Below are positions 1 to 64,000 of a stretch of 64,000 nucleotides of DNA, in pieces. Under the pieces are notes generated by a model that searched no databases, was not told the origin of the DNA, and saw only the letters and a program-made list of their open reading frames with translations. Each line of letters opens with the position of its first letter. The stretch's first letter is position 1. Origin of the DNA: Isoetes taiwanensis (Eukaryota > Streptophyta > Lycopodiopsida > Isoetales > Isoetaceae); contig JAJEKV010000057.1 in NCBI GenBank assembly GCA_021234155.1, positions 2,015,821 through 2,079,820 on the forward strand, in the 5' to 3' direction. Position numbers and translations under genes: made by a program.

Positions 1-4
1 TCAG

Positions 5-1075
5 ATGGCTCAGCTTCAACAATATGTTTTGCAACAGCCAACAAGCCCCATGATGCAAGAAGATGGACTAGAAGTGCTCACAGTTGAGGTCCCTCAGGCA
101 CCGCCGCCACTAGCACTGGGCCGTGGTCCAGTTATGCTGACACATTCTAAACGTGCCCGCAGTTCTTCATCCTCAAATAACAGTTCGAATTTCTCAGAAT
201 CTTCTGATTCTTTGGATTCCACAGCCTCCAAACAAGACCATGCTAAATCCCGAAAGAAAGATTATCAGAAAACGGTGGATTCTGTCATAACCAGCATCTG
301 GAAAAACCATAAACTCTCCCAGTTTTCAGGCACTTCCCGCTCAAGCATAGATGCAGAGTCCTGGTTAGATGAAATGCGCGAGTTTGGTAAGTCCTATGGG
401 ATGACTGAAAGAGACATTGATAAAGTGGTTACCACAAATCTCACCAAATCCGTCCGGATATGGTGGAAGGGATATGTTAGATCCCATGGTTTGAACAGGG
501 GCAGATGTAAATTTAAAATCTTTGCTAAGGCCTTCAAGTCACATTATGTTCCCAGAGCCCACAAATATAAATAAATATAGACTTTTTACCATTTGGAGCA
601 ATGAGGCATGTCTGTGCAAGCTCACGCTAATGCGTTTATGCGTCTCCGGCTCTATGTTCCAGGGATCAACGAGCACCGCCCTATGGAAATCTATATTGAA
701 GGGTTGTTACCAACCCTAAGGAAGGTGGTATGCGCCATTGATCCCAAGGCCGTGGCAGAGGCAGAGGCAGAGGCAGAGGCAAAAGCTTTAAGTTTGGAAG
801 AAGATATACCCAAGTATTCCTATCAGCGTCCCTCCAATCTGAGTCAAGGCAAGGTTTATGTACTGTATAAGACCCGCTCTCCTAGTCCAGGACCTCTCCA
901 GCAGCCTCCTTACCAGAAGTCAGAGAAGAAAGTGAGCTTCAATGTCCCAGACAAATCAGGCAACACTGATGGAACAATGCAGCAGATCCTCCAATTTATC
1001 CCAAAGGCATGTTTCCAATGTTTTCGACTAGGGCACCGAATGCAAGACTGTCCATATGTCACCGAAGCAGCATAG
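5..1075 (+). pseudogene. gag: gag pseudogene of the chromovirus
   Basis: Two reading frames (5-574 and 608-1075) together form a gag-like protein. The first has a Ser/Asn-rich N-terminal segment followed by a retrotransposon-gag-like region with the tryptophans and basic residues usual in capsid domains. The second ends in a zinc knuckle of the form C-x2-C-x4-H-x4-C (CFQC...GH...DC) near 1012-1053. The frames are separated by a frameshift and stops around 570-610. A run of Ala-Glu codons near 755-780 looks like local slippage. Gag would package element RNA in cytoplasmic particles. This copy is broken, so no product is expected. The true start may lie upstream of base 5. Confidence 0.8.
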
Positions 1076-1105
1076 GCAGCCCTGGCCGAGGTAGAATGGG
1101 AGGAA

Positions 1106-1609
1106 ATGACGTCTTTCTGTGACCTGCCACCCTTGGCTGATGAAGAGGTGCCCGACTATATACAAGGTGAGTCCCATTTTTTTGCTACCATTGAGACCGA
1201 TAATGCCGACAGTCAACCTACCGTCATATCCACTGTCACTCAAATTGATAGCAGACCTTTTATTATTCTAATGGATACCGGTAGTACGCATAACTTTGCG
1301 TCACCTAGATTGGCAGAAACCTTGTAGCTGGCACCCTTGAAATCCAAGCCACGACCAGTTATGTTGGCTAGTGGGGTTGTGCACCACACCCAGAGCTGTC
1401 GTATTAACTTGAATATTCAATTACTGGAAGCACCTGTTGCTCTGGGTGCAGAAATCATGAATATTGGCAAATATGACTTGATTGTGGGTATGGAGTTTCT
1501 AACAGCTGCAAAGGCCAATATTAATTGTGAAAAACGCGAGGTTACATGTAATGCAGCAAATGGGGCCTGTGTCACCATAGCAGATAACCCAGTTAACTCC
1601 ATCATGTAG
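1106..1609 (+). pseudogene. Retropepsin-like aspartic protease pseudogene of the chromovirus
   Basis: The frame 1106-1327 contains a retropepsin active-site motif (MDTGSTHNF, the D-T/S-G core) near its end. After an in-frame stop at 1327 the domain continues in 1337-1609, which ends with the hydrophobic YDLIVGMEFL block. That block matches the second conserved protease element (D-x-I/V-L-G-M-x-W-L in relatives). In an intact element this enzyme cleaves the gag-pol polyprotein. The stop inside the domain means the copy is dead. The coding sequence then runs into the foreign DNA element starting at 1700. Confidence 0.82.
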
Positions 1610-1699
1610 TGTATGTCATTAAGACAATTGGGAAAAGCTATCCGACGTAGCCAGGTTGCTTGCATTAGTAGGCTTGCATCAGTAGAAGCTAATTCTTAA

Positions 1700-3195
1700 C
1701 ACTAGAGTTGTCCACTGGACCATCTGTGGTCCATGGACCAAAATTTGTCCATCGTACCTCTGCCACTTAAACCCATATATCTAGAGAGAAACTTCTCCAT
1801 TTTGCAATCTACCACCACTTTTTGAATCTTCACTTGATTCTTTATAATATAGAAGAATTTCATGACCAATGGATTCACCTATATCTTGTGGTAATTGTCC
1901 AAACCTCATACAATTTAGCAGTTTTTGTACTAGTCCGGAACTGCATTCTTCATATTTTCTAGCACAAAGGGGTCCAAGCCTTGCTAAAATCAAAAGCAAA
2001 TGATTTTGTATGATAAAACATGTTGATTTGTATGTTCCCAAGTTTTTTCACTGTTATAGGACATTAGATGAAGTCGCCATACCCAATTTTGCTCAAAAGA
2101 GCTGTTTGAGGGTATGAATTATTTCTCTCTTACTATTATAAGTTTTGGCCTAATTCTTGTGGTCATAAGTTGTTGACTCTATAAAATGATTTGATAAAAC
2201 TCGTATATCACATTTAAAAGGGTATTAAAAGATGCACGCTATGCACTACACTTATATCTACGTAGATTATAATTTTATCAACCTCTATGTAGTAGTTAAT
2301 CATGCATTCTCTACATTGGTTGTGTTTGTTACTACACCAATTGGAGTTTATGCTAATTATACATATAGTTCATCTTTTAGCGAATGCTATATTTTTTATG
2401 CATGCAAGACTTCATTGGCAACATAGATCTCTAATTTGATGTGAAAGTGACATAGTAGTTGCAAGATTTAAATATAAATATCCAGGAACCATTAATGGTC
2501 AATACTTAGACTTGTCAAAATTTGAATCATTTAATTAAGATAACACTCTTTTTCAACTCATATATAATAATACATGTGCGTAGAGGTTCTTGATGTCATA
2601 TATTGCAAAAAACACAAAGAAATCTACTTTTCTCTTGCTATCATAAACGTATTCTGTGTTTGCCGCCAGAAGTATTGTAGGTAAGCATGATAATAGTGCA
2701 TGTAGATCATTTTTCATGATGAGCTATATTTTTTTTATGGATGCAAGCCTTCCTTGGTAATATAGATCTCTAATTTCATGTTAAATTAATTATTGGTCCA
2801 CAAAAGACAGAAAATAGTTTTGACCCTGTCATATTCGATGAACCCTATCTTCCTTCTCATATCTTGGAATGAGGTGCAGTTTTTTGTGTTGTACTCTTAA
2901 CTTGCATAGAAAAATAAGAAAATACTGAAAAAAATCAAAAAAATCATTTCATTAAGACAGTTTTACTTTATATAAATATAAGACAGTCTTGGCATGACCC
3001 CCTTAGATTCACCTAAGCATAACTTCCAAGAATGGAGGTCGGTAGATTTTTAGATATTTTTCACATGGAATATGACTGCCATATATGAACTTCTAGGAAA
3101 GGTTTTATTGAATTTTGAGCCATTGATTTTATATGAATTTTAAAGTGAACAGTGCAAATGCACCATTTTTGGTCCATCGCCCGACAACTCTAGTG
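1700..3195. mobile_element. Non-autonomous TIR DNA transposon with TTAA flanks, inserted in the chromovirus
   Basis: The left end reads CACTAGAGTTGTC and the right end reads GACAACTCTAGTG, a perfect 13-bp terminal inverted repeat. Further in, both ends share a block containing ATGGACCAAAA. TTAA flanks both sides (1696-1699 and 3196-3199), so the target duplication is TTAA or the palindromic TTAA is part of the ends. The interior is AT-rich with no credible coding region. The insertion splits protease from reverse transcriptase in the host element, so it is younger than that element. The termini begin CACTA, but true CACTA elements make 3-bp duplications, so the superfamily is uncertain. Confidence 0.85.
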
Positions 3196-3215
3196 TTAAC
3201 AACAGGAGACTATTC

Positions 3216-4560
3216 AAGGCTTGCCTCCAGCTCTTGCCAGCTTCATTCACGAGTTTCAAAACCTTTTTCCTAATGAGATTCGGAAGTTGCCACCCTTCAG
3301 GGGGGTAGAGTGCGAGATTGCACTTCAACCTGGTACAAAGCCTACAAGTAAAGCTCTGTACCGCATGAGCACATCAGAACTAGTAGAGCTTAAGAAGCAG
3401 TTACAGGAACCTCTTAAGCTAGATTTCATTCGGCCGAGTGTTTCACCCTTTGGAGTGCCGTTGTTAAGAAAAAAGATGTCACATTGCACATGTGTATTGA
3501 TTATTGACGGTTGAACAAGTATACGATTAAGAACCGGTATGCATTGTCGTGAGCCAATGATCTTATGGACCAGTTGCAAGGAGCTAAGTACTTTTCCAAG
3601 ATAGATCTCTGATCTGAATATCACCAGATAAGAATCAAGGAGGAGGACATCTATAAGTTAGCTTTTCGGACTCGTTATAGGCATTACGAATTCACTGTTA
3701 TGCCATTTAGGCTAATAAATGCCCCAGCCACATTCATGTGTCTGATGAATGATGTCTTTTGTGAGTACCTACACGAATTTGTCATTATTTTCTTCGATGA
3801 CATTCTTATCTACAATAAGACTTTAGAGGACCATGAACGCCACCTTCGACTGGCTCTATAGAAGTTGCGGCGCCATCAACTCTTTGGCAGATTCTCCAAA
3901 TGTAAATTTGCAACCGATTCAGCTAAGATTGAGGCAGTCAAGGAATGGCCAGCTCCTTTTAATGTTTTTGAAGTCAAGAGTTTCTTAGGCTTGGCGGGAT
4001 ATTGTCGCAAGTTCATTAAAGATTTCGCTAAGATAGCAGCACCCCTCATCGAGCTCACAACGCATGAGAAGGTCAAGGATTGAGCAACCTATTGGAAGAA
4101 CAAATTCAAGTAGGATTCCAACAGTTAAAGCTTTGCCTACAAAGCGCCAGTCCTGACACTACCAAATCCTCAAAAGGACAAATTAGTTGCAACCCATGCC
4201 AGTAACACAGCTACTAGGGGTGTTTTGATGCAAATATGATGGGTTATCGCCTATGATTCTAAGAAGATGAATGATAAGGAATAGTAATACCCCACGCATG
4301 GCCAGAAGTTGCTTGCGGTCATGCGTGCTCTGCGTATATGAAGGCATTATCTTCTTGGGCAGCGTTTCCAACTAGACACAGATCATTAAAGTCTTTAGTA
4401 TATCTTCACACAGGGCAATCTAAATCTCTGGCAATGAAGATGGATAGAATTTTTGAAAGAGTATGACTTTGAGGTTATTTATAAACCGGGTAAGTATAAT
4501 GTCGTTGCCGATGCCCTTTCTCGGCATCCATTGGTGACACGTACACATTGTAATGCTATT
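3216..4560 (+). pseudogene. pol: Reverse transcriptase and RNase H pseudogene of the chromovirus
   Basis: The segment 3221-3514 encodes the RT fingers (IALQPGTKP, ALYRMS, IRPSVSPFG). Later pieces give KIDL near 3600, FAFRT/Y-like residues, then FFDDILIY near 3790-3815. The last is the catalytic box, normally Y/F-x-D-D. 3865-4083 holds the thumb (FLGLAGYCRKFI). RNase H follows to about 4530, ending in the hallmark DFEVIYKPGKYNVVADALSR. In-frame stops occur repeatedly (near 3512, 3610, 3860 and 4081) along with frame changes. The order RT before integrase is the Ty3/gypsy arrangement. Confidence 0.9.
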
Positions 4561-4639
4561 GCCACTCTCATAATTTAGCAAAGTTTGCCAAAGCCCTTCC
4601 AAGGAAGCTAGGATGAACAAGGAGTGAGAAGCTTTCCAT

Positions 4640-5990
4640 CTTTATAAGAAGGACGGTAATCTTCTGTATTACTGAGACAAATTATGTATGCCTGAATCGT
4701 CAAGCTTTCGGAGACTCATTTTCCATGACACACATAATAGTCCAATAGCTGGCCATGCTAGGTCCATGAGGATATATTTCAAGATAAGATCCAGCTACTT
4801 CTGGCCTGGCATGAAGAAGCATATTGCCAGCTACATTAAGCAATGCCAGCTTCTCTAGCAAACAAAAGCAGAGCAATTACACACTCCAGGTGAGCTAGAA
4901 TCTTTGGAGGTTCCCAATGCTAAATGGGAAAATCATTACTATGGACTTTATTGTGGGTCTTTCATGGACTCTTAGGAGGTTTGATGCCTTGATGGTGGTA
5001 GTCGACAAGCTTTCCAAAATGGCACATTTCTTGCCATATTGCACCATAGAGACTGCTTTGGACATGGCATTCTTATTCTCTAAAACGGTGCCATGGTATG
5101 CCATGTGCCATTATTTCAGATCGGGATCCTAAGTTTGTTAGTGCCTTTTGAAAAGATTTCTTTAGCACTATACAAACCAAGCTCACCATGAGTACCGCGT
5201 ACACCCTTAGACAGATGGTCAGATGGAGCATACCAACCACATCATTGATAATATGCTATGAAATTATATCTAGAATAAGCAATCACATTGGGCAGACTAC
5301 ATTCATTTGGTGGAATTTGCTTATAACAGTACCAAACAGGAGTCTTCAAGGATGTCTCCGTATATGATTAACTATGGCTACCAATGCCTCACTCCGGACA
5401 CGTGGCATAATCTGGTTTCCAAGGTGGAAGTCTCACAACAATTGCTTACAGCTATGCAAGCCTTGGTAGAGGAAGTCCATGGCTATCTGTTGGTAGCATG
5501 AAGTCGACAAAAGAGTATTGCAGACAAGCATCGAACGCCACACGAGTTTCAACTTGGTGATATGGTATGGTTGAAGATGAAGGTTAAGCAGGCCAAGCTC
5601 ATGATTGGCAATTACAAGAAACTGGCACCACGATGGGCGGGACTCTTCGAGATAATTCAATGAATAGGTCCTCAAGCTTATAAGTTGAATTTGCCCGCAT
5701 ATCTCAAAGTCCATAAAGTTTTTCATGTAAGCCTTTTGAAGAAGCATACCCCAGATCCTTATGAGATCCTTGATACATCGACACATCTGGAAATGACTGA
5801 TGAACAATTGGAGATCATTCTATAGAAGCTCTTCTCGATAGATCATATAAGCAAACGTGAAGAACCACAGATATTGCAGTATTTCGTCAAGTGGAAACAC
5901 TTGCTGACGGAGGATGCTACTTGGGTCCTTACCCAGACTTTATGCGACAATGCCAAGGTCACACCATCTGCGATGCTATCGAGTCCAACC
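4640..5990 (+). pseudogene. Integrase and chromodomain pseudogene of the chromovirus
   Basis: The HHCC zinc-binding region lies around 4700-4860 (FHDTHNS...GHAR...YFWPGMKKHI). Its last Cys pair appears damaged. The DDE core starts at about 4925 with ITMDFIVGLS and VVVDKLSKMAHF. The second and third acidic regions run through 5110-5500, where HWADYIHLVEFAYN is readable. A chromodomain sits near 5860-5930 (YFVKWKHLLTEDATW), with the aromatic and acidic residues of the fold. In chromoviruses it guides integration to particular chromatin. Several stops break the frame, so the copy is inactive. Confidence 0.88.
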
Positions 5991-5999
5991 CAATGGTAC

Positions 6000-6586
6000 G
6001 CAGTTGAGTGCTAGATCTGGCAGGGGCCATGCAGGGGGCTGGGCTTAGATGCATCCTAGGATGGAAACGACCACATAGGCATATTAGGACGCGTTCGTCT
6101 ACGGCTATAATGGGAACATTGTCATTCCTTACGTCGAGACGAATTGCAAGCTTTAGGCATGATGGGATCCCCTCATTTTCATTCTTTGTTTAAAGGGGGT
6201 AGTCCCTCAAACCACAAAATTAAATAATTATATAAAGTACCGATGTACTGTGATTCTGCAGGTCAATAGCGCGTACTGTGGCATATGTAGTTCTCTGACG
6301 GCTCACTCAGGGGCCATGTTTGTTTTGTTATCTGTTTTGTTTTCCACGTATTATATGTACCCTTACGGTCCACTCAGGACCTTCTTTTTGTTCCCCATGT
6401 CTATGTATATTATGTGTGTAGTGTGGATGGACTACGGTCCATACCTTTGATCACCTACGATCTTTATGTAACTTTTTTTATTACATGATGAAATATGTTT
6501 TACCTTCTACTAAAGTAACAAATGTTTCCATAGATTAACCACCTTACCTTAACGCTGAGGACAACATTATTCCAAAAGAGGTAGAA
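6000..6586 (+). other. 3' noncoding tail and polypurine tract of the chromovirus
   Basis: After the chromodomain there is no long frame. A purine tract (TTTAAAGGGGG) lies near 6190. Before the LTR is the phrase TGAGGACAACATT followed by CCAAAAGAGGTAGAA, which serves as the polypurine tract directly before TGTGGCGTTCC at 6587. Similar wording precedes the LTR starts at 7657, 8906 and 51888, showing that these LTRs belong to related gypsy families. Confidence 0.7.
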
Positions 6587-8608
6587 TGTGGCGTTCCAAC
6601 ATAATGTATATATATGCTATACGTATAAATACAATGACACGTCACTAGGTATATTTGGGTCATTAGGGGCTAATTTAAAAGGGTTTATGTTAGCTATACT
6701 AATTGTCATAAGTTAATTAAGTTAATTAACCTAATTAGGCTAATTAATATTATTAATTAGCATGTATAGGTTAATTAGGAGGAGGCACCTGGCCCAACTC
6801 GATTGGCCGGGGAGGCTTGCTAATCTGAGAAGGCAAGTTTGGAATCCACCCCCAATTCTGCCCCAAATCGATTTGGGAAGGATTGGAGAAGGGAGGAGTT
6901 GCTTGAATACTGTAACTAGACTTGATTCATGGATGTTCTTCGGGATAACGGATCTAGCCAAGAGACAGGTTAGTCTTTAGGTAGTTTGTGTTTCCATCTA
7001 ACCCTTGTATGATGGATGATTAGACTATTTTATGTTCTATTTGAGATTACGATGGATGTTTTGTATATGATAGCTCTCTCTTTCTATTCCTCATGTGTGT
7101 ATGGGTTAACAGGGGGTAGAGACCTAAAGGCCATCTAAGAATAGAGATGCTCCTAGTTAGAACCCCTTAAATCCCATTAAATGTGGCATGTGCACAAGAG
7201 CCCTCCTGGCTGTCGATGATATGGTGTGGTTGAATACCATATAAGGATCGTGGTGATAAAATGGAGGTGGAACCTTGCCTAACGTGGCTACAAGATTCCC
7301 TATAGTGTCTGGATCTATAGTTGGTCATTGCATATGGGCCAGGGACTTTAAGCAACCATGCCTAGGATGTGCCATCAACGATGCCATCAAATCCAATCCT
7401 AGGCATGTTAGGAATCCCTTTTTCAAGTTTAGTTCACAGGGGGTGGTCCCTTCAACGACAATATATTATTTATCAATTAGATACTAATGTTAAAATAACT
7501 TTGTAGGCCAATAGCAGTTGGCATCAGGCTTGCGGGTTTCACCACATTCCATGAAGGACCTATGAATTTTGTTTTAGATATGTTCTAAGTTTTGAATGTA
7601 TTGTTTTGGGTTGGATGACTATGGCAGAACAATAAATTATGCCAAAAGAGGTAGAATGTGGCGTTCCAATATAATGTATTTATATGCTATACGTATAAAT
7701 ACAATGACACATCACTAGGTATATTTGGGTCATTAGGGGCTAATTTAAAAGGGTTTATGTTAGCTATACTAATTGTCCTAAGTTAATTAAGTTAATTAAC
7801 CTAATTAGGCTAATTAATATTATTAATTAGCATGTATAGGTTAATTAGGAGGAGGCACCTGGCCTAACTCGATTGGCCAGGGGAGGCTTGCTAATCTGAG
7901 AAGGCAAGTTTGGACTCCACCCCCAATTCTGCCCCAAATCAGGTTAGTCTTTAGGTAGTTTGTGTTTCCATCTAACCCTTGTATGATGGATGATTAGACT
8001 ATTTTATGTTCTATTTGAGATTACGATGGATGTTTTGTATATGATAGCTCTCTCTTTCTATTCCTCATGTATGTATGGGTTAACAGGGGGTAGAGACCTA
8101 AAGGCAATCTACGATGCTCCTAGTTAGAACCCCTTAAATCCCATTAAATGTGGCATGTGCACAAGAGCCCTCCTGGCTGTCGATGATATGATGTGGTTGA
8201 ATACCATATAAGGATCGTGGTGATAAAATGGAGGTGGAACCTTGCCTAGCGTGGCTACAAGATTCCCTATAGTGTCTGGATCTATAGTTGGTCATTGCGT
8301 ATGGGCCAGGGACTTTAAGCGGCAATGCCTAGGATGTGCCATCAACGATGCCATCAAATCCAATCCTAGGCATGTTAGGAATCCCTTTTTCAAGTTCAGT
8401 TCACAGGGGGTGGTCCCTTCAACGACAATATATTATTTATCAATTAGATACTAATGTTAAAATAACTTTGTAGGCCAGTAGCAGTTGGCATCAGGCTTGC
8501 GGGTTTCACCACATTCCATGAAGGACCTATGAATTTTGTTTTAGATATGTTCTAAGTTTTGAATGTATTGTTTTGGGTTGGATGACTATGGCAGAACAAT
8601 AAATTATG
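6572..8608 (+). repeat. Tandem duplication of a polypurine-tract / LTR / 3'-tail unit
   Basis: Unit 1 spans 6572-7641 and unit 2 spans 7642-8608. Both begin with CCAAAAGAGGTAGAA plus the LTR start TGTGGCGTTCC, and both end with GCAGAACAATAAATTATG. Unit 2 has lost roughly 100 bp relative to unit 1 (the stretch after GCCCCAAATC near 6865). The last ~240 bp of each unit resembles the chromovirus 3' tail at 6140-6250 (AGGCATG...GGGGGTGGTCCC), so each unit fuses truncated LTR to interior 3' sequence. Unequal recombination between related elements is the likely origin. The units contain no gene. Confidence 0.85.
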
Positions 8609-9390
8609 AGATTTTTAGCTAACGAGAGAGACAAATAGCTATCATCTATTCTCTATATGGTTCAGTTAAAGTAGCATATGAGCATATGAATAGTGTGGAG
8701 TGATTCGGCTGTTTATTGTTGAGAAATTGTATTCCTTGAATACTACAGAAAGCATATGGGCATTATTTGCATGTGACATTTGAAGTTTATGCCAAGTCTT
8801 ATTAAACCTACTTCAGTAATCCTCCTTTTTATAATATAATCATTCCTTTGGTTTAGCCTACTACACTTCAATGTTGAGGACAACATTAAGCCAAGGGGCA
8901 GAGAATGTGACATTCCAAGTATTTTATACATTAAATGAACAAAATACATGACACGTCACCATGGGTATGTGATGGTATATTGACCATTCAAGTGATGAGT
9001 TAATGAGGCAAAGTTAGCTATGCTAAATTGACACTAATTAATTAAGTTAATTATGCAAGATTAGTTAATTAATAAATTAATTATGGTAATTAGCAAGTGC
9101 CACTTGGGCCAAATCAATCGGCCCTAATGAACATGCTAATCAAGGGCTAATCAAAATTGGGGCCTCACTGTCAATTTGCCCTAAATCAATTTGGAAAACT
9201 TTGGGGAGGAGGAGCAGCTTGTTCAACCCAGAGAGGATGGAAAATTTGAGAGACAATGGGTCCACATGACACCAGTTAGTATGAATAGATAGCTCGAATT
9301 CTAGCTAGGACTTAATCCTTATGTGATTAGATGAATGTTAATCTTATATTGATGCTCAATTTGGGGTTATGGATGGATTTATGGTAGTTC
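8609..9390 (+). mobile_element. Third gypsy 3'-tail plus LTR fragment
   Basis: 8609-8905 is a divergent 3' interior tail that ends with TTGAGGACAACATTAAG and a purine tract (CCAAGGGGCAGAGAA). An LTR start, TGTGACATTCC, follows at 8906. From there the sequence resembles the LTR at 6587 in order and wording (GACACGTCAC, the repeated TTAATTAA stretch, CCAAATCAATCGGCC) but is much diverged. The fragment fades out around 9390 and I cannot define its right edge. It appears to be a relative of the neighbouring element, not a copy of it. Confidence 0.65.
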
Positions 9391-10484
9391 AGACAATTCA
9401 TGGTCTTGAAATCTGTAATCCATCCAGAATTGCTACATAATTCACAATCAAACTGTTAGCAATGTGTCAAGCCTCGCTGCAACACGAGGAAAAGGTAGCG
9501 CTATGAAAGAGAACACCCAAGGGAACTAAAAGGAAGAATCAAACTTTATTGCTCGTCTTGGTTTATCTAGGTCGGAATAAACCCAACCATGATGTACATA
9601 TTTATAGTCTAACCTACCCCCTGCCATATCATCACGCCATGTCATCGCAACCCTTAGATTTCATACGCACCCTTTGATTTTCGTATTCACCACATGGGCA
9701 AATTGCCAACATGACATCTCCTGTATAACTTGGCTACCACATCATCAACTTGTGCCAACTAGACATGCCACATCACCCTTTCGAGCACGTTGCATTTTCC
9801 ATGATGACCCTTGTAGGTTTTTTTCTCCAACCTTTGTCCAAATTAGTGCAAACTAATCACGATTTTTCAAGAAACCTTAGGCAATAAGGGAGATTCTCAA
9901 TTCACTGTATCCCAAGACCCAATTCAAATGGTTTCGGCTTAGTCACATGCAAATTCGCAGCAAGGGGAATTATTCTAGGTTTATATTGGCTTGTCCAGGG
10001 CAATTCCAAAACCTGGATGGCCTGCCCATGCAAGAATCTCTTAGAATCGAGGCTTTCTAATGAAATCCAATTGGAATTTATGGCAAATCCGGTAATAACA
10101 CAGAGGGCTTTGGTGCTTTTCTGACTTGATCAATCCCTTGCAAATTTATCAATTTCGGCCTAACTGCTACCAATTCTTTATAATGTCCCATCCATGATGC
10201 CTCATGTGGCCAAATCAGTTCTTCAAGGCTGATGTACGACCACTTGAGCTGCAAATCTGCCCTTTTCAGAAGCTGTTACAACAGCCAGAGTTGTCGCAGA
10301 TCATCTCAGGAGCATTTCTTGCATTGGCAATCTAAATCTACCATTTACAAAGCTTTCTGCTCCATCAAAGCCTTCTATGGCATCCTACAACACAACCAAT
10401 TAAACTCTGGAAATTTTTTAAATCTAATCTTCCACAGCTTCTTTAAATCTGGGTAAAACCAATTCAAATTTAGTTGATGTTCAA
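9391..10484. other. Unassigned stretch, no gene seen
   Basis: Short frames only, none with recognisable protein content. The wording around 9470-9620 (TGTCAAGCCTCG, a run mentioning CTTTATTGCTCG, TATTTATAGTCTAACC) suggests LTR promoter or untranslated sequence of another element, possibly on the minus strand. No paired end was found. Confidence 0.4.
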
Positions 10485-10626
10485 CAGATATGTGGTGAGT
10501 TGGTATAGACCTAGTGATGTCTAAGATTTTTGCACTTTGGTCAGGGGTTCAAACCTTGCCTTAGATATCATTTTGTTTGGCCTCCGCGGACGTTAAAATA
10601 TACTTCCTTCCTTCCTTCCTTCCTTC
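10485..10626 (+). mobile_element. tRNA-derived SINE with LINE-like 3' end and (TTCC)n tail
   Basis: A Pol III A-box-like sequence (TGGTGAGTTGG at about 10492) and a B box (GGTTCAAACCT at about 10545) lie about 50 bp apart, as in a tRNA-derived head. The 3' part reads TTGGCCTCCGCGGACGTTAA and ends in a TTCC microsatellite. The same GGCCTCCGCGGACG-TAA ending occurs at 13538, and related endings terminate the minus-strand LINEs here. A tRNA head joined to a LINE-shared tail is the classic SINE plan, in which the partner LINE's reverse transcriptase recognises the shared 3' end. Confidence 0.72.
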
Positions 10627-10881
10627 TTAAAATTAACCGACAATCCAAATTACATATATATTTATACATATTTCTTTATTTCTACAGCTCTTCATGAATT
10701 ACTTTTGGCTAAACTCAAAGCTATGGATCTGATGCTTCCAGTGTCACAAAGGATCTGTTGATTTATAGAATTGTTTGCTTCCACAAAGGATGCCTTTCCA
10801 CAACATATTTACATTATAGAAAAAATAAGATGATAAGCAAGAAACAAGTCGGCCCCTGTGCTACCTCTGCCTCTGTGATTT

Positions 10882-12675
10882 CTAGCATTGGGCCCTGCTG
10901 TAGAGGTAATGCTGTCTGTGCACCCTCAAGATTCTAGAGCTACTGTAGGTATTGCCCCCACTGCTCGGGGGTGTTGTTGCCTGTGGGCAGCACCGACCTC
11001 CTGAGCACTCTTCGCCAGAAGATCCTGGGATGACGTTCCAGGAGGAAGAACATTTCCTGTTGATGGGCCGCAATGTACCTGGCCTTTCTAGCCTTAAGGA
11101 AAGTGCGGTATTCTCTGACCGCATCCGGGTATAAAGCAAGGTCTGTGACTTGGCAAAGCGAGCGTTTGTGTTCCTTGCACTCAGCATCAAACCACCGGTT
11201 ATGTAGGAAGGTCGTGGCTCCGAGGTTCGGCCAGGGGCAGCTTCTCCCAAAACATCTTTTTGCAGTAGCCCCGAGAATGTCAATGAGCCTGCCTGCCTAT
11301 TGCTCCAGCATAGAGCATTGTGGAATGCTTTGCAGATCCTCCGTGAACATCCGGAAGCAAGTATGAGCGTGTTCATAGTCCAATCGGAGCTGGGGCATGC
11401 GAGGAGGTGGTGTACAAGTGGTTGGAGCAACCTGCCAAACTAGTGACAAGTAGAGTGGTAGGTGGTCTAAGTCCACCTCCTCATCCCTACTATCCGTTCC
11501 CATTCGAAAGTGCTTAACGACATGCATGTCTTGCTCGGCCACCAATATATAGTCCACTACGCTAGACCCGCCTCCCTGGTTCTCCTGCCTACAAGTGTGC
11601 TGGCAAGAGGACGACCACTGTGCTAGTCCATTGCAAATCACCAGGTCAAAGATACTGCAAAGCAACAACAACTGCCTCCTATAGCGCAAGACCTGAGTGT
11701 CAGCTAATGCACATGGCCAAGCTCCTTCTGAAGGTCTCAGTTGCAACAGATCATCTGCCAAAGGGTCAAATCTCATGGGTTGTTATGTGCCAGTGCGTGC
11801 ATTGAAGTCTCCAACGAGCATGACACTACCCCAGTGCTTGTGTTGTTGTATGTCATCGTATAGATCGACATAAGGCTCCAACCTATCCACATCCAAGTGG
11901 GTGTGATAGAAGTTGCTCTTGGCATGTGGGAAGTAGCAGGCTACCACAAAGAGAGGGGTACCACTGCAATTCTGCACGTGCACCCATAGGTTGTCTATCT
12001 TGTACAAGGAGTCTGATAGTAGCAGGCAACCGCTCCATGTCCCTGTTTTCCTATGCATTCATTGAAGACAGAATAACGCTGATATCCTGGCAAGTCGGGT
12101 AGCCTATGTCTAGCACACTCCCATGTTTCCATGAGGAAGATGAGGTCCATATCGGCGGCAACCAAGTTGAGACTGTCTTCCTTCTGCCATGGGAGCCCTG
12201 ACAATTCCAAGAGACCATGTGCAGGCACAATTCCTATTTGCTGGCAGGAGCTGCAGCTGTAGGTTTGGTGGTGGCGGCACAAGGGGTGGTGGTAGAGGTG
12301 GGGGCAGCATGTGGCTCGCCAGTAGTGGCAAATGGGGCCATTGGAGCAGGATATGCGACTTGGGTCCCAGCAGAAGAGCCTCAAGGGTTCGAGGTGCCTG
12401 CATCAGCGTTTGGTGACGGAAGATCTGCATCCTTCCCTTGACCAGCCCTGCCGCTCCTCCTTGTTTACGAACACTCTTGACTTTCTCCAACTCGTGTCTC
12501 GGTCCTTTGTTGTGATGGAGTCAGATCCCGATCCACATAGAGAGCGATCCCCTTCCTTGCTTACCACTCGCACAGATAATCGCTTTGTTCCTTTGCAAGC
12601 CCCTCGACTATGAAAGTGACCACCGGAGGGGGGAGGGGTTGAGGGGGCGGGGGGGGGCAATGGGCTCCATGGCAA
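10882..12675 (-). pseudogene. LINE ORF2 fragment: apurinic-type endonuclease and linker, degenerate
   Basis: Read on the minus strand, several overlapping frames give the exonuclease/endonuclease/phosphatase domain of a LINE ORF2. Seen motifs include MDLIFLMETWE (12120-12160), VACYFPHAKSNFY (11880-11940), LVGDFNARTG (about 11800-11820), VVDYILV (about 11530-11560) and DHLPL (about 11460). In active LINEs this enzyme nicks the target for target-primed reverse transcription. The 11430-10882 frame covers the basic linker toward RT. RT itself is missing, so the fragment is truncated on its 3' side at about 10880. A proline-rich region at 12400-12675 may be the ORF1 end or untranslated leader. Frameshifts split the domain, so it is inactive. 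Confidence 0.82.
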
Positions 12676-12689
12676 CCCGTCCTAACAAT

Positions 12690-13537
12690 GTGTAAGGGCG
12701 TATGGAATGTTTTACCAAACCCGCCCTAGAAAACAAAAGAAGAATATATTTGCTTCTAAAGCAAGACACCGAACATAGCCACATGACATATCTCTGCGAT
12801 TTATTGTGTGTTATCTGCTTCTAAAGGAAGGGGCCAGGCATATCCATAACACATACCTCAGCCTCCTTTGAGCACTATTTGCAGAGACCCAAAGCATGCC
12901 AGCTTCAATTCGACATGGCAGATCCGAGCAAGCAGATTTTAGCACAACACCTCTCCATCCATGTGCAAGGGAAATAAGTTGAAATTACAAGAAATTTATC
13001 GCGGCGGCCAAGGCTGCTGCGAGCATTTCTCTCTCCCCACTATATGTCTTTGTGGTAGTAATGGATGTGTGCTAGTATTGGAACACACAAGATTTGAACC
13101 TTTGCTATTGCCTTGTGCCTTGGCCACCTCGAACATATCACTAGAATATCACTAAAGGTTAGCTTTCGCGGAGAACCATATGCAGAAATAGGGGATAAAT
13201 TCATTACACATCCTCAAGGTTATAATGCCAAACTAAAAAGCTATTCCCAAAATGCCTCCATTATGATCCAAATTTTGTCACTAATTCTGGACCCAAATAA
13301 ATATAATTGGCAATGCTTGAGAGTAAAAACTATACAAACTGGTATTATATCTTATCTATTGTTTAAATTTGGTTTTCCAGGCAAGTGGATACTTTTTTTT
13401 TTTTTTTTTTCACGCTACTTTGGATAAGGTTTTGGGATTTTTCACTATGAGAAATATTTTCAATGGTCCAAATTAAACTTTTTTCTTCCATATGATTTCA
13501 AGAGGAGACTTTTCCCCTTTCTATGAAATTTTCCCGC
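12690..13537. other. Intergenic stretch with a possible minus-strand tRNA-derived SINE head
   Basis: No protein-coding signal. Near 13080-13135, minus strand, a B-box-like GGTTCAAATCT and an A-box-like TGGCCAAGGC are spaced as in a tRNA-derived SINE head. No tail could be followed, so this is tentative. A 20-base poly-T run occurs at about 13391-13410. Confidence 0.4.
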
Positions 13538-13588
13538 CGATTGGCCTCCGCGGACGATAAAAGAACCTTCCTTCCTTCCTTCCTTTCC
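13538..13588 (+). repeat. LINE/SINE 3' end with (TTCC)n tail
   Basis: CCGATTGGCCTCCGCGGACG followed by ATAAAAGAACC and a TTCC microsatellite. It is nearly identical to the tail of the SINE at 10485-10626. Only the 3' end is recognisable, consistent with extreme 5' truncation during retrotransposition. Confidence 0.65.
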
Positions 13589-14596
13589 AATTTTCGGCAT
13601 GCATTCGACGATTCCATCAACAACTCGATCCAGGGCGGAGGTGAATTTAGGCTGAGGCAAATTTAGGGCTTCATAGTGGAGCAAGGATTTATTGCAATTT
13701 TGTTTGCACATCGATCCAAATGCTGTAGCTGGGCTACATCCATACTGCTTTTCATAGGGTTAACAAGCTTCGTCTTCAGCCGATTGATTAACTAGGTTTA
13801 AGACTAAGCTATTTTTACTTTCTATTGAGCAGGTCATTACGTTCCATTTTCGAAGCTTAGCTATCAGCAAAAAAGCCATTTCTTTGATTTTGCACACTGA
13901 ATTTATTGATGTATTTCTGATGAATTTATGGAAGCACAATGAACCAAGGAAGGTTTGGTTATTACATCTGTCCCTCAGCTCCAAGTTTTATTTGATACGT
14001 CAGTTCAAGATTTTGTGTCCCATGTGCTTATAGTTATTTTTTCTTCATTCAACTTTTTTAGCAGATCCCGACATCATTCGGGGAGTTCTGCAAATCAATA
14101 TCCTTGCCTCTTGAGCCACAACCCTCAGCATTTTTTTATTGTCTTTGTAAGATTTTGAATCAGGTATAAATTATTCCAGCTGTAGGGTTTTTGTGCAGGA
14201 TTTTTAAGGCAGTATGAAGGAATTCTGTTAGAATGGCCTATCTATTCAAGACAAACCCTAAAGGGAAACCCAAACCGTTACCATGCATACAATTTCTGGC
14301 TAGCAAAAAACAAAGCAAGTGAATGCAAGTACAAGTAGACAACAATGTATGGAAGATTGTTATAGACACAAATTCAGGTTCATATTTTCTATAGTTTTTG
14401 GCTATGCAACCGCGTTTCCAGCAGTTCGACCTACACATATGCCGACTAAAAGCCCAATAGAGGGAAGGCTTCCCGCCAAACCCTAAAGAAGGCCTTCTCG
14501 TTGGCTGCACGTGAAGCACAAAAGGAAATACCATAAAATATACCAAAAAAATATGTACATGTGTGAGACCATAGTGAAAAAAAAAATGCAAAAAAA
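13589..14596. other. Unassigned stretch, no gene seen
   Basis: Short frames with no family resemblance. The purine-poor run near 14050-14130 and the rest show no paired repeats that I could find. Confidence 0.4.
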
Positions 14597-14696
14597 GAAT
14601 AGAATAGAATAGAATAGAATAGAATAGAATATATTTTTAGCGTCCACGGAGATCAATTGGCTTATGGGACCCAAACAAAAAAGAGAGCAGCAAGCG

Positions 14697-14763
14697 TATT
14701 ACTGACAGGATTAAAAAACCCCCGCCCCAAAGGGTTTTCGAGGGAAAAACCTTAGCAGTAATA
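14697..14763 (-). other. Conserved hairpin motif in LINE 3' UTR (copy 1)
   Basis: On the minus strand an 8-bp perfect stem (TATTACTG with CAGTAATA) encloses a 51-nt core containing TTTTTCCCTCGAAAACCC, a tetraloop-like CCC-TTTG-GGG, and GGGGGTTTTTTAATCC. The length, 67 nt, equals that of the copy at 24743-24809. Related to the copy at 33315-33395. Confidence 0.7.
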
Positions 14764-14799
14764 AGTATGTTGGCACGCTGTACAATTGTATAGGACAGT

Positions 14800-16026
14800 T
14801 CAATACCGTCCCGTAGGACACAAATGAGTCCGTGCATCCATAACCTCCTGGAGGTATGACCCCAACAAACCCACTGATGCCGTAGCCAATAACTGATGCA
14901 ACGGCTGGCCAGGCACTATTAATCGAACATATCGCTCTCGGATATGGGCAAATGCTGGGCAGACCTGGAGGGCATGACATTCATCCTCAATGGGCCTGGC
15001 GGTGGCAACACCGCAAAGCCTTTGCTCGCGTTTCCGAGCCCAACGCCTCGCTTTCAATGCAGAGGCGATGTGCACCGCGCGAATGGAAGCTATAAGTCCG
15101 CTGGCTTCTTCATGGGCACCGTGTACAAAAGTATGGTGTGGGCCGCTTGTGAGCCTAGGATTGACTTGTGGCGATAGTGTGCCGCTTAATGTGTGTCGAA
15201 AGCATCGCATCCCGAGCTTCGCGAAGGAAAGTAGCATCTAGGTACAAATTTTAAGTGCCTTGCAATCTTTCTTTGTCCCGACTGACGCACTGCTTTGTCG
15301 CGACACCCCGCCGTGAGAACCATTGAGCTTGCTTGTCTTTCTTTCCAGGATTTCAGCGTTGGGGACCCATCACCGCGTGGCCAAAGCAAGGTGGGGCAAG
15401 CGTGTATCAGCCATAGCGACCACCTTTTGGAATTAAACGATATGGCGTTCCAATGTAGCCCGTTGAAGGGGTAGAAAGCCTGTCTCCTGGAGTAGGATCT
15501 GGTATGGAACTGTGGACCTCACCCCCAGGGCCCGTGCCAAGAAGGCCTTCTCGCGACCGCCGAGGTCATTCAGTGTGTTGAGGGATATCAGGGGACCCCC
15601 ACACTTCGGCCCCCATACAAAAGGACCGACTCGACCAAGGCCCAAACAAGTGTGATTGGTGGCCCCGTGCATACAACTCGCCTTTGTGGCTATTGTACGC
15701 ATGGCATATAGTGCTTTCCAACCCGGCGCGGACCCGAACCTGATGGCAGCATCCCAATGGGTGGTAGTTGAGAACTCGATCCCCAAGTACTTGTAGGTCG
15801 GAGCCACCTCTACCTCTTGTCCCTGGTAAGTGAATGAGGGAAGCCTTGGCTGACGGGATGATGAAACTAGCAGCGCCCTAGTTTTGGCCAAGTTAAGTCG
15901 CATGCCAGTGAATTGGCAAAAAGTGTCAAGAGCATCCAGGTGACGTTGCATGTCCTCTGGAGTATAGGCTAGGAGGTTGACATCGTCAGCATATATGAGT
16001 TGCCGGATTGAGAAAATGGTGCACAC
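14800..16026 (-). pseudogene. LINE reverse transcriptase and C-terminal zinc region, degenerate
   Basis: The frame 16026-15433 starts inside RT with the catalytic box IYADD at about 15990, followed by LTGMRLNLAKT-type thumb wording (FTGMRLNLAKTRALLVSS) and YKYLGIEF. A second frame, 15237-14800, contains a Cys/His-type segment (ARPIEDECHALQVCPAF) like the zinc-binding module at the C terminus of plant LINE ORF2. An overlapping frame and a break around 15240-15430 show frameshifts. Catalysis in an intact element would be RNA-templated DNA synthesis at the nicked target. This copy lacks the upstream palm and fingers. Confidence 0.88.
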
Positions 16027-16030
16027 TCTT

Positions 16031-18180
16031 TATAAATACATACCATATACCAAGAACTAAACACATACCCCAAACTATATAAGAACCATTATGAAAAAGC
16101 CGTATAAATATACGTTTTACATAACAAAACATTTTTTGTGATACTCTCTCGAAGAGAAGCAATTAGCATTATGTGTACGAGTTGTTCTACATCTACATTC
16201 AAACATCTTAAGGTCCATGCTAATTGAGGAAGACATGGACTTGACCATAAGTAGTTGCAATAGCAATAACAATGTTTAGTTGCTGACATATGCCAACGAA
16301 GTAATATCTTTGAACCTTTTTTTGTTTTACGACATACTATGCTGTTAAATGAACGTATAAAGTTGGAGCTATTGCATTCGCATCAGTAGAGATGTTGAAC
16401 ATGAGCATATGCCCTACTGTATTTTGTGGCACCATAAGAAGCATGTGATAGAAGCATTTTCTCCAAAACTTAAAAGAAATGTCCAGGCACCAATATTAGG
16501 CTCACTGCCTTTTTGAAGCAGTCCTTTTGCTTCTAACAGATTTTTTGAATGCCCAAGAAAATTGACAAAACATGGTGAGTAATACTTATTCGACTGATAG
16601 AGTACTTATTTCTCCATGGATTTCAAGTATTGGAACTTTCTTCAACCAGAGAAGTCCTCAACTTGAAGGATGAAGTCCATACCAGCAGTTTGCAACACCT
16701 TCTGTCTTTGTACAAGTAATTTGTTCATATGGTAACCATGAACTTTTAGTTAGTTCAACTAAGCGCGTTAAAAAATTATACAATAAGTTGTTTCAAGTGG
16801 TTTCATTTAGGCAGCAAGATTGTTTATTACCATGTGTTTTGTATTGAATTTAAATTGGGGGCTTCTTATGTCCAACCTATAATTGAGAGAGACGTCCTTT
16901 TTTGAATTTCATAAATGGAACTAGCTTGAAGGTTTAGTTCTTCAGATTTGTTTGTTCAAATTATAAGCATGGCAAGCTTCTACTTTTAAAAGTACCCTGC
17001 TTCTTTGTCTAATATGATAAAATAGAATTTGCACTATTGCCAAAGTAATACATTGTGATTTGAATATTTGTAATGGAGTTAGCATTCTGCAAGATTTATT
17101 TTTGTCATCTCTTAGAAGTTTACACATTTATGAAAGTAGCAAGCTTCAATGCTCACAATGGTCATTTATGCCCCGATGTTCCATGATTGAATGACACAAT
17201 TGCTAGATGTAATTATAATGTTCCTCCCTATTTTTTTTAGGTTTAGTGACCTGGGTCTTCAAAACTGTAGTATTCTATAGTTCTCCTGAGCAAACTTGAA
17301 TATAGCAATAACTAAAACAATGTCATGTTACTAACATAATTCTACATTGGTTAGAGTTTATCAATGTTTGAGGATTTCAATTTTAGAATCAAGACGATTT
17401 ATCCTTTCCATTTGATGCCTCCAAAATTGTCTACAAGCATGAGCAAGGAACTCGCTATAGGGACTTGCACTCTTCACTTTTCAAGTTAATGAAGTTAATC
17501 TAACTTGAATGTCTATAGCGCAAGCACTACTAGACAAGTAACACTCTCTCTTGAAGACCCTCACAAATATAGTCTGATAGAATAACACTCTCCTAAAACC
17601 CTCGCAAAGTACGCCCGAACAATGCTAGAATAGAATAGAATAGAACTGCAAACTATGCAACCTCTTTTATTTTGCCATAGATAATGAGAAGTTATAACAA
17701 ATTCAATTATCGTATTGGAGCAATATTCTTAAGTAAATGGATAGATAATGAAAATACAAAACAAACACAATTGCATTTTAGGATCTACAAATGGTTTCGT
17801 CCTGAGGTGGTATCTAATTTCATTATACGAGCCTACCTTCGGGATGAGTTGTCTCATGTGCTTAATAGTCGTGAGACATCGTGGGTAGTTCAAATCAATG
17901 ACTCACATGTCCATTTTACTTTTACCCTGGCTAAAATATTATCTGCTAGAGAAGTGAAGATATCACAGGAGCATCCAAAGAAAGACAATATTAGGCCCTT
18001 GGTGATGTGCGCCATGTAGAGATGCATATTTAAAGTTCCGTCAAAGTACGTCAATGAACCAGGACAAAATTTTGTATTTTGCATGTTTGTAAATATTTTT
18101 TGTTGACGTACTTAACTACTTTTAATAGTGACATTTTGAGTATAAGTTTTGGTTTGTCTTTCCTAATTTTCGTCCTTTAG
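16031..18180. other. AT-rich unassigned stretch; one unrecognised 111-codon frame
   Basis: No recognisable gene or paired repeat. A frame at 17684-18019 (plus, 111 codons) begins MRSYNKFNYR and is the longest here. I cannot match it to a family and it may be chance. A short GAATA run at 17628-17645 echoes the LINE tail at 14597. Confidence 0.4.
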
Positions 18181-18189
18181 AGGTAAATT

Positions 18190-18464
<275 letters not shown>

Positions 18465-18699
18465 ATAAAACATTGTTTTTTTTTACTGAAATTCATAAAT
18501 CTAAAGTTAATGCATTGATAATACTGTGATTAGACAATTCTAATAACAAAAATAATTACAAAAACAAATAAAGTCCATTCTTGCTAATATCAACATGTGC
18601 TACTGTCGAAAATTGCACATATGGACGTTAAAGGCTGAGTAAACACACATGCCAGAAGACGGGTGAAAATAAATGTACCCAGGTTATTGAGATTCCTTC

Positions 18700-19105
18700 G
18701 CAAAAAATTCCATCCCGCGGAATCACCGAGCTCGCGACCCCATTATCCGTACAACGGACCCCGTTTTCCGTACCTGACAGGGTCGCTTTCAGGCGATATA
18801 TACCTTCCGGCGGAATCACAACTTTGCTATTCTGCCAGATGGAATCACCAATTTACGATTCTTCGAGATGGAATCACCGCTCATGTATTCCGCCGGGCTA
18901 ATCACAAATCAGATATTTATTCCGCGAGACGGAATCACAATCGATGTTATTCCGCCGCACGTAATCACAACCTTGCAATCACTTAACGCCCCGATTCCGC
19001 GGAGATGGAATCACCACCACGCATCCCCCCGCATGTAATCACAACATTGCTATTCCGCCAGATGGAATCACAACCATGCGATTCCTCCCGACGGAATCAC
19101 CTGGA
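18700..19105. repeat. Left subterminal array of ATTCCG-CGGAATCAC palindromes
   Basis: At least nine irregularly spaced copies of a short interrupted palindrome, roughly ATTCCGC-n-GGAATCAC, lie between the left TIR and the captured gene. The inverted counterpart lies at 20440-20610 (GTGATTCCG...GGTAT forms). Dense subterminal palindromes of this kind are common transposase-binding platforms; that role is inferred. Confidence 0.75.
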
Positions 19106-19389
19106 GAAGCCCAATGTTTGCCATTTTCAATTTCTGCAGATGAGTGGCAGATTCTCAAAGTATAACTTACATTTGCTTGCTACATTTGCTTGCAAATGCA
19201 AGCAGGGTGGATTGAATTGGAAGAAAATATAAACTTGTGCTACTCCATTTTTTGTGTGCCTGTCCATTGTTATTCCATGCCTTTGCCGTAATTTTTATGG
19301 ATGGGGATTTGAACCCCTTGCCAATATTGGCAATGCCATGGCGAACTAAATCTTGCATGGATTTTTCACATTTTTCTTTGGAAAAGCTG

Positions 19390-20393
19390 ATTGCCCAACA
19401 AGATCAAAATCTCTAACGTTCCTCCATGGCAAAGATCCGTGGTGAATAGTCCCATTTAGGTCATTGGAAGACATATCAACCTTTAGAAGCTTCTTTGTTT
19501 CTTCCTAGGTTTGCTTGGGAATAGGCCCCGTGAGATTATTAGCCCACATAAACAATACCGCAGATTAGGTGGGTCTCCAAAATACTTCGGGGAATCTTGC
19601 CATGCGGTTGGTTCTGAAAAACTTACTAGCTCCGGTGATGCAACGCATTAAAAAGTATTGTGCCACCGAGCTGATTATTAGAAAGATCCAAGGATTTGAG
19701 GTTTGTCAATAGCCCCCATTCTTCGGGAATAATGCCCACCAGAGAATTAATCTGCAGAAAAGAGCTAATCCAATTTCTTGAGATTCCCGGTTCGGTTGGA
19801 ATCGTGCCATTGAGGGTACAAGAAGAGAGGTCTAATCGTCGATTCGATAATCTGCCAAACTCCGGTGGAATCCCTCCTGAATACATGTTGTAGTAACCCA
19901 GATACAAATATTGGAGCTGAGAAAGGTTGCCAAGCTCCGGAGGTATCCTTCCTGATAAAGAGTTGCCTGCAAGAGCCATATATTTGAGATGCTTCATTTC
20001 TCCATATTCTGGAGGAATGGGTCCTTCGAAATAGCTCCCACCCAGATGAAGATGTTTCAGATTTTGAAGCTTCTCCAACTTCGGTGGCAGAGGACCCGAG
20101 AAATTATTGTTGTATGCATCAAGATTTTCCAGCCGCCCCTGTAATCTTGCCGCATTAATATGGACAGATCGCCCCTGTTTTCGCCCCTGTTTTGACCTAC
20201 GAGGCCCAAAAACACAGAGATTAGAACTCTTTTGGCTCTGTTTCATGCAAGGCCCGTTCCAGCGAGAAGGAAGAACGCCCCTGTTTTCGGCCATAGCCAT
20301 GCTGCCTGATCTGTAGAAGCAAAAATAAAACAAGAACAAGAAAAGAAGGAAACCCCAGCCGGAGCAAGCCGCCATAGCCGAAAAACCTTCCAC
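19390..20393 (-). pseudogene. Captured CLAVATA1/BAM-type LRR receptor fragment with signal-peptide-like N terminus
   Basis: The minus-strand frame 20393-19626 (255 codons) starts with a hydrophobic leader (residues ~8-28, rich in Phe and Leu) like a signal peptide. About 45 residues of non-LRR sequence follow. From residue ~88 there are about seven plant-type LRRs (NNFSGPLPP..., LHLGGSYFEGPIPPEYG). The block YNMYSGGIPPEFG is characteristic of the CLV1/BAM/PXY receptor-kinase class (LRR-XI). Further LRR wording continues in broken frames to about 19390 (NNLTGPIPK, SSNDLNGTI). There is no transmembrane or kinase domain. In the parent gene the ectodomain binds CLE-type peptides. Here it sits inside a TIR transposon, so it is a gene fragment, possibly a chimeric transcript. 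Whether it is expressed cannot be told. Confidence 0.85.
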
Positions 20394-20439
20394 AAGAACA
20401 GTACGTCAAAAAATTGAATTTTTAGTGAGATATTCCAGA

Positions 20440-20610
20440 TGGTGATTCTGTGGCATGGAATAAAAGTGCGGTGATTCCGTCCCACGGTATTTTGCGGAGG
20501 TGATTCCGCCGGAAGGTATAAAATGGACGGTCAGGATGCACTCTTTAGATGGATGGCTGGGATCAATCAGAAGGTACACCTGACACGGTCTGTGATTCCG
20601 CGGGATGGAA
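20440..20610. repeat. Right subterminal array of GTGATTCCG palindromes
   Basis: Four or five copies of GTGATTCCG-type units, the inverted form of the array at 18700-19105, lie between the captured gene and the right TIR. Confidence 0.7.
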
Positions 20611-20689
20611 CCTGGGTACATTTATTTTCACCCGATGACTAGGCACACACATGCCAGAACACTAGGCACACACGCTTACTGGTTTGGAA

Positions 20690-20936
20690 ATAAAAATCCT
20701 CGTGCAGACTTTTCTTTGCCTCGAGGAATTTGTTTTTTCGCCCTAAATTGTTCCTGGTACGATTCACGGAAGCCCTAAAATTTCTTAGGGTTTGGATTAG
20801 GGTTTGTCCGCCTATTCTTTATATTCGAGATTTTGTTTGTCTTGCCGGAGTGTCCATCTTCCATCTAGAAATTCTTTGGCACAGGCCAAATGGCATTAGG
20901 TTTGATTTGAGAAGCCAACTGAGCGCGCTAATCTGA
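20690..20936 (+). repeat. Direct repeat A (copy 1), resembling a plant 5' leader
   Basis: About 250 bp recurs, diverged, at 23995-24256 in the same orientation. Shared landmarks are AGGAATTTGTTTTT, TTTGGATTAGGGTTT, ATTCGAGATTTTGTT and CATCTAGAAATTCTTTGGCA. TTAGGGTTT is the reverse of the plant telo-box AAACCCTAA, common near transcription starts of growth-related plant genes. This suggests a duplicated gene leader, but no open frame follows either copy. Confidence 0.6.
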
Positions 20937-21869
20937 ATCCCAAAGTTTCCAACGAAAATTTTTTGGGGCTTTTAAACATGATCAGGTAGCATTTTTTTTT
21001 TCTCCTGTATTTTGTGCTGTGTTGCAAAAGGAGCCAATGATGTAACTTATTTGGAATTACCGGCTGAAGAATTTTCTAATGCTGTGACCTTGCTGCAGAC
21101 TGAGGCTTTAAAATGTTAGTGGTCCTTCGTTGTTAATTTTTACCTTGTTTGCTTGATTCTAGTACGTTTTGTTTTGTCTTGTTTGGCCTTACAATTCTTC
21201 TTAGATGCTCGGCCAGTGATAATACTTGTTTTGGAATTACTAGCTGAATATGAATGCGGTCTTATTGCTGCAAACTGAGGTCTAGTTGTTGGTACTGGAT
21301 TCGCATGTATGTAATATATAGCCTATGATGCACAAATATTTCTACCTGACATATGAAACTAGTGATTCGATACTGTTGCTGAGGCTTATTATTCTCGAGT
21401 TTTAGATACTGGGCTTATTTATTGCTGGTAATTGTACCACTGTATTTTTTCTGTGGTCAACCTTATGCATCTTGTTTAATGAACTGGCGTTTTGCATTTG
21501 CTGGGATCTGTGTTTTCTTGAACGGGCTTCCTAAGAACTTGTCTGGGGTGTGATCAACCTAGTAAAATAACCCGGCAGTGTTGAAGTTTCAGATTGGAAT
21601 GGCAAGATCTAAAATGTTTACTAGATGCGATTATTCTTGTAATGGTGGGCCTAAACTTGTCTCCTCTCTTGGAAATGTCAATTTTGATTAGCAACTTCTG
21701 CAAACCAAGCATCCCGTTAAACAACCAAGCCACACATATTCCCATAAGCAAGCCAAAGCAATCTCACATATTCCCATCAATTTCACATATCTTACATAAA
21801 GCAATCTGGAAATGGAAATTGGAGAATGAAAATTGTTGGAATCTTATTTTTATAGTTACGGGACTCCCT
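20937..21869. other. Unassigned stretch, no gene seen
   Basis: No recognisable coding content. The TTTGGAATTAC / TGCTGAGGCT wording repeats loosely at 21050 and 21230, suggesting old internal duplication. The short frame at 21594-21893 does not resemble any known protein. Confidence 0.4.
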
Positions 21870-22054
21870 TACAGGTTGTATATTAGAGAATGAGAAATGT
21901 TGGAATTTTATTTTCATGGTTATGTATATTAGAGAATGAGAAATGTTGGAATTTTATTTTCATGGTTATAAGACTCCCTTACAGGTTCATGATCATATTG
22001 TATATTGGAGAATGAGAAATGTTGAAATCTTATTTTCATAGTCATAAGACTCTT
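21870..22054 (+). repeat. Short tandem duplications (~50 bp unit, three copies)
   Basis: The phrase TATTAGAGAATGAGAAATGT followed by a TTTTATTTTCAT-like block occurs three times in a row, the last copy carrying ACTCCCTTACAGGTTCATGATCAT-like sequence. The TRIM insertion at 22055 sits at the end of this array; the interrupted sequence resumes at 22609 (TTGAGGTTTCATGATC). Confidence 0.75.
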
Positions 22055-22237
22055 TGTTGGAATGCTCGAGTATGTGTAATGGGCACACATGAAGAATGAC
22101 TCAATGGAAGAGTGTCGAAAGCCCATCAAAGGGCTGGTAGCTCAGTGGTAGAGTACTTGGCTTGCAAGCAAGAGGTCCTGGGTTCGATCCCCATCCCCAG
22201 CCTGTCCACCCAATCATAGAAAGCTCATTTCTCAACA
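22055..22237 (+). repeat. TRIM 5' LTR (183 bp)
   Basis: TG...CA boundaries, followed immediately by the PBS. The tRNA-like segment occupies LTR positions 77-154 and carries a 6-nt duplication in the T arm. Confidence 0.92.
22131..22208 (+). tRNA. tRNA-Ala(UGC)-like sequence in the TRIM 5' LTR (T arm disrupted)
   Basis: Same sequence as the 3' LTR copy except for a 6-nt insertion (CCATCC/CCCCAT duplication) in the 3' strand of the T stem. The internal Pol III A box (TAGCTCAGTGG) and B box (GGTTCGATCCC) are intact. Folding into a cloverleaf would be impaired, so this copy is a pseudo-tRNA that may still bind TFIIIC. Confidence 0.6.
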
Positions 22238-22249
22238 TGGTATCAGAGC
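22238..22249 (+). promoter_or_regulatory. TRIM primer-binding site (initiator tRNA-Met)
   Basis: TGGTATCAGAGC, complementary to the 3' end of plant initiator tRNA-Met, directly abutting the 5' LTR. Confidence 0.93.
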
Positions 22250-22420
22250 CATGGTCCCAAGTAAAGGGTGCTTAACCGCACCGGGATAGTCCCCAGTGGT
22301 GTAGGGGTGAGAATGGGCAAATCTTGGCCAGTAGAAAGCCCAACTCCCGCAGTGGTGGAGTTGCCCGAGGAGGGGAGCATGTGGATTGTGGTGAAGGCTG
22401 GAATGGATTGGTGTGCCCAT

Positions 22421-22430
22421 TAAGGGGGGA
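22421..22430 (+). promoter_or_regulatory. TRIM polypurine tract
   Basis: TAAGGGGGGA directly before the 3' LTR; it would prime plus-strand DNA synthesis. Confidence 0.88.
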
Positions 22431-22608
22431 TGTTGGAATGCTGGAGTATGTGTAATGGGCACACAATGAAGAATGACTCAGTGGAAGAGTGTCGAAAGCC
22501 CATCAAAGGGCTGGTAGCTCAGTGGTAGAGTACTTGGCTTGCAAGCAAGAGGTCCTGGGTTCGATCCCCAGCCTGTCCACCCAATCATAGAAAGCTCATT
22601 TCTCAACA
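22431..22608 (+). repeat. TRIM 3' LTR (178 bp)
   Basis: TG...CA boundaries, same content as the 5' LTR, followed by CTCTC, the right-hand target duplication. Holds the intact tRNA-Ala-like sequence at 22508-22579. Confidence 0.92.
22508..22579 (+). tRNA. tRNA-Ala(UGC)-like gene inside the TRIM 3' LTR
   Basis: The 72 nt fold as a cloverleaf: acceptor GGGCTGG/CCTGTCC, D arm GCTC-AGTGGTA-GAGT, anticodon loop CTTGCAA with anticodon TGC, T arm CTGGG-TTCGATC-CCCAG, then discriminator A. Position 3-70 is a G-U pair, the main identity element of alanine tRNAs, in agreement with the UGC anticodon and A73. Two mismatches are seen (5-68 T:T and 31-39 G:G), so charging is uncertain. A box and B box are canonical. 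Because it lies inside an LTR it exists in duplicate (22131-22208) and would be copied with every transposition. Confidence 0.72.
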
Positions 22609-22764
22609 CTCTCTTGAGGTTTCATGATCATATTATATATTGCAATGCCACTTTTGTTGAGGATCACAATCGAATTTACCTGCATGGCATATCACAATCG
22701 AATTTACCTGCATGGCATATCTCTCCTGGTGTGACTCACTTTTGCATTGCAGTTGATCTGTCAG

Positions 22765-22970
22765 TTTAATAGCTCTCGCTATTTGTGCGTGAAACAATGT
22801 GCATTTGCGTTTAAACCCACAATCAAAAGACTTCGTTCAAAAGATCTGGCTCAATTTTGGCTTTGTGTTTAATAGCTCTCGCTATTTGTGCGTGAAACAA
22901 TGTGCATTTGCGTTTAAACCCACAATCAAAAGACTTCGTTCAAAAGATCTGGCTCAATTTTGGCTTTGTG
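22765..22970 (+). repeat. Perfect-looking 103-bp tandem duplication
   Basis: 22765-22867 and 22868-22970 both begin TTTAATAGCTCTCGCTATTT and run to GGCTTTGTG. No gene is recognised in the unit. Confidence 0.9.
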
Positions 22971-23994
22971 CTAATGTCACAGGCATTTTCAAAGGATCTG
23001 GATTAATATATAAAGGATCTGGATTAATATATAGCAGATTATAGAAAGCAGATTGTGATGTAAAGGCATTGATACTGCATATACATAAGATACTACTTTA
23101 TTCATCCAAGCTAATTCATCTATTAATTCCCAGCATAGTTTTTCAAACTGTTCTATACCATGTTCGCTTGAGCATCTTTCCTCAGTTAATTTTCGTTTTA
23201 TGATGTTCATGCTATTTAAAAATCTTATAATTCTCCAAGTCTCACTTCTCAGGAGAGGTTACCTTTGCCTGCATTTTAAATATGATTTTTGGAAGATATA
23301 ATGATTTCAATTATGACTTGTAGTAACTTATACATTCTTTGACTTAAGAGCACATAAATGTCATGTTCTTATAACACAATCAATCAAGATTGTCTTAAAA
23401 TTTTGCTGCCCTTACCCTTGACATTAATATTAATGAAGCTCTCTATGTTTAGCATAGTTTAACACTTTTTATTTATAATCAGCTAAGGACTTTTCAGCAC
23501 AAGTTGTGGTATGGTGGCACCACTTGCTTGGTCCAAATAGAACATTTGGAACAACAGTAGAATGGCAACCTTTAATGTTGTTCCAGTAGAATGGCAACCT
23601 TTAATGTGTCATCCGTATGGGGCTTCAAGGACTGAGAAAGATAATTTTGGGAAGATTGCAAGTGAAGGACTCATCTTCGGAGATAATTTTGGGAAGATTG
23701 CAAGTGAAGGACTCATCTTCGGAGTCTCAAAGTGATGTTACAGATAAGATAAAAGTTACTGATAATCTGCAGAACACACAACTAAAGTTAGAACACACAA
23801 CTAAAGTTAGAAGATGGGGGAGATAAGGCTTTCTCAAAGTGAGGTTGTTCCTCCATGAACTAAGAATAAACTAAGAATGAAAAAATTTGTTGAGCCATTG
23901 ACAGAGGCAGCAAGATGAACAGTAATCGCAGCATCCAGGTCGCAAGATGAACAGTAGTCGCAGCATCCAGGTCTCCAACTTCCGTTCCCACATA
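22971..23994. repeat. Stretch rich in short tandem duplications, no gene
   Basis: Adjacent duplications include ~20 bp at 22990-23035 (GGATCTGGATTAATATATA), ~33 bp at 23550-23607 (CCAGTAGAATGGCAACC), 42 bp at 23638-23722 (AGATAATTTTGGGAAGATTG), ~19 bp at 23772-23811 and ~27 bp at 23915-23970. The short frame at 23617-23826 exists because of one of these repeats and is not a convincing gene. Confidence 0.75.
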
Positions 23995-24256
23995 CATTTG
24001 GAAATTAAAACCCTTTTTCAAGCGATTCTATAATTCGTGCAAACTTTTTTTTTTTTGTTTCAAGGAATTTGTTTTTCGCCGTAAATCATCCCTTTCGTAC
24101 AATTAAGCCCTGAAATTTCCTAGGATTTGGATTAGGGTTTATCCGTGTGTTCCTTCTATTCGAGATTTTGTTAGTATCTATCTTCCATCTAGAAATTCTT
24201 TGGCACAGGCCAAATGCATGTCGATTTGATTTAAGAAGCCAATTGAGAGCGCTATG
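23995..24256 (+). repeat. Direct repeat A (copy 2), resembling a plant 5' leader
   Basis: Second, diverged copy of the sequence at 20690-20936. It shares CATCTAGAAATTCTTTGGCA and the AGGATTTGGATTAGGGTTTA segment. Confidence 0.6.
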
Positions 24257-24742
24257 CAAGACAGAGCTTGAAATTGTGCAGACTTAAGTTGTCTTGTTTA
24301 AATCAAACACTTACCCTAATGGTCAAGTTGAACCTAAGGGAAATGTAAATATATCAATGGTTAATGGTTGGCATTATATTTTGGAGCCAACCGAACATTC
24401 AAATAGTAACATATACAGGTGGCCCGGATCTGACTGCTACACCGTCGAAGCTCGGTAATTAAATGCGGTGCTATGCAATGTGAAGCACATTGTACTTTGG
24501 ATGTGATCGGCAGGGAGCCTAATGATCTAATACATCAATTAGATCAGTTCGAGGTTACATGAAATTGCTACAGTGTTTTTATCAGTCCATATGAACAATA
24601 AAGTCAATATAAGTTTATCATCATTGAAATATGGTTGTTTTTGTTGGACTTATATATGAAGAAGAATGTTTCTAATGATTCAGAATTGTCTAGATTGCAA
24701 ATTGATCTAGTCAAACTTTGAGTGAGCACATGACAACATTCT

Positions 24743-24890
24743 TATTACTGCCACGATTTTTCCCTCGAAAATCCTTCGGGGCGGGGGTTTTTTAACCCGG
24801 ACAGTAATAAGTTTGCTGCGCTCCTTATGGGTCCCATAGGCCGATTGGCCTCAGTGGGCGATAAAAAAATCATTCTCATTCTCATTGTGT
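24743..24890 (+). mobile_element. LINE/SINE 3' segment with conserved hairpin (copy 2) and ATTCTC tail
   Basis: 24743-24809 is a 67-nt hairpin motif with the same outer stem as the LINE copy at 14697-14763 (TATTACTG/CAGTAATA), but with a TTCG tetraloop in the core. It is followed by TTTGCTGCGCTCC, GGGTCCCATAGGCCGATTGG and CCTCAGTGGGCGATAAAA, the shared 3' end. A short ATTCTC microsatellite closes it. The 5' portion is not recognisable. It lies within or next to the presumed copia LTR. Confidence 0.68.
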
Positions 24891-24955
24891 TAAATTGAAT
24901 AATTGCATAGATTATTATATATTAGTGGCTTGATTCTAACATTTGGTATCAGAGC
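24891..24955 (+). mobile_element. End of copia 5' LTR and its primer-binding site
   Basis: The sequence ends TTCTAACA at 24941, then TT and TGGTATCAGAGC (24944-24955), a PBS for initiator tRNA-Met. CCATG follows. The gag sequence of the same element resumes at 53452, because the large LTR element 24962-53451 inserted in the ATGTC immediately downstream. The LTR's left end is not defined; a TG start near 24644 (TGTTGGACTT) is one possibility. Confidence 0.7.
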
Positions 24956-24961
24956 CATGTC

Positions 24962-26487
24962 TGTGACGTTCCATCATAACATACGGTATGAATACGTATA
25001 TTATACTGACACGTCACTAGTACATGTCGACTCAGACGACATGTACACGGCGATCGTAAAGGGTAGTACCCTAGGGTACGACCTTGTGAACCATTATATT
25101 GCACATGTTAAGGCCACATATGAATATAATATCTTTTGCCATGTGGCAATAGCCCATTGACCAAAAGTGTCCAGCCCTAAAATTCGTGGGGATAAAGGGG
25201 CATAAACCCTAAAAGGGAAACCCTTTCGGTTTCCAGCCCCTATAGGTCGGATTGGAGTAGCATTGGACGCCATTTCGCCTGAAGAGTAGCAGAGGAATCG
25301 GAATTCCTAGGTTGCAGCTCGATCCAAGACCAGCAGTCTCGAAATCCAGCGGCATGGACGCTTTCAGAGAAGTGGGAGCCAGCCAAGAAGCGGGTTAGTG
25401 GTTGATCCGATAGTTAGATCCGAGTTTTCAGCCCTCATTCCATAGGATTAATATCCATTCTTAGCTATAGGCGACCCCTACAGCCTAAGAATGATAAACA
25501 CTAACAAAGGAACCTAACCATGTATGATTAGGTAGATTAGAATAGATGTATTCTATTATTTCAGTTCTGTTGTGTTGATGTTTTGACATTCTATGCGCCA
25601 CTCTTGTGTATTGGGAAGGGGGGTAGAGACCCAGAGCCCAAGTAGATGGATGATCCTAGTTTTAGCCCATTAATTCCCAATTAATGCGGCCTGTGCATAA
25701 GAGCCCGCCTGGCTGTGGGTGGCGGAGCTAGACCGGCTGACAAGGAAGGGCTTGTCTGATTACAGTTGATCCCTCTGGTGCGTAGCGACGGCCGGGGAAC
25801 ATTGTGGGCTAGGCCTAATACCCTGGCACTGCGTGAGGGCAGGGTATGGGCTCGACACCTCTTGGATCTTCTAGGGGTTCAAGTCGTATACGAGCAGTGG
25901 CTCTCTAGCTCGCCTGTGATTGCATGAACCTTCTGGAGGGGAGTGATCTCCTCCTGCCTCATCGGGAGCTAGGGAGATGCAACCCAGTAATAGCCCCCTT
26001 GGCTATGAACCCGGCAGGCTACGGTCAAGCTCCAATACTTTTCAGCCTATCTGCAAAGTATGCACATGAGGGGCGGATGGAGTGGACTTACCCAACGGCC
26101 ATGTTCCTATGCCAGCCATTGTTATCCGGAGACCCAAGCCGTCAGTCTTTCCCCATGAGTTTGAGCCTGGGTAGGATCTTCCCCATGTTATGTTGATGTA
26201 CTGATGTGTTGTTGCAGCTACTGTGATATGGTGGACCACCCTTCGAGGTGGGTATGTTATTGTTGATTGATGTCATGTGCTCATGTTTGCTTACGCTTTC
26301 GCAGCTAGGACGATCCCGAGGGAGACGGGATGAATGACACGTCCATTCTTCCCTGTCGGGCTCTTGGCCACCATCAAGGGCCCGATGTTAGGTGGACGGC
26401 CTCATGTCAGCGAGCAGATGCTGGTTTGAGGGATGATCTCCAGTTTGTATACGATCGGGGCATCGTATATGAGCTGGGGCCGTCACA
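24962..26487 (+). repeat. 5' LTR of the large non-autonomous element (1526 bp)
   Basis: Begins TGTGACGTTCC and ends CCGTCACA, with inverted terminal TGTGACG/CGTCACA. It is nearly identical to the 3' LTR. Differences include a ~10-bp segment (GGTGATGCGTCAT region near 52790) and a 28-bp segment (near 53057) present only in the 3' LTR. Internal blocks such as GGGGTAGAGACC and GCCCGCCTGGCTGT also occur, diverged, in the LTR repeats at 6587-8608. Confidence 0.95.
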
Positions 26488-26488
26488 A

Positions 26489-26500
26489 TGGTATCAGAGC
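26489..26500 (+). promoter_or_regulatory. Primer-binding site of the large element
   Basis: TGGTATCAGAGC one base after the LTR end; complementary to the initiator tRNA-Met 3' end. Confidence 0.93.
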
Positions 26501-26744
26501 TCTGATCTTGGCAGACCAGGATCGAGCACTGACCGTAATCCTATAGGAACTAACTAATCTAGACATTCAGTCTTGGAGATAAAAGCCCAAGCACGAACCT
26601 CGAGTAGTGGGAAATTTTTTTCTTTCCCAGGGTAGAGTTAGTAAGTATCTAGAATTAGGATAATTAGAGAACATAATTAAGATGAAATAGACAGGAGAAA
26701 AGTTTCCTAGGACAGCCTAATAAATTTTAGTCACTTTTTAGCCG

Positions 26745-27644
26745 ACACCTCCAAGGGTGCGCCAGGAGCATGTTAGGTCCATACCTAATTGGTCTCTCGC
26801 GCACTCTTAGAGGGGTCACCCCATATGAGCCCTAGAACTTGGCCTTAGGAGCCCCAAATGGTAAAATAAAAGATGAAATCCCATTTAAAAAGCTCGAATT
26901 AGCTAAATTTGTATGTTAAAACACAGAAAAACATTAAGTAAAAGTCATTTTGGAGCAACACCTCTAAGGGTGCGCCAGGGCATAGTTAGGTCATGACCTA
27001 ACACCCTCCTCACGCACTCTTGGAGGGGTCCCCTAAAAGCGACCTCGGAATTTGATTAAAACTTACTCAAATTGTAAAAGTAATAATAGAATCTTGTTTA
27101 AAATGATTAAATTAGTGGGAAACGCATGTTAAATTGTGTAAATTGGATAAGTTTAGAGCGGAAAGGGACAACACCTCTAAGGGTGCGCCAGGGCATAGTT
27201 AGGTCTGGACCTAACACCCTCCTCGCGCATGCTTAGAGGGGTTCGAGAGAAAATAGTTGAAGAAGACCTAGCTTCGATTCGAGATATGGAGGATTTCATC
27301 AACAAACCAAGAAATTAAGCAAGGCAGAGATGGAGGTCGTGCAACACTTTGAAGACTCATTGGCGTGCACGATCCACGCAAAAGACACCGAAAGACATGA
27401 GACTGGCGAAGTACATCAAGAGGACAGATAAATAGAACAGAAGCTGCTTTTTGTAACTAACATGCTTATATATAATGTATGAAAATTTTGAATAAAAAGG
27501 ATATGTAGTTGTTTAAATGTGCATTGGAATAAGTATAATAGTAGTTAAGGAGCAAATGTGAAATTTTGGCCAACACCTCTAAGGGTGCGCCAGGGCACAG
27601 TTAGGTCTAGATCTAACACCCTCCTCGCGCACTCTTAGAGGGGT
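26745..27644 (+). repeat. Array of four 72-bp palindromic hairpins in the leader
   Basis: Copies at 26745-26816, 26958-27029, 27171-27242 and 27573-27644 are each exactly 72 bp and in the same orientation. Starts are 213, 213 and 402 bp apart. Each begins ACACCTCYAAGGGTGCGCCA and ends GCACTCTTAGAGGGGT-like sequence. The arms pair over ~17 of 18 positions. An inner stem TTAGGT/ACCTAA is conserved while the loop between differs in each copy. The spacers between hairpins are unrelated AT-rich sequence. Conservation restricted to the paired segments argues for a structured RNA or a protein-binding palindrome. Position soon after the PBS is where LTR elements keep packaging and dimerisation signals; that role is inference. 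Confidence 0.85.
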
Positions 27645-27749
27645 CCAGCCAACTGGGCCCTTGATCAACCACTTGCCTGCTCCAAATGAAGTAAATAAGC
27701 AAAGAACCCTGCAGTTAAGAAGAAAATAAATAGGAAACAAGGTTGCGTA
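27645..27749 (+). other. Leader of the large element up to insertion B
   Basis: Short AT-rich stretch without features, continuing at 33803 beyond the inserted element. Confidence 0.5.
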
Positions 27750-28094
27750 TTAAACGGGAGCAAATCATTGAAACGGGAGCAAAAGGAATATTCCTCAAAG
27801 ATTCCTTTTTTTTTTTCAAAAAAAGAGCGAAAATGAGGCAAAATTTTTATTTTGGTCATAAAATTGCATTTTGACCCCCCCAAAATCACTCATTTTTTTG
27901 TGCAAAGAGAAAATTGACTACATCAAAGTGACACTTTTCCTAACAATTAGAATTTATCGGAAGTGTGTTTTTAGAGAAAACCACTAATTTAAGTGTACGT
28001 CCTATACAATATTTTGTTAGCTTGGATTGTATTCTAGAAAAGGTGCTTTTAGGTTACAATAAGTCATTTTTGAATGATATAATATTTGAAAGTA

Positions 28095-28645
28095 CCAAAA
28101 TTGTATTTTGGAATACACTTTTGCTATTCGAGGGTAACAAAAGTGTATTCCGGAATACACTTTTGCTTTTCTTAAAAGTCAAAGTGTATTCCAGAATACA
28201 CTTTTGGTTTTGCTCGAAAGCCAAAGTGTATTCTGGAATACACTTTTGTTGTACAAGTTTCTGAGAGTCAACAGTGACCTTGCAATTTTCTAGGTTTTCC
28301 GAGTTTTCGACATTTTCAATGACCTTACAATTTTTTTTTTGTTTCAGTTGATTTGAATGACCTCGCGATTTCATTTGTTTTTTTATGTGGGGATACAGAA
28401 ACATAGTTCTAAGTACCGAAGGGATTAGCGAAAGGAAAAACCAAACCAACAACAACTAGATTTTTTGGCTGGGATGACCTTTCAATTTTTTTTATTTGTT
28501 TTGTGTGGATACAAGGTCGTGGTTTTAAAAAATAACGGGATATTGATTTTTTTGTTGTTAAGATGGGGATACTGGATCTGGGTTCAAAATCATAAGTGGG
28601 AAATGTATTCCGGAATACACTTTGTATTCCGGAATACGTTTTGGT
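28095..28645. repeat. Left cluster of GTGTATTCCGGAATACAC palindromes
   Basis: About six copies of an 18-24-bp near-perfect palindrome (AAGTGTATTCYGGAATACACTT), three of them evenly placed ~41 bp apart at 28138-28248 and two back to back near 28600-28640. Subterminal palindrome arrays often bind transposase. Confidence 0.8.
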
Positions 28646-28860
28646 GTTTTTTTTTTTCAAGCTTTGTTCATGGCGATCTCACTTTGTAGACCTCGGGCTA
28701 CTATTTCAGAATGGCGATGACCTTGGCATTGTTGCTGGCTACAAGATAAGCCATGACGCTGCCTATATCGTCTTCAAAGCCCGTTTTCAGTTTAGGGATT
28801 TGCCAGTTTAGTTTAGTTTAGGGTGGAAGCGCCAGGACAGTTTTGAAGAGGAAGAGACAA

Positions 28861-29022
28861 TGGAGATGCACGGATTGCACTGGTACAATCCTCTGAAATC
28901 CTTTTCGGCTCCCCCTAAACTTTTCTATCAGGTTTCCTCCAATGCCAGACATTCTCCAGATGGTTCTGCCAGTGTTTCTGCCGCGAATCTGCAAAATGCG
29001 AGCCTCTATTTGTGTTTCTGAG
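28861..29022 (+). pseudogene. Short frame, possible 5' end of a captured gene (unrecognised)
   Basis: A 53-codon frame starts MEMHGLHWYNPLKSFSAPPK and is rich in Ser, Ala and Asn. It is followed by a stop and a long AT-rich intron-like stretch. It could be the first exon of a captured gene, perhaps with a plastid-targeting-like N terminus. I do not recognise it. Its position 1 kb upstream of LRR exons in the same orientation suggests a common source, but this is a guess. Confidence 0.3.
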
Positions 29023-30094
29023 TTACTCTAGCTCGGTTGATCATGACAAACAAACAGGCATGGAGGCCGTCCTATCCTATGGACGTTTGATAGATTAATT
29101 GATAGAACGATCAGTAGACTAAGGATTTGCTATCAACGAAATAGAGTTTTGGGAGGCTACCAAATGAAGTAGGGCTAGTTCTCGATTGAGAGTAGTGAAA
29201 GCATGTGATCTTGAGTAAACTGTGTGTTATTTGCACGATGCTGGATTTGTTAGTAGATTGTATCATCCTTTAGATTCGAGGAATACCCAGTTCATTTCTT
29301 GCATAGGCAGTGATTAAATCCAATAAGAGGTTGAACAGCTTGAAAAGTGGTTTACAGTGAAGCATTTTTTCTTGAGATTCGGGGCTTTCTTGTGATTTCC
29401 TTTATCTTGTCGAGTTAAAAAAAGGGCAGATTGAACAATCCGTTAATAGATTTGCTATTGCTGGTTGTATGATTCTTGCAGTCTGCTGATGGCATGTGAA
29501 GTCTGCTGATGGCATGTGAAGTTTGCAGAAGGTTGCTGGCTTTGCTGGACGTTTGCTGGTTTGTTACAAGAAGGACATATCTACAACAGTAAATCTACTA
29601 AAACAAGCTCTGAAATTTGCATTTATAGTTTTCTTTTAGCTGGTTGTCCATCATGGTAAGCCATTTCTCAAATATGTTCTCCAGACTTTGTATACTTGCA
29701 CTATTTTGTCTTATTGAAAAGCCTACAGCCGAACTAATGTTAATATGACAGTGAGTCCGTCCAGACAAAACTGATATTGCAGCAGCTTCATGACTTCGAA
29801 ATTTAGCATCAGATGTTTATCCAACCATCAAGTGTGAAAAGGAAAGCTCTTGTAGGTCAATCAAGTTAGTACCAGAGTCGAGGCAGTTACTTAAGCAGTT
29901 TGAAATTCAACGGTGTCAAATATGTTGGATTGATCTATTTTTTGCCATAATTAATCAGGTTGGTGGATGGCAACTCTTTATCTGGCAGAAATTGTCAACT
30001 TCTCTAAATTACTAATAATGTAATGCTTTGTGGATAATTTTCTTGACCGGCAAAGCCTCTAGTATGTTACTAATCTATGCCAGTCCTTTTCCAG

Positions 30095-30456
30095 GCGGCT
30101 GGACAACAATATGTTCAGTGGTTCCATTCCTTCGGCCATTAGCAAGCTCTCCCATCTCATAGAACTGTAAGGAGGGTTCATGCTATAGACTTGACCTCAC
30201 GTGGCTATGTTCATGTATATATGTTCTGTTTATGCAGCCACCTAAGGAATAACAGCTTTACTGGAACATTTGTGAACATTTCAAGTCTACAAAGTATTCA
30301 ATTATTGTAAGTGTTTGACTAAGTTTTTTTTAATAGAAACTCAAGGACAATTTATAAATTCATCACCTTTACACTTAACAGGGCCATAGGGATGAATAAA
30401 TTTGATAGAAATTGAATACCTGTTGCTATCACAAATTTGGCAACACTTCAGACATT
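30095..30456 (+). pseudogene. Captured LRR gene fragment: three consecutive LRR exons with introns
   Basis: Three exons (30095-30166, 30238-30306, 30382-30456) each encode one leucine-rich repeat. Each is bounded by a proper AG acceptor and GT donor (GTAAGG, GTAAGT, GTAAGC), and all introns are phase 2, so they splice in frame. Encoded wording includes DNNMFSGSIPSAISKLSHL, HLRNNSFTGTF and AITNLATLQTL. One-repeat-per-exon structure of 69-75 bp is typical of several plant LRR receptor kinases. An in-frame TGA lies in the third exon. An earlier exon piece (DGNSLSG near 29965) may belong too. Retained introns show capture at DNA level. A frame after the third exon (to 30677) is unrecognised. Confidence 0.8.
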
Positions 30457-30679
30457 GTAAGCTCTCTCTCTCTCTCTTCTGGTGCAGCTTAAGAATCTGG
30501 TTACAGGATGTTTCACAGAGGGTTGAACGTACTCTACATGGTTATTCAAAGTGTCCAGCAGTTGAACCAGCAGAAGACATGGTGATTTGCTTAGATTTGC
30601 TGAGATCAGATTACTTGATTGATTCTACGCCAGTAAAGCTTTTTGGATATCTTTGGCCTTGCAGCCCCATTTGTTAGTA

Positions 30680-31990
30680 TAGAGATTAGATCTAGATGTT
30701 TGGCGTTTCTGCATATTTCATAGATATATTGATGCTGTGTGGCTTATAAATAATAGTGCAAGATGGCTGTTTGCTGTGTGCATTGAAGCTTGCTTTTGTA
30801 ACAGGGCTTAATTTATCATTGATAGTTAGAGGGACGTTGCAACTAGTTAGTACTCTTTGAGATCTCTCTAAAACGTGTGTATTCTCAGGTTTTTATTACT
30901 CCCATTTTTCATGAATGATGCTGGGTGCAATTAGAGAACATCCAGCAGGTTTGCTAATGAAATATATCACGGCTCTAGAATACTTTAACAATTGTTCACG
31001 TGAAAGTTAAAAAAGTTAAATCTTTAAATTGAAGCAATAGTAGCAAAGAATTTATCTAGCTCCAGCTCGCAGCCATCAGTCTGCGCCCGAGAAAGCCTCT
31101 TGTTCGCCAAACAAAAGCAACCTATAATTTCGGGTCCCAATTGGCATTGCATGTAACGCCCATATGTTTGCCAAAGAAGTGCCATAACAAACAAAAACAA
31201 AAAAAAAAAAAAAAAGCCAAAAAAAATATATAGCAAGCAACCCCACACCATTGAACTAACCCCAAAGGATCTTTTGGGGACCTTAATCGGCAGATGCTGA
31301 GTATTTGGGGTCTTCTATGACATGTACACACCACACTCTTAAGTCGGTACTATGACATGTACACACCACACTCTTAAGTCGGTACCATATTCTCAATCTG
31401 TAGGAAAAACACATGTCGATCATGGCTTGAGAATTTGGGATCTTCCAAACTAGATAAAACTCGTGACTGACAATATTATTTTTTCTCCTTGCAAAATATT
31501 AATCTACTACTTAGTGGAGACTACTTGTAAATGATCATGTGAGATGTACACTTCAACTACCATATAAAACTGTGTTTCTTGTCATTGCTTAATTGACAAC
31601 TACCATGTAAAATTGGGTTTTCTATCATTGCTTAATTGACCCAGTTAAATCCTTAAAATAACAACAATTACCCGAAGCCAAAGCTCGGTCAATGGCATCA
31701 AAGATATTAATCATCGAAGCAAAATGAAGGAACCTTCGTCCTTGGTTGAAGGCATTAATATGTATTGAAGAAATACTACCTTGGTGATTGCTTGTCAATG
31801 GCCACTAGGCTAGGCCACAGGTGATGGATAAATCATACTTCGTTTGCATCATGATTGTTTGCCAATGGCCACTACTTCAGGTTCACACTTTTGAATATCT
31901 CAGATTCACATCAAGTCTCCATCCATTCTTCAAAGATTTCAGAATGCAGGATGACAATTTTAACAGTTGTGGGGTGCTCTAAACCTTAAC
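30680..31990. other. Interior of element B without recognised features
   Basis: AT-rich sequence. A ~38-bp direct repeat (CTATGACATGTACACACCAC) occurs at about 31314 and 31350. No coding content recognised. Confidence 0.4.
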
Positions 31991-31999
31991 ATATAGGTA

Positions 32000-32185
32000 A
32001 CATGTTGTTCCAGAATACATATTTGATTTCTTAGAAAGCAAAGGTGCATTCCAGAATACGCATTTGCTTTCTTAGGAAATTAAAAGTGTATTCTGGAATA
32101 CACTTTTGCTTTCTTTGAAAATCCAAAGTGTATTCTGGAATACATGTGTCTTTTCTAGAAAAGCAAAAGTGTATCCTACACTTTT
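32000..32185. repeat. Right cluster of GTGTATTCTGGAATACAC palindromes
   Basis: Four to five copies of the same palindrome family as in 28095-28645, partly degenerate (e.g. CATTCCAGAATACG), lying 1.6-1.8 kb from the right end of element B. Confidence 0.78.
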
Positions 32186-32473
32186 CTTTTTACATTTTTT
32201 GTTTTTTGTGCCCCAGTGTTCATTTGTTTACTTGATTATTTTCTTGTTTTTTATTCAGCCAATAGATCGTCAGAACATGTCAAACATGTTTGATGGGACA
32301 GCTAAACGTTGAGACTTAGGACAGATACCCAGTTGCAACGTCTGATAAGCGTATTGTTCAATATGCACCAAATTTGGAGGGTGCCAAATTAACGTACTGA
32401 AATGTTTTGAAAGAAATAATTATTATTTTTTCTTCTCTATTTTGATGCTTTTAATATCCCACTTTCAGAGATT

Positions 32474-33048
32474 ATGCCATTGATTCGCGTAGCGAATCGC
32501 CATTCTTGCACGAGACGGGAATGCATGCATTGCATGCGTCGCATGCATGCATCGCATGCATTTTTAGGCCGTTCATCAGGTTGGGGGATCGCTACTTATT
32601 GCAGAGTTTTTAATCAACGTTTCATCGGCGCTTTCGCATCTCTCAGCAGTATCCATGGCTTCTATTCTTGATCTCATGCGGAGGAGGGGCTTCTTCTTGC
32701 ATGAGCTACGCTTTCTTGGCCATTCCTATCCTTTCTAACCTCTTCTCTCTTTTCCCTTTTGTCCAGCCTAGGACAATCTTCAACCTTTTCTCCTCGGATC
32801 TAGTAGTTGAAGTTCTCTGGTATCGGGATGTTGTTGTGTTCATGCGAGTCGCAGTGCAAGAATGCCATCGATTCGCGTAGCGAATCGCCATTCTTGCACG
32901 AGACGAGAATGCATGCATTGCATGCGTCGCATGCATGCATCGCATGCATTTTTAGGTCGTTCATCAGGTTGGGGGATCGCTACTTATTGCAGAGTTCTTA
33001 ATCAACGTTTCATCGACGCTTTCTCATCTCTCAGCAGTATCCATGGCT
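32474..33048 (+). repeat. 187-bp direct duplication with GCATGC-rich hairpins
   Basis: 32474-32660 and 32862-33048 are nearly identical. Both contain GATTCGCGTAGCGAATC, a self-complementary hairpin, and an alternating GCATGCAT run. A fragment of the intervening sequence (TATCGGGATGTTGTTGTG) recurs at 33558. Confidence 0.88.
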
Positions 33049-33314
33049 CCCACCCTTCCCCCCCTTAAAATTGTTATTTATATGTTCATATTTGTTATAA
33101 TTGTCGCCCGCACGCGGACCAGCCCCCTCGCTTTTTCGAGGTGTAAATGTTGTTTTTTGTCGCGTGGCACGGCGGCAACCCGGATCACTTTGAGTTTTTT
33201 TCTCTATTGGTTTTTCCGTTGGTGATGTGCGGTCCAGGGGTGATGCGCGACTTCGTATTCTCTCGTGGGCGTGGGTTTTTTGGGAACGTTTAGCAGCTGC
33301 GTTGTCCAAGCCCT

Positions 33315-33395
33315 TGCCGAGATTTTATCGCTAGGGTTTTTCCTCGAAAACCCGAAAGGGCGGGGTTTTTTAATCCCGGCGATAAACTCTCGGCA
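33315..33395 (+). other. Conserved hairpin motif (copy 3) with an alternative outer stem
   Basis: The core resembles the 67-nt motif at 14697-14763 and 24743-24809 (TTTTTCCTCGAAAACCC, GGGGTTTTTTAATCC), with a GAAA tetraloop between CCC and GGG. The outer stem is different in sequence: TGCCGAGATTTTATCG pairs with CGATAAACTCTCGGCA at 15 of 16 positions. Replacement of both arms while the core is kept is covariation-type evidence for a structured RNA. Confidence 0.7.
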
Positions 33396-33870
33396 GGTAC
33401 ACTAGCCAACATCTATAGCACACAAATTTTTTTTTGGGGTCCAGGTGTTATAACTGGATATTCCCTATGTTTTTCATTTTTTGGGTAGCCTGCGATGTGC
33501 GGCTACCCACCGTATACCATTGTAGAAAAAACTGCTGAGATGAATGAAAAGCCTATCTATCGGGATGTTGTTGTGTATGCGAGTCGCAGTGCAAGAATGT
33601 ATACATGTCTACATTTTGCCATTTTCAAGGGTGTTTCTTTGCAAAAAAGAAACTTGTCACTTAATGAGGGGCCAAAATGAGGGGGAAAAAAAATTGAACC
33701 TTCTGAAATTTTCAAGTTTATCCAAAAAAGGCCAATTTTAAGACCATGGTGTGTTTTTAAAGGGAATCTTTGAAACGGGAGCGCTGCAACACTCCCGTTT
33801 AATTTGCAATCTTGTTAGGAATTCACGTCTTTGAACTTGTTCTTGGCACCCATTAGGCATAGATAGACCA

Positions 33871-33942
33871 ACACCTCCAAGGGTGCGCCAGAGGCCACTT
33901 AGGTCCCAACCTAACACCCTCCTCGCGCACTCTTAGAGGGGT
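33871..33942 (+). repeat. Fifth 72-bp palindromic hairpin of the large element's leader
   Basis: Same length, orientation and arms as the four copies at 26745-27644 (ACACCTCCAAGGGTGCGCCA ... TTAGAGGGGT), with inner stem TTAGGT/ACCTAA and loop CCCA. It was separated from the others by insertion of element B. Confidence 0.85.
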
Positions 33943-35077
33943 CCGATTTTTCAAACCCCATAACTTGAGCTACAGAGCTCCAAAGCGTCTGAAATTTATT
34001 GCAATAGGACCGGTAGACAGCCTAGAATCCATTTATGACCTCAAATTAGACTAGAAATGTCAAACCCGAGCTCAAAATGACCAAAATTGCTCAAACCCTT
34101 GAATTGTTTTTTCAAATTGTGGTTTGTTAGTAAATAGAAACATACCCCATTAGTACCTCACAAGTATTGCTGTCGGCTCAAAGCTGATGCCTTACTCCTA
34201 GATAGAAGTGCCCAAGAACACCCCTTTGTTATAGTCATCTAGACCTCAAAGATAGCAACCCAAGTCCAACTGTTGGTACATCACCCTGCTCATGCCAAAG
34301 GCATAAACCTTGACCTAATTTTGTGTCCTTCTAATAGAGTTTGACCTATACAAATGCCACATTGACACTCCCTATTGCCGGGGATACCTAGAAAGGAGCT
34401 AGAGTCTAGAGCTGCCCAAGTCACTCCATGTGTAGAGATTGGACTCCCCCAAACCAACTTTGCTAGGACCTTAGAGTATGCCTCAAACATCGGGAGGTTT
34501 TGCAAAACAACCCTCATTTCATGCCATACCACACGCCCTAATGTCCATAGACTTGGAGATTATAGATATGTCTCCTGAATCTTTGCCGCCGAGCCATCTT
34601 GCTTGCTTATAGAGCCCAAAATGTTGTAGGAGAGCCCTTCAAGTGGACCCTTAGACTCTAGAATATACGAGCGTTGCTTTTCAAGTCTGAGGGCGAGCCA
34701 CGTAAGAGATAGAGGCGCAACTTCTTGAAGACATCAAGGTCCCAGCCGATGTACAGACAGATAAGGAGAGGAGACCATGAGGGGAAGGAGACACATATCA
34801 GGGAACGAACATCTCCAACTTGAAGGCCTATATCAGCATTAGGGGCAAGATCAAGGAGGAGAATATTCTGCTCGAACAAGAATTCGGGATCCAGAAACAC
34901 CTAGAAACCAAAGGAAGGACGACTTTACTACGTCAGCCAAGGAGTGCGAGACTCGAATGGATAGGACCCAAAGGACGGAGGAGACGACCTAGCCAGCAGG
35001 TACAAATCACGCAAAGGCAACCAGAAGGAGCTAGGGTAGGTGCAATGGAGATGACCACACTTACAAGCACAGGAGAG
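33943..35077 (+). other. Interior of the large non-autonomous element, no recognised coding
   Basis: Short frames only (e.g. 34820-35083, Lys/Arg/Gln-rich, 87 codons, unrecognised). No zinc knuckle, protease or RT motif. The sequence continues after 44781. Confidence 0.5.
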
Positions 35078-35459
35078 GGGTAAAAGCACGTTAGGGTGAT
35101 AAAATATTAGGTCATTTTAATACATATACATTTTTAGAAATGTATAATAATTACCGTGAATTTTGGTTTTTTTTTTCGACCAAAAATAGGCATATCGAAA
35201 ATTCCCTCCAATTCTTTCTTCCCCGTTCTTGTTTCTTTGTCCTTTGATCTCTCTGCTTTTACCCTGCGATCCGGCACCTCGATCTCTTGCAAGCGACTAA
35301 AGCACGCTCTTCCGAAGTCGCTTGGCCATTCTCAACAAATCAAAGGTACAATCGTCTTCTTCCCAAGTTTTTTTTTTTCGCTTTTAATTTATTACTTTAG
35401 GTTTTGTTTACATGTGCAAGCTCGATTGTTGCACCTTTAGGACAATTAAAAGATATTTC

Positions 35460-38400
35460 TTGTTGCATTGCAGGTATAGACAATGGCAAAGACACCAAAG
35501 AAGAGTGCTGCCCTGCATCATTTCCAAAATCTCCTGTGGCTTCCAAAGCAGTGGACACATTTGAAGTCCGGAAGTCCCGGCCGCAAAGAAGGAGGACACA
35601 AGATTTTCTCGCAAGGGATCCGCTAATATGAAATTCAAGGAAAAATTTGCGAGTACAACTCTTTAGTGACGTAAGTTTGGGGATCTAAGGAACCTACCTG
35701 TGCACGGGTACAAGGATGAGCCGGGTGAAGTTGGAAGACCAAGGCAGAATTTTTTAAGTGGTATGAGTTTGCATTCGGTAGGAAAAGATGTACGTAATCA
35801 CTATGTTCCCCTCAGATTTTGCTAGAGCATTTGCCTTACACTTAAAAGGTGAATCAGCTTGATTGGGATGATGTTAAAAAACAGCCACCACAACTAAAAG
35901 CAAGGTCAAAGAACCGAGGTTTTGATCAAGTTGTAAATATCCAAGTCCAAAGAATGCCAAGGGCCACAAGTCCTATGATACTTTCTACAAAAAAAAGAGG
36001 ATCCGGACAGTTTGAATGTATTTCTTGAGAGCAGATCCTCTTTGAAGGAAAGCATATGTAAGGAGATGCGAATTTATGTGAGACGAGACCGCAGCCTATA
36101 TATACGAGACTTTGAAGCATAGGGAAGGGGAAAGGGCAGTATATTCTAAGCTAGTCCATGAGGCCGAGACTAATTACTTGAATCTGATGTCAGAGTTGGA
36201 GGCATTTCAACAGCAGATGGATGGAAGTGACGGTAGTGCTATGAAGTTTGAGCACATAAAATGGAAGGTGGAGGATGCAAATTGCTTGTAAGAGCAAGCG
36301 GGGGCAGGATCTAGCTGAGCTTAGCAAGGAAGTGGAAGCAAAAGCATCTGAGTTGAGGCAGCTAGATTCTGAACTCAATTTAAGGTCTTCAAAAAAGAGA
36401 GCAATTGAGGAGGGGGACACAAAGATTTTGGAGTTGAGGGAGTTCTTAGATCACTCCTCGGTCCTTAGCTTGCAGCCTCCTCCTCTTTCTTTGGTTTCAG
36501 CTTGCAGCAAAGCCCAAATGCTGATTTTTCCCCCCGCACAAATTGCGAAAGCAAAGTGTTTTGGTTCCTCCCCGCTGGTATTGGCATCTTGCGCATATCC
36601 CACGCCTATTATGTATCTCCTATCTTGCTAGCACAAGGAACAATCAGCATGGTACCAGTCTGCACATGGGATGTGAATCTACCGTGCATTGGGGCTGATT
36701 GGAAAAGGTAAGCATGCATAATCGATTTCTTTCATGTCTTTCTTTATTAGTTCAGGTGTAAGATTGGTAGATGGATATTAGTTAGAAGTTGTGCATTGGT
36801 TGTGCATTAATTGTTCTGTAGTATATTAATTACATTTGGGTTTTAAAATGTAGGTTGAAGTGAAGATTTGTAGGGTTGGATCGTTTTGCTTTTCTAGGTC
36901 GGGTGTAAACATCATGTTAGTACATGCATATTATTAATGTGCATGATGTAAAGTGTTGCCGATATTATTGAGGAGTTACTTTTATGTACTAAGAAAATAG
37001 GATAAGTAGGTAACTGCCTGTGTGTACATTTGTGACATTTTGATACATGCTGTACTCTATGATACATTTTAATGCAATTACAATTTTCCAGTAAGCTTTT
37101 CTACACTTGGCTCCAAATACATATATCTAATATATCTAATTTTCTACATGGAATGCATTTATGAATTTTTTCTAGGAAGCTTTTACATTTGGATGTGGGT
37201 ACATAAACTGCATATAGTTCTCGCAATACGTATACATGGAATACATTTGGAATTGGATTGTACATTGCTTTTCCGATTGTACATTTCTTTTCAACCATCT
37301 AGTTATTATTGGTAATGCTTTCATTCTTGCAGTGACATGGGTAGTATAAAGAAGCCGAGAAAGGTATGTGATATGTGGTTATGGTATTTTCATATGTATT
37401 TCAATTTCACCTCGTATGCAGATGCCAAGCAAGAACAGAGTAGATCCTCCCCGCAAAGACACTTGATTTTTCAAGTTGTGTAGATGATTATTATGGAGGG
37501 AAGCATGATAAGTCAACCCCGCCCACATCTAGGTCACCTCCAACACATTGAACACATTTGTAGCAAGAGAGCATGAGAGAGGAGGAAAAGGAACATCAAG
37601 TAAGTAATTAGTTTTAAATGAATTTGTCGGATTTTATAAGGAAGCAAATTGAGCTCATTTTTTAATAATAGATACAGCTTGTCACAAGCAAAGTTACAAT
37701 TGTAGCTTCATATGCACAACAAATTGAGCTCCCCCAAGCAAAAGGGTCGAATGTGGCAACACATGTGTGTGTGTCCATATTAGTTTAATTTCTACATTTT
37801 CTTGATGTTTATGCTGTTGTTGACAATGAGTTATCTTGTAGTACTGGAACCAGTGAGCGAGGAGAACAATGAAGCCGTCTCTGACACTCTAAAGAAAAAA
37901 GATATTATTGTAGAGGTCTTCGACACTCCAAAGAAAAAACAGCTTGCGCATAAGGTGCGAAGGTACCAATTCTAAAGCCAATGCCACATCATCAGACCGA
38001 ACTTGAAATGTTGTTTTCAAGTGGCAAGTCAAAAACTACTTATTGCATTTAGTTATTGCATGTTCATACATTTTATTATTCGCAGAAACAGAGGAAACTA
38101 GTGGATCTATGGCCTTAGTTGGAACTACAATCGAAAAAGATTGAAGAATCATGTAAGACAGAACATATACAACCGGGTAATCAAGAAATTTTAGTGGAGA
38201 ATGTGGCTACGTGATATGAAGGTGTGGTTGTGGTGAAGCAAGAGAAGGAGGAAACTGAGGATAGAAAGATATACGATAGTGGTGTGAACGAGAAAGAGTC
38301 AAGAAAAAGAAAAGATACAAAGGTGTCGCGCTGCCTAAGAGAACTAGAAGCCGCACATCGCTTGAGCAACCTGTAAGTGTAATTGGATTAGTAAATATGT
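35460..38400 (+). pseudogene. Charged linker region upstream of the Ulp1 domain, exons uncertain
   Basis: Broken plus-strand frames rich in Lys, Glu and Arg: AKTPKKSAAL near 35490, a coiled-coil-like segment at 36275-36450 (LAELSKEVEAKASELRQL), and Lys/Glu blocks at 37860-38350 (EVFDTPKKKQ, VKQEKEETEDRK). In Ulp1-bearing plant transposons a long, charged, poorly conserved N-terminal region precedes the protease. The frames are interrupted and exon limits cannot be set. AT-rich intervals (36720-37320, for example) look like introns. Confidence 0.45.
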
Positions 38401-38429
38401 GTTTTATGCTAGTTACCATTGATGTTTGG

Positions 38430-39220
38430 TTTGCAAAATGACATGGATAACCTTCGCATAATGGTTCCATTCTATCCGCTCCAAGCTGAACCTCTCGATT
38501 AAGGTCACGTAAATATTGTGTGGAGACATTGTTTAAAGATAGGCACATGTCTAAATGACATTTAGACATATTCGAAGGTATGTGAGCAAAGCACATTGAC
38601 ATCCAAATGGCTTAGATGTCTTCTTTTTCTTCCCTTCGTAAAACTTTTTGACTTATCGGGCAGCATTTAAAAGATTAGCCCCGGATGCTAATAGTATGGG
38701 ACATTCAAAGTGTAGTGCAGCTTGAGAAAGGGCTACAAGGCATTGTTGTTAGTAAATGCCAAGATATTATGGTTCCAGTTCAAGTTGAGGACCCCGCCCA
38801 TCATGTTTTGGTGATTTTTGTTTTAGAGTTCAAAAATTGCAAGCATTCACCTCAATGGCTTCTCCCGCAATTATTGTGTTGAACTCCATGACCGGTATAA
38901 CAAAGGACAAAGCAAACTCCTAAATATGTGAGCATTTTCTTTCAAGATATGTACCATCGCCGCTTGCTTAAATCTTAGTTGCATGTTCTCATTTGTGTGT
39001 GTGCTTTATAGGATGTCATCACATATCTAACCAACTCTAGCTCACGAGAGTTGAATTATATGTGAAGAATGCGTTGAAGAAGGAAACTATTCCGCAGGTT
39101 CCACAACAACCCGATAATGTAAGTCTGGGTCTTTATGTGATGGCCTTTATGCAAGCTTTTGTGGATGCCCAAGTGAATTCTAAAAGCATGGTGAGTTGTT
39201 CTTATATTTCACATAAATCT
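38430..39220 (+). pseudogene. Ulp1/C48-like cysteine protease pseudogene
   Basis: Readable blocks match the Ulp1 SUMO-protease fold in order. MVPFYPLQAE (about 38460) corresponds to the start of the domain. AIIVLNSMTG (about 38860) corresponds to the segment with the catalytic Asp, here Asn. VPQQPDNVSLGLYVMAFMQAF-type wording (39095-39160) corresponds to the Gln-containing oxyanion region and the catalytic Cys segment. The usual Cys before G-L is replaced by Leu. Stops separate the blocks. Active homologues remove SUMO-like modifiers. In plant transposons their role is unsettled. With two catalytic residues altered and broken frames this copy should be inactive. Confidence 0.65.
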
Positions 39221-39660
39221 TTTGGGATGTTTTATTATAGCGGATCTTAATTTTGTGTTTGTTGCGTTTTCATCAACATGGTTCGACAAGGATTTTGCAC
39301 TTGGCGTAAGAAATGTATTAATAAAAGCCATGATTGAATATGGTTTGAGAAGAAGAGATGAGACAAAACAAGTTGTCACCGGGCCTCGGGCGTAAGAGTG
39401 GTAGTTAAACTCATTCCAACTTATGGAATTTAAAGCTAATTGACTATTGTACTTTGAAATTTATTTGAATAAGAAATTGTTTGCAACCCTTTAATTTCTA
39501 TCAAGGGTTAAAAACTAGAATTAGTTTAGACTTTCTCGCCTTATCCTTAGGCTTGGTGGTCGTTAGATGTATGGCTAACCTAATCGCCCGGATTACTTAT
39601 GTGGCTTATTATATTTGATCTCCAAGGCATTTTGGGTTACTATTGTAAATCAGCACCCAA

Positions 39661-40882
39661 GTGACTATAATGGCACTCAAGTGCCAATCCAATTACCCGA
39701 TGGAGTCTTCTTTTGTCGCCCATTGTCGAAATCATTGTTGTAACCGGTGTTCCAACCATTGGGATTTATCGCTTGGTCGATCTTCCCTTGGATGTTTTCG
39801 GCAAACCATTGTAGACAAGTTGTATGAGCAAGGCATACCAAGATTTAAATTCATTTATGGTGGCAATAGATGTTGGACCCTCTTCTTAGAGGTCAATGAT
39901 GGGATGTACATATTTCTTTTTCCCTTTGATATTCCACTCCTCAAGTATCCGTACACGGAAATAGATGTGTTATGATTATCGACCTTCCTTTCAAATGTAT
40001 CTTCAATGAGGGTTGCTCTTGCCGTGATACCAAGATGGCATCCGTGCTAACCGGTGAAGACAAAGATTTGTGTTGGCTATTTGACCGGTTTGTAGGCTTG
40101 AAGAATGCAAATGACTTTACCACTTATGTCCAAGAGCATCAATTTGATACTTCTCGTGCATACAATGACACAAGAGTGAAATGCATAAAATCTCAATATG
40201 GTGAAGACATTGATAGTTTATGGAGCTTTTGCAATAGAGGTTGCTTGCAAATTAAGAAGCCTAGCATCACAAAGTTGAAGAGATTCACAATAATAGAAGA
40301 ATCTAGTGAAGATGATGAAGGTGGGGTACAAGATGAGTGTCTTTGGTACATCGATAGAAAAACAAGTCGAGGACACGGGCACATCTTCGTATGTATGTAT
40401 CTAACTTAGGTAATACAATTATGCTTAGATGTTGTATGTTGTAGAGCTTTTGCAATACAAAATGTATGTACATAACTTAGGTAATATAGAGTTAAGCTTT
40501 CACATGATATACTAATAATTTTGTATGCATTGTAGGTGTAAGGAATGATCTACAAAACAAGTGTCAAATTCTTCAACCACCTGAAGTAGATCTTCAACCA
40601 ACCGATATAGAAGAAACAAATCTAAGTTCCCAATATGTCTGGCCGGGGACTAATCCAAGGTTGAATACCATGCTTCCCGAGCTTTGGGAAATGGTTGAGA
40701 GAATCGCTGATTCGAGATACTCAAGCAATTTGCTAAATCTATTTGCAAAGCCCAAGGTTTACTACATAATCCTTGGGGAGACCATCCTTTGCGAAGTAGT
40801 TGATCAGCCAATAGGGTGGACCGCCTTCCCAATAGCCGAGAATGCCCAACAAAGAAGTGCTACCGCCAGAAAGCACATGTAA
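39661..40882 (+). pseudogene. Unrecognised protein of element C, in two or three exon-like frames
   Basis: Frames 39661-39975, 39972-40409 and 40661-40882 are consecutive on the plus strand and look like true coding sequence with an even residue mix. The middle one (145 codons) is intact and contains a Cys pair near its start (CIFNEGCSC), two Trp-Leu/Phe blocks and an acidic stretch (EESSEDDE). The third includes WEMVERIADSRYSSNLL-like helical sequence. Introns may lie at ~40410-40535. I do not recognise the family. Position directly after the Ulp1 remnant suggests it belongs to the transposon, perhaps the same transcript. Confidence 0.4.
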
Positions 40883-43209
40883 ATCCCTCAAAACCGTTGG
40901 AAGAAAGGCTTTGCATGATGCAATAGTACCGAGATATTATGTTCCAAATGACATAGTGATTAGGCCCGCTTCTTAAGTTATTAAGTGTGTACATTGTACT
41001 ATTTGCTCCGTAAATATAATTATGTGTACCTTTTGCACTTGTCTACAATTTGAACTTCAACATGTTCCATGCTATATTTTACAAAACCGTAGTTCACAAA
41101 AGACAAAACCACCGCAAATTCAATTCAATTCAAAAAGTAACACAATACAAAGCATCGCAAATTCAAAGCCTTCACCTAATCCAAGGCATCCACCATTTCG
41201 GGAAGACTTCCTAGCAACATCTCATGCACATCATCGACAATGCAAAAGCTGCACTAGCACCTTTAACCCCGTGGATTTATCTTCTTCATGGGAAATTTAG
41301 CTCCAATAACAGACTCTACCGGCACCAATACTTTCTATCATCCAACAAATTTTATATTTGTTATGGCAACTTGGCAATTTCTCGATAATAGTAAGTTGAT
41401 ATGATCAAGGTCACCGCATGATGCTCATTCTTGTAATCATCAATGACCTGCTTGATCCAATACATGCTTTTCTCTAGTGCAAGCAAGAACATAGTATGGC
41501 ACATCTTCCTCATTACCTGTGAAGAGCAAAAGAAGCAAAATTATCACCAAACCAGATCACATCATGTAACTCCTCTACCTCATTTGCAAACATTGCGTTT
41601 CGATTCCAATTTCAGACCTTCAAAGATGTGCACATGGGACTAGTTTCTTCAATGTCCACTTTCCACAAAGTTGTTGAATAGACTCACATGCTCGCCATTC
41701 AAAGTTTATGTGCACCGCAAAAACAAGATAGTGGTCTAACCATCAAGAAGGTTGGGTCCTCCGGACTTATGGAAGATACACAAAGGCCGCCTTTGGACAC
41801 TGTGAAGGGGTTGCACATCAAATGGCTTTGACCTCGTCAATCTCAGCCTCCTTCACTTCCCAATACACTCTACTTAACTTGAGATTTCTTTGTTTCTCAA
41901 AACAACATGTGCATCATGAGCACCCTTTATTTCAATCCCATGCTCTCTTTTTGCTCATCGGCCAAGAGTTGCTTGGCCTTGGCAGCCTCTCCATCATGTT
42001 CCCCTTCCCATGCCCCGATCCCAAGAAATTCCATTGTACACTAATGCCATGCCGACAATGGTACCGTGATATGAAGTAGAATGATCTTCCTCGATTTGAA
42101 CCGAAAAAAGACAACCATCCGATCACACGAGATGATACCGCATGTGAGATCCTCCATTCTCTTTCAACCATCAAGATGAAGTTGAAATGCATGTTGTACA
42201 AAATGTGTGTCATGACTTCTATCATCGTAAAACATATAAGTGAACAAATCTTTCGCAGAACTTACCATTTACCTTGAAGAGAGTGATGTGTACCAAAATA
42301 GTGATCGGGTCTCAGATTCCAATGTTCGGGACCGCACTTCTTTGAAGGGTCGCAATGTGTAATTTTTTGCAAAGTCTACTACCGATATCACGTAATCATC
42401 TCTTAGACTCAATGCTTCTCCTAAATTCCTTGCTCGCCAATGAGCTGCAAAGTTGTGATGCACAAACTTTTTCATGTGATCAAACATGGCGAGATAGCAT
42501 GAAAGGAGCATCCGCTTGCTTCTCCACCAATCTTAGTCTTCTAGAAGTGCCCTTCCTTGACTTCTCGCCCATATAACAAGAAGCCCGCCATTTAACATCA
42601 TCTTCATTATTCTCGACGGTCTCTTTTGGACATAAGGGAATCTTTTGCTTACCACATTTTTCACAATCCCCCCTTATGCACTTCAGATTGTGCCACTCTT
42701 CCCTTTCCTCTTTTGGCAAACCATTTTCTCCAAAGAGTGCTAACATTACAAAATGTAAGCTTTTTTGTGCCCGACAAACCCCATCATGTGTACCAACATC
42801 ACATACATCACAATTGCAACGCAATTTATGTGAAACTTCTGCCGCCATAGAGTTGAAAGCTTTTTTCTGAAATTCTCTCGCTTGTTCATGCTTGACACAA
42901 CAAGCAAGTGTTTCTCTCCTTCAATTTCCTTATGCAACTTGGTTTCGTGTATTCAACATTCTAATACCAACATCTCAGATCTGGATTCTCCTCCACAAAC
43001 CGCTTCATACAAAATTTCAAACCGCACATTGCAAAAGAAAATAGGTAAGTTGAGAGAAGACGTGCATTGAATACCTTACATATCCAAGACATAAGTAAGA
43101 AATACTATGTATACCAAGACATATCAGCTTGTACATGTAAAAAGATTTGATTGAATCTGCATATATTCAGTACATATATACAATAGATTATGTATAGTAT
43201 CAATTTATA

Positions 43210-43571
43210 GCACATTTAATCCTACATCCTTACACTATGTACATATATATCACATATTATACATGAAATACTTCCAAGAGCAAGTAGATGACCCCATAAA
43301 CCTCATTTACATGTATAATACATTAAGAAAAACAGACCGAAAAGGCTACATCAAAGCAAGTAAACTAAGATTAGAAAAGGAGTTCACTTCGCACATTTAA
43401 TCTTACATCCTTACACTATGTACATATATATCACATAATATACATGAAATACTTCCAAGAGCAAGTAGATGACCCCATAAACCTCATTTACATGTATAAT
43501 ACAGTAAGCAAAACAGACCAAAAAGGCTACATCAAAGCAAGTAAACTAAGATTAGTAGAGGAGTTCACATA
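43210..43571. repeat. ~181-bp tandem duplication in a transposase intron
   Basis: Two adjacent copies starting GCACATTTAATCYTACATCC differ at a few positions. They lie between the first and second coding blocks of the minus-strand transposase relic, in AT-rich intron-like sequence. Confidence 0.88.
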
Positions 43572-44334
43572 TGTGCATGAAAATGTACATGAAAACAACA
43601 AAGAAACTGAAATGTAATAGTTTCTTTGACAAAAGCTTTAATACCTGAGGAATGTCAAGATACTGGATTGCCTCGCTTCTTTTTTTCCTCACATCCCTGT
43701 ACTTTGGTGAAACCTTGGTGTTGTTAAGCCAGAACTAGATGATTTTTAGCTTGGTTTCTTCATCCAAACGATCGATCTAGCCTTCCCCGCCGCTAATGCC
43801 CAAATGTTTGAACCAAGAATCCATTCTCTTTCTTCTGCTAGTAGCATATGAAAGATTTCGGGGATGGCATTTGAGCATCTTGCAAGCAATTCCCTTTTGC
43901 TTCAAATCACCATTTTTCCCCACAACCATTGATAAAACTGAGTGCTTGGCAGCCAATTTATCACCACTATTAGAGCATTTTACCTCTTCCAATCCATCTT
44001 TAAGGTTTTCTAAAATTGCATGCTTGACCACTGCTTGTGAAGGCAACCCAATCACATGTTCAAAAAGCTCCAATAGCCTGTGATCTTGCAAGAATCTAGA
44101 AGCAAATAAGTACCTTTGATTAGGAACCGAGATTCAAATTTTCTTTTTCTCATAACAAGAATAAAGATTTTGCACACCGGTCCTTATTTTTTGGTAACAT
44201 ACCTTGAGGATGTACTACCCTTTTCAATTTCGCTATCATGCTCGCCATCTTCTTTTTCCCTTTCTCATCTCTCCCACTTTCGAAATTATCAGATGCCACC
44301 TATTGTTTACTCTTCACAATTTTGAATTCACCAG

Positions 44335-44480
44335 ATGCCATCTGATGTTTGCCACATTCGGTTTCAAAATCACCAGATTGCATGTTCTCCTGATCGCCAC
44401 ATTCAGTTTCAAAATCACCAGATTGCATGTTTTCCTGATCGCCACATTCAGTTTCAAAATCACCAGATTGCATGTTTCCT
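44335..44480 (-). repeat. 48-bp tandem repeat encoding a 16-residue acidic unit
   Basis: Three consecutive copies encode NMQSGDFETECGDQE on the minus strand, within the N-terminal exon of the transposase relic. The unit length is a multiple of three and the frame is kept, so expansion happened while the frame was coding or tolerated. Confidence 0.85.
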
Positions 44481-44781
44481 GATCCTGGAAAAAAATTCAA
44501 ATTGTGTTCTACTTTCTTGGTTCGATCTGGGAATTTTCTTGGAAGGAAATTTTTCTGGAGGGAATTTTCCTGGAGGAAATTGGAGGGAGGAATTTCCTCC
44601 AGGAGTTTCACATCAACCGGCCTCTACTCGTCATAATTACAAACAAACGGGAATTTTGCCCCTTTTTAAATATATAAGACAAAATTTATACATGAAATAA
44701 GTACATTTAAAATTCAGCAACCCGTTCAAAAGTTTACATGAATTGCCCCCTAATGTATGACACCCTAATGTGCTTTTACCC

Positions 44782-46837
44782 AGAGGCACCTCGGAATGAA
44801 GCAAAGCCCAATCAACAGGGGCGCACTCAGAAATTCAACCTACGGAGGAATGACAATGCCTGCCTACCGACCATGATCTCAGAGCTTCGAAGACGTTCAA
44901 GAACGCCCGACTGCAATAGCCAGGTGATCAACCGATCAATGGCACCGAACATCGGCAACCTTGCAATGACACACTGCATATAGGGACGTTGAGCAGTCAC
45001 CACATTCCTTACGAGGGACATACACATTAGGGAGGAGCATCTTTTTCAAGGGATCACATCAACGAACACTCTTCGCAACTTGGGGTGACGAGCTCGGATC
45101 AGACATGAAGCTCAACAATAGTAGCAGCATCTCAAGGAATCCCGGAGTCAACCAGAACGAAGAAGATGTAGCAAAACCGAAGGATCAAACGCGATAGGAG
45201 GAGGGGAAACCCTAAAAAAGTGTAAACATTTAAGTAGATCTTCGTAGTTGTCTTGAAAAAGTGGATGAATTAAAATCCCAATGTAAATGCATATATGTCT
45301 ATTGTATATCTCGGGTGCTCACAGATATAGTGGAGAAACATGAGTTTAAAGTCATGTTTTACGGATTTAGCGCGTAGATCAGGAAGCTCCTTCACTTCGA
45401 CTACCAAATGAGGAAGCAAGGAAGCACAACTATAGCCCAAGATCAAAATGGAAGAGCAAGTACGAGGGAGAAACGACCAGAGGCCAAGACACTTCCGGAA
45501 GTGCCCTCAAGTAGAAGACCTCTCGTCCACCCAATGTCAGAACAAGAGACAACACCGGTCATGTCAAGATCATCAGCGCTGCACCAGGACATCGTCAGGA
45601 CGCAACACTACCTCTTGTGGCAGCGGCAACACTTGATGAACTTACGACACAACAATCGAAGGAGGAACGACCTGACATCAACGAGCCAACTAAGAAGGCA
45701 TCATCTCGACGACCATAATTCTACCTTGTGGTAATATAGGGTGATGCGCTATGACACGTGTATTAGATGGAGAGGCACTTACGAAAGGCACTGCGACGAG
45801 GAGATATGCCTTCAACAACTAGGTGATGGCTTCACAGTACTCCTACCAAAGAATTAGAAGAAAAGAAGCCATCGTATCTCCGGAGCACATGAGGGACATC
45901 AAACGCCCAAGGTAGAAGCACTCGACACCTTAACGACAAGGATAGCAAATCAAGCACCTTCGCAAAAAGAGAGTTCAAGATAATAGCCGGGCTATTCAAC
46001 GACAAGAGTATATCTAAGGCATGTACTTCTTCAACTCAAGGGTCAAGTGCGCCAAATATAAGGATCCATCACCCGACAATATATAGCCAGGAGGAGGAGA
46101 GCCATGAAGCTTTACTTGACAGAGAGACCGACATGCATAGAGGGACAAAGGTCGAACTGAAAGCTGGAGAAGTGTTAGCAACCGACGCCTTCCAAGAGCT
46201 TCCTAGAGGCAATGTGGAGGATCAAAACCGACGGGCACAATCAAAACCACCGGAGGGTACCTCAAGACAAGAAGACTAAGATAGTTAATCGAGGAACGTG
46301 ACAACGCCCAAGCGGTGATCGAGGGGATCAGCAAGGAAGATTGGAAGCTCGATGGAGAACCAACTAGGTGAGGCAAGGCGAGGCGAGCCGATGACTTGCA
46401 CGCGGACTTGCATGCAACTTGGTGAACCCAAGGATCGACGATTCAAAGAACAACTGCAGAAGAGAACAACTCCAGAGGAGTATAGCCAAAGGAAGCACGC
46501 ACAGCCTCAAGAGACGCCTCCAAATAGCTTCAACTATCATGAAGGGGAGAACAATTACAGCCCGAGAACAGAATCAGGAGGCAGACCAAAATGTCGAAGC
46601 ATCAACGACCAGCACACCTTTAGTTAGAATGTGATGCAAAGTGTGTTGTGCCATAGCCGACAAACATCGGAGGGCCCAAGTATATCAACAAGTTACCCCG
46701 GAGTACGAGCTGACATACAAATAGGAGGATATAGATCGTCAACACCATGGCACCGGGAGGAACACCGATGACATTACCAAGGAGTAGGTGTGCAACTCGA
46801 AGGGAGGCACAAGGGGGACTTAATAGCTCTATTAGTA
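44782..46837 (+). other. Interior of the large non-autonomous element, A/G-rich, no recognised gene
   Basis: Strongly A/G/C-biased plus strand with few T (for example 45400-46640). This gives Arg/Gln/Thr/Asn-rich frames such as 45408-45734 (108 codons) and 46352-46627 that look like composition artefacts more than proteins. Spaced CGACAAG/ATCAAGGA-type words recur loosely. Confidence 0.45.
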
Positions 46838-49310
46838 ATAATAATAATAATATATTAACGTCCTCTGAAGCCCGAGGGCTATGGGACAAGGAAAATACAT
46901 ATCTAGTACACTCAATGAAGTAGTGGAGTCTCTAATCATGTAGAGATATATCTCTAGCCATGTTCAACATTATTCAAAAGCTCTCTAAGAAAGTTTCCCA
47001 AGTGAGGGAGTGAGGGAGTGTGTTGAAACAACTCATTCATGGGTAGCTTCAAATCAATCATAGAATATTTGGCTTGAAGTGTGTCATGTCTATGACAAGA
47101 ATATATAGCATGTTTTCCGTTTCTATGTCCTCCCGACAGCACAAATCCTCCGACTCTCCTCAAGTTTCAACCATCTCCCTTTTTCAATCATTAAGCAATG
47201 AGAACCCATGCGAAAGTCGCGTGCAATCGCCCGATTTGCCCCCGAAACATGCCGTGAAGGCACAAATACGGCTGTATGGCATGGCTATGCTCTGGATTAA
47301 AATCTCTAATATAGTATTGGAGCTTCTTTTTAGGAGGCGCCTCACAGTATGCAAGAAAGGCTTGGGCCTTAAATTTGCTTGTAAAGGGTATCATATCTAG
47401 TCCCCACCGGGAGAACCAGCCATGTACATCCTTGAACCAACAATTATGCCCATCCGCTTTGAGTGTCTCTGAGGCTTTAAGAGCAAGTCGAATTAAGGAG
47501 TCGCCCCTTGCATCTCGCTTTCGATCAAGATATCTAAGAGTATTGCACATGGAATGTACTTCTAAAGGATATGATCCACAATCGTAAAGCAAAGCAATTC
47601 ATAAGGAACAGCCCTTTTTCACTTTAAAGCCATATGCAACTGTGTCTTTCAATTGCTTCAATTTCTTGCCACTTAGAGCGGCAAAGTGATGGGCCCCAGA
47701 TTTCATCGGCATACGTGATTACCGGCATGACTAATGTTTCAAAAAGTCTCTTCCGGCGGCCGGTAAGTGATATGAGAGTGACGGCACATGTTTGCCATAG
47801 CGTAAAATGCTTTCAAAGTCGCATCAATTTCGAGATCAACACACTTTGTCCGTGGTCTACGTCCCGTAAATATTTCATGGCCTAAATATTTATAGGATTG
47901 GGCATGTTCTATTGTGTTCCCCTGGTACATTAGAGTAGCATTCTGAATCTCAAAACCTAGAATCTTAGTCTTACTCAAATTGATCGCCGACCAAATTGTG
48001 AGCGTAATTCGCTTAACACCTCTAGCCGCTTTTGTAAATCTTCTACTTTGTGGGAGCAGAGGAGTAAATCATCAGCAAATAAAAGGAGAATTACCAATTC
48101 ATGGAACAAGCGAGGAAAACAGGGAACCAAATTTTGTTTGAGAAACTCTTCCAATTGATCTATATAGAGCCCGAATAAAGTTGGAGAAAGCGTACACCCT
48201 TGTTTAACACCCACATCACTAATGATCGATCGGTCATACCAGACGGAGTGATTACCTTGCCACGGACTGATTCATATAACCCGCCAATAGCAAGGACCCA
48301 TTCACTTGGTACACCAAGTCTGGATTAGCCATTTAACAATTTCGTCACAAGACCGTGTGTCAAATGCTTTGGCAAAATCAATGAAGCAAAGAGAGCAATG
48401 GTTTTCCTTGTGATCTGGCCTCTTCTATCATAGTACGCAGGCAGTAATCAAATGATCTATAGTGGAGGAGCCACCGAAATCCAGCTTGACCTCGTGCTCT
48501 TACTCCATAAGCCTCGCCCAAGCGGTAAGTTTTTTTGTATCAAAACCTTGCCAAAAGCTTGGCAAGTATTGGACTAATCATGATAGTCCCAGAATTATTG
48601 GGCAGCAAAGATATCACCTTGTTTATAAATGGGATGGATCAAGCCGGTGGTCCAGGCTTCAGGAAATCCCTCAATAATAGCTTGGTTAAAAATTTCAGAA
48701 ATGAAGGTAGCCAATTCCACGCCACCATCCTTGAGATGCTCACGCAAGTCCATCAATATCCCGGGCTTTGCCACAGGCCAGCCCATCAATAGCATTCTTA
48801 ACATCATCAAGAGAAACAACAAAGCTAGAAGAAGCTTCTGCGGGTAAGCGTAACTTGTCTTCTCCTTTAAAGTATAAGTGTATGGCATATGTCTGCCACA
48901 CATGCAGATCTGTCAAAGCTAGTTCCTTAGAAGGAGGAGATAATTTTTCCGAAACCATTTCCCATTTGTTGGCTTCGTTATCTAGTTTCCTCTGTTGCGC
49001 GCAGGTCCATGCTTGTTTCTTCTTTTGGACTAGCCTTTTGTAGGCTTGCAATGAGTGAGGATCAACTATTTGTCTCTTGGCATCTTTCAATTCCGCATCA
49101 TACCATTCATTTTGTGGCTGTACACTTGTTCTCAGACGGTATTCACCATAAGCCTTTATTGCAGATTTTGATAAAAGAGTGTTAAGAGCAGTAGCCCGAG
49201 CGTGGATATTGCATAATGCTCTTACCCGAGGCAGGCCCATAAGGACCTCCTCATGAAAAACTTGTTTCCGGGATGCGTCATATTTAACACCTGTATTATG
49301 AGGCCTTGTA
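46838..49310 (-). mobile_element. 5'-truncated LINE (minus strand) with (TTA)n tail
   Basis: The 3' end on the minus strand reads GGGCTTCAGAGGACGTTAAT and then a TTA microsatellite at ~46838-46855. The 5' end lies near 49310. Flanking sequences AGGGGGACTTAATA...ATTAG (about 46811-46834) and AGGGGGCCTTAATA...ATTAG (about 49313-49337) are an imperfect direct repeat, a likely target-site duplication. Endonuclease is missing. The insertion lies inside the large non-autonomous LTR element. Confidence 0.83.
46960..49240 (-). pseudogene. LINE ORF2 pseudogene: linker, reverse transcriptase, C-terminal zinc region
   Basis: From 49240 leftwards: the linker after endonuclease (NEWYDAELKDAKRQI, YKRLVQKKKQAW), RT start at ~48790-48600 (DGLACGKA, AWTTGLIHPIYKQGD), then GVKQGCTLSPTLFGLYID (about 48200-48160) and the catalytic LLFADDLLL at about 48075. 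The thumb (LSKTKILGFEIQN, YKYLGHEIF) runs to 47740. A Cys/His-like remnant (CCREDIETE) lies near 47130. At least four frame breaks and stops are present. The FADD box is a normal variant of YADD. The copy is inactive. It is a different lineage from the LINE at 14597-16030. Confidence 0.88.
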
Positions 49311-51887
49311 AGAGGGGGCCTTAATAATGTAATTAGTAATTGTAATTATGTAAGCTATATGCTTTGCATATATAGTTCCCTTGTTATTTCTTCCCTCCCA
49401 TAGCGTAACAAATCAAACGAAGAGATGTCAGGCAATTTGCAGGAGTGAAGCAATCAACATCTTCAACACTCTTCGGGCAAAGCGATAACGACAAGAGGAC
49501 TTGATGTATGAGACGTCGATGGAGTCGAGGAAACAATATCGGATATAGAGTCATGCTTTAGCTGCCAAGACAAAGAGTTCAAGACGAAAGATCTTTTTCA
49601 ACGGCGCCACCTTCAGGCTTTTGAAAAGCGGCATGGAAGATTTCAAGTGACCAACTACACCATCAAAGACCAGCAAGGAGAGGCTTCTAACAAACAAATT
49701 CAACCTCTACATCAAGAGGAGCCACCGTCAAGGAGACCGAGGTATCGAGCAACTCGAAAGAACGTTACCTTGCTACTTCAAGCAGGCAACGAGTGGATGA
49801 GCTTCTAGCAGGCTCAAGGATCCAAGGACATGGGGCCTAATAGGTTAAATGTATGGATGGTAACATCCACATTGGGATTAGAAGGCATTTTTTTTTTTTT
49901 TTTAGATATTCTCGCCGAAAGGATTGCCCAATATTGAGCTAAGCGTCAAGTAAGAGTAACTAAAATTATACAAGATTGTTAACAGACATCCAACATATTG
50001 AAACCACTTGGTGAGATTGATCACCTCGCTAAGAAGGAATCATTACTAGGATAATTGTTGACCATGTATAAATTTAGTACCTCCAAAGAATAATCCAACC
50101 AAAAGAAAAGAAGTAATCTAACAAGTCCGGCCAACTTGTTACGATGACATCAATTCGATTGATAGGAATATTTCAAGAGTTTAAATAACTAAGAAAGGGG
50201 GAATCTCTAGTCTAGAATATAAAAGAATAGTACATGCAAAGTACATCTAAAATAAAAATTAGAGTAATCAAACAGTCTTTTGAGACAAAAGGAATTGTCA
50301 TGATGACAAAACCTTGTGGTTTAGAATCGTTCTAACTAAGTAGGTAACCCATAACTATATTGAAATAAATGATAACATAATATGTGCATCCATCTTAGAT
50401 GGTTATATATGTTATCTAAGGATAGTAAATTAATGCGCTAAGTAAGAAGCATATAACCTCTTAAGGGGAGAGAATAGATATGACGTTGTGTACAACGTCA
50501 TTGAAGGGGTGCAGGACCATTTTCTTTTCGAAGAAAGTGGGAGGGCTCAATCTTATTATTGAACATACTTGTATCGAATTGACCGACCCGTAGAATAGAG
50601 TTCACTCCGACAATGGCCGAAGCGAATAGAGCGTAAGATAGATAAATACCTTAGTGCTCAGGAGGCCTTCAACGTGCGAGACTGACGTAGTAGCTAACTA
50701 CACCAAGGAAGTGGAGCAAAAATATGAGAGCAATGCAACGACCAAGTCATCTCCAAATTACTCCACGCCGGCTCAATGGGCGGGATGCGCCCTAGCCTTA
50801 GGAAAGGTTTGCCCATGTATAATAAGCTTTAATGTGTCTTATTGACAAGTTAAATATAGATCCTAATAACCACATAGAATTTGTTGTACATATATGTATC
50901 ATAGGGAAATAAGTTAAATAACAACGGTAATGTGAGGTAGCATGTTAATTAATCCTTCGCAAGGATGCAATTCCTTCCAAGGATAGCTATATAACCTTGG
51001 GTCCTTATAAATATAAATAGAAAATAGAATTCAGATATACTTAAAGTGCATCTTAGGGATATACTTCCAAGGGTAATGCAGGACCCAAGGAAGAGAATAA
51101 GAAGCACATCTAATTCTTGTGTATGATAATTAAAACCTTGTCTATGTAACAATAGGTCTAAATCAGGGTTATTGTTTAAATAATTGCGACCTAAAAGTTG
51201 TTAAGTATTGCAAAGCTAGAGTAAATATAATTGTACGATCGAAAGTAATGTATCCGATACTATGATAATGTTAATTCATAAATATTATCTTAGAGTAAGT
51301 ATGTTAATCGCATGCATTAAGGGAAGTCCAAATAGATCGTCAAAAGGCCCAAGACTGTCATGTTTACTTAAAGACGTTAACGGATGCTAGCCGACATGCA
51401 ACGGTTGGTGTGTGAAGAAACGAAGATATCCTCGTAGCAAGAGTTCTAGAATAGTTGTGATTTCTACCATTTAAACTAATCGCTTAAATTTTGTGTGAGA
51501 TAGTAAGTATGTAATTATAGATATTGTAAAATTAATGCAGGATTTCAAGGTGCAAAGACTTGCAACACAAATTTTGTTATAACGTGTTGCAAGGGATGAA
51601 GAGTACCTTGGAAGTGTAAATTTTGTATGAACTTGATAAACATTGATAAACTTAAATGTTGTATTAAGTAAGCTTAGCAATTACCTTGCGTTGATTAAGT
51701 TATGAAGCGATAAGTTAATTGGATAATGAAATAATACAGTAATGTCTTAAACATTACCTTAGAGTAATTCTAATAATTATGTAACTATAATAATAATTGC
51801 ATGCATCAAGTTGGTTGCAGGACAGGAAGATCCCAAGGTGGGGAGAACCTCGATGCTGCGGACAACATCATTTTAAGGTGGGGAGAA
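49311..51887 (+). other. Right interior of the large non-autonomous element and its polypurine tract
   Basis: No coding resemblance. A 18-base poly-T run at 49889-49906 sits next to unrelated sequence. From ~50000 the sequence is AT-rich with recurrent TAAATATAAT-like words. The last bases before the 3' LTR are TTTTAAGGTGGGGAGAA (51871-51887), the polypurine tract, preceded by GCGGACAACATCA, as in the gypsy elements at the left of the window. Confidence 0.6.
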
Positions 51888-53451
51888 TGTGACATTCCAG
51901 CATAACATACGGTATGAATACGTATATTATACTGACACGTCACTAGTACATGTCGACTCAGACGACATGTACACGGCGATCGTAAAGGGTAGTACCCTAG
52001 GGTACGACCTTGTGAACCATTATATTGCACATGTTAAGGCCACATGTGAATATAATATCTTTTGCCATGTGGCAATAGCCCATTGACCAAAAGGGCCCAG
52101 CCCTAAAATTCGTGGGGATAAAAAGGCATAAACCCTAAAAGGGAAACCCTTTCGGTTTCCAGCCCCTATAGGTCAGATTGGAGCAGCATTGGACGCCATT
52201 TCGCCTGAAGAGTAGCAGAGGAATCGGAATTCCTAGGTTGCAGCTCGATCCAAGACCAGCAGTCTCGAAATCCAGCGGCATGGACGCTTTCAGAGGAGTG
52301 GGAGCCAGCCAAGAAGCGGGTTAGTGGTTGATCCGATAGTTAGATCCGAGTTTTCAGCCCTCATTCCATAGGATTAGTATCCATTCTTAGCTATAGACGA
52401 CCCCTACAGCCTAAGAATGATAAACACTAACAAAGGAACCTAACCATGTATGATTAGGTAGATTAGAATAGATGTATTCTATTATTTCAGTTCTGTTGTG
52501 TTGATGTTTTGACATTCTATGCGCCACTCTTGTGTATTGGGAAGGGGGGTAGAGACCCAGAGCCCAAGTAGATGGATGATCCTAGTTTTAGCCCATTATT
52601 TCCCAATTGATGCGGCCTGTGCATAAGAGCCCGCCTGGCTGTGGGTGGCGGAGCTAGACCGGCTGACAAGGAAGGGCTTGTCTGATCACAGTTGATCCCT
52701 CTGGTGCGTAGCGACGGCCGGGGAACATTGTGGGCTAGGCTTAATACCCTGGCACTGCATGAGGGCAGGGTATGGGCTCGACACCTCTTGGGTGATGCGT
52801 CATCTTCTAGGGGTTCAAGTCGTATATGAGCAGTGGCTCTCTAGCTCGCCTGTGATTGGCATGAACCTTCTGGAGGGGAGTGATCTCCTCCTGCCTCATC
52901 GGAAGCTGGGGAGATGCAACCCAGTAATAGCCCCCTTGGCTATGAACCCGGCAGGTTACGGTCAGGCTCCAATACTTTTCAGCCTATCTGCAAAGTATGC
53001 ACAGGAGGGGCGGATGGAGTGGACTACCCAACGGCCATGTTCCTATGCCAGCCAAATCCATTTGCCATGAATTTTGTCTGCATTGTTATCCGGAGACCCA
53101 AGCCGTCAGTCTTTCCCCATGAGTCTGAGCCTGGGTAGGATCTTCCCCATGTTATGTTGATGTACTGATGTGTTGTTGCAGCTACTGTGATATGGTGGAC
53201 CACCCTTCGAGGTGGGTATGTTATTGTTGATTGATGTCATGTGCTCATGTTTGCTTACGCTTTCGCAGCTAGGACGATCCCGAGGGAGACGGGATGAATG
53301 ACACGTCCATTCTTCCCCGTCGGGCTCTTGGCCACCATCAAGGGCCCGATGTTAGGTGGACGACCTCATGTCAGCGAGCAGATGCTGGTTTGAGGGATGA
53401 TCTCCAGTTTGTATACGATCGGGGCATCGTATATGTGTTGGGGCCGTCACA
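51888..53451 (+). repeat. 3' LTR of the large non-autonomous element (1564 bp)
   Basis: Begins TGTGACATTCC and ends CCGTCACA, then ATGTC, the right target duplication. It matches the 5' LTR closely. The high identity means the insertion is young relative to the decayed chromovirus at the left of the window. Confidence 0.95.
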
Positions 53452-54839
53452 ATGTCCAGAGATTTGATGCAAGATTGTTAAGCTCAGTAGAGGTATACAA
53501 AGGTGGTTCAGGCTTCCAAGTTTGGAAGGATGCCATAAAGCACATCTTAGAGGTGGAAGATGTTTGGGATCTTGTTAACCCCTCTGGAGAATTTGATGGT
53601 CAAGATAGTTCTGCTACAAGTGCAAATGTAAGAGTTGAAACAGGAGGTAACTCTAATACTAATATTGCAGCTATAAGTACAGGAGATGCAAGTTCAGGAC
53701 AAACCTCTGCCACTGTAGCTGCTCGAGTTGAACAAGGAAGGAGTCTGTTTGCAAGTTCAAAGGAGGCACAAGGTATTATTACCTCAAAGGTCAGTCCAAC
53801 TATAAGACAGAAATTGAGAAACATGACTGCGAAAGAAATGAGAAGTTACTTGTTAAAACATTATGACGAGAAAACATCCTCTCAGATAGATCTTCTTGAA
53901 AGGGAATTGAGAAAGCTAAAACTAAAAGATGAAGATGATGTTTCAGAGTTATTTAACAATTTTGACAATCTTGTGGCAGACTTAAGTGGGGCAGGTGTGA
54001 ACTTAACTGAGAGATATCAGGTACTTGCCATAGCCAGAGCTGTTTCTGATAATGAGAACCTCTCACTATTGCTAAATCTCGAGAGGATGCTGAAGGAATT
54101 TTGAGAACTGAAATTGAGCAAAAAAGGGTAATGAGAGAAGATGAGGATGAATCAGCTGAAATACTCTATACAGGAAGAAAAGGGAAGGGTAAGACTGACA
54201 AGGGCACATGTTTTTATTGCCATGAGCAAGGGCATTTTAAAAACAACTGTCCTAAACTAAATAAAGAATTTAATTGCTACACATGTGGTGGAAGGGGGCA
54301 TTTAGCAGCAAAGTGTCCAACACTAAAGGATTTCTCAAAGGGGTCGAGTGGCAGATCTACAGGAGCATATTTGGCCAAAGAACGAGTGAATGAAAAGGAA
54401 GAAACTGAGGAGGAAGATGAGGTATCTAGAATTTGTGCGTTCATTGATAAATAAAAAATTAATAAGTCCCGTGCTCTTGTAGTTGACAGTGGAGCTGAAA
54501 GATCATTAGTTCACACCACTGAAAATGCTAGATCAACTCACTCAAGGAGTGTTCAAGTTGGAAATGGGGCTTTACAAATGATTGACAAATAATTGAAGGC
54601 AAAGGGTTACTGCAGTTGTTTGATTTGAAGGAAAATGTAATTGACATTGAGAATGTACTTTATGTACCAACTCTTGTCAAAAATCTCATCTCAGTGAGTC
54701 AACTAGTTGATTTAGGTTATAAAGTCACTTTTGACTCTGATGCATGTAACATTTCAGTTGGAAATGAAATTAAGTTTCTTGCCAAAAGGATTAGAAACCT
54801 TTTTCAGTTGGATGATGTGGTTGTTGACAGTATAAATTG
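53452..54839 (+). pseudogene. gag: Ty1/copia gag, protease and pre-integrase fragment
   Basis: Continuation of the element whose PBS is at 24944. The gag domain (53457-54100) includes YKGGSGFQVWKDAI and LLKHYDEKTSSQIDLLEREL, the UBN2-type copia gag. Two CCHC knuckles follow (CFYCHEQGHFKNNC and CYTCGGRGHLAAKC, 54210-54315). The protease motif VVDSGAERSLV lies near 54485, and a GAG-pre-integrase-like segment (IENVLYVPTLVKNLISVSQL) runs to about 54720. The likely start codon is the ATG of the ATGTC target site, interrupted by the 28-kb insertion. Frameshifts are also present near 53470 and 54080 with stops at 54452 and 54590. The sequence is cut off at 54839, with integrase and RT absent. Confidence 0.87.
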
Positions 54840-56280
54840 AGGCGGCCGACGAGCGGCGAAGCTGCGAGTCGCCGCCGAGGCTAGGGGGGCGCTGAGAAAA
54901 TTATGGCCGGAACTCTTTCGGCCGTGCATTATGGAACGTAAACAATTACGTTCAAAATGCTGCCATAACTGATGCTTAGGAGTTTATAGCTTGGGGATAA
55001 GGGGTTTGTGGGTTCAGGAGCTCTGGCAAAGCAGCAGGAGCTTCGGAGCTGATGATCTTTTGCTCTGAGAAAGAAGCAACTCAAGACTCTGCTTAAAACT
55101 CTGAGAAAGAATGCTCGAGACTAACTGAGATTAATCAAATACAAATAACTGAGATACAAAGAAGCAGCTGCAAACCTTCGGTGAAGCTTTGCGTGCTTAT
55201 GAAGATGATGCAGATGAAGCCCTGCTGGCTTATGAAGATGAAGCTCTCGCGAGTTCGACAAATCAAAGCTGTTAAAAAGTGTGATTGCGAGCTCAAAATA
55301 TACTGAAGAAGCGATGCTAGAACATAAGCAATGCGACAGAATGATGTGTGGCCATGGGGACGCGAGAATAGGGTTTGAACATATGTTCTTGCCAACAGCG
55401 GCGCCGCTCCATAAAACGCGGAAGTAATTACGGCTGAGAAAATACGCCATAATTTCCAGTAATTTAAGGCAACCATTGTTTACAGGAAGAGAAAAAGCCC
55501 TTTGATTTGGGAACAAGAAAAGGCAGTTGAAGACCAAATTTCCAGATTTCCAGCTTCAAATGGCTCGGCTTCAAATGCTTCAAAGTTCTTCTCATTCCGG
55601 GTGTGTCGCTTGCATTTTGGACTCTGTTTTTTAGACTTGGTTTGTTGGGGATTTAGCAGCGGATTTAGCTGAGGAAGAGGTTGGGCAGAAGCATAGGAGC
55701 AGGATCGGGAGTGGTTGTGTTTTTGCATTTCGTCAAAAAATAAAAAAAGCAAAAACAAAGGGAAAATCATGGCTTGCTTCTGCGACAGGGGAAATCATGG
55801 CTTGCTTCTGGAGTTTTTTGTTGGCTTTTTAGTGCAGGTGAAACCAGGGTATTGTTGCATTTTGACACAATGAGGCTACAAAGGAAACAAGCGCTAAAGG
55901 CGAGGAGATGGATTCGGCAGCGGGCAGCCCCGTTACATAGATGGCCTTCTAATTCTCTGCATCTCCTTTGCTTCGGCATGGATCTCCGATGCCATCTTAT
56001 GGCTTCTTATATACTGAACTTCCTCTTAAAGCAAGAATCTGAAGGATAATAGCGGCTTGATTGAAGGCTTGAAAAAGACAGAGATGCCCAGTTCAATTGA
56101 GGCTAGTCTGAATGGAAAAAAAAATGACATTTTTTTTTTGTTTTGGTGTGTTATGGGCCCCTTTTTGCTTTTCTTTTATCTTTTTTTCCAACCAAAATAA
56201 CGAGATCTTTCATAACACGCCAAAACAAAACAAGGTGCTGCACACGAAGGGTTGCCCTCCATGGCCGGAGTGTGAAGTGG
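54840..56280. other. Unassigned GC-contrasting stretch, possibly another element
   Basis: The junction at 54840 switches to GGCGGCCGACGAGCGGCG-like sequence with short inverted repeats (GGCGGC/GCCGCC, TAATTACG/CGTAATT). This resembles the end of a DNA transposon. A 20-bp AATCATGGCTTGCTTCTG direct repeat occurs near 55767 and 55793. No protein is recognised. The right boundary is not defined. Confidence 0.4.
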
Positions 56281-56884
56281 CTTGAATCATAGTTCAAAGT
56301 TTTTGACAATCAATTCAATCCTTGACATTTGGAACAAAATCTATTTATATTTGCTTAATATTCGATCACGTTACAGAAAAATTCCATTTGCAAGTCTTCT
56401 CTGGCTATATCTGTTCTGTCTATACATAAAGAACTTGGGGACTCATTTTCTGGCTATACAGATAGAAATTGTAAATGCTTATGTTACAAGTAATAACAAA
56501 GAACCTCAGCTCAAAGTTGTATTAATATGCCTTACTTCATGCTTTTTCCTTTAATAAATAGAATGTGCAATTTTAAAAACTTTTTGACATGGTACATAGC
56601 AAACTACGAAAGTGCATGCTCCTCTTGAGAAGAACGTAAGGAAGATATAGACTCACCCATGTAGTTAGCTTCAACATCGATAATAGCCAATAGAACAAAA
56701 CTATACCAAGGCACCTGCGCTTTGAGTTAAGCTGATGTTATTTTACCATACGGCATGAATGCTCAGAGTGCAACAATGAAGATTGTGTATTTTGGCTTCT
56801 CAATAATAAAAGTTTCAACCACTATGACATGCAAGGAAGAAAAATCCCAGGGCATGATCAGTTTTGTTATGAACCACATTGAAA
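56281..56884. other. AT-rich stretch, no gene seen
   Basis: Only short frames, none recognisable. No repeats found. Confidence 0.4.
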
Positions 56885-57231
56885 ATCCTGATCAGTGATA
56901 TTATAATAATAATAATAATATAATAATATGTGTCTAGCTCACGTAGGGCCTCGAGAGAAGAAAGAGCATGAACAAAATGAAATAAACAACCAAGGTTTGT
57001 GTGGAGCTTATTTTGTCTGTAGAGCGCTATGGATCCACAAATAATAGCCATCAATAAATAATTGAACCAGGATTGAGCCGTAGGTGCATTTATTCCTGCA
57101 TTACACATATCCATAACCCAGATCACAAACTCAAGGACTCGAAGGGGAAAGCCATGAATGGGAGGAAAATATAATATACAAGAATTTAGCGCTGGCGGAG
57201 CCAGCGCCTTTTGCACCCCTGGGAGTTTCAA
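56885..57231 (-). mobile_element. LINE-like 3' tail (minus strand) ending in (TTA)n
   Basis: Minus-strand reading ends TCGAGGCCCTACGTGAGCTA, then ACACATATTATTA repeats at 56895-56930, in the manner of the other LINE tails in the window. Upstream, the 57231-56815 frame reads like the C-terminal part of a LINE (LYRQNKLHTNLGCLFHFV, SSLEALREL) but without an RT motif. Identification rests on the tail form and is modest. Confidence 0.45.
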
Positions 57232-57930
57232 TAATTGTGGTTTGTCAAGTGCATAAATGAGCTCTATTGCAAAATAAAATAACGTAAAAACCAGAGTTGT
57301 AGATATGGGTGATACCTTGCTAAATTGGAGAGGGACTCAATAGAGAAAAGAGAGGAGGAGAAGATGGTTGAGGATCTGGCATATTATTGGAATATGATGA
57401 AGTGAATGATTGTCAACAAATGTTTATCTTGGCTTTCAATGAAAAAATGGCAAATTGTGTTGTTTGAAAATAGGATCAATAATTTTAATCTATTTCTAGA
57501 GCCGTGATGCAAAGTTGCTATTAGTTTTCTTTTAACTTATAGATTTCATACATCTACATATGATTTGTTCGCAATCTGGGTTGCAAGAAATAAACATCTG
57601 GATTTCAAAATGGCGATTGCATATACGTGCCCTTGGTCATAGCCCATGGTTCCCCCTTGAGACTAGGACACTTCCACTTTTTTCGTGGACTTCCTCACAC
57701 TATCTTCTTGCTATTACAACTATTTGAAATGGTTGATGAGAGGGAGGTCGAAACTTTTAAGATTAAATTGCAAGTGTGAAAATGCAAGTTGTTATGTAGC
57801 AATTCAAAAGGTTCTAAAATTGCCCATATATGAAAAGAAAGACAGAACGTTTTAATACAATAAGCATTGGGTATCACCACACATCCTATAATGACTTGCA
57901 AAAATAACCAATTGATGCAAAAATAACCAA
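57232..57930. other. Unassigned stretch, no gene seen
   Basis: AT-rich with no coding resemblance on either strand. Confidence 0.4.
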
Positions 57931-58203
57931 TTGATGCCTATTGCAAAAGCTTTGGGCAGCAAATGGAGTATTTCTAGATTTGCCAATCTTAGTCTACTTA
58001 AGTGGACTGCAATTATCTCAGTAAAAGAAAACCTCACAGATGGCAGGGGAGCCCCTGACTTATTTGACAGAATGCAACCATCATTTATGAACTGCAATAA
58101 AAATGTTTACATTGCTATTCTTAAAGCATGTGCCATGAGAGAAGCTATTGCGCAAGGCAGGTTGCTCCATTACCATTACCAAATTGTAAGAAGGGACACT
58201 TGA
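57931..58203 (+). pseudogene. Pentatricopeptide repeat (PPR) protein fragment
   Basis: The frame contains DLFDRMQPSF, NVYIAILKACAM, EAIAQGRLLHYH and QIVRRD, which match the wording of consecutive plant PPR motifs of the PLS class (L-F-x-R-M-Q, Y-x-x-I-L-K-A-C, Q-G-R-L-L-H). PPR proteins bind organellar RNA for editing or processing. Only about 1.5-2 repeats are present, with no start-proximal targeting region and no downstream E/DYW domain, so this is a fragment. It may have been carried by a transposon, but no ends could be paired around it. Confidence 0.62.
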
Positions 58204-61129
58204 GAATGACATATCCCATCTATTTCATCTGCTAAATTGCATAGCCATTATTTGTTTCATTCCAGCCATGAACCATCTCATTAAAATGCATATCAATATG
58301 GCTCATCATATATATTAATTTGCATTTGAACTGCAATTCCTTAATGCAATAAATTATGTCTTTATCTAGTTTTCAATTCATTTTTAGTTGCTTTTGGTAC
58401 ATCCGCAGAGGAATTTTCATTGAGATTGGAGAAAGCAGAGAGAACTAAAGACTTTCAACAAAAAAATACCTTTGAAAAGCTCAGCATCATTTCCCTATGC
58501 CATGTACAGTTCCATAGCAATTGCAGATTCTATTCTGCCTGACATGAATTTTGCACACAATATTGCTTGCATGAATGTAAGTCTGCTGCTGCTGTGGAAT
58601 AGGTGCATATTTGCTCAAAAGCAAATTTTCCAATGCAATGTTTATACAACGCTCTTAAAGCACAAAAACTTCTCCAAAATCATGAGTTCCTAAGCAAAGA
58701 CAATCGGTTTCTCATATATGAAACTTAAGCCAATTGATGGGTTTCTCAGAAATAAGCTTTCGGGTCCCTTGTTCAGCCTTGAGGCACATCTCTTAAATTA
58801 ACTAATAACGTGTCATCATACTCCTGCCTCATATGTCATCCCTCCAGCATGTAATCAGGAAAATTGGGCAAGCAAGAGTTGGTTGAAAATCCTTCACGTC
58901 TGCTCGTGCCAAAGTTCAATTTTGTGGTAATATGCTGACCAAACATGTTAATCCATCGAAGACAAAAAATGGTGACAAATACTATTTGAGCAACACTGTT
59001 GGCATTTTTCGGGCACTCAATATTTTCCACGAATGTTGAGATCAAAAACATATATTATAGTATCCTGGGCGGAATCCTATAGTCGAGTTCTTGGCAACAG
59101 AGTGGCATCTGTTTGCAGAACAGACTAATTTTGGGGAACTATAGATCAAAAGAACTATGGCAGATCCGTTATTTGTGAATGCAGAGTGATGGCCCTTGTC
59201 ATCAAACAGGACACGTTGCCTAGTTTCTACTAGTAAAAGGCATCAGCTTCCGGTCAAGAGCATAGATCTGGGACAGCCCATTCCGCTGTCGTCTTTGTAA
59301 TGTATCAAAAGGGCATGGTTGCCCTACTGGTCTTATACGCAGAGGGAAGACCATCTGATCCTCATATATGCCAAAACAAATCTGATTTTTGTGCTATCTC
59401 TTGCCATATTCTCTAGAATCAGATTCAAAGTGACCCAGAATTACTTGGCTTCATCCTTGCTAAAGACAGAGAGCAAAGGTTGGGGCAAACTAAGTTTTAG
59501 CACCACAGAATTAATTCGATGTCAGGCCTTATTGCCTTAGATATTACAGAGATAGCAACTCACCAGGGTCTTTTCTAGCTCAGTCTGGCCGTTTGGTGCT
59601 AGGCGATGTAGAGCTTCTGCAAGGAGTACAACAAATACAGCTAAATGGCAGTTTATTTTGTGCAAATGAACTGGAGTAGGATACGTCTCTACTCGTGTTA
59701 CATAGGATCAGCTGGACCAGGCCTTGGGAGGCTTCTAAACAATGTTCCAATGTGAATTATGTCTTAGAAAGCTTTCCTGTGCAGAACAAAGGTACTTATA
59801 AGAAGCTAGACAAACTTTTGATCAGAAGGAATTTGAATGTTTGAAAGCAAATCCTTTCATAAGCATTACTGGTGCATTTTCAAGCATGCTGCTCTTGACG
59901 AAGGTGAAAGACTTTGGCTGCAATCACAATCCAAATGTTCAGTATTCCCTACACGTAAGTATAACATGTAACCTTCTTTCTAGACTAGAAATGAAGAAAG
60001 GAAGTTTTAAGGTACTTGACTAACCTCCTTGCACTTCGAAAGATTCTGTTAAGGGATTAAGACCCAAAATAAATTCAGAATCTTGCTTTTGCTTTTTGCA
60101 GACAATGAAGGCTGCTTGGACAAACAAATAGTATGTTATAAATCAAAAAACATAAGAAGTCACCATGAGAATTACAACAATATTGCTAAGATACCTTTGT
60201 GGATTACACAATGCAAGTAGAAATCAAGCTTCAAGCATCTTCCTAAGGAAACATCAATATGTGTGTGAGCTTTCTGCAAATTATAGATCTGCTCGCCATT
60301 ACTTTGCTTACCTTAATCCTCCAGCACGATTATCCTAAAGATCAAAATCTCATAGCATGCAAAATGTAGAAGCATTTGGGATTCTCAAATAGAGAGTACA
60401 AATAATCCCCAAGAAAACTTATTCAGCACAACCCTTAAATTCCTTGACCAACCTTTGCGAAATTACAGCCTCTGTGCAGGGAATGTAGAACCACAGGAAT
60501 GCAATAATTTCCGAGTCGAATTTTCCATCTATTTCGACTTACAGCCGAAAGCAAAGAGCTGGGTTGCCAAAATTATGATATATCCAGAAGGACATAGACT
60601 CTGCGAAATATTCGAGCGGAAAGCGGAAGCAGATTTTCCACCACAGCCTCCGTCAGAAAAGGCTCTGCGAAGATTGGTCTTGGCAGGGACCGGAAGCAAT
60701 TGGTATCGGAAAAACACCGATAATTTTTTTCCTGCTAATTTCTGCCGGTAGATTGCAAGGGCGGGGGCACTAGATTTGTAGTCAATCCAGGAGTATTACT
60801 TAGCGGGCAAATAAAAGGGATGGAGGAGTATTAGTGGGCAACTTGCCCAGAGGAGCTGTGAGATCTCTAACCTGTATCTTTGTGCCCAAATCAAGCTTCC
60901 GATCATGCTCCCACGACTTTCTGCTGCTTCGTACCCAAATCGAAATTCACTAGGAAACAATTAAACTTTAAATTGATGCTTGAAATCATAGAACCCTACC
61001 TGATTCAGGCGCAGGGCGAATTCAAGAGCAGGGGCTTCAAACGCTCCGAAATGGCCACGCCGGAAACGTTCGCCGGAAAATGATGATAATTCCAAAAACA
61101 ACTCCGGTTCGAATAATTTTATATTTAGT
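58204..61129. other. Long stretch without recognised genes
   Basis: Short frames only. A 98-codon frame at 60455-60751 and a 67-codon frame at 60880-61083 have a plausible residue mix but no family resemblance that I can name. The intervening sequence is AT-rich and could contain introns of a decayed gene. Confidence 0.4.
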
Positions 61130-61900
61130 CAGATAAGAGGTGAATCCAATGGCCAAACATTCATGAGGGGGCTCGTACCTCCACCATGAAAAATATAAAT
61201 CTCAAACTTGAACTATACATAGCACTACAAGACCATAGTACTTGGGGGGCTCTTACCTCCATAACCGCAATCACAACCACAAGATATTAAAGAACAATCC
61301 ATAGGTAGCCAAACATTCATGAGGGCCCTCGTACCTTCACCTAAAAAAATATAAATCTCAAACTTGAACTATACATGGGGGGACTGACACCACCACCAAG
61401 CATGTTAGTACATGTCAAGGGATTGAACCCTTGACCACTAGCCTTGGGGCTTGCCTCTTTGCCATGCATCACAACCAAGTAGGTTGAGCATTACAAGTAT
61501 AATAAAGCCTAAGCAAGACCCTCAAGGGGGAAGTGAACCTCCACCATAAAACAAAGCCTGCAAACATAAAACTAACATAACCATAGCACTTGGGGGGGAC
61601 TCTTACCTCCACCAAGTGTATCATACATACTAAGGGTTTGAACCCATGATCACTAGCCTTGGGGCATGCCCCTTAGCTAAGCACCATAGCACTAGGGCTA
61701 GGCAATAAGATATAGAACAAAAAAGAACAACTCATTGGTAGCCAAGGTAGAGGGGCACTGAAAACATACAATTAGAACATACCACCACCACCAAGGAGGG
61801 GGCCAAATACCACATACGAAATTGAACCCACAAACTGATGCCCCAAGATATTGGGACTAGACCCCTTAACCCATTAAGGCAAGGAGGATATGTAGAAAAA
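61130..61900 (-). repeat. Cluster of tRNA-derived SINE-like units, minus strand
   Basis: On the minus strand at least three tRNA-like heads occur: B boxes GGGTTCAATCCC (near 61425), GGGTTCAAACCC (near 61640) and GGGTTCAATTTC (near 61825), each with an upstream block CCCCAAGGCTAGTG or similar. One has an A box TTAGCTAAGGGG (near 61670). Between them recurs the self-complementary ACTTGGTGGAGGTAAGAG/CCCCCCAAGT unit (61240, 61590 and variants at 61160, 61340, 61385, 61530). The 61140-61220 and 61305-61375 segments are also direct repeats. This looks like a tandem or nested SINE array. Confidence 0.6.
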
Positions 61901-62067
61901 AACACCAACCACTAGGGGATATAAAAAGGAAAAAACATTGTAACTTCCAATGGAAACCTAACCTTGTTTAAATAGGAAACCTTACCTTAAAAAGTTATCA
62001 CTACAATAAACGGGGGAGATAATGCTTCAACGGGAAAATTATGGTGTAGATAACGTCCTGGCCCGAG

Positions 62068-62176
62068 GACGTTACCTACAAAAAAATTTGAGGGCCAACG
62101 AAAATGCCGAGGGAGTGCGCGCAGCGCACGCCCGAGGCATTTTCGTTGGCCCGAAAATTTTTTTGTAGGTAACGTC
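62068..62176. repeat. 109-bp near-perfect palindrome
   Basis: The outer 22 bp pair perfectly (GACGTTACCTACAAAAAAAT... with its complement). An inner 17-bp segment (GGGCCAACGAAAATGCC) also pairs perfectly, and the centre is GTGCGCGCAGCGCAC. A third GACGTTA/TAACGTC element lies just outside (62052-62057). Confidence 0.92.
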
Positions 62177-62253
62177 TGAGGGCCAATGCTATCGCCTTAA
62201 CCCTCGGTTCGAGGGTTTGCTCGGGGCGAGCGAGAGGAGGAGGTGTGTTCACG

Positions 62254-62512
62254 GATCTTTAGGAGCAGGCGTGAGAGGAAGCAAAAGGAAGCGTGTTTTC
62301 ACGGATCTTAGGAGCGAGGCGAGAAAGCGTAAGGAAAGTGTTCACGGATCTTAGGAAGCAGAAGGAAGCAGGTTCGCCGGATCTTAGGAGCAGAAGGAAG
62401 CAGGTTCGCAGGATCTTAGGAGCAGGTTCGCAGATCTTAGAAGAAAACCACAGGAGCAGGGCCGGATCTTAGGAGCAGGGGGCTGGAAGCAATGTTTCTT
62501 AGGATCTTAGGG
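62254..62512 (+). repeat. Subterminal repeats GGATCTTAGGAGCAG (eight copies)
   Basis: Eight direct copies of a 12-15-bp word (GGATCTTAGGAGCAG with variants), usually preceded by TTCRC and followed by AAGGAAGC, in 260 bp. All have the same orientation. Confidence 0.88.
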
Positions 62513-62520
62513 CAGCTTCT

Positions 62521-64000
62521 GCTCTGTTTCTAACTTAGAAACTTCGGATTTTCAGCAAACTGTCGGATTTTTAGCAAACTCTGGATCAGTTCGGGCCTGC
62601 CCAAGAGATAAACGCTGTTCTTGATATTATCCTAGGGTGTTATGAGGATTTCATGCGTAACAGTCTAGGATGTTATAGAAACAGCATAAAATGTCTGCCG
62701 GTGAAGCTGTTACTAGCAAATAACATCACTGTATCACTGTAATCAACGGCTGAGATTGCATCTCAGCCTGTAAACCTGAGAACCAGGGCGTTAAGGAGAT
62801 AGTAAACACATGTGGCACGTGTATCAGGCTTCACCTGCCTCTGAACTGCCCATACGAAAAATGATGGCGGGAGGACTAGCTGGCAGTACGACACTTACTG
62901 AGCTGTCTTTTTCTGAGTCTTCTTACCTGAAACGCCATGGGCCCACTCCGGTGATCCAGAACAGAGGCTTCAGCTACGGCGCTACTTCCAATCCCCAATC
63001 TGCTCTATGCAAGCTGCATGCCTTCAATCTTTGCATGCCTATTCCGGCCTTTTGCATGTCATGCATGTCTGCTTTCCTATAAATCAGAGATTTCAAATCC
63101 GGTCAGGATTTCCAAAAGAGAGAGATCTAGTTGGCATAGAACGCCGTTCTGTGCCATTAGAACGGCAGAACGCCGTGTTCAGGAAGCATCCGTGCCTCCG
63201 TGCCGTTGAAAACCCTAAAACATGGGAAACTTTGGTGTTGGCAAGAACGCCGTGCAGAACGGCGTTCTGCCCCAAAATCATCCGTTCTGAATGCAAAGCA
63301 CGCCAAACTAAATTTTTACCGCCAAAAACTTGCAGAAGAAAGTTTATTTCCTCCCGATTCTTGGGGAGGCATATCCGCATTCTATAATCAGCAGCAAAAC
63401 TCCCGCATCTGCTGTTGCTGCTCGAAATTCAGCGGCTGAAGGCGTTTTCACATGGAAGGAAGACTTTGAGGTAAGAATCTTACAGTAATTCATTCGAAGT
63501 TTATACACATTGAACAAGGTTTATGCCCTTTCCCATAAGCTCCTGCATCATTCCCTCTTCAATCTTCTCTTCAATCTTCTGAAGAAGCACACTTGTTATT
63601 GTGTATATATTTCAACTCCAGAGAAATCAAATCCACAACCCTCTTGAGCAATATTTTCCATTTCAGCTCCCAAATCCGTTTTGTAAAGACCTATTTTAAG
63701 TTGTCTGTGGAGAATATTTACATCGGATCTTGAGCATCATGCTGTAACGTTGTCACCAGCTTACTGATGCCTTCAAGCATTTCAACATATCAATGTTGTA
63801 GGTCAATAGAAATGCCTTTTCTCTTTTCAGTATTTTCTGCACAAACTACTCACTCTTTGACTGCAAGGAGCTTATGATTTTGCTGGAAACATGCTTATAC
63901 ATGTTGTGCAGCTTTGGACAAACTTTTACAAATCTTTCCAGTAGGTCAAGAACAGTTCTCTGTGCATATTCATGTGCAGCAACTATAACGCTTGCATGCT
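62521..64000. other. Unassigned stretch with an AGAACGCCGTTCT inverted-repeat cluster
   Basis: No recognised protein. At 63138-63275 the words AGAACGCCGTTCT, GAACGGCAGAACGCCGTG and CAGAACGGCGTTCTG form several inverted and direct repeats. They may be further internal repeats of the CACTA element. The 63007-63387 frame (126 codons) spans these repeats and is probably not a gene. From 63450 to the end no feature is recognised. Confidence 0.45.

Follow-up and report, generated by a model that had tools for sequence, protein, structure and literature searches.

A 554-bp TRIM retrotransposon whose two LTRs each contain a sequence resembling a tRNA raises the question of whether that sequence is a working gene, a promoter or a passenger. 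The element lies at 22055–22608 of the window, by which we mean the whole 64,000-nt stretch of Isoetes taiwanensis DNA analysed here. The earlier note had described it as a TRIM with LTRs, a PBS for initiator tRNA, a PPT and a target duplication. Alignment and relatives in the genome bear this anatomy out, confirming that the element is real and its coordinates exact; the PBS is read as the iMet type, and the duplication agrees at four of five bases. Its parts are as follows.

22050–22054, no strand: left target site duplication, CTCTT (flank comparison)
22055–22237, plus strand: 5′ LTR, 183 bp, TGTTG...CAACA (LTR–LTR alignment; LTR recurs in full elements elsewhere in the genome)
22131–22208, plus strand: tRNA-Ala-like sequence of the 5′ LTR (Rfam, 43.6 bits, E = 5.8e-6 over 22131–22199)
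22238–22251, plus strand: PBS, TGGTATCAGAGCCA (sequence; also kept in relatives)
22238–22430, plus strand: internal region, 193 bp
22422–22430, plus strand: PPT, AAGGGGGGA, directly abutting the 3′ LTR (small variation among relatives)
22431–22608, plus strand: 3′ LTR, 178 bp (LTR–LTR alignment; full elements)
22508–22579, plus strand: tRNA-Ala(TGC)-like sequence of the 3′ LTR (Rfam, 63.6 bits, E = 1.8e-11; ARAGORN; pair table)
22609–22613, no strand: right target site duplication, CTCTC (flank comparison)
22652–22655, plus strand: first TTTT downstream of the element (T-run scan)

Across 177 aligned bases the two LTRs show two substitutions, and they are further set apart by indels of 1 bp and 6 bp. 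The PBS (TGGTATCAGAGC) begins at 22238, immediately after the 5′ LTR, and as TGGTATCAGAGCCA it is presumably complementary to the 3′ end of initiator tRNA-Met (tRNA-iMet). No open reading frame of 150 or more residues is present in the 554 bp. The TRIM interrupts a tandem repeat, and its flanks, when joined by script, align across the junction to an intact upstream unit that serves as the empty site. This alignment supports both the ends of the element and the 5-bp duplication, in which CTCTT and CTCTC differ by one mismatch. Directly downstream of the TRIM lie two perfect tandem duplications, of 103 bp (22764–22969) and 28 bp (22663–22718). The window contains no second copy of the TRIM.

The TRIM belongs to a multi-copy family. 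A search of its own genome (1,658,258,908 bases) with the whole element gave at least 46 matches, with 40 of 378 candidates scored. From 50 loci we took 22 distinct full elements, leaving out those with truncated LTRs or interiors. Perfect 5-bp target duplications flank 18 of the 22. The remaining four are the copy at 22055–22608, L004 and L013, which adjoin further family pieces in tandem arrays, and L010, whose match begins at LTR base 3. Seven of the full elements show no difference between their LTRs, indicating recent movement of the family. Stricter extraction over all 80 loci again yielded 22 elements (18 with perfect duplications, seven with identical LTRs and none containing TTTT), with a median LTR–LTR divergence of 1.7% and a maximum of 10.7%. 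Under a strict rule the 80 loci gave four solo LTRs, one of them with a perfect duplication, a number too small to build on. Tandem arrays or extra LTR or interior pieces were observed beside family copies at L004, L012, L013 and L041.

The signals at the ends of the interior are well kept among these relatives. Nineteen of the 22 full elements match the first 12 bases of the PBS exactly (in L005 with an offset of one base), and L015, L035 and L037 carry changes there. We also observed a perfect 12-nt inverted repeat between 22411–22422, at the end of the interior, and 22453–22464 in the LTR, the latter arm being present at 22077–22088 as well. Paired, the arms would form a hairpin whose loop holds the PPT and the beginning of the LTR; 19 of the 22 full elements have both arms without a change.

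Rfam identifies the same tRNA-derived sequence in both LTRs, where it makes up about 40% of the LTR length. At gathering thresholds these two are its only matches in the 64-kb window. With E values up to 1, the region 21800–22900 gave no 5S rRNA match, and within the element Rfam reported tRNA alone. The canonical A and B boxes that the earlier note had pointed out are intact by consensus patterns in both LTRs, at 22138 and 22181 in the 5′ LTR and at 22515 and 22558 in the 3′ LTR. The same consensus patterns pick out no other correctly spaced A–B pair on either strand of the window.

The two copies differ in how well they resemble a tRNA. With default settings ARAGORN calls tRNA-Ala(tgc) in the 3′ LTR only; the 5′ copy is missed because a 6-bp tandem duplication (ATCCCC) sits in its T arm and breaks it, and a relaxed threshold recovers this copy with a changed acceptor stem. 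The earlier note had read the 3′ copy as a 72-nt cloverleaf with anticodon TGC. Rfam and ARAGORN both call it a tRNA and the anticodon is indeed TGC, but two of the 21 cloverleaf pairs, 5–67 and 30–38, are broken, leaving 19 standard. The minimum-energy fold of the 3′ sequence is not a cloverleaf, and its stability is no better than that of shuffles (z = +0.83).

The earlier note had named family members lacking the tRNA as the observation that would turn the tRNA into a secondary insertion. We looked for such members with a pattern taken from the LTR's left portion, clear of the tRNA; it matches the genome exactly at 170 sites (0 for the reversed control). The first 30 sites in contig order were fetched, and some of these are paired LTRs of a single element. 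In 29 of the 30, Blast puts the tRNA at an identical offset, with at least 65 of its 72 bases in 26 sites and 61–63 in three. At the thirtieth, L079, the LTR match stops at base 91, which is 14 bases into the tRNA, as its sequence shows too, and the script scores no tRNA. The proposal therefore survives, and the tRNA is built into the family instead of being a chance insertion, because it holds the same place in sites chosen independently of it. The converse search, seeded with the tRNA and allowing up to three mismatches, found 281 genome sites (control, 0); of 30 fetched, 29 lie within recognisable family LTRs, and the other, L028, is followed by what appears by eye to be a degraded LTR end.

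From these observations we propose that the element is a non-coding TRIM of the Helenus type (TRIMp3) that probably uses the tRNA-derived sequence of its LTRs as an internal Pol III promoter. TFIIIC would bind the A and B boxes of the 5′ LTR, and Pol III would initiate near the first base of the tRNA (~22131). Since the element contains no T-run, Pol III would be expected to read through the PBS, the interior, the PPT and the 3′ LTR, and to stop at a T-run in the flank, the first TTTT being at 22652; the resulting RNA would be ~520 nt long. The segment that runs from the first base of the tRNA to the end of the LTR (~107 nt), which is present at both ends, could then act as R-U5 for strand transfer. 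Initiator tRNA-Met would serve as primer at the PBS, with reverse transcriptase and integrase supplied in trans by an autonomous LTR element. The anatomy of the element, its 5-bp duplications, its recent movement and the integral place of the tRNA in the family are observed; its use of Pol III, the start and end points of the transcript and the helper are what we infer from sequence.

Features of the LTR beyond the boxes were compared across 70 LTRs (61 distinct) from 50 loci, each beginning no later than base 8 and reaching at least base 170, with shorter LTRs excluded. The presence of the tRNA is not argued from this set because 30 of the 50 loci were picked by the tRNA pattern. In 56 of the 61 distinct LTRs a CAA stands no more than 10 nt upstream of the tRNA; a study of plant tRNA genes, in which such a CAA is cited as a start-site motif, gives its frequency among angiosperm tRNA genes as ~36–45% (PMC11700998). 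TTTT is found in none of the 61 distinct LTRs, in none of the 22 full elements and nowhere in the 554 bp at 22055–22608. The same study reports poly(T) within 50 nt downstream of 67–73% of angiosperm tRNA genes (PMC11700998). We considered depletion of T-runs as evidence of selection and rejected it, as shuffles give no support: composition alone leads one to expect the absence, 74% of dinucleotide shuffles of the 554 bp also being free of TTTT. Stretches of 554 bp without TTTT account for only 5.5% of those in the window.

The most serious alternative is that the element is an ordinary TRIM transcribed by Pol II, its tRNA-like sequence being a captured passenger or serving as a TFIIIC insulator, in RNA folding or in packaging. 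In its favour, Pol III use is a prediction from sequence, and mean column divergence over the 61 LTRs is 3.2% in the tRNA part and 4.9% and 6.8% in the rest of the LTR, so that the tRNA is only slightly better conserved than its surroundings; divergence is 2.8% in the A box and 5.1% in the B box, the latter being no better kept than what surrounds it. Moreover, passages of a survey of plant TRIMs indicate that Cassandra alone among them had 5S rRNA sequence, from which it follows that a 5S-type promoter is unnecessary for a TRIM to spread (PMC4717578). Against transcription by Pol II stand the intact boxes of the tRNA in both LTRs, the presence of the tRNA in young copies, where it fills so large a share of the LTR, and the absence of any match to TATA[AT]A in the element. 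A scan of the element for AATAAA, ATTAAA and AATGAA gave a single match, in the 3′ LTR. Taken together, we regard the Pol II alternative as possible but rather unlikely.

A second alternative takes the resemblance to a tRNA at face value: the LTRs would carry a working tRNA-Ala(UGC) gene, and the family would enlarge the tRNA pool. All 61 distinct LTRs have the anticodon TGC, and 59 have G-U as their third acceptor pair, G3-U70 being the main identity element of alanine tRNAs. Default ARAGORN makes 39 calls in the 20 loci found with the whole element, all of them tRNA-Ala(tgc), with at least one in every locus. The rest of the molecule argues otherwise. Pair 5–67 is standard in one of the 61 distinct LTRs and pair 30–38 in none, so the cloverleaf is not intact across the family, and these stem defects probably predate its spread. 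The LTR has no TTTT, the fold is no better than shuffles, and the 5′ copy at 22131–22208 is broken. Among the other loci, default ARAGORN finds no tRNA in 6 of the 30 fetched with the LTR-left pattern (33 tRNA-Ala(tgc) in the remaining 24) and in 5 of the 30 fetched with the tRNA pattern (in the remaining 25, 33 tRNA-Ala(tgc) and three copies read as tRNA-Ala(ggc)); the locus sets overlap.

A working gene is for these reasons quite improbable. The broken stem pairs, set beside TGC in 61 of 61 LTRs, make a Pol III promoter more likely than a working tRNA gene, and a promoter of this kind may have kept what Pol III requires and lost part of the fold. The earlier note had claimed a tRNA-Ala(UGC) gene in each LTR. 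An integral tRNA-Ala(UGC)-like sequence is there in both, but the word gene is doubtful because two stem pairs are broken family-wide and the LTR contains no TTTT.

That a tRNA gene or SINE landed by chance in a single copy is refuted by the fixed place of the tRNA in 29 of 30 LTR sites and by the end of the thirtieth inside it, and keeps next to no probability; the weak imperfect repeat on both sides of the tRNA (CCCATCA / CCCAATCA) that might favour it is not significant, being equalled by 10.8% of random pairs and at 1251 of 9127 window positions, and on the same ground we rejected the idea that an old duplication surrounding the tRNA betrays the capture of a SINE.

Elements of this kind have a recent precedent. 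The earlier note knew of no established tRNA counterpart to the 5S-bearing TRIMs, a statement that is out of date: TRIMs of the same architecture were described in 2024 by Kojima under the name Helenus (PMC10886601). The 554-bp element shares with them TRIM size, a PBS and a PPT, a non-coding build (no open reading frame of 150 or more residues here) and many copies. Each of its LTRs likewise includes a tRNA-derived stretch bearing A and B boxes, a feature found family-wide here, and its target duplications are 5 bp long, the length seen in Helenus of plants and fungi (perfect in 18 of 22 elements here). Predicted tRNA genes also occur in Helenus LTRs; of the 137 genes predicted for tRNA-Ala-TGC in Puccinia triticina, 133 lie inside them (Table 2, PMC10886601). 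Selaginella is the only plant host listed, and Helenus-1_SMo of Selaginella moellendorffii, compared here by description only, has an LTR of 120 bp and an interior of 85 bp (178–183 and 193 bp in the present element). Kojima argues for several origins of Helenus and states that its transcription by Pol III was not validated (PMC10886601).

Other short elements resemble the present one in part. Cassandra is a TRIM whose LTRs likewise harbour the gene of a small RNA, and tandem arrays of LTRs and interiors occur in it as in the present family, but its RNA gene is 5S rRNA, for which our element has no Rfam match. Ajax is also a TRIM whose LTRs hold a small-RNA promoter of Pol III type, but that promoter is 5S-derived, and Ajax is reported from two nemerteans. 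tRNA-derived SINEs share the tRNA-derived internal promoter and the short, non-coding form, a likeness also drawn in Kojima's introduction (PMC10886601). Because our element has LTRs, a PBS, a PPT and 5-bp duplications, it moves by the LTR route, unlike SINEs.

The TRIM with tRNA in its LTRs is thus a kind known since 2024, and what is new is a young and common family in a second plant genus, Isoetes. From titles and the openings of abstracts in the open-licence PMC literature, we recognised no other plant report of a tRNA-bearing TRIM. Isoetes and Selaginella are both lycophytes, so a shared lineage is conceivable. A more far-reaching version of the Pol III proposal, in which a living Pol III-driven family belongs to a tRNA-LTR lineage that quillworts and Selaginella have had in common since they diverged and its RNA is also cut to a tRNA-Ala(UGC)-like RNA that enters the pool of tRNAs and their fragments, would be a long shot on the sequence comparisons made here. 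Exact patterns from the element had no matches in the viral_contigs or genome_contigs collections. Among phages and plasmids, Blast matches were confined to stretches within and next to the tRNA, no record containing 80% of the element; among the phage matches listed, 16 of 20 lie on annotated tRNA-Ala genes.

The family also bears on genome annotation. The worry raised in the earlier note, that some annotated tRNA-Ala genes are LTR passengers, is a fair one in view of the 39 ARAGORN calls in 20 loci: naive annotation would score many of the family's LTR tRNAs as genes. Counts of tRNA genes in such genomes may be inflated, and the present genome has 281 tRNA-seeded sites. A total of 8,975 tRNA genes is very many for a plant. 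This is the number that a passage on Isoetes sinensis gives from tRNAscan-SE (PMC10541799), and tRNA-bearing repeats are a possible source of it. Whether an LTR retrotransposon can be driven by a tRNA promoter is directly testable in I. taiwanensis, because there are many copies, some with identical LTRs, and the plant can be sampled for RNA.

The rest of the window contains further transposon and gene remnants. Pfam scans covered 65 of its 87 open reading frames of at least 90 residues. Ten of these gave transposon domains, leucine-rich repeats (LRRs) and two weak matches below the cut-off, and the other 55 gave RVT_1, zf-CCHC and RVP_2, in one frame each. A minus-strand frame at 15436–16029 encodes a reverse transcriptase fragment, of L1 type by eye, for which the protein collection held no relative at E values up to 0.001. 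Another minus-strand frame, at 19629–20405, resembles the LRR domain of plant receptor kinases. It has distant relatives only (the best is 54% identical across 61% of the query), plant receptor kinases rank top among solved structures, and it is perhaps a gene fragment or pseudogene. With this receptor-kinase-like sequence present, the window agrees with a land-plant origin.

A segment at 24642–24959 starts with TGTTGG and ends with AACA, and is followed by a PBS region (24944) identical to that of the TRIM over 16 bases; it has apparently been cut by a larger element. As a remnant LTR it was considered as a relative of the helper and rejected, its similarity to the TRIM LTR not exceeding chance. 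Two copies of a 1.57-kb repeat, at 24962–26490 and 51888–53454, are 95.7% identical and are probably the LTRs of one or more larger elements. A PBS at 26489 follows the first copy, and a copia-type gag frame, for which the protein search found no relatives, lies at 53394–54104.
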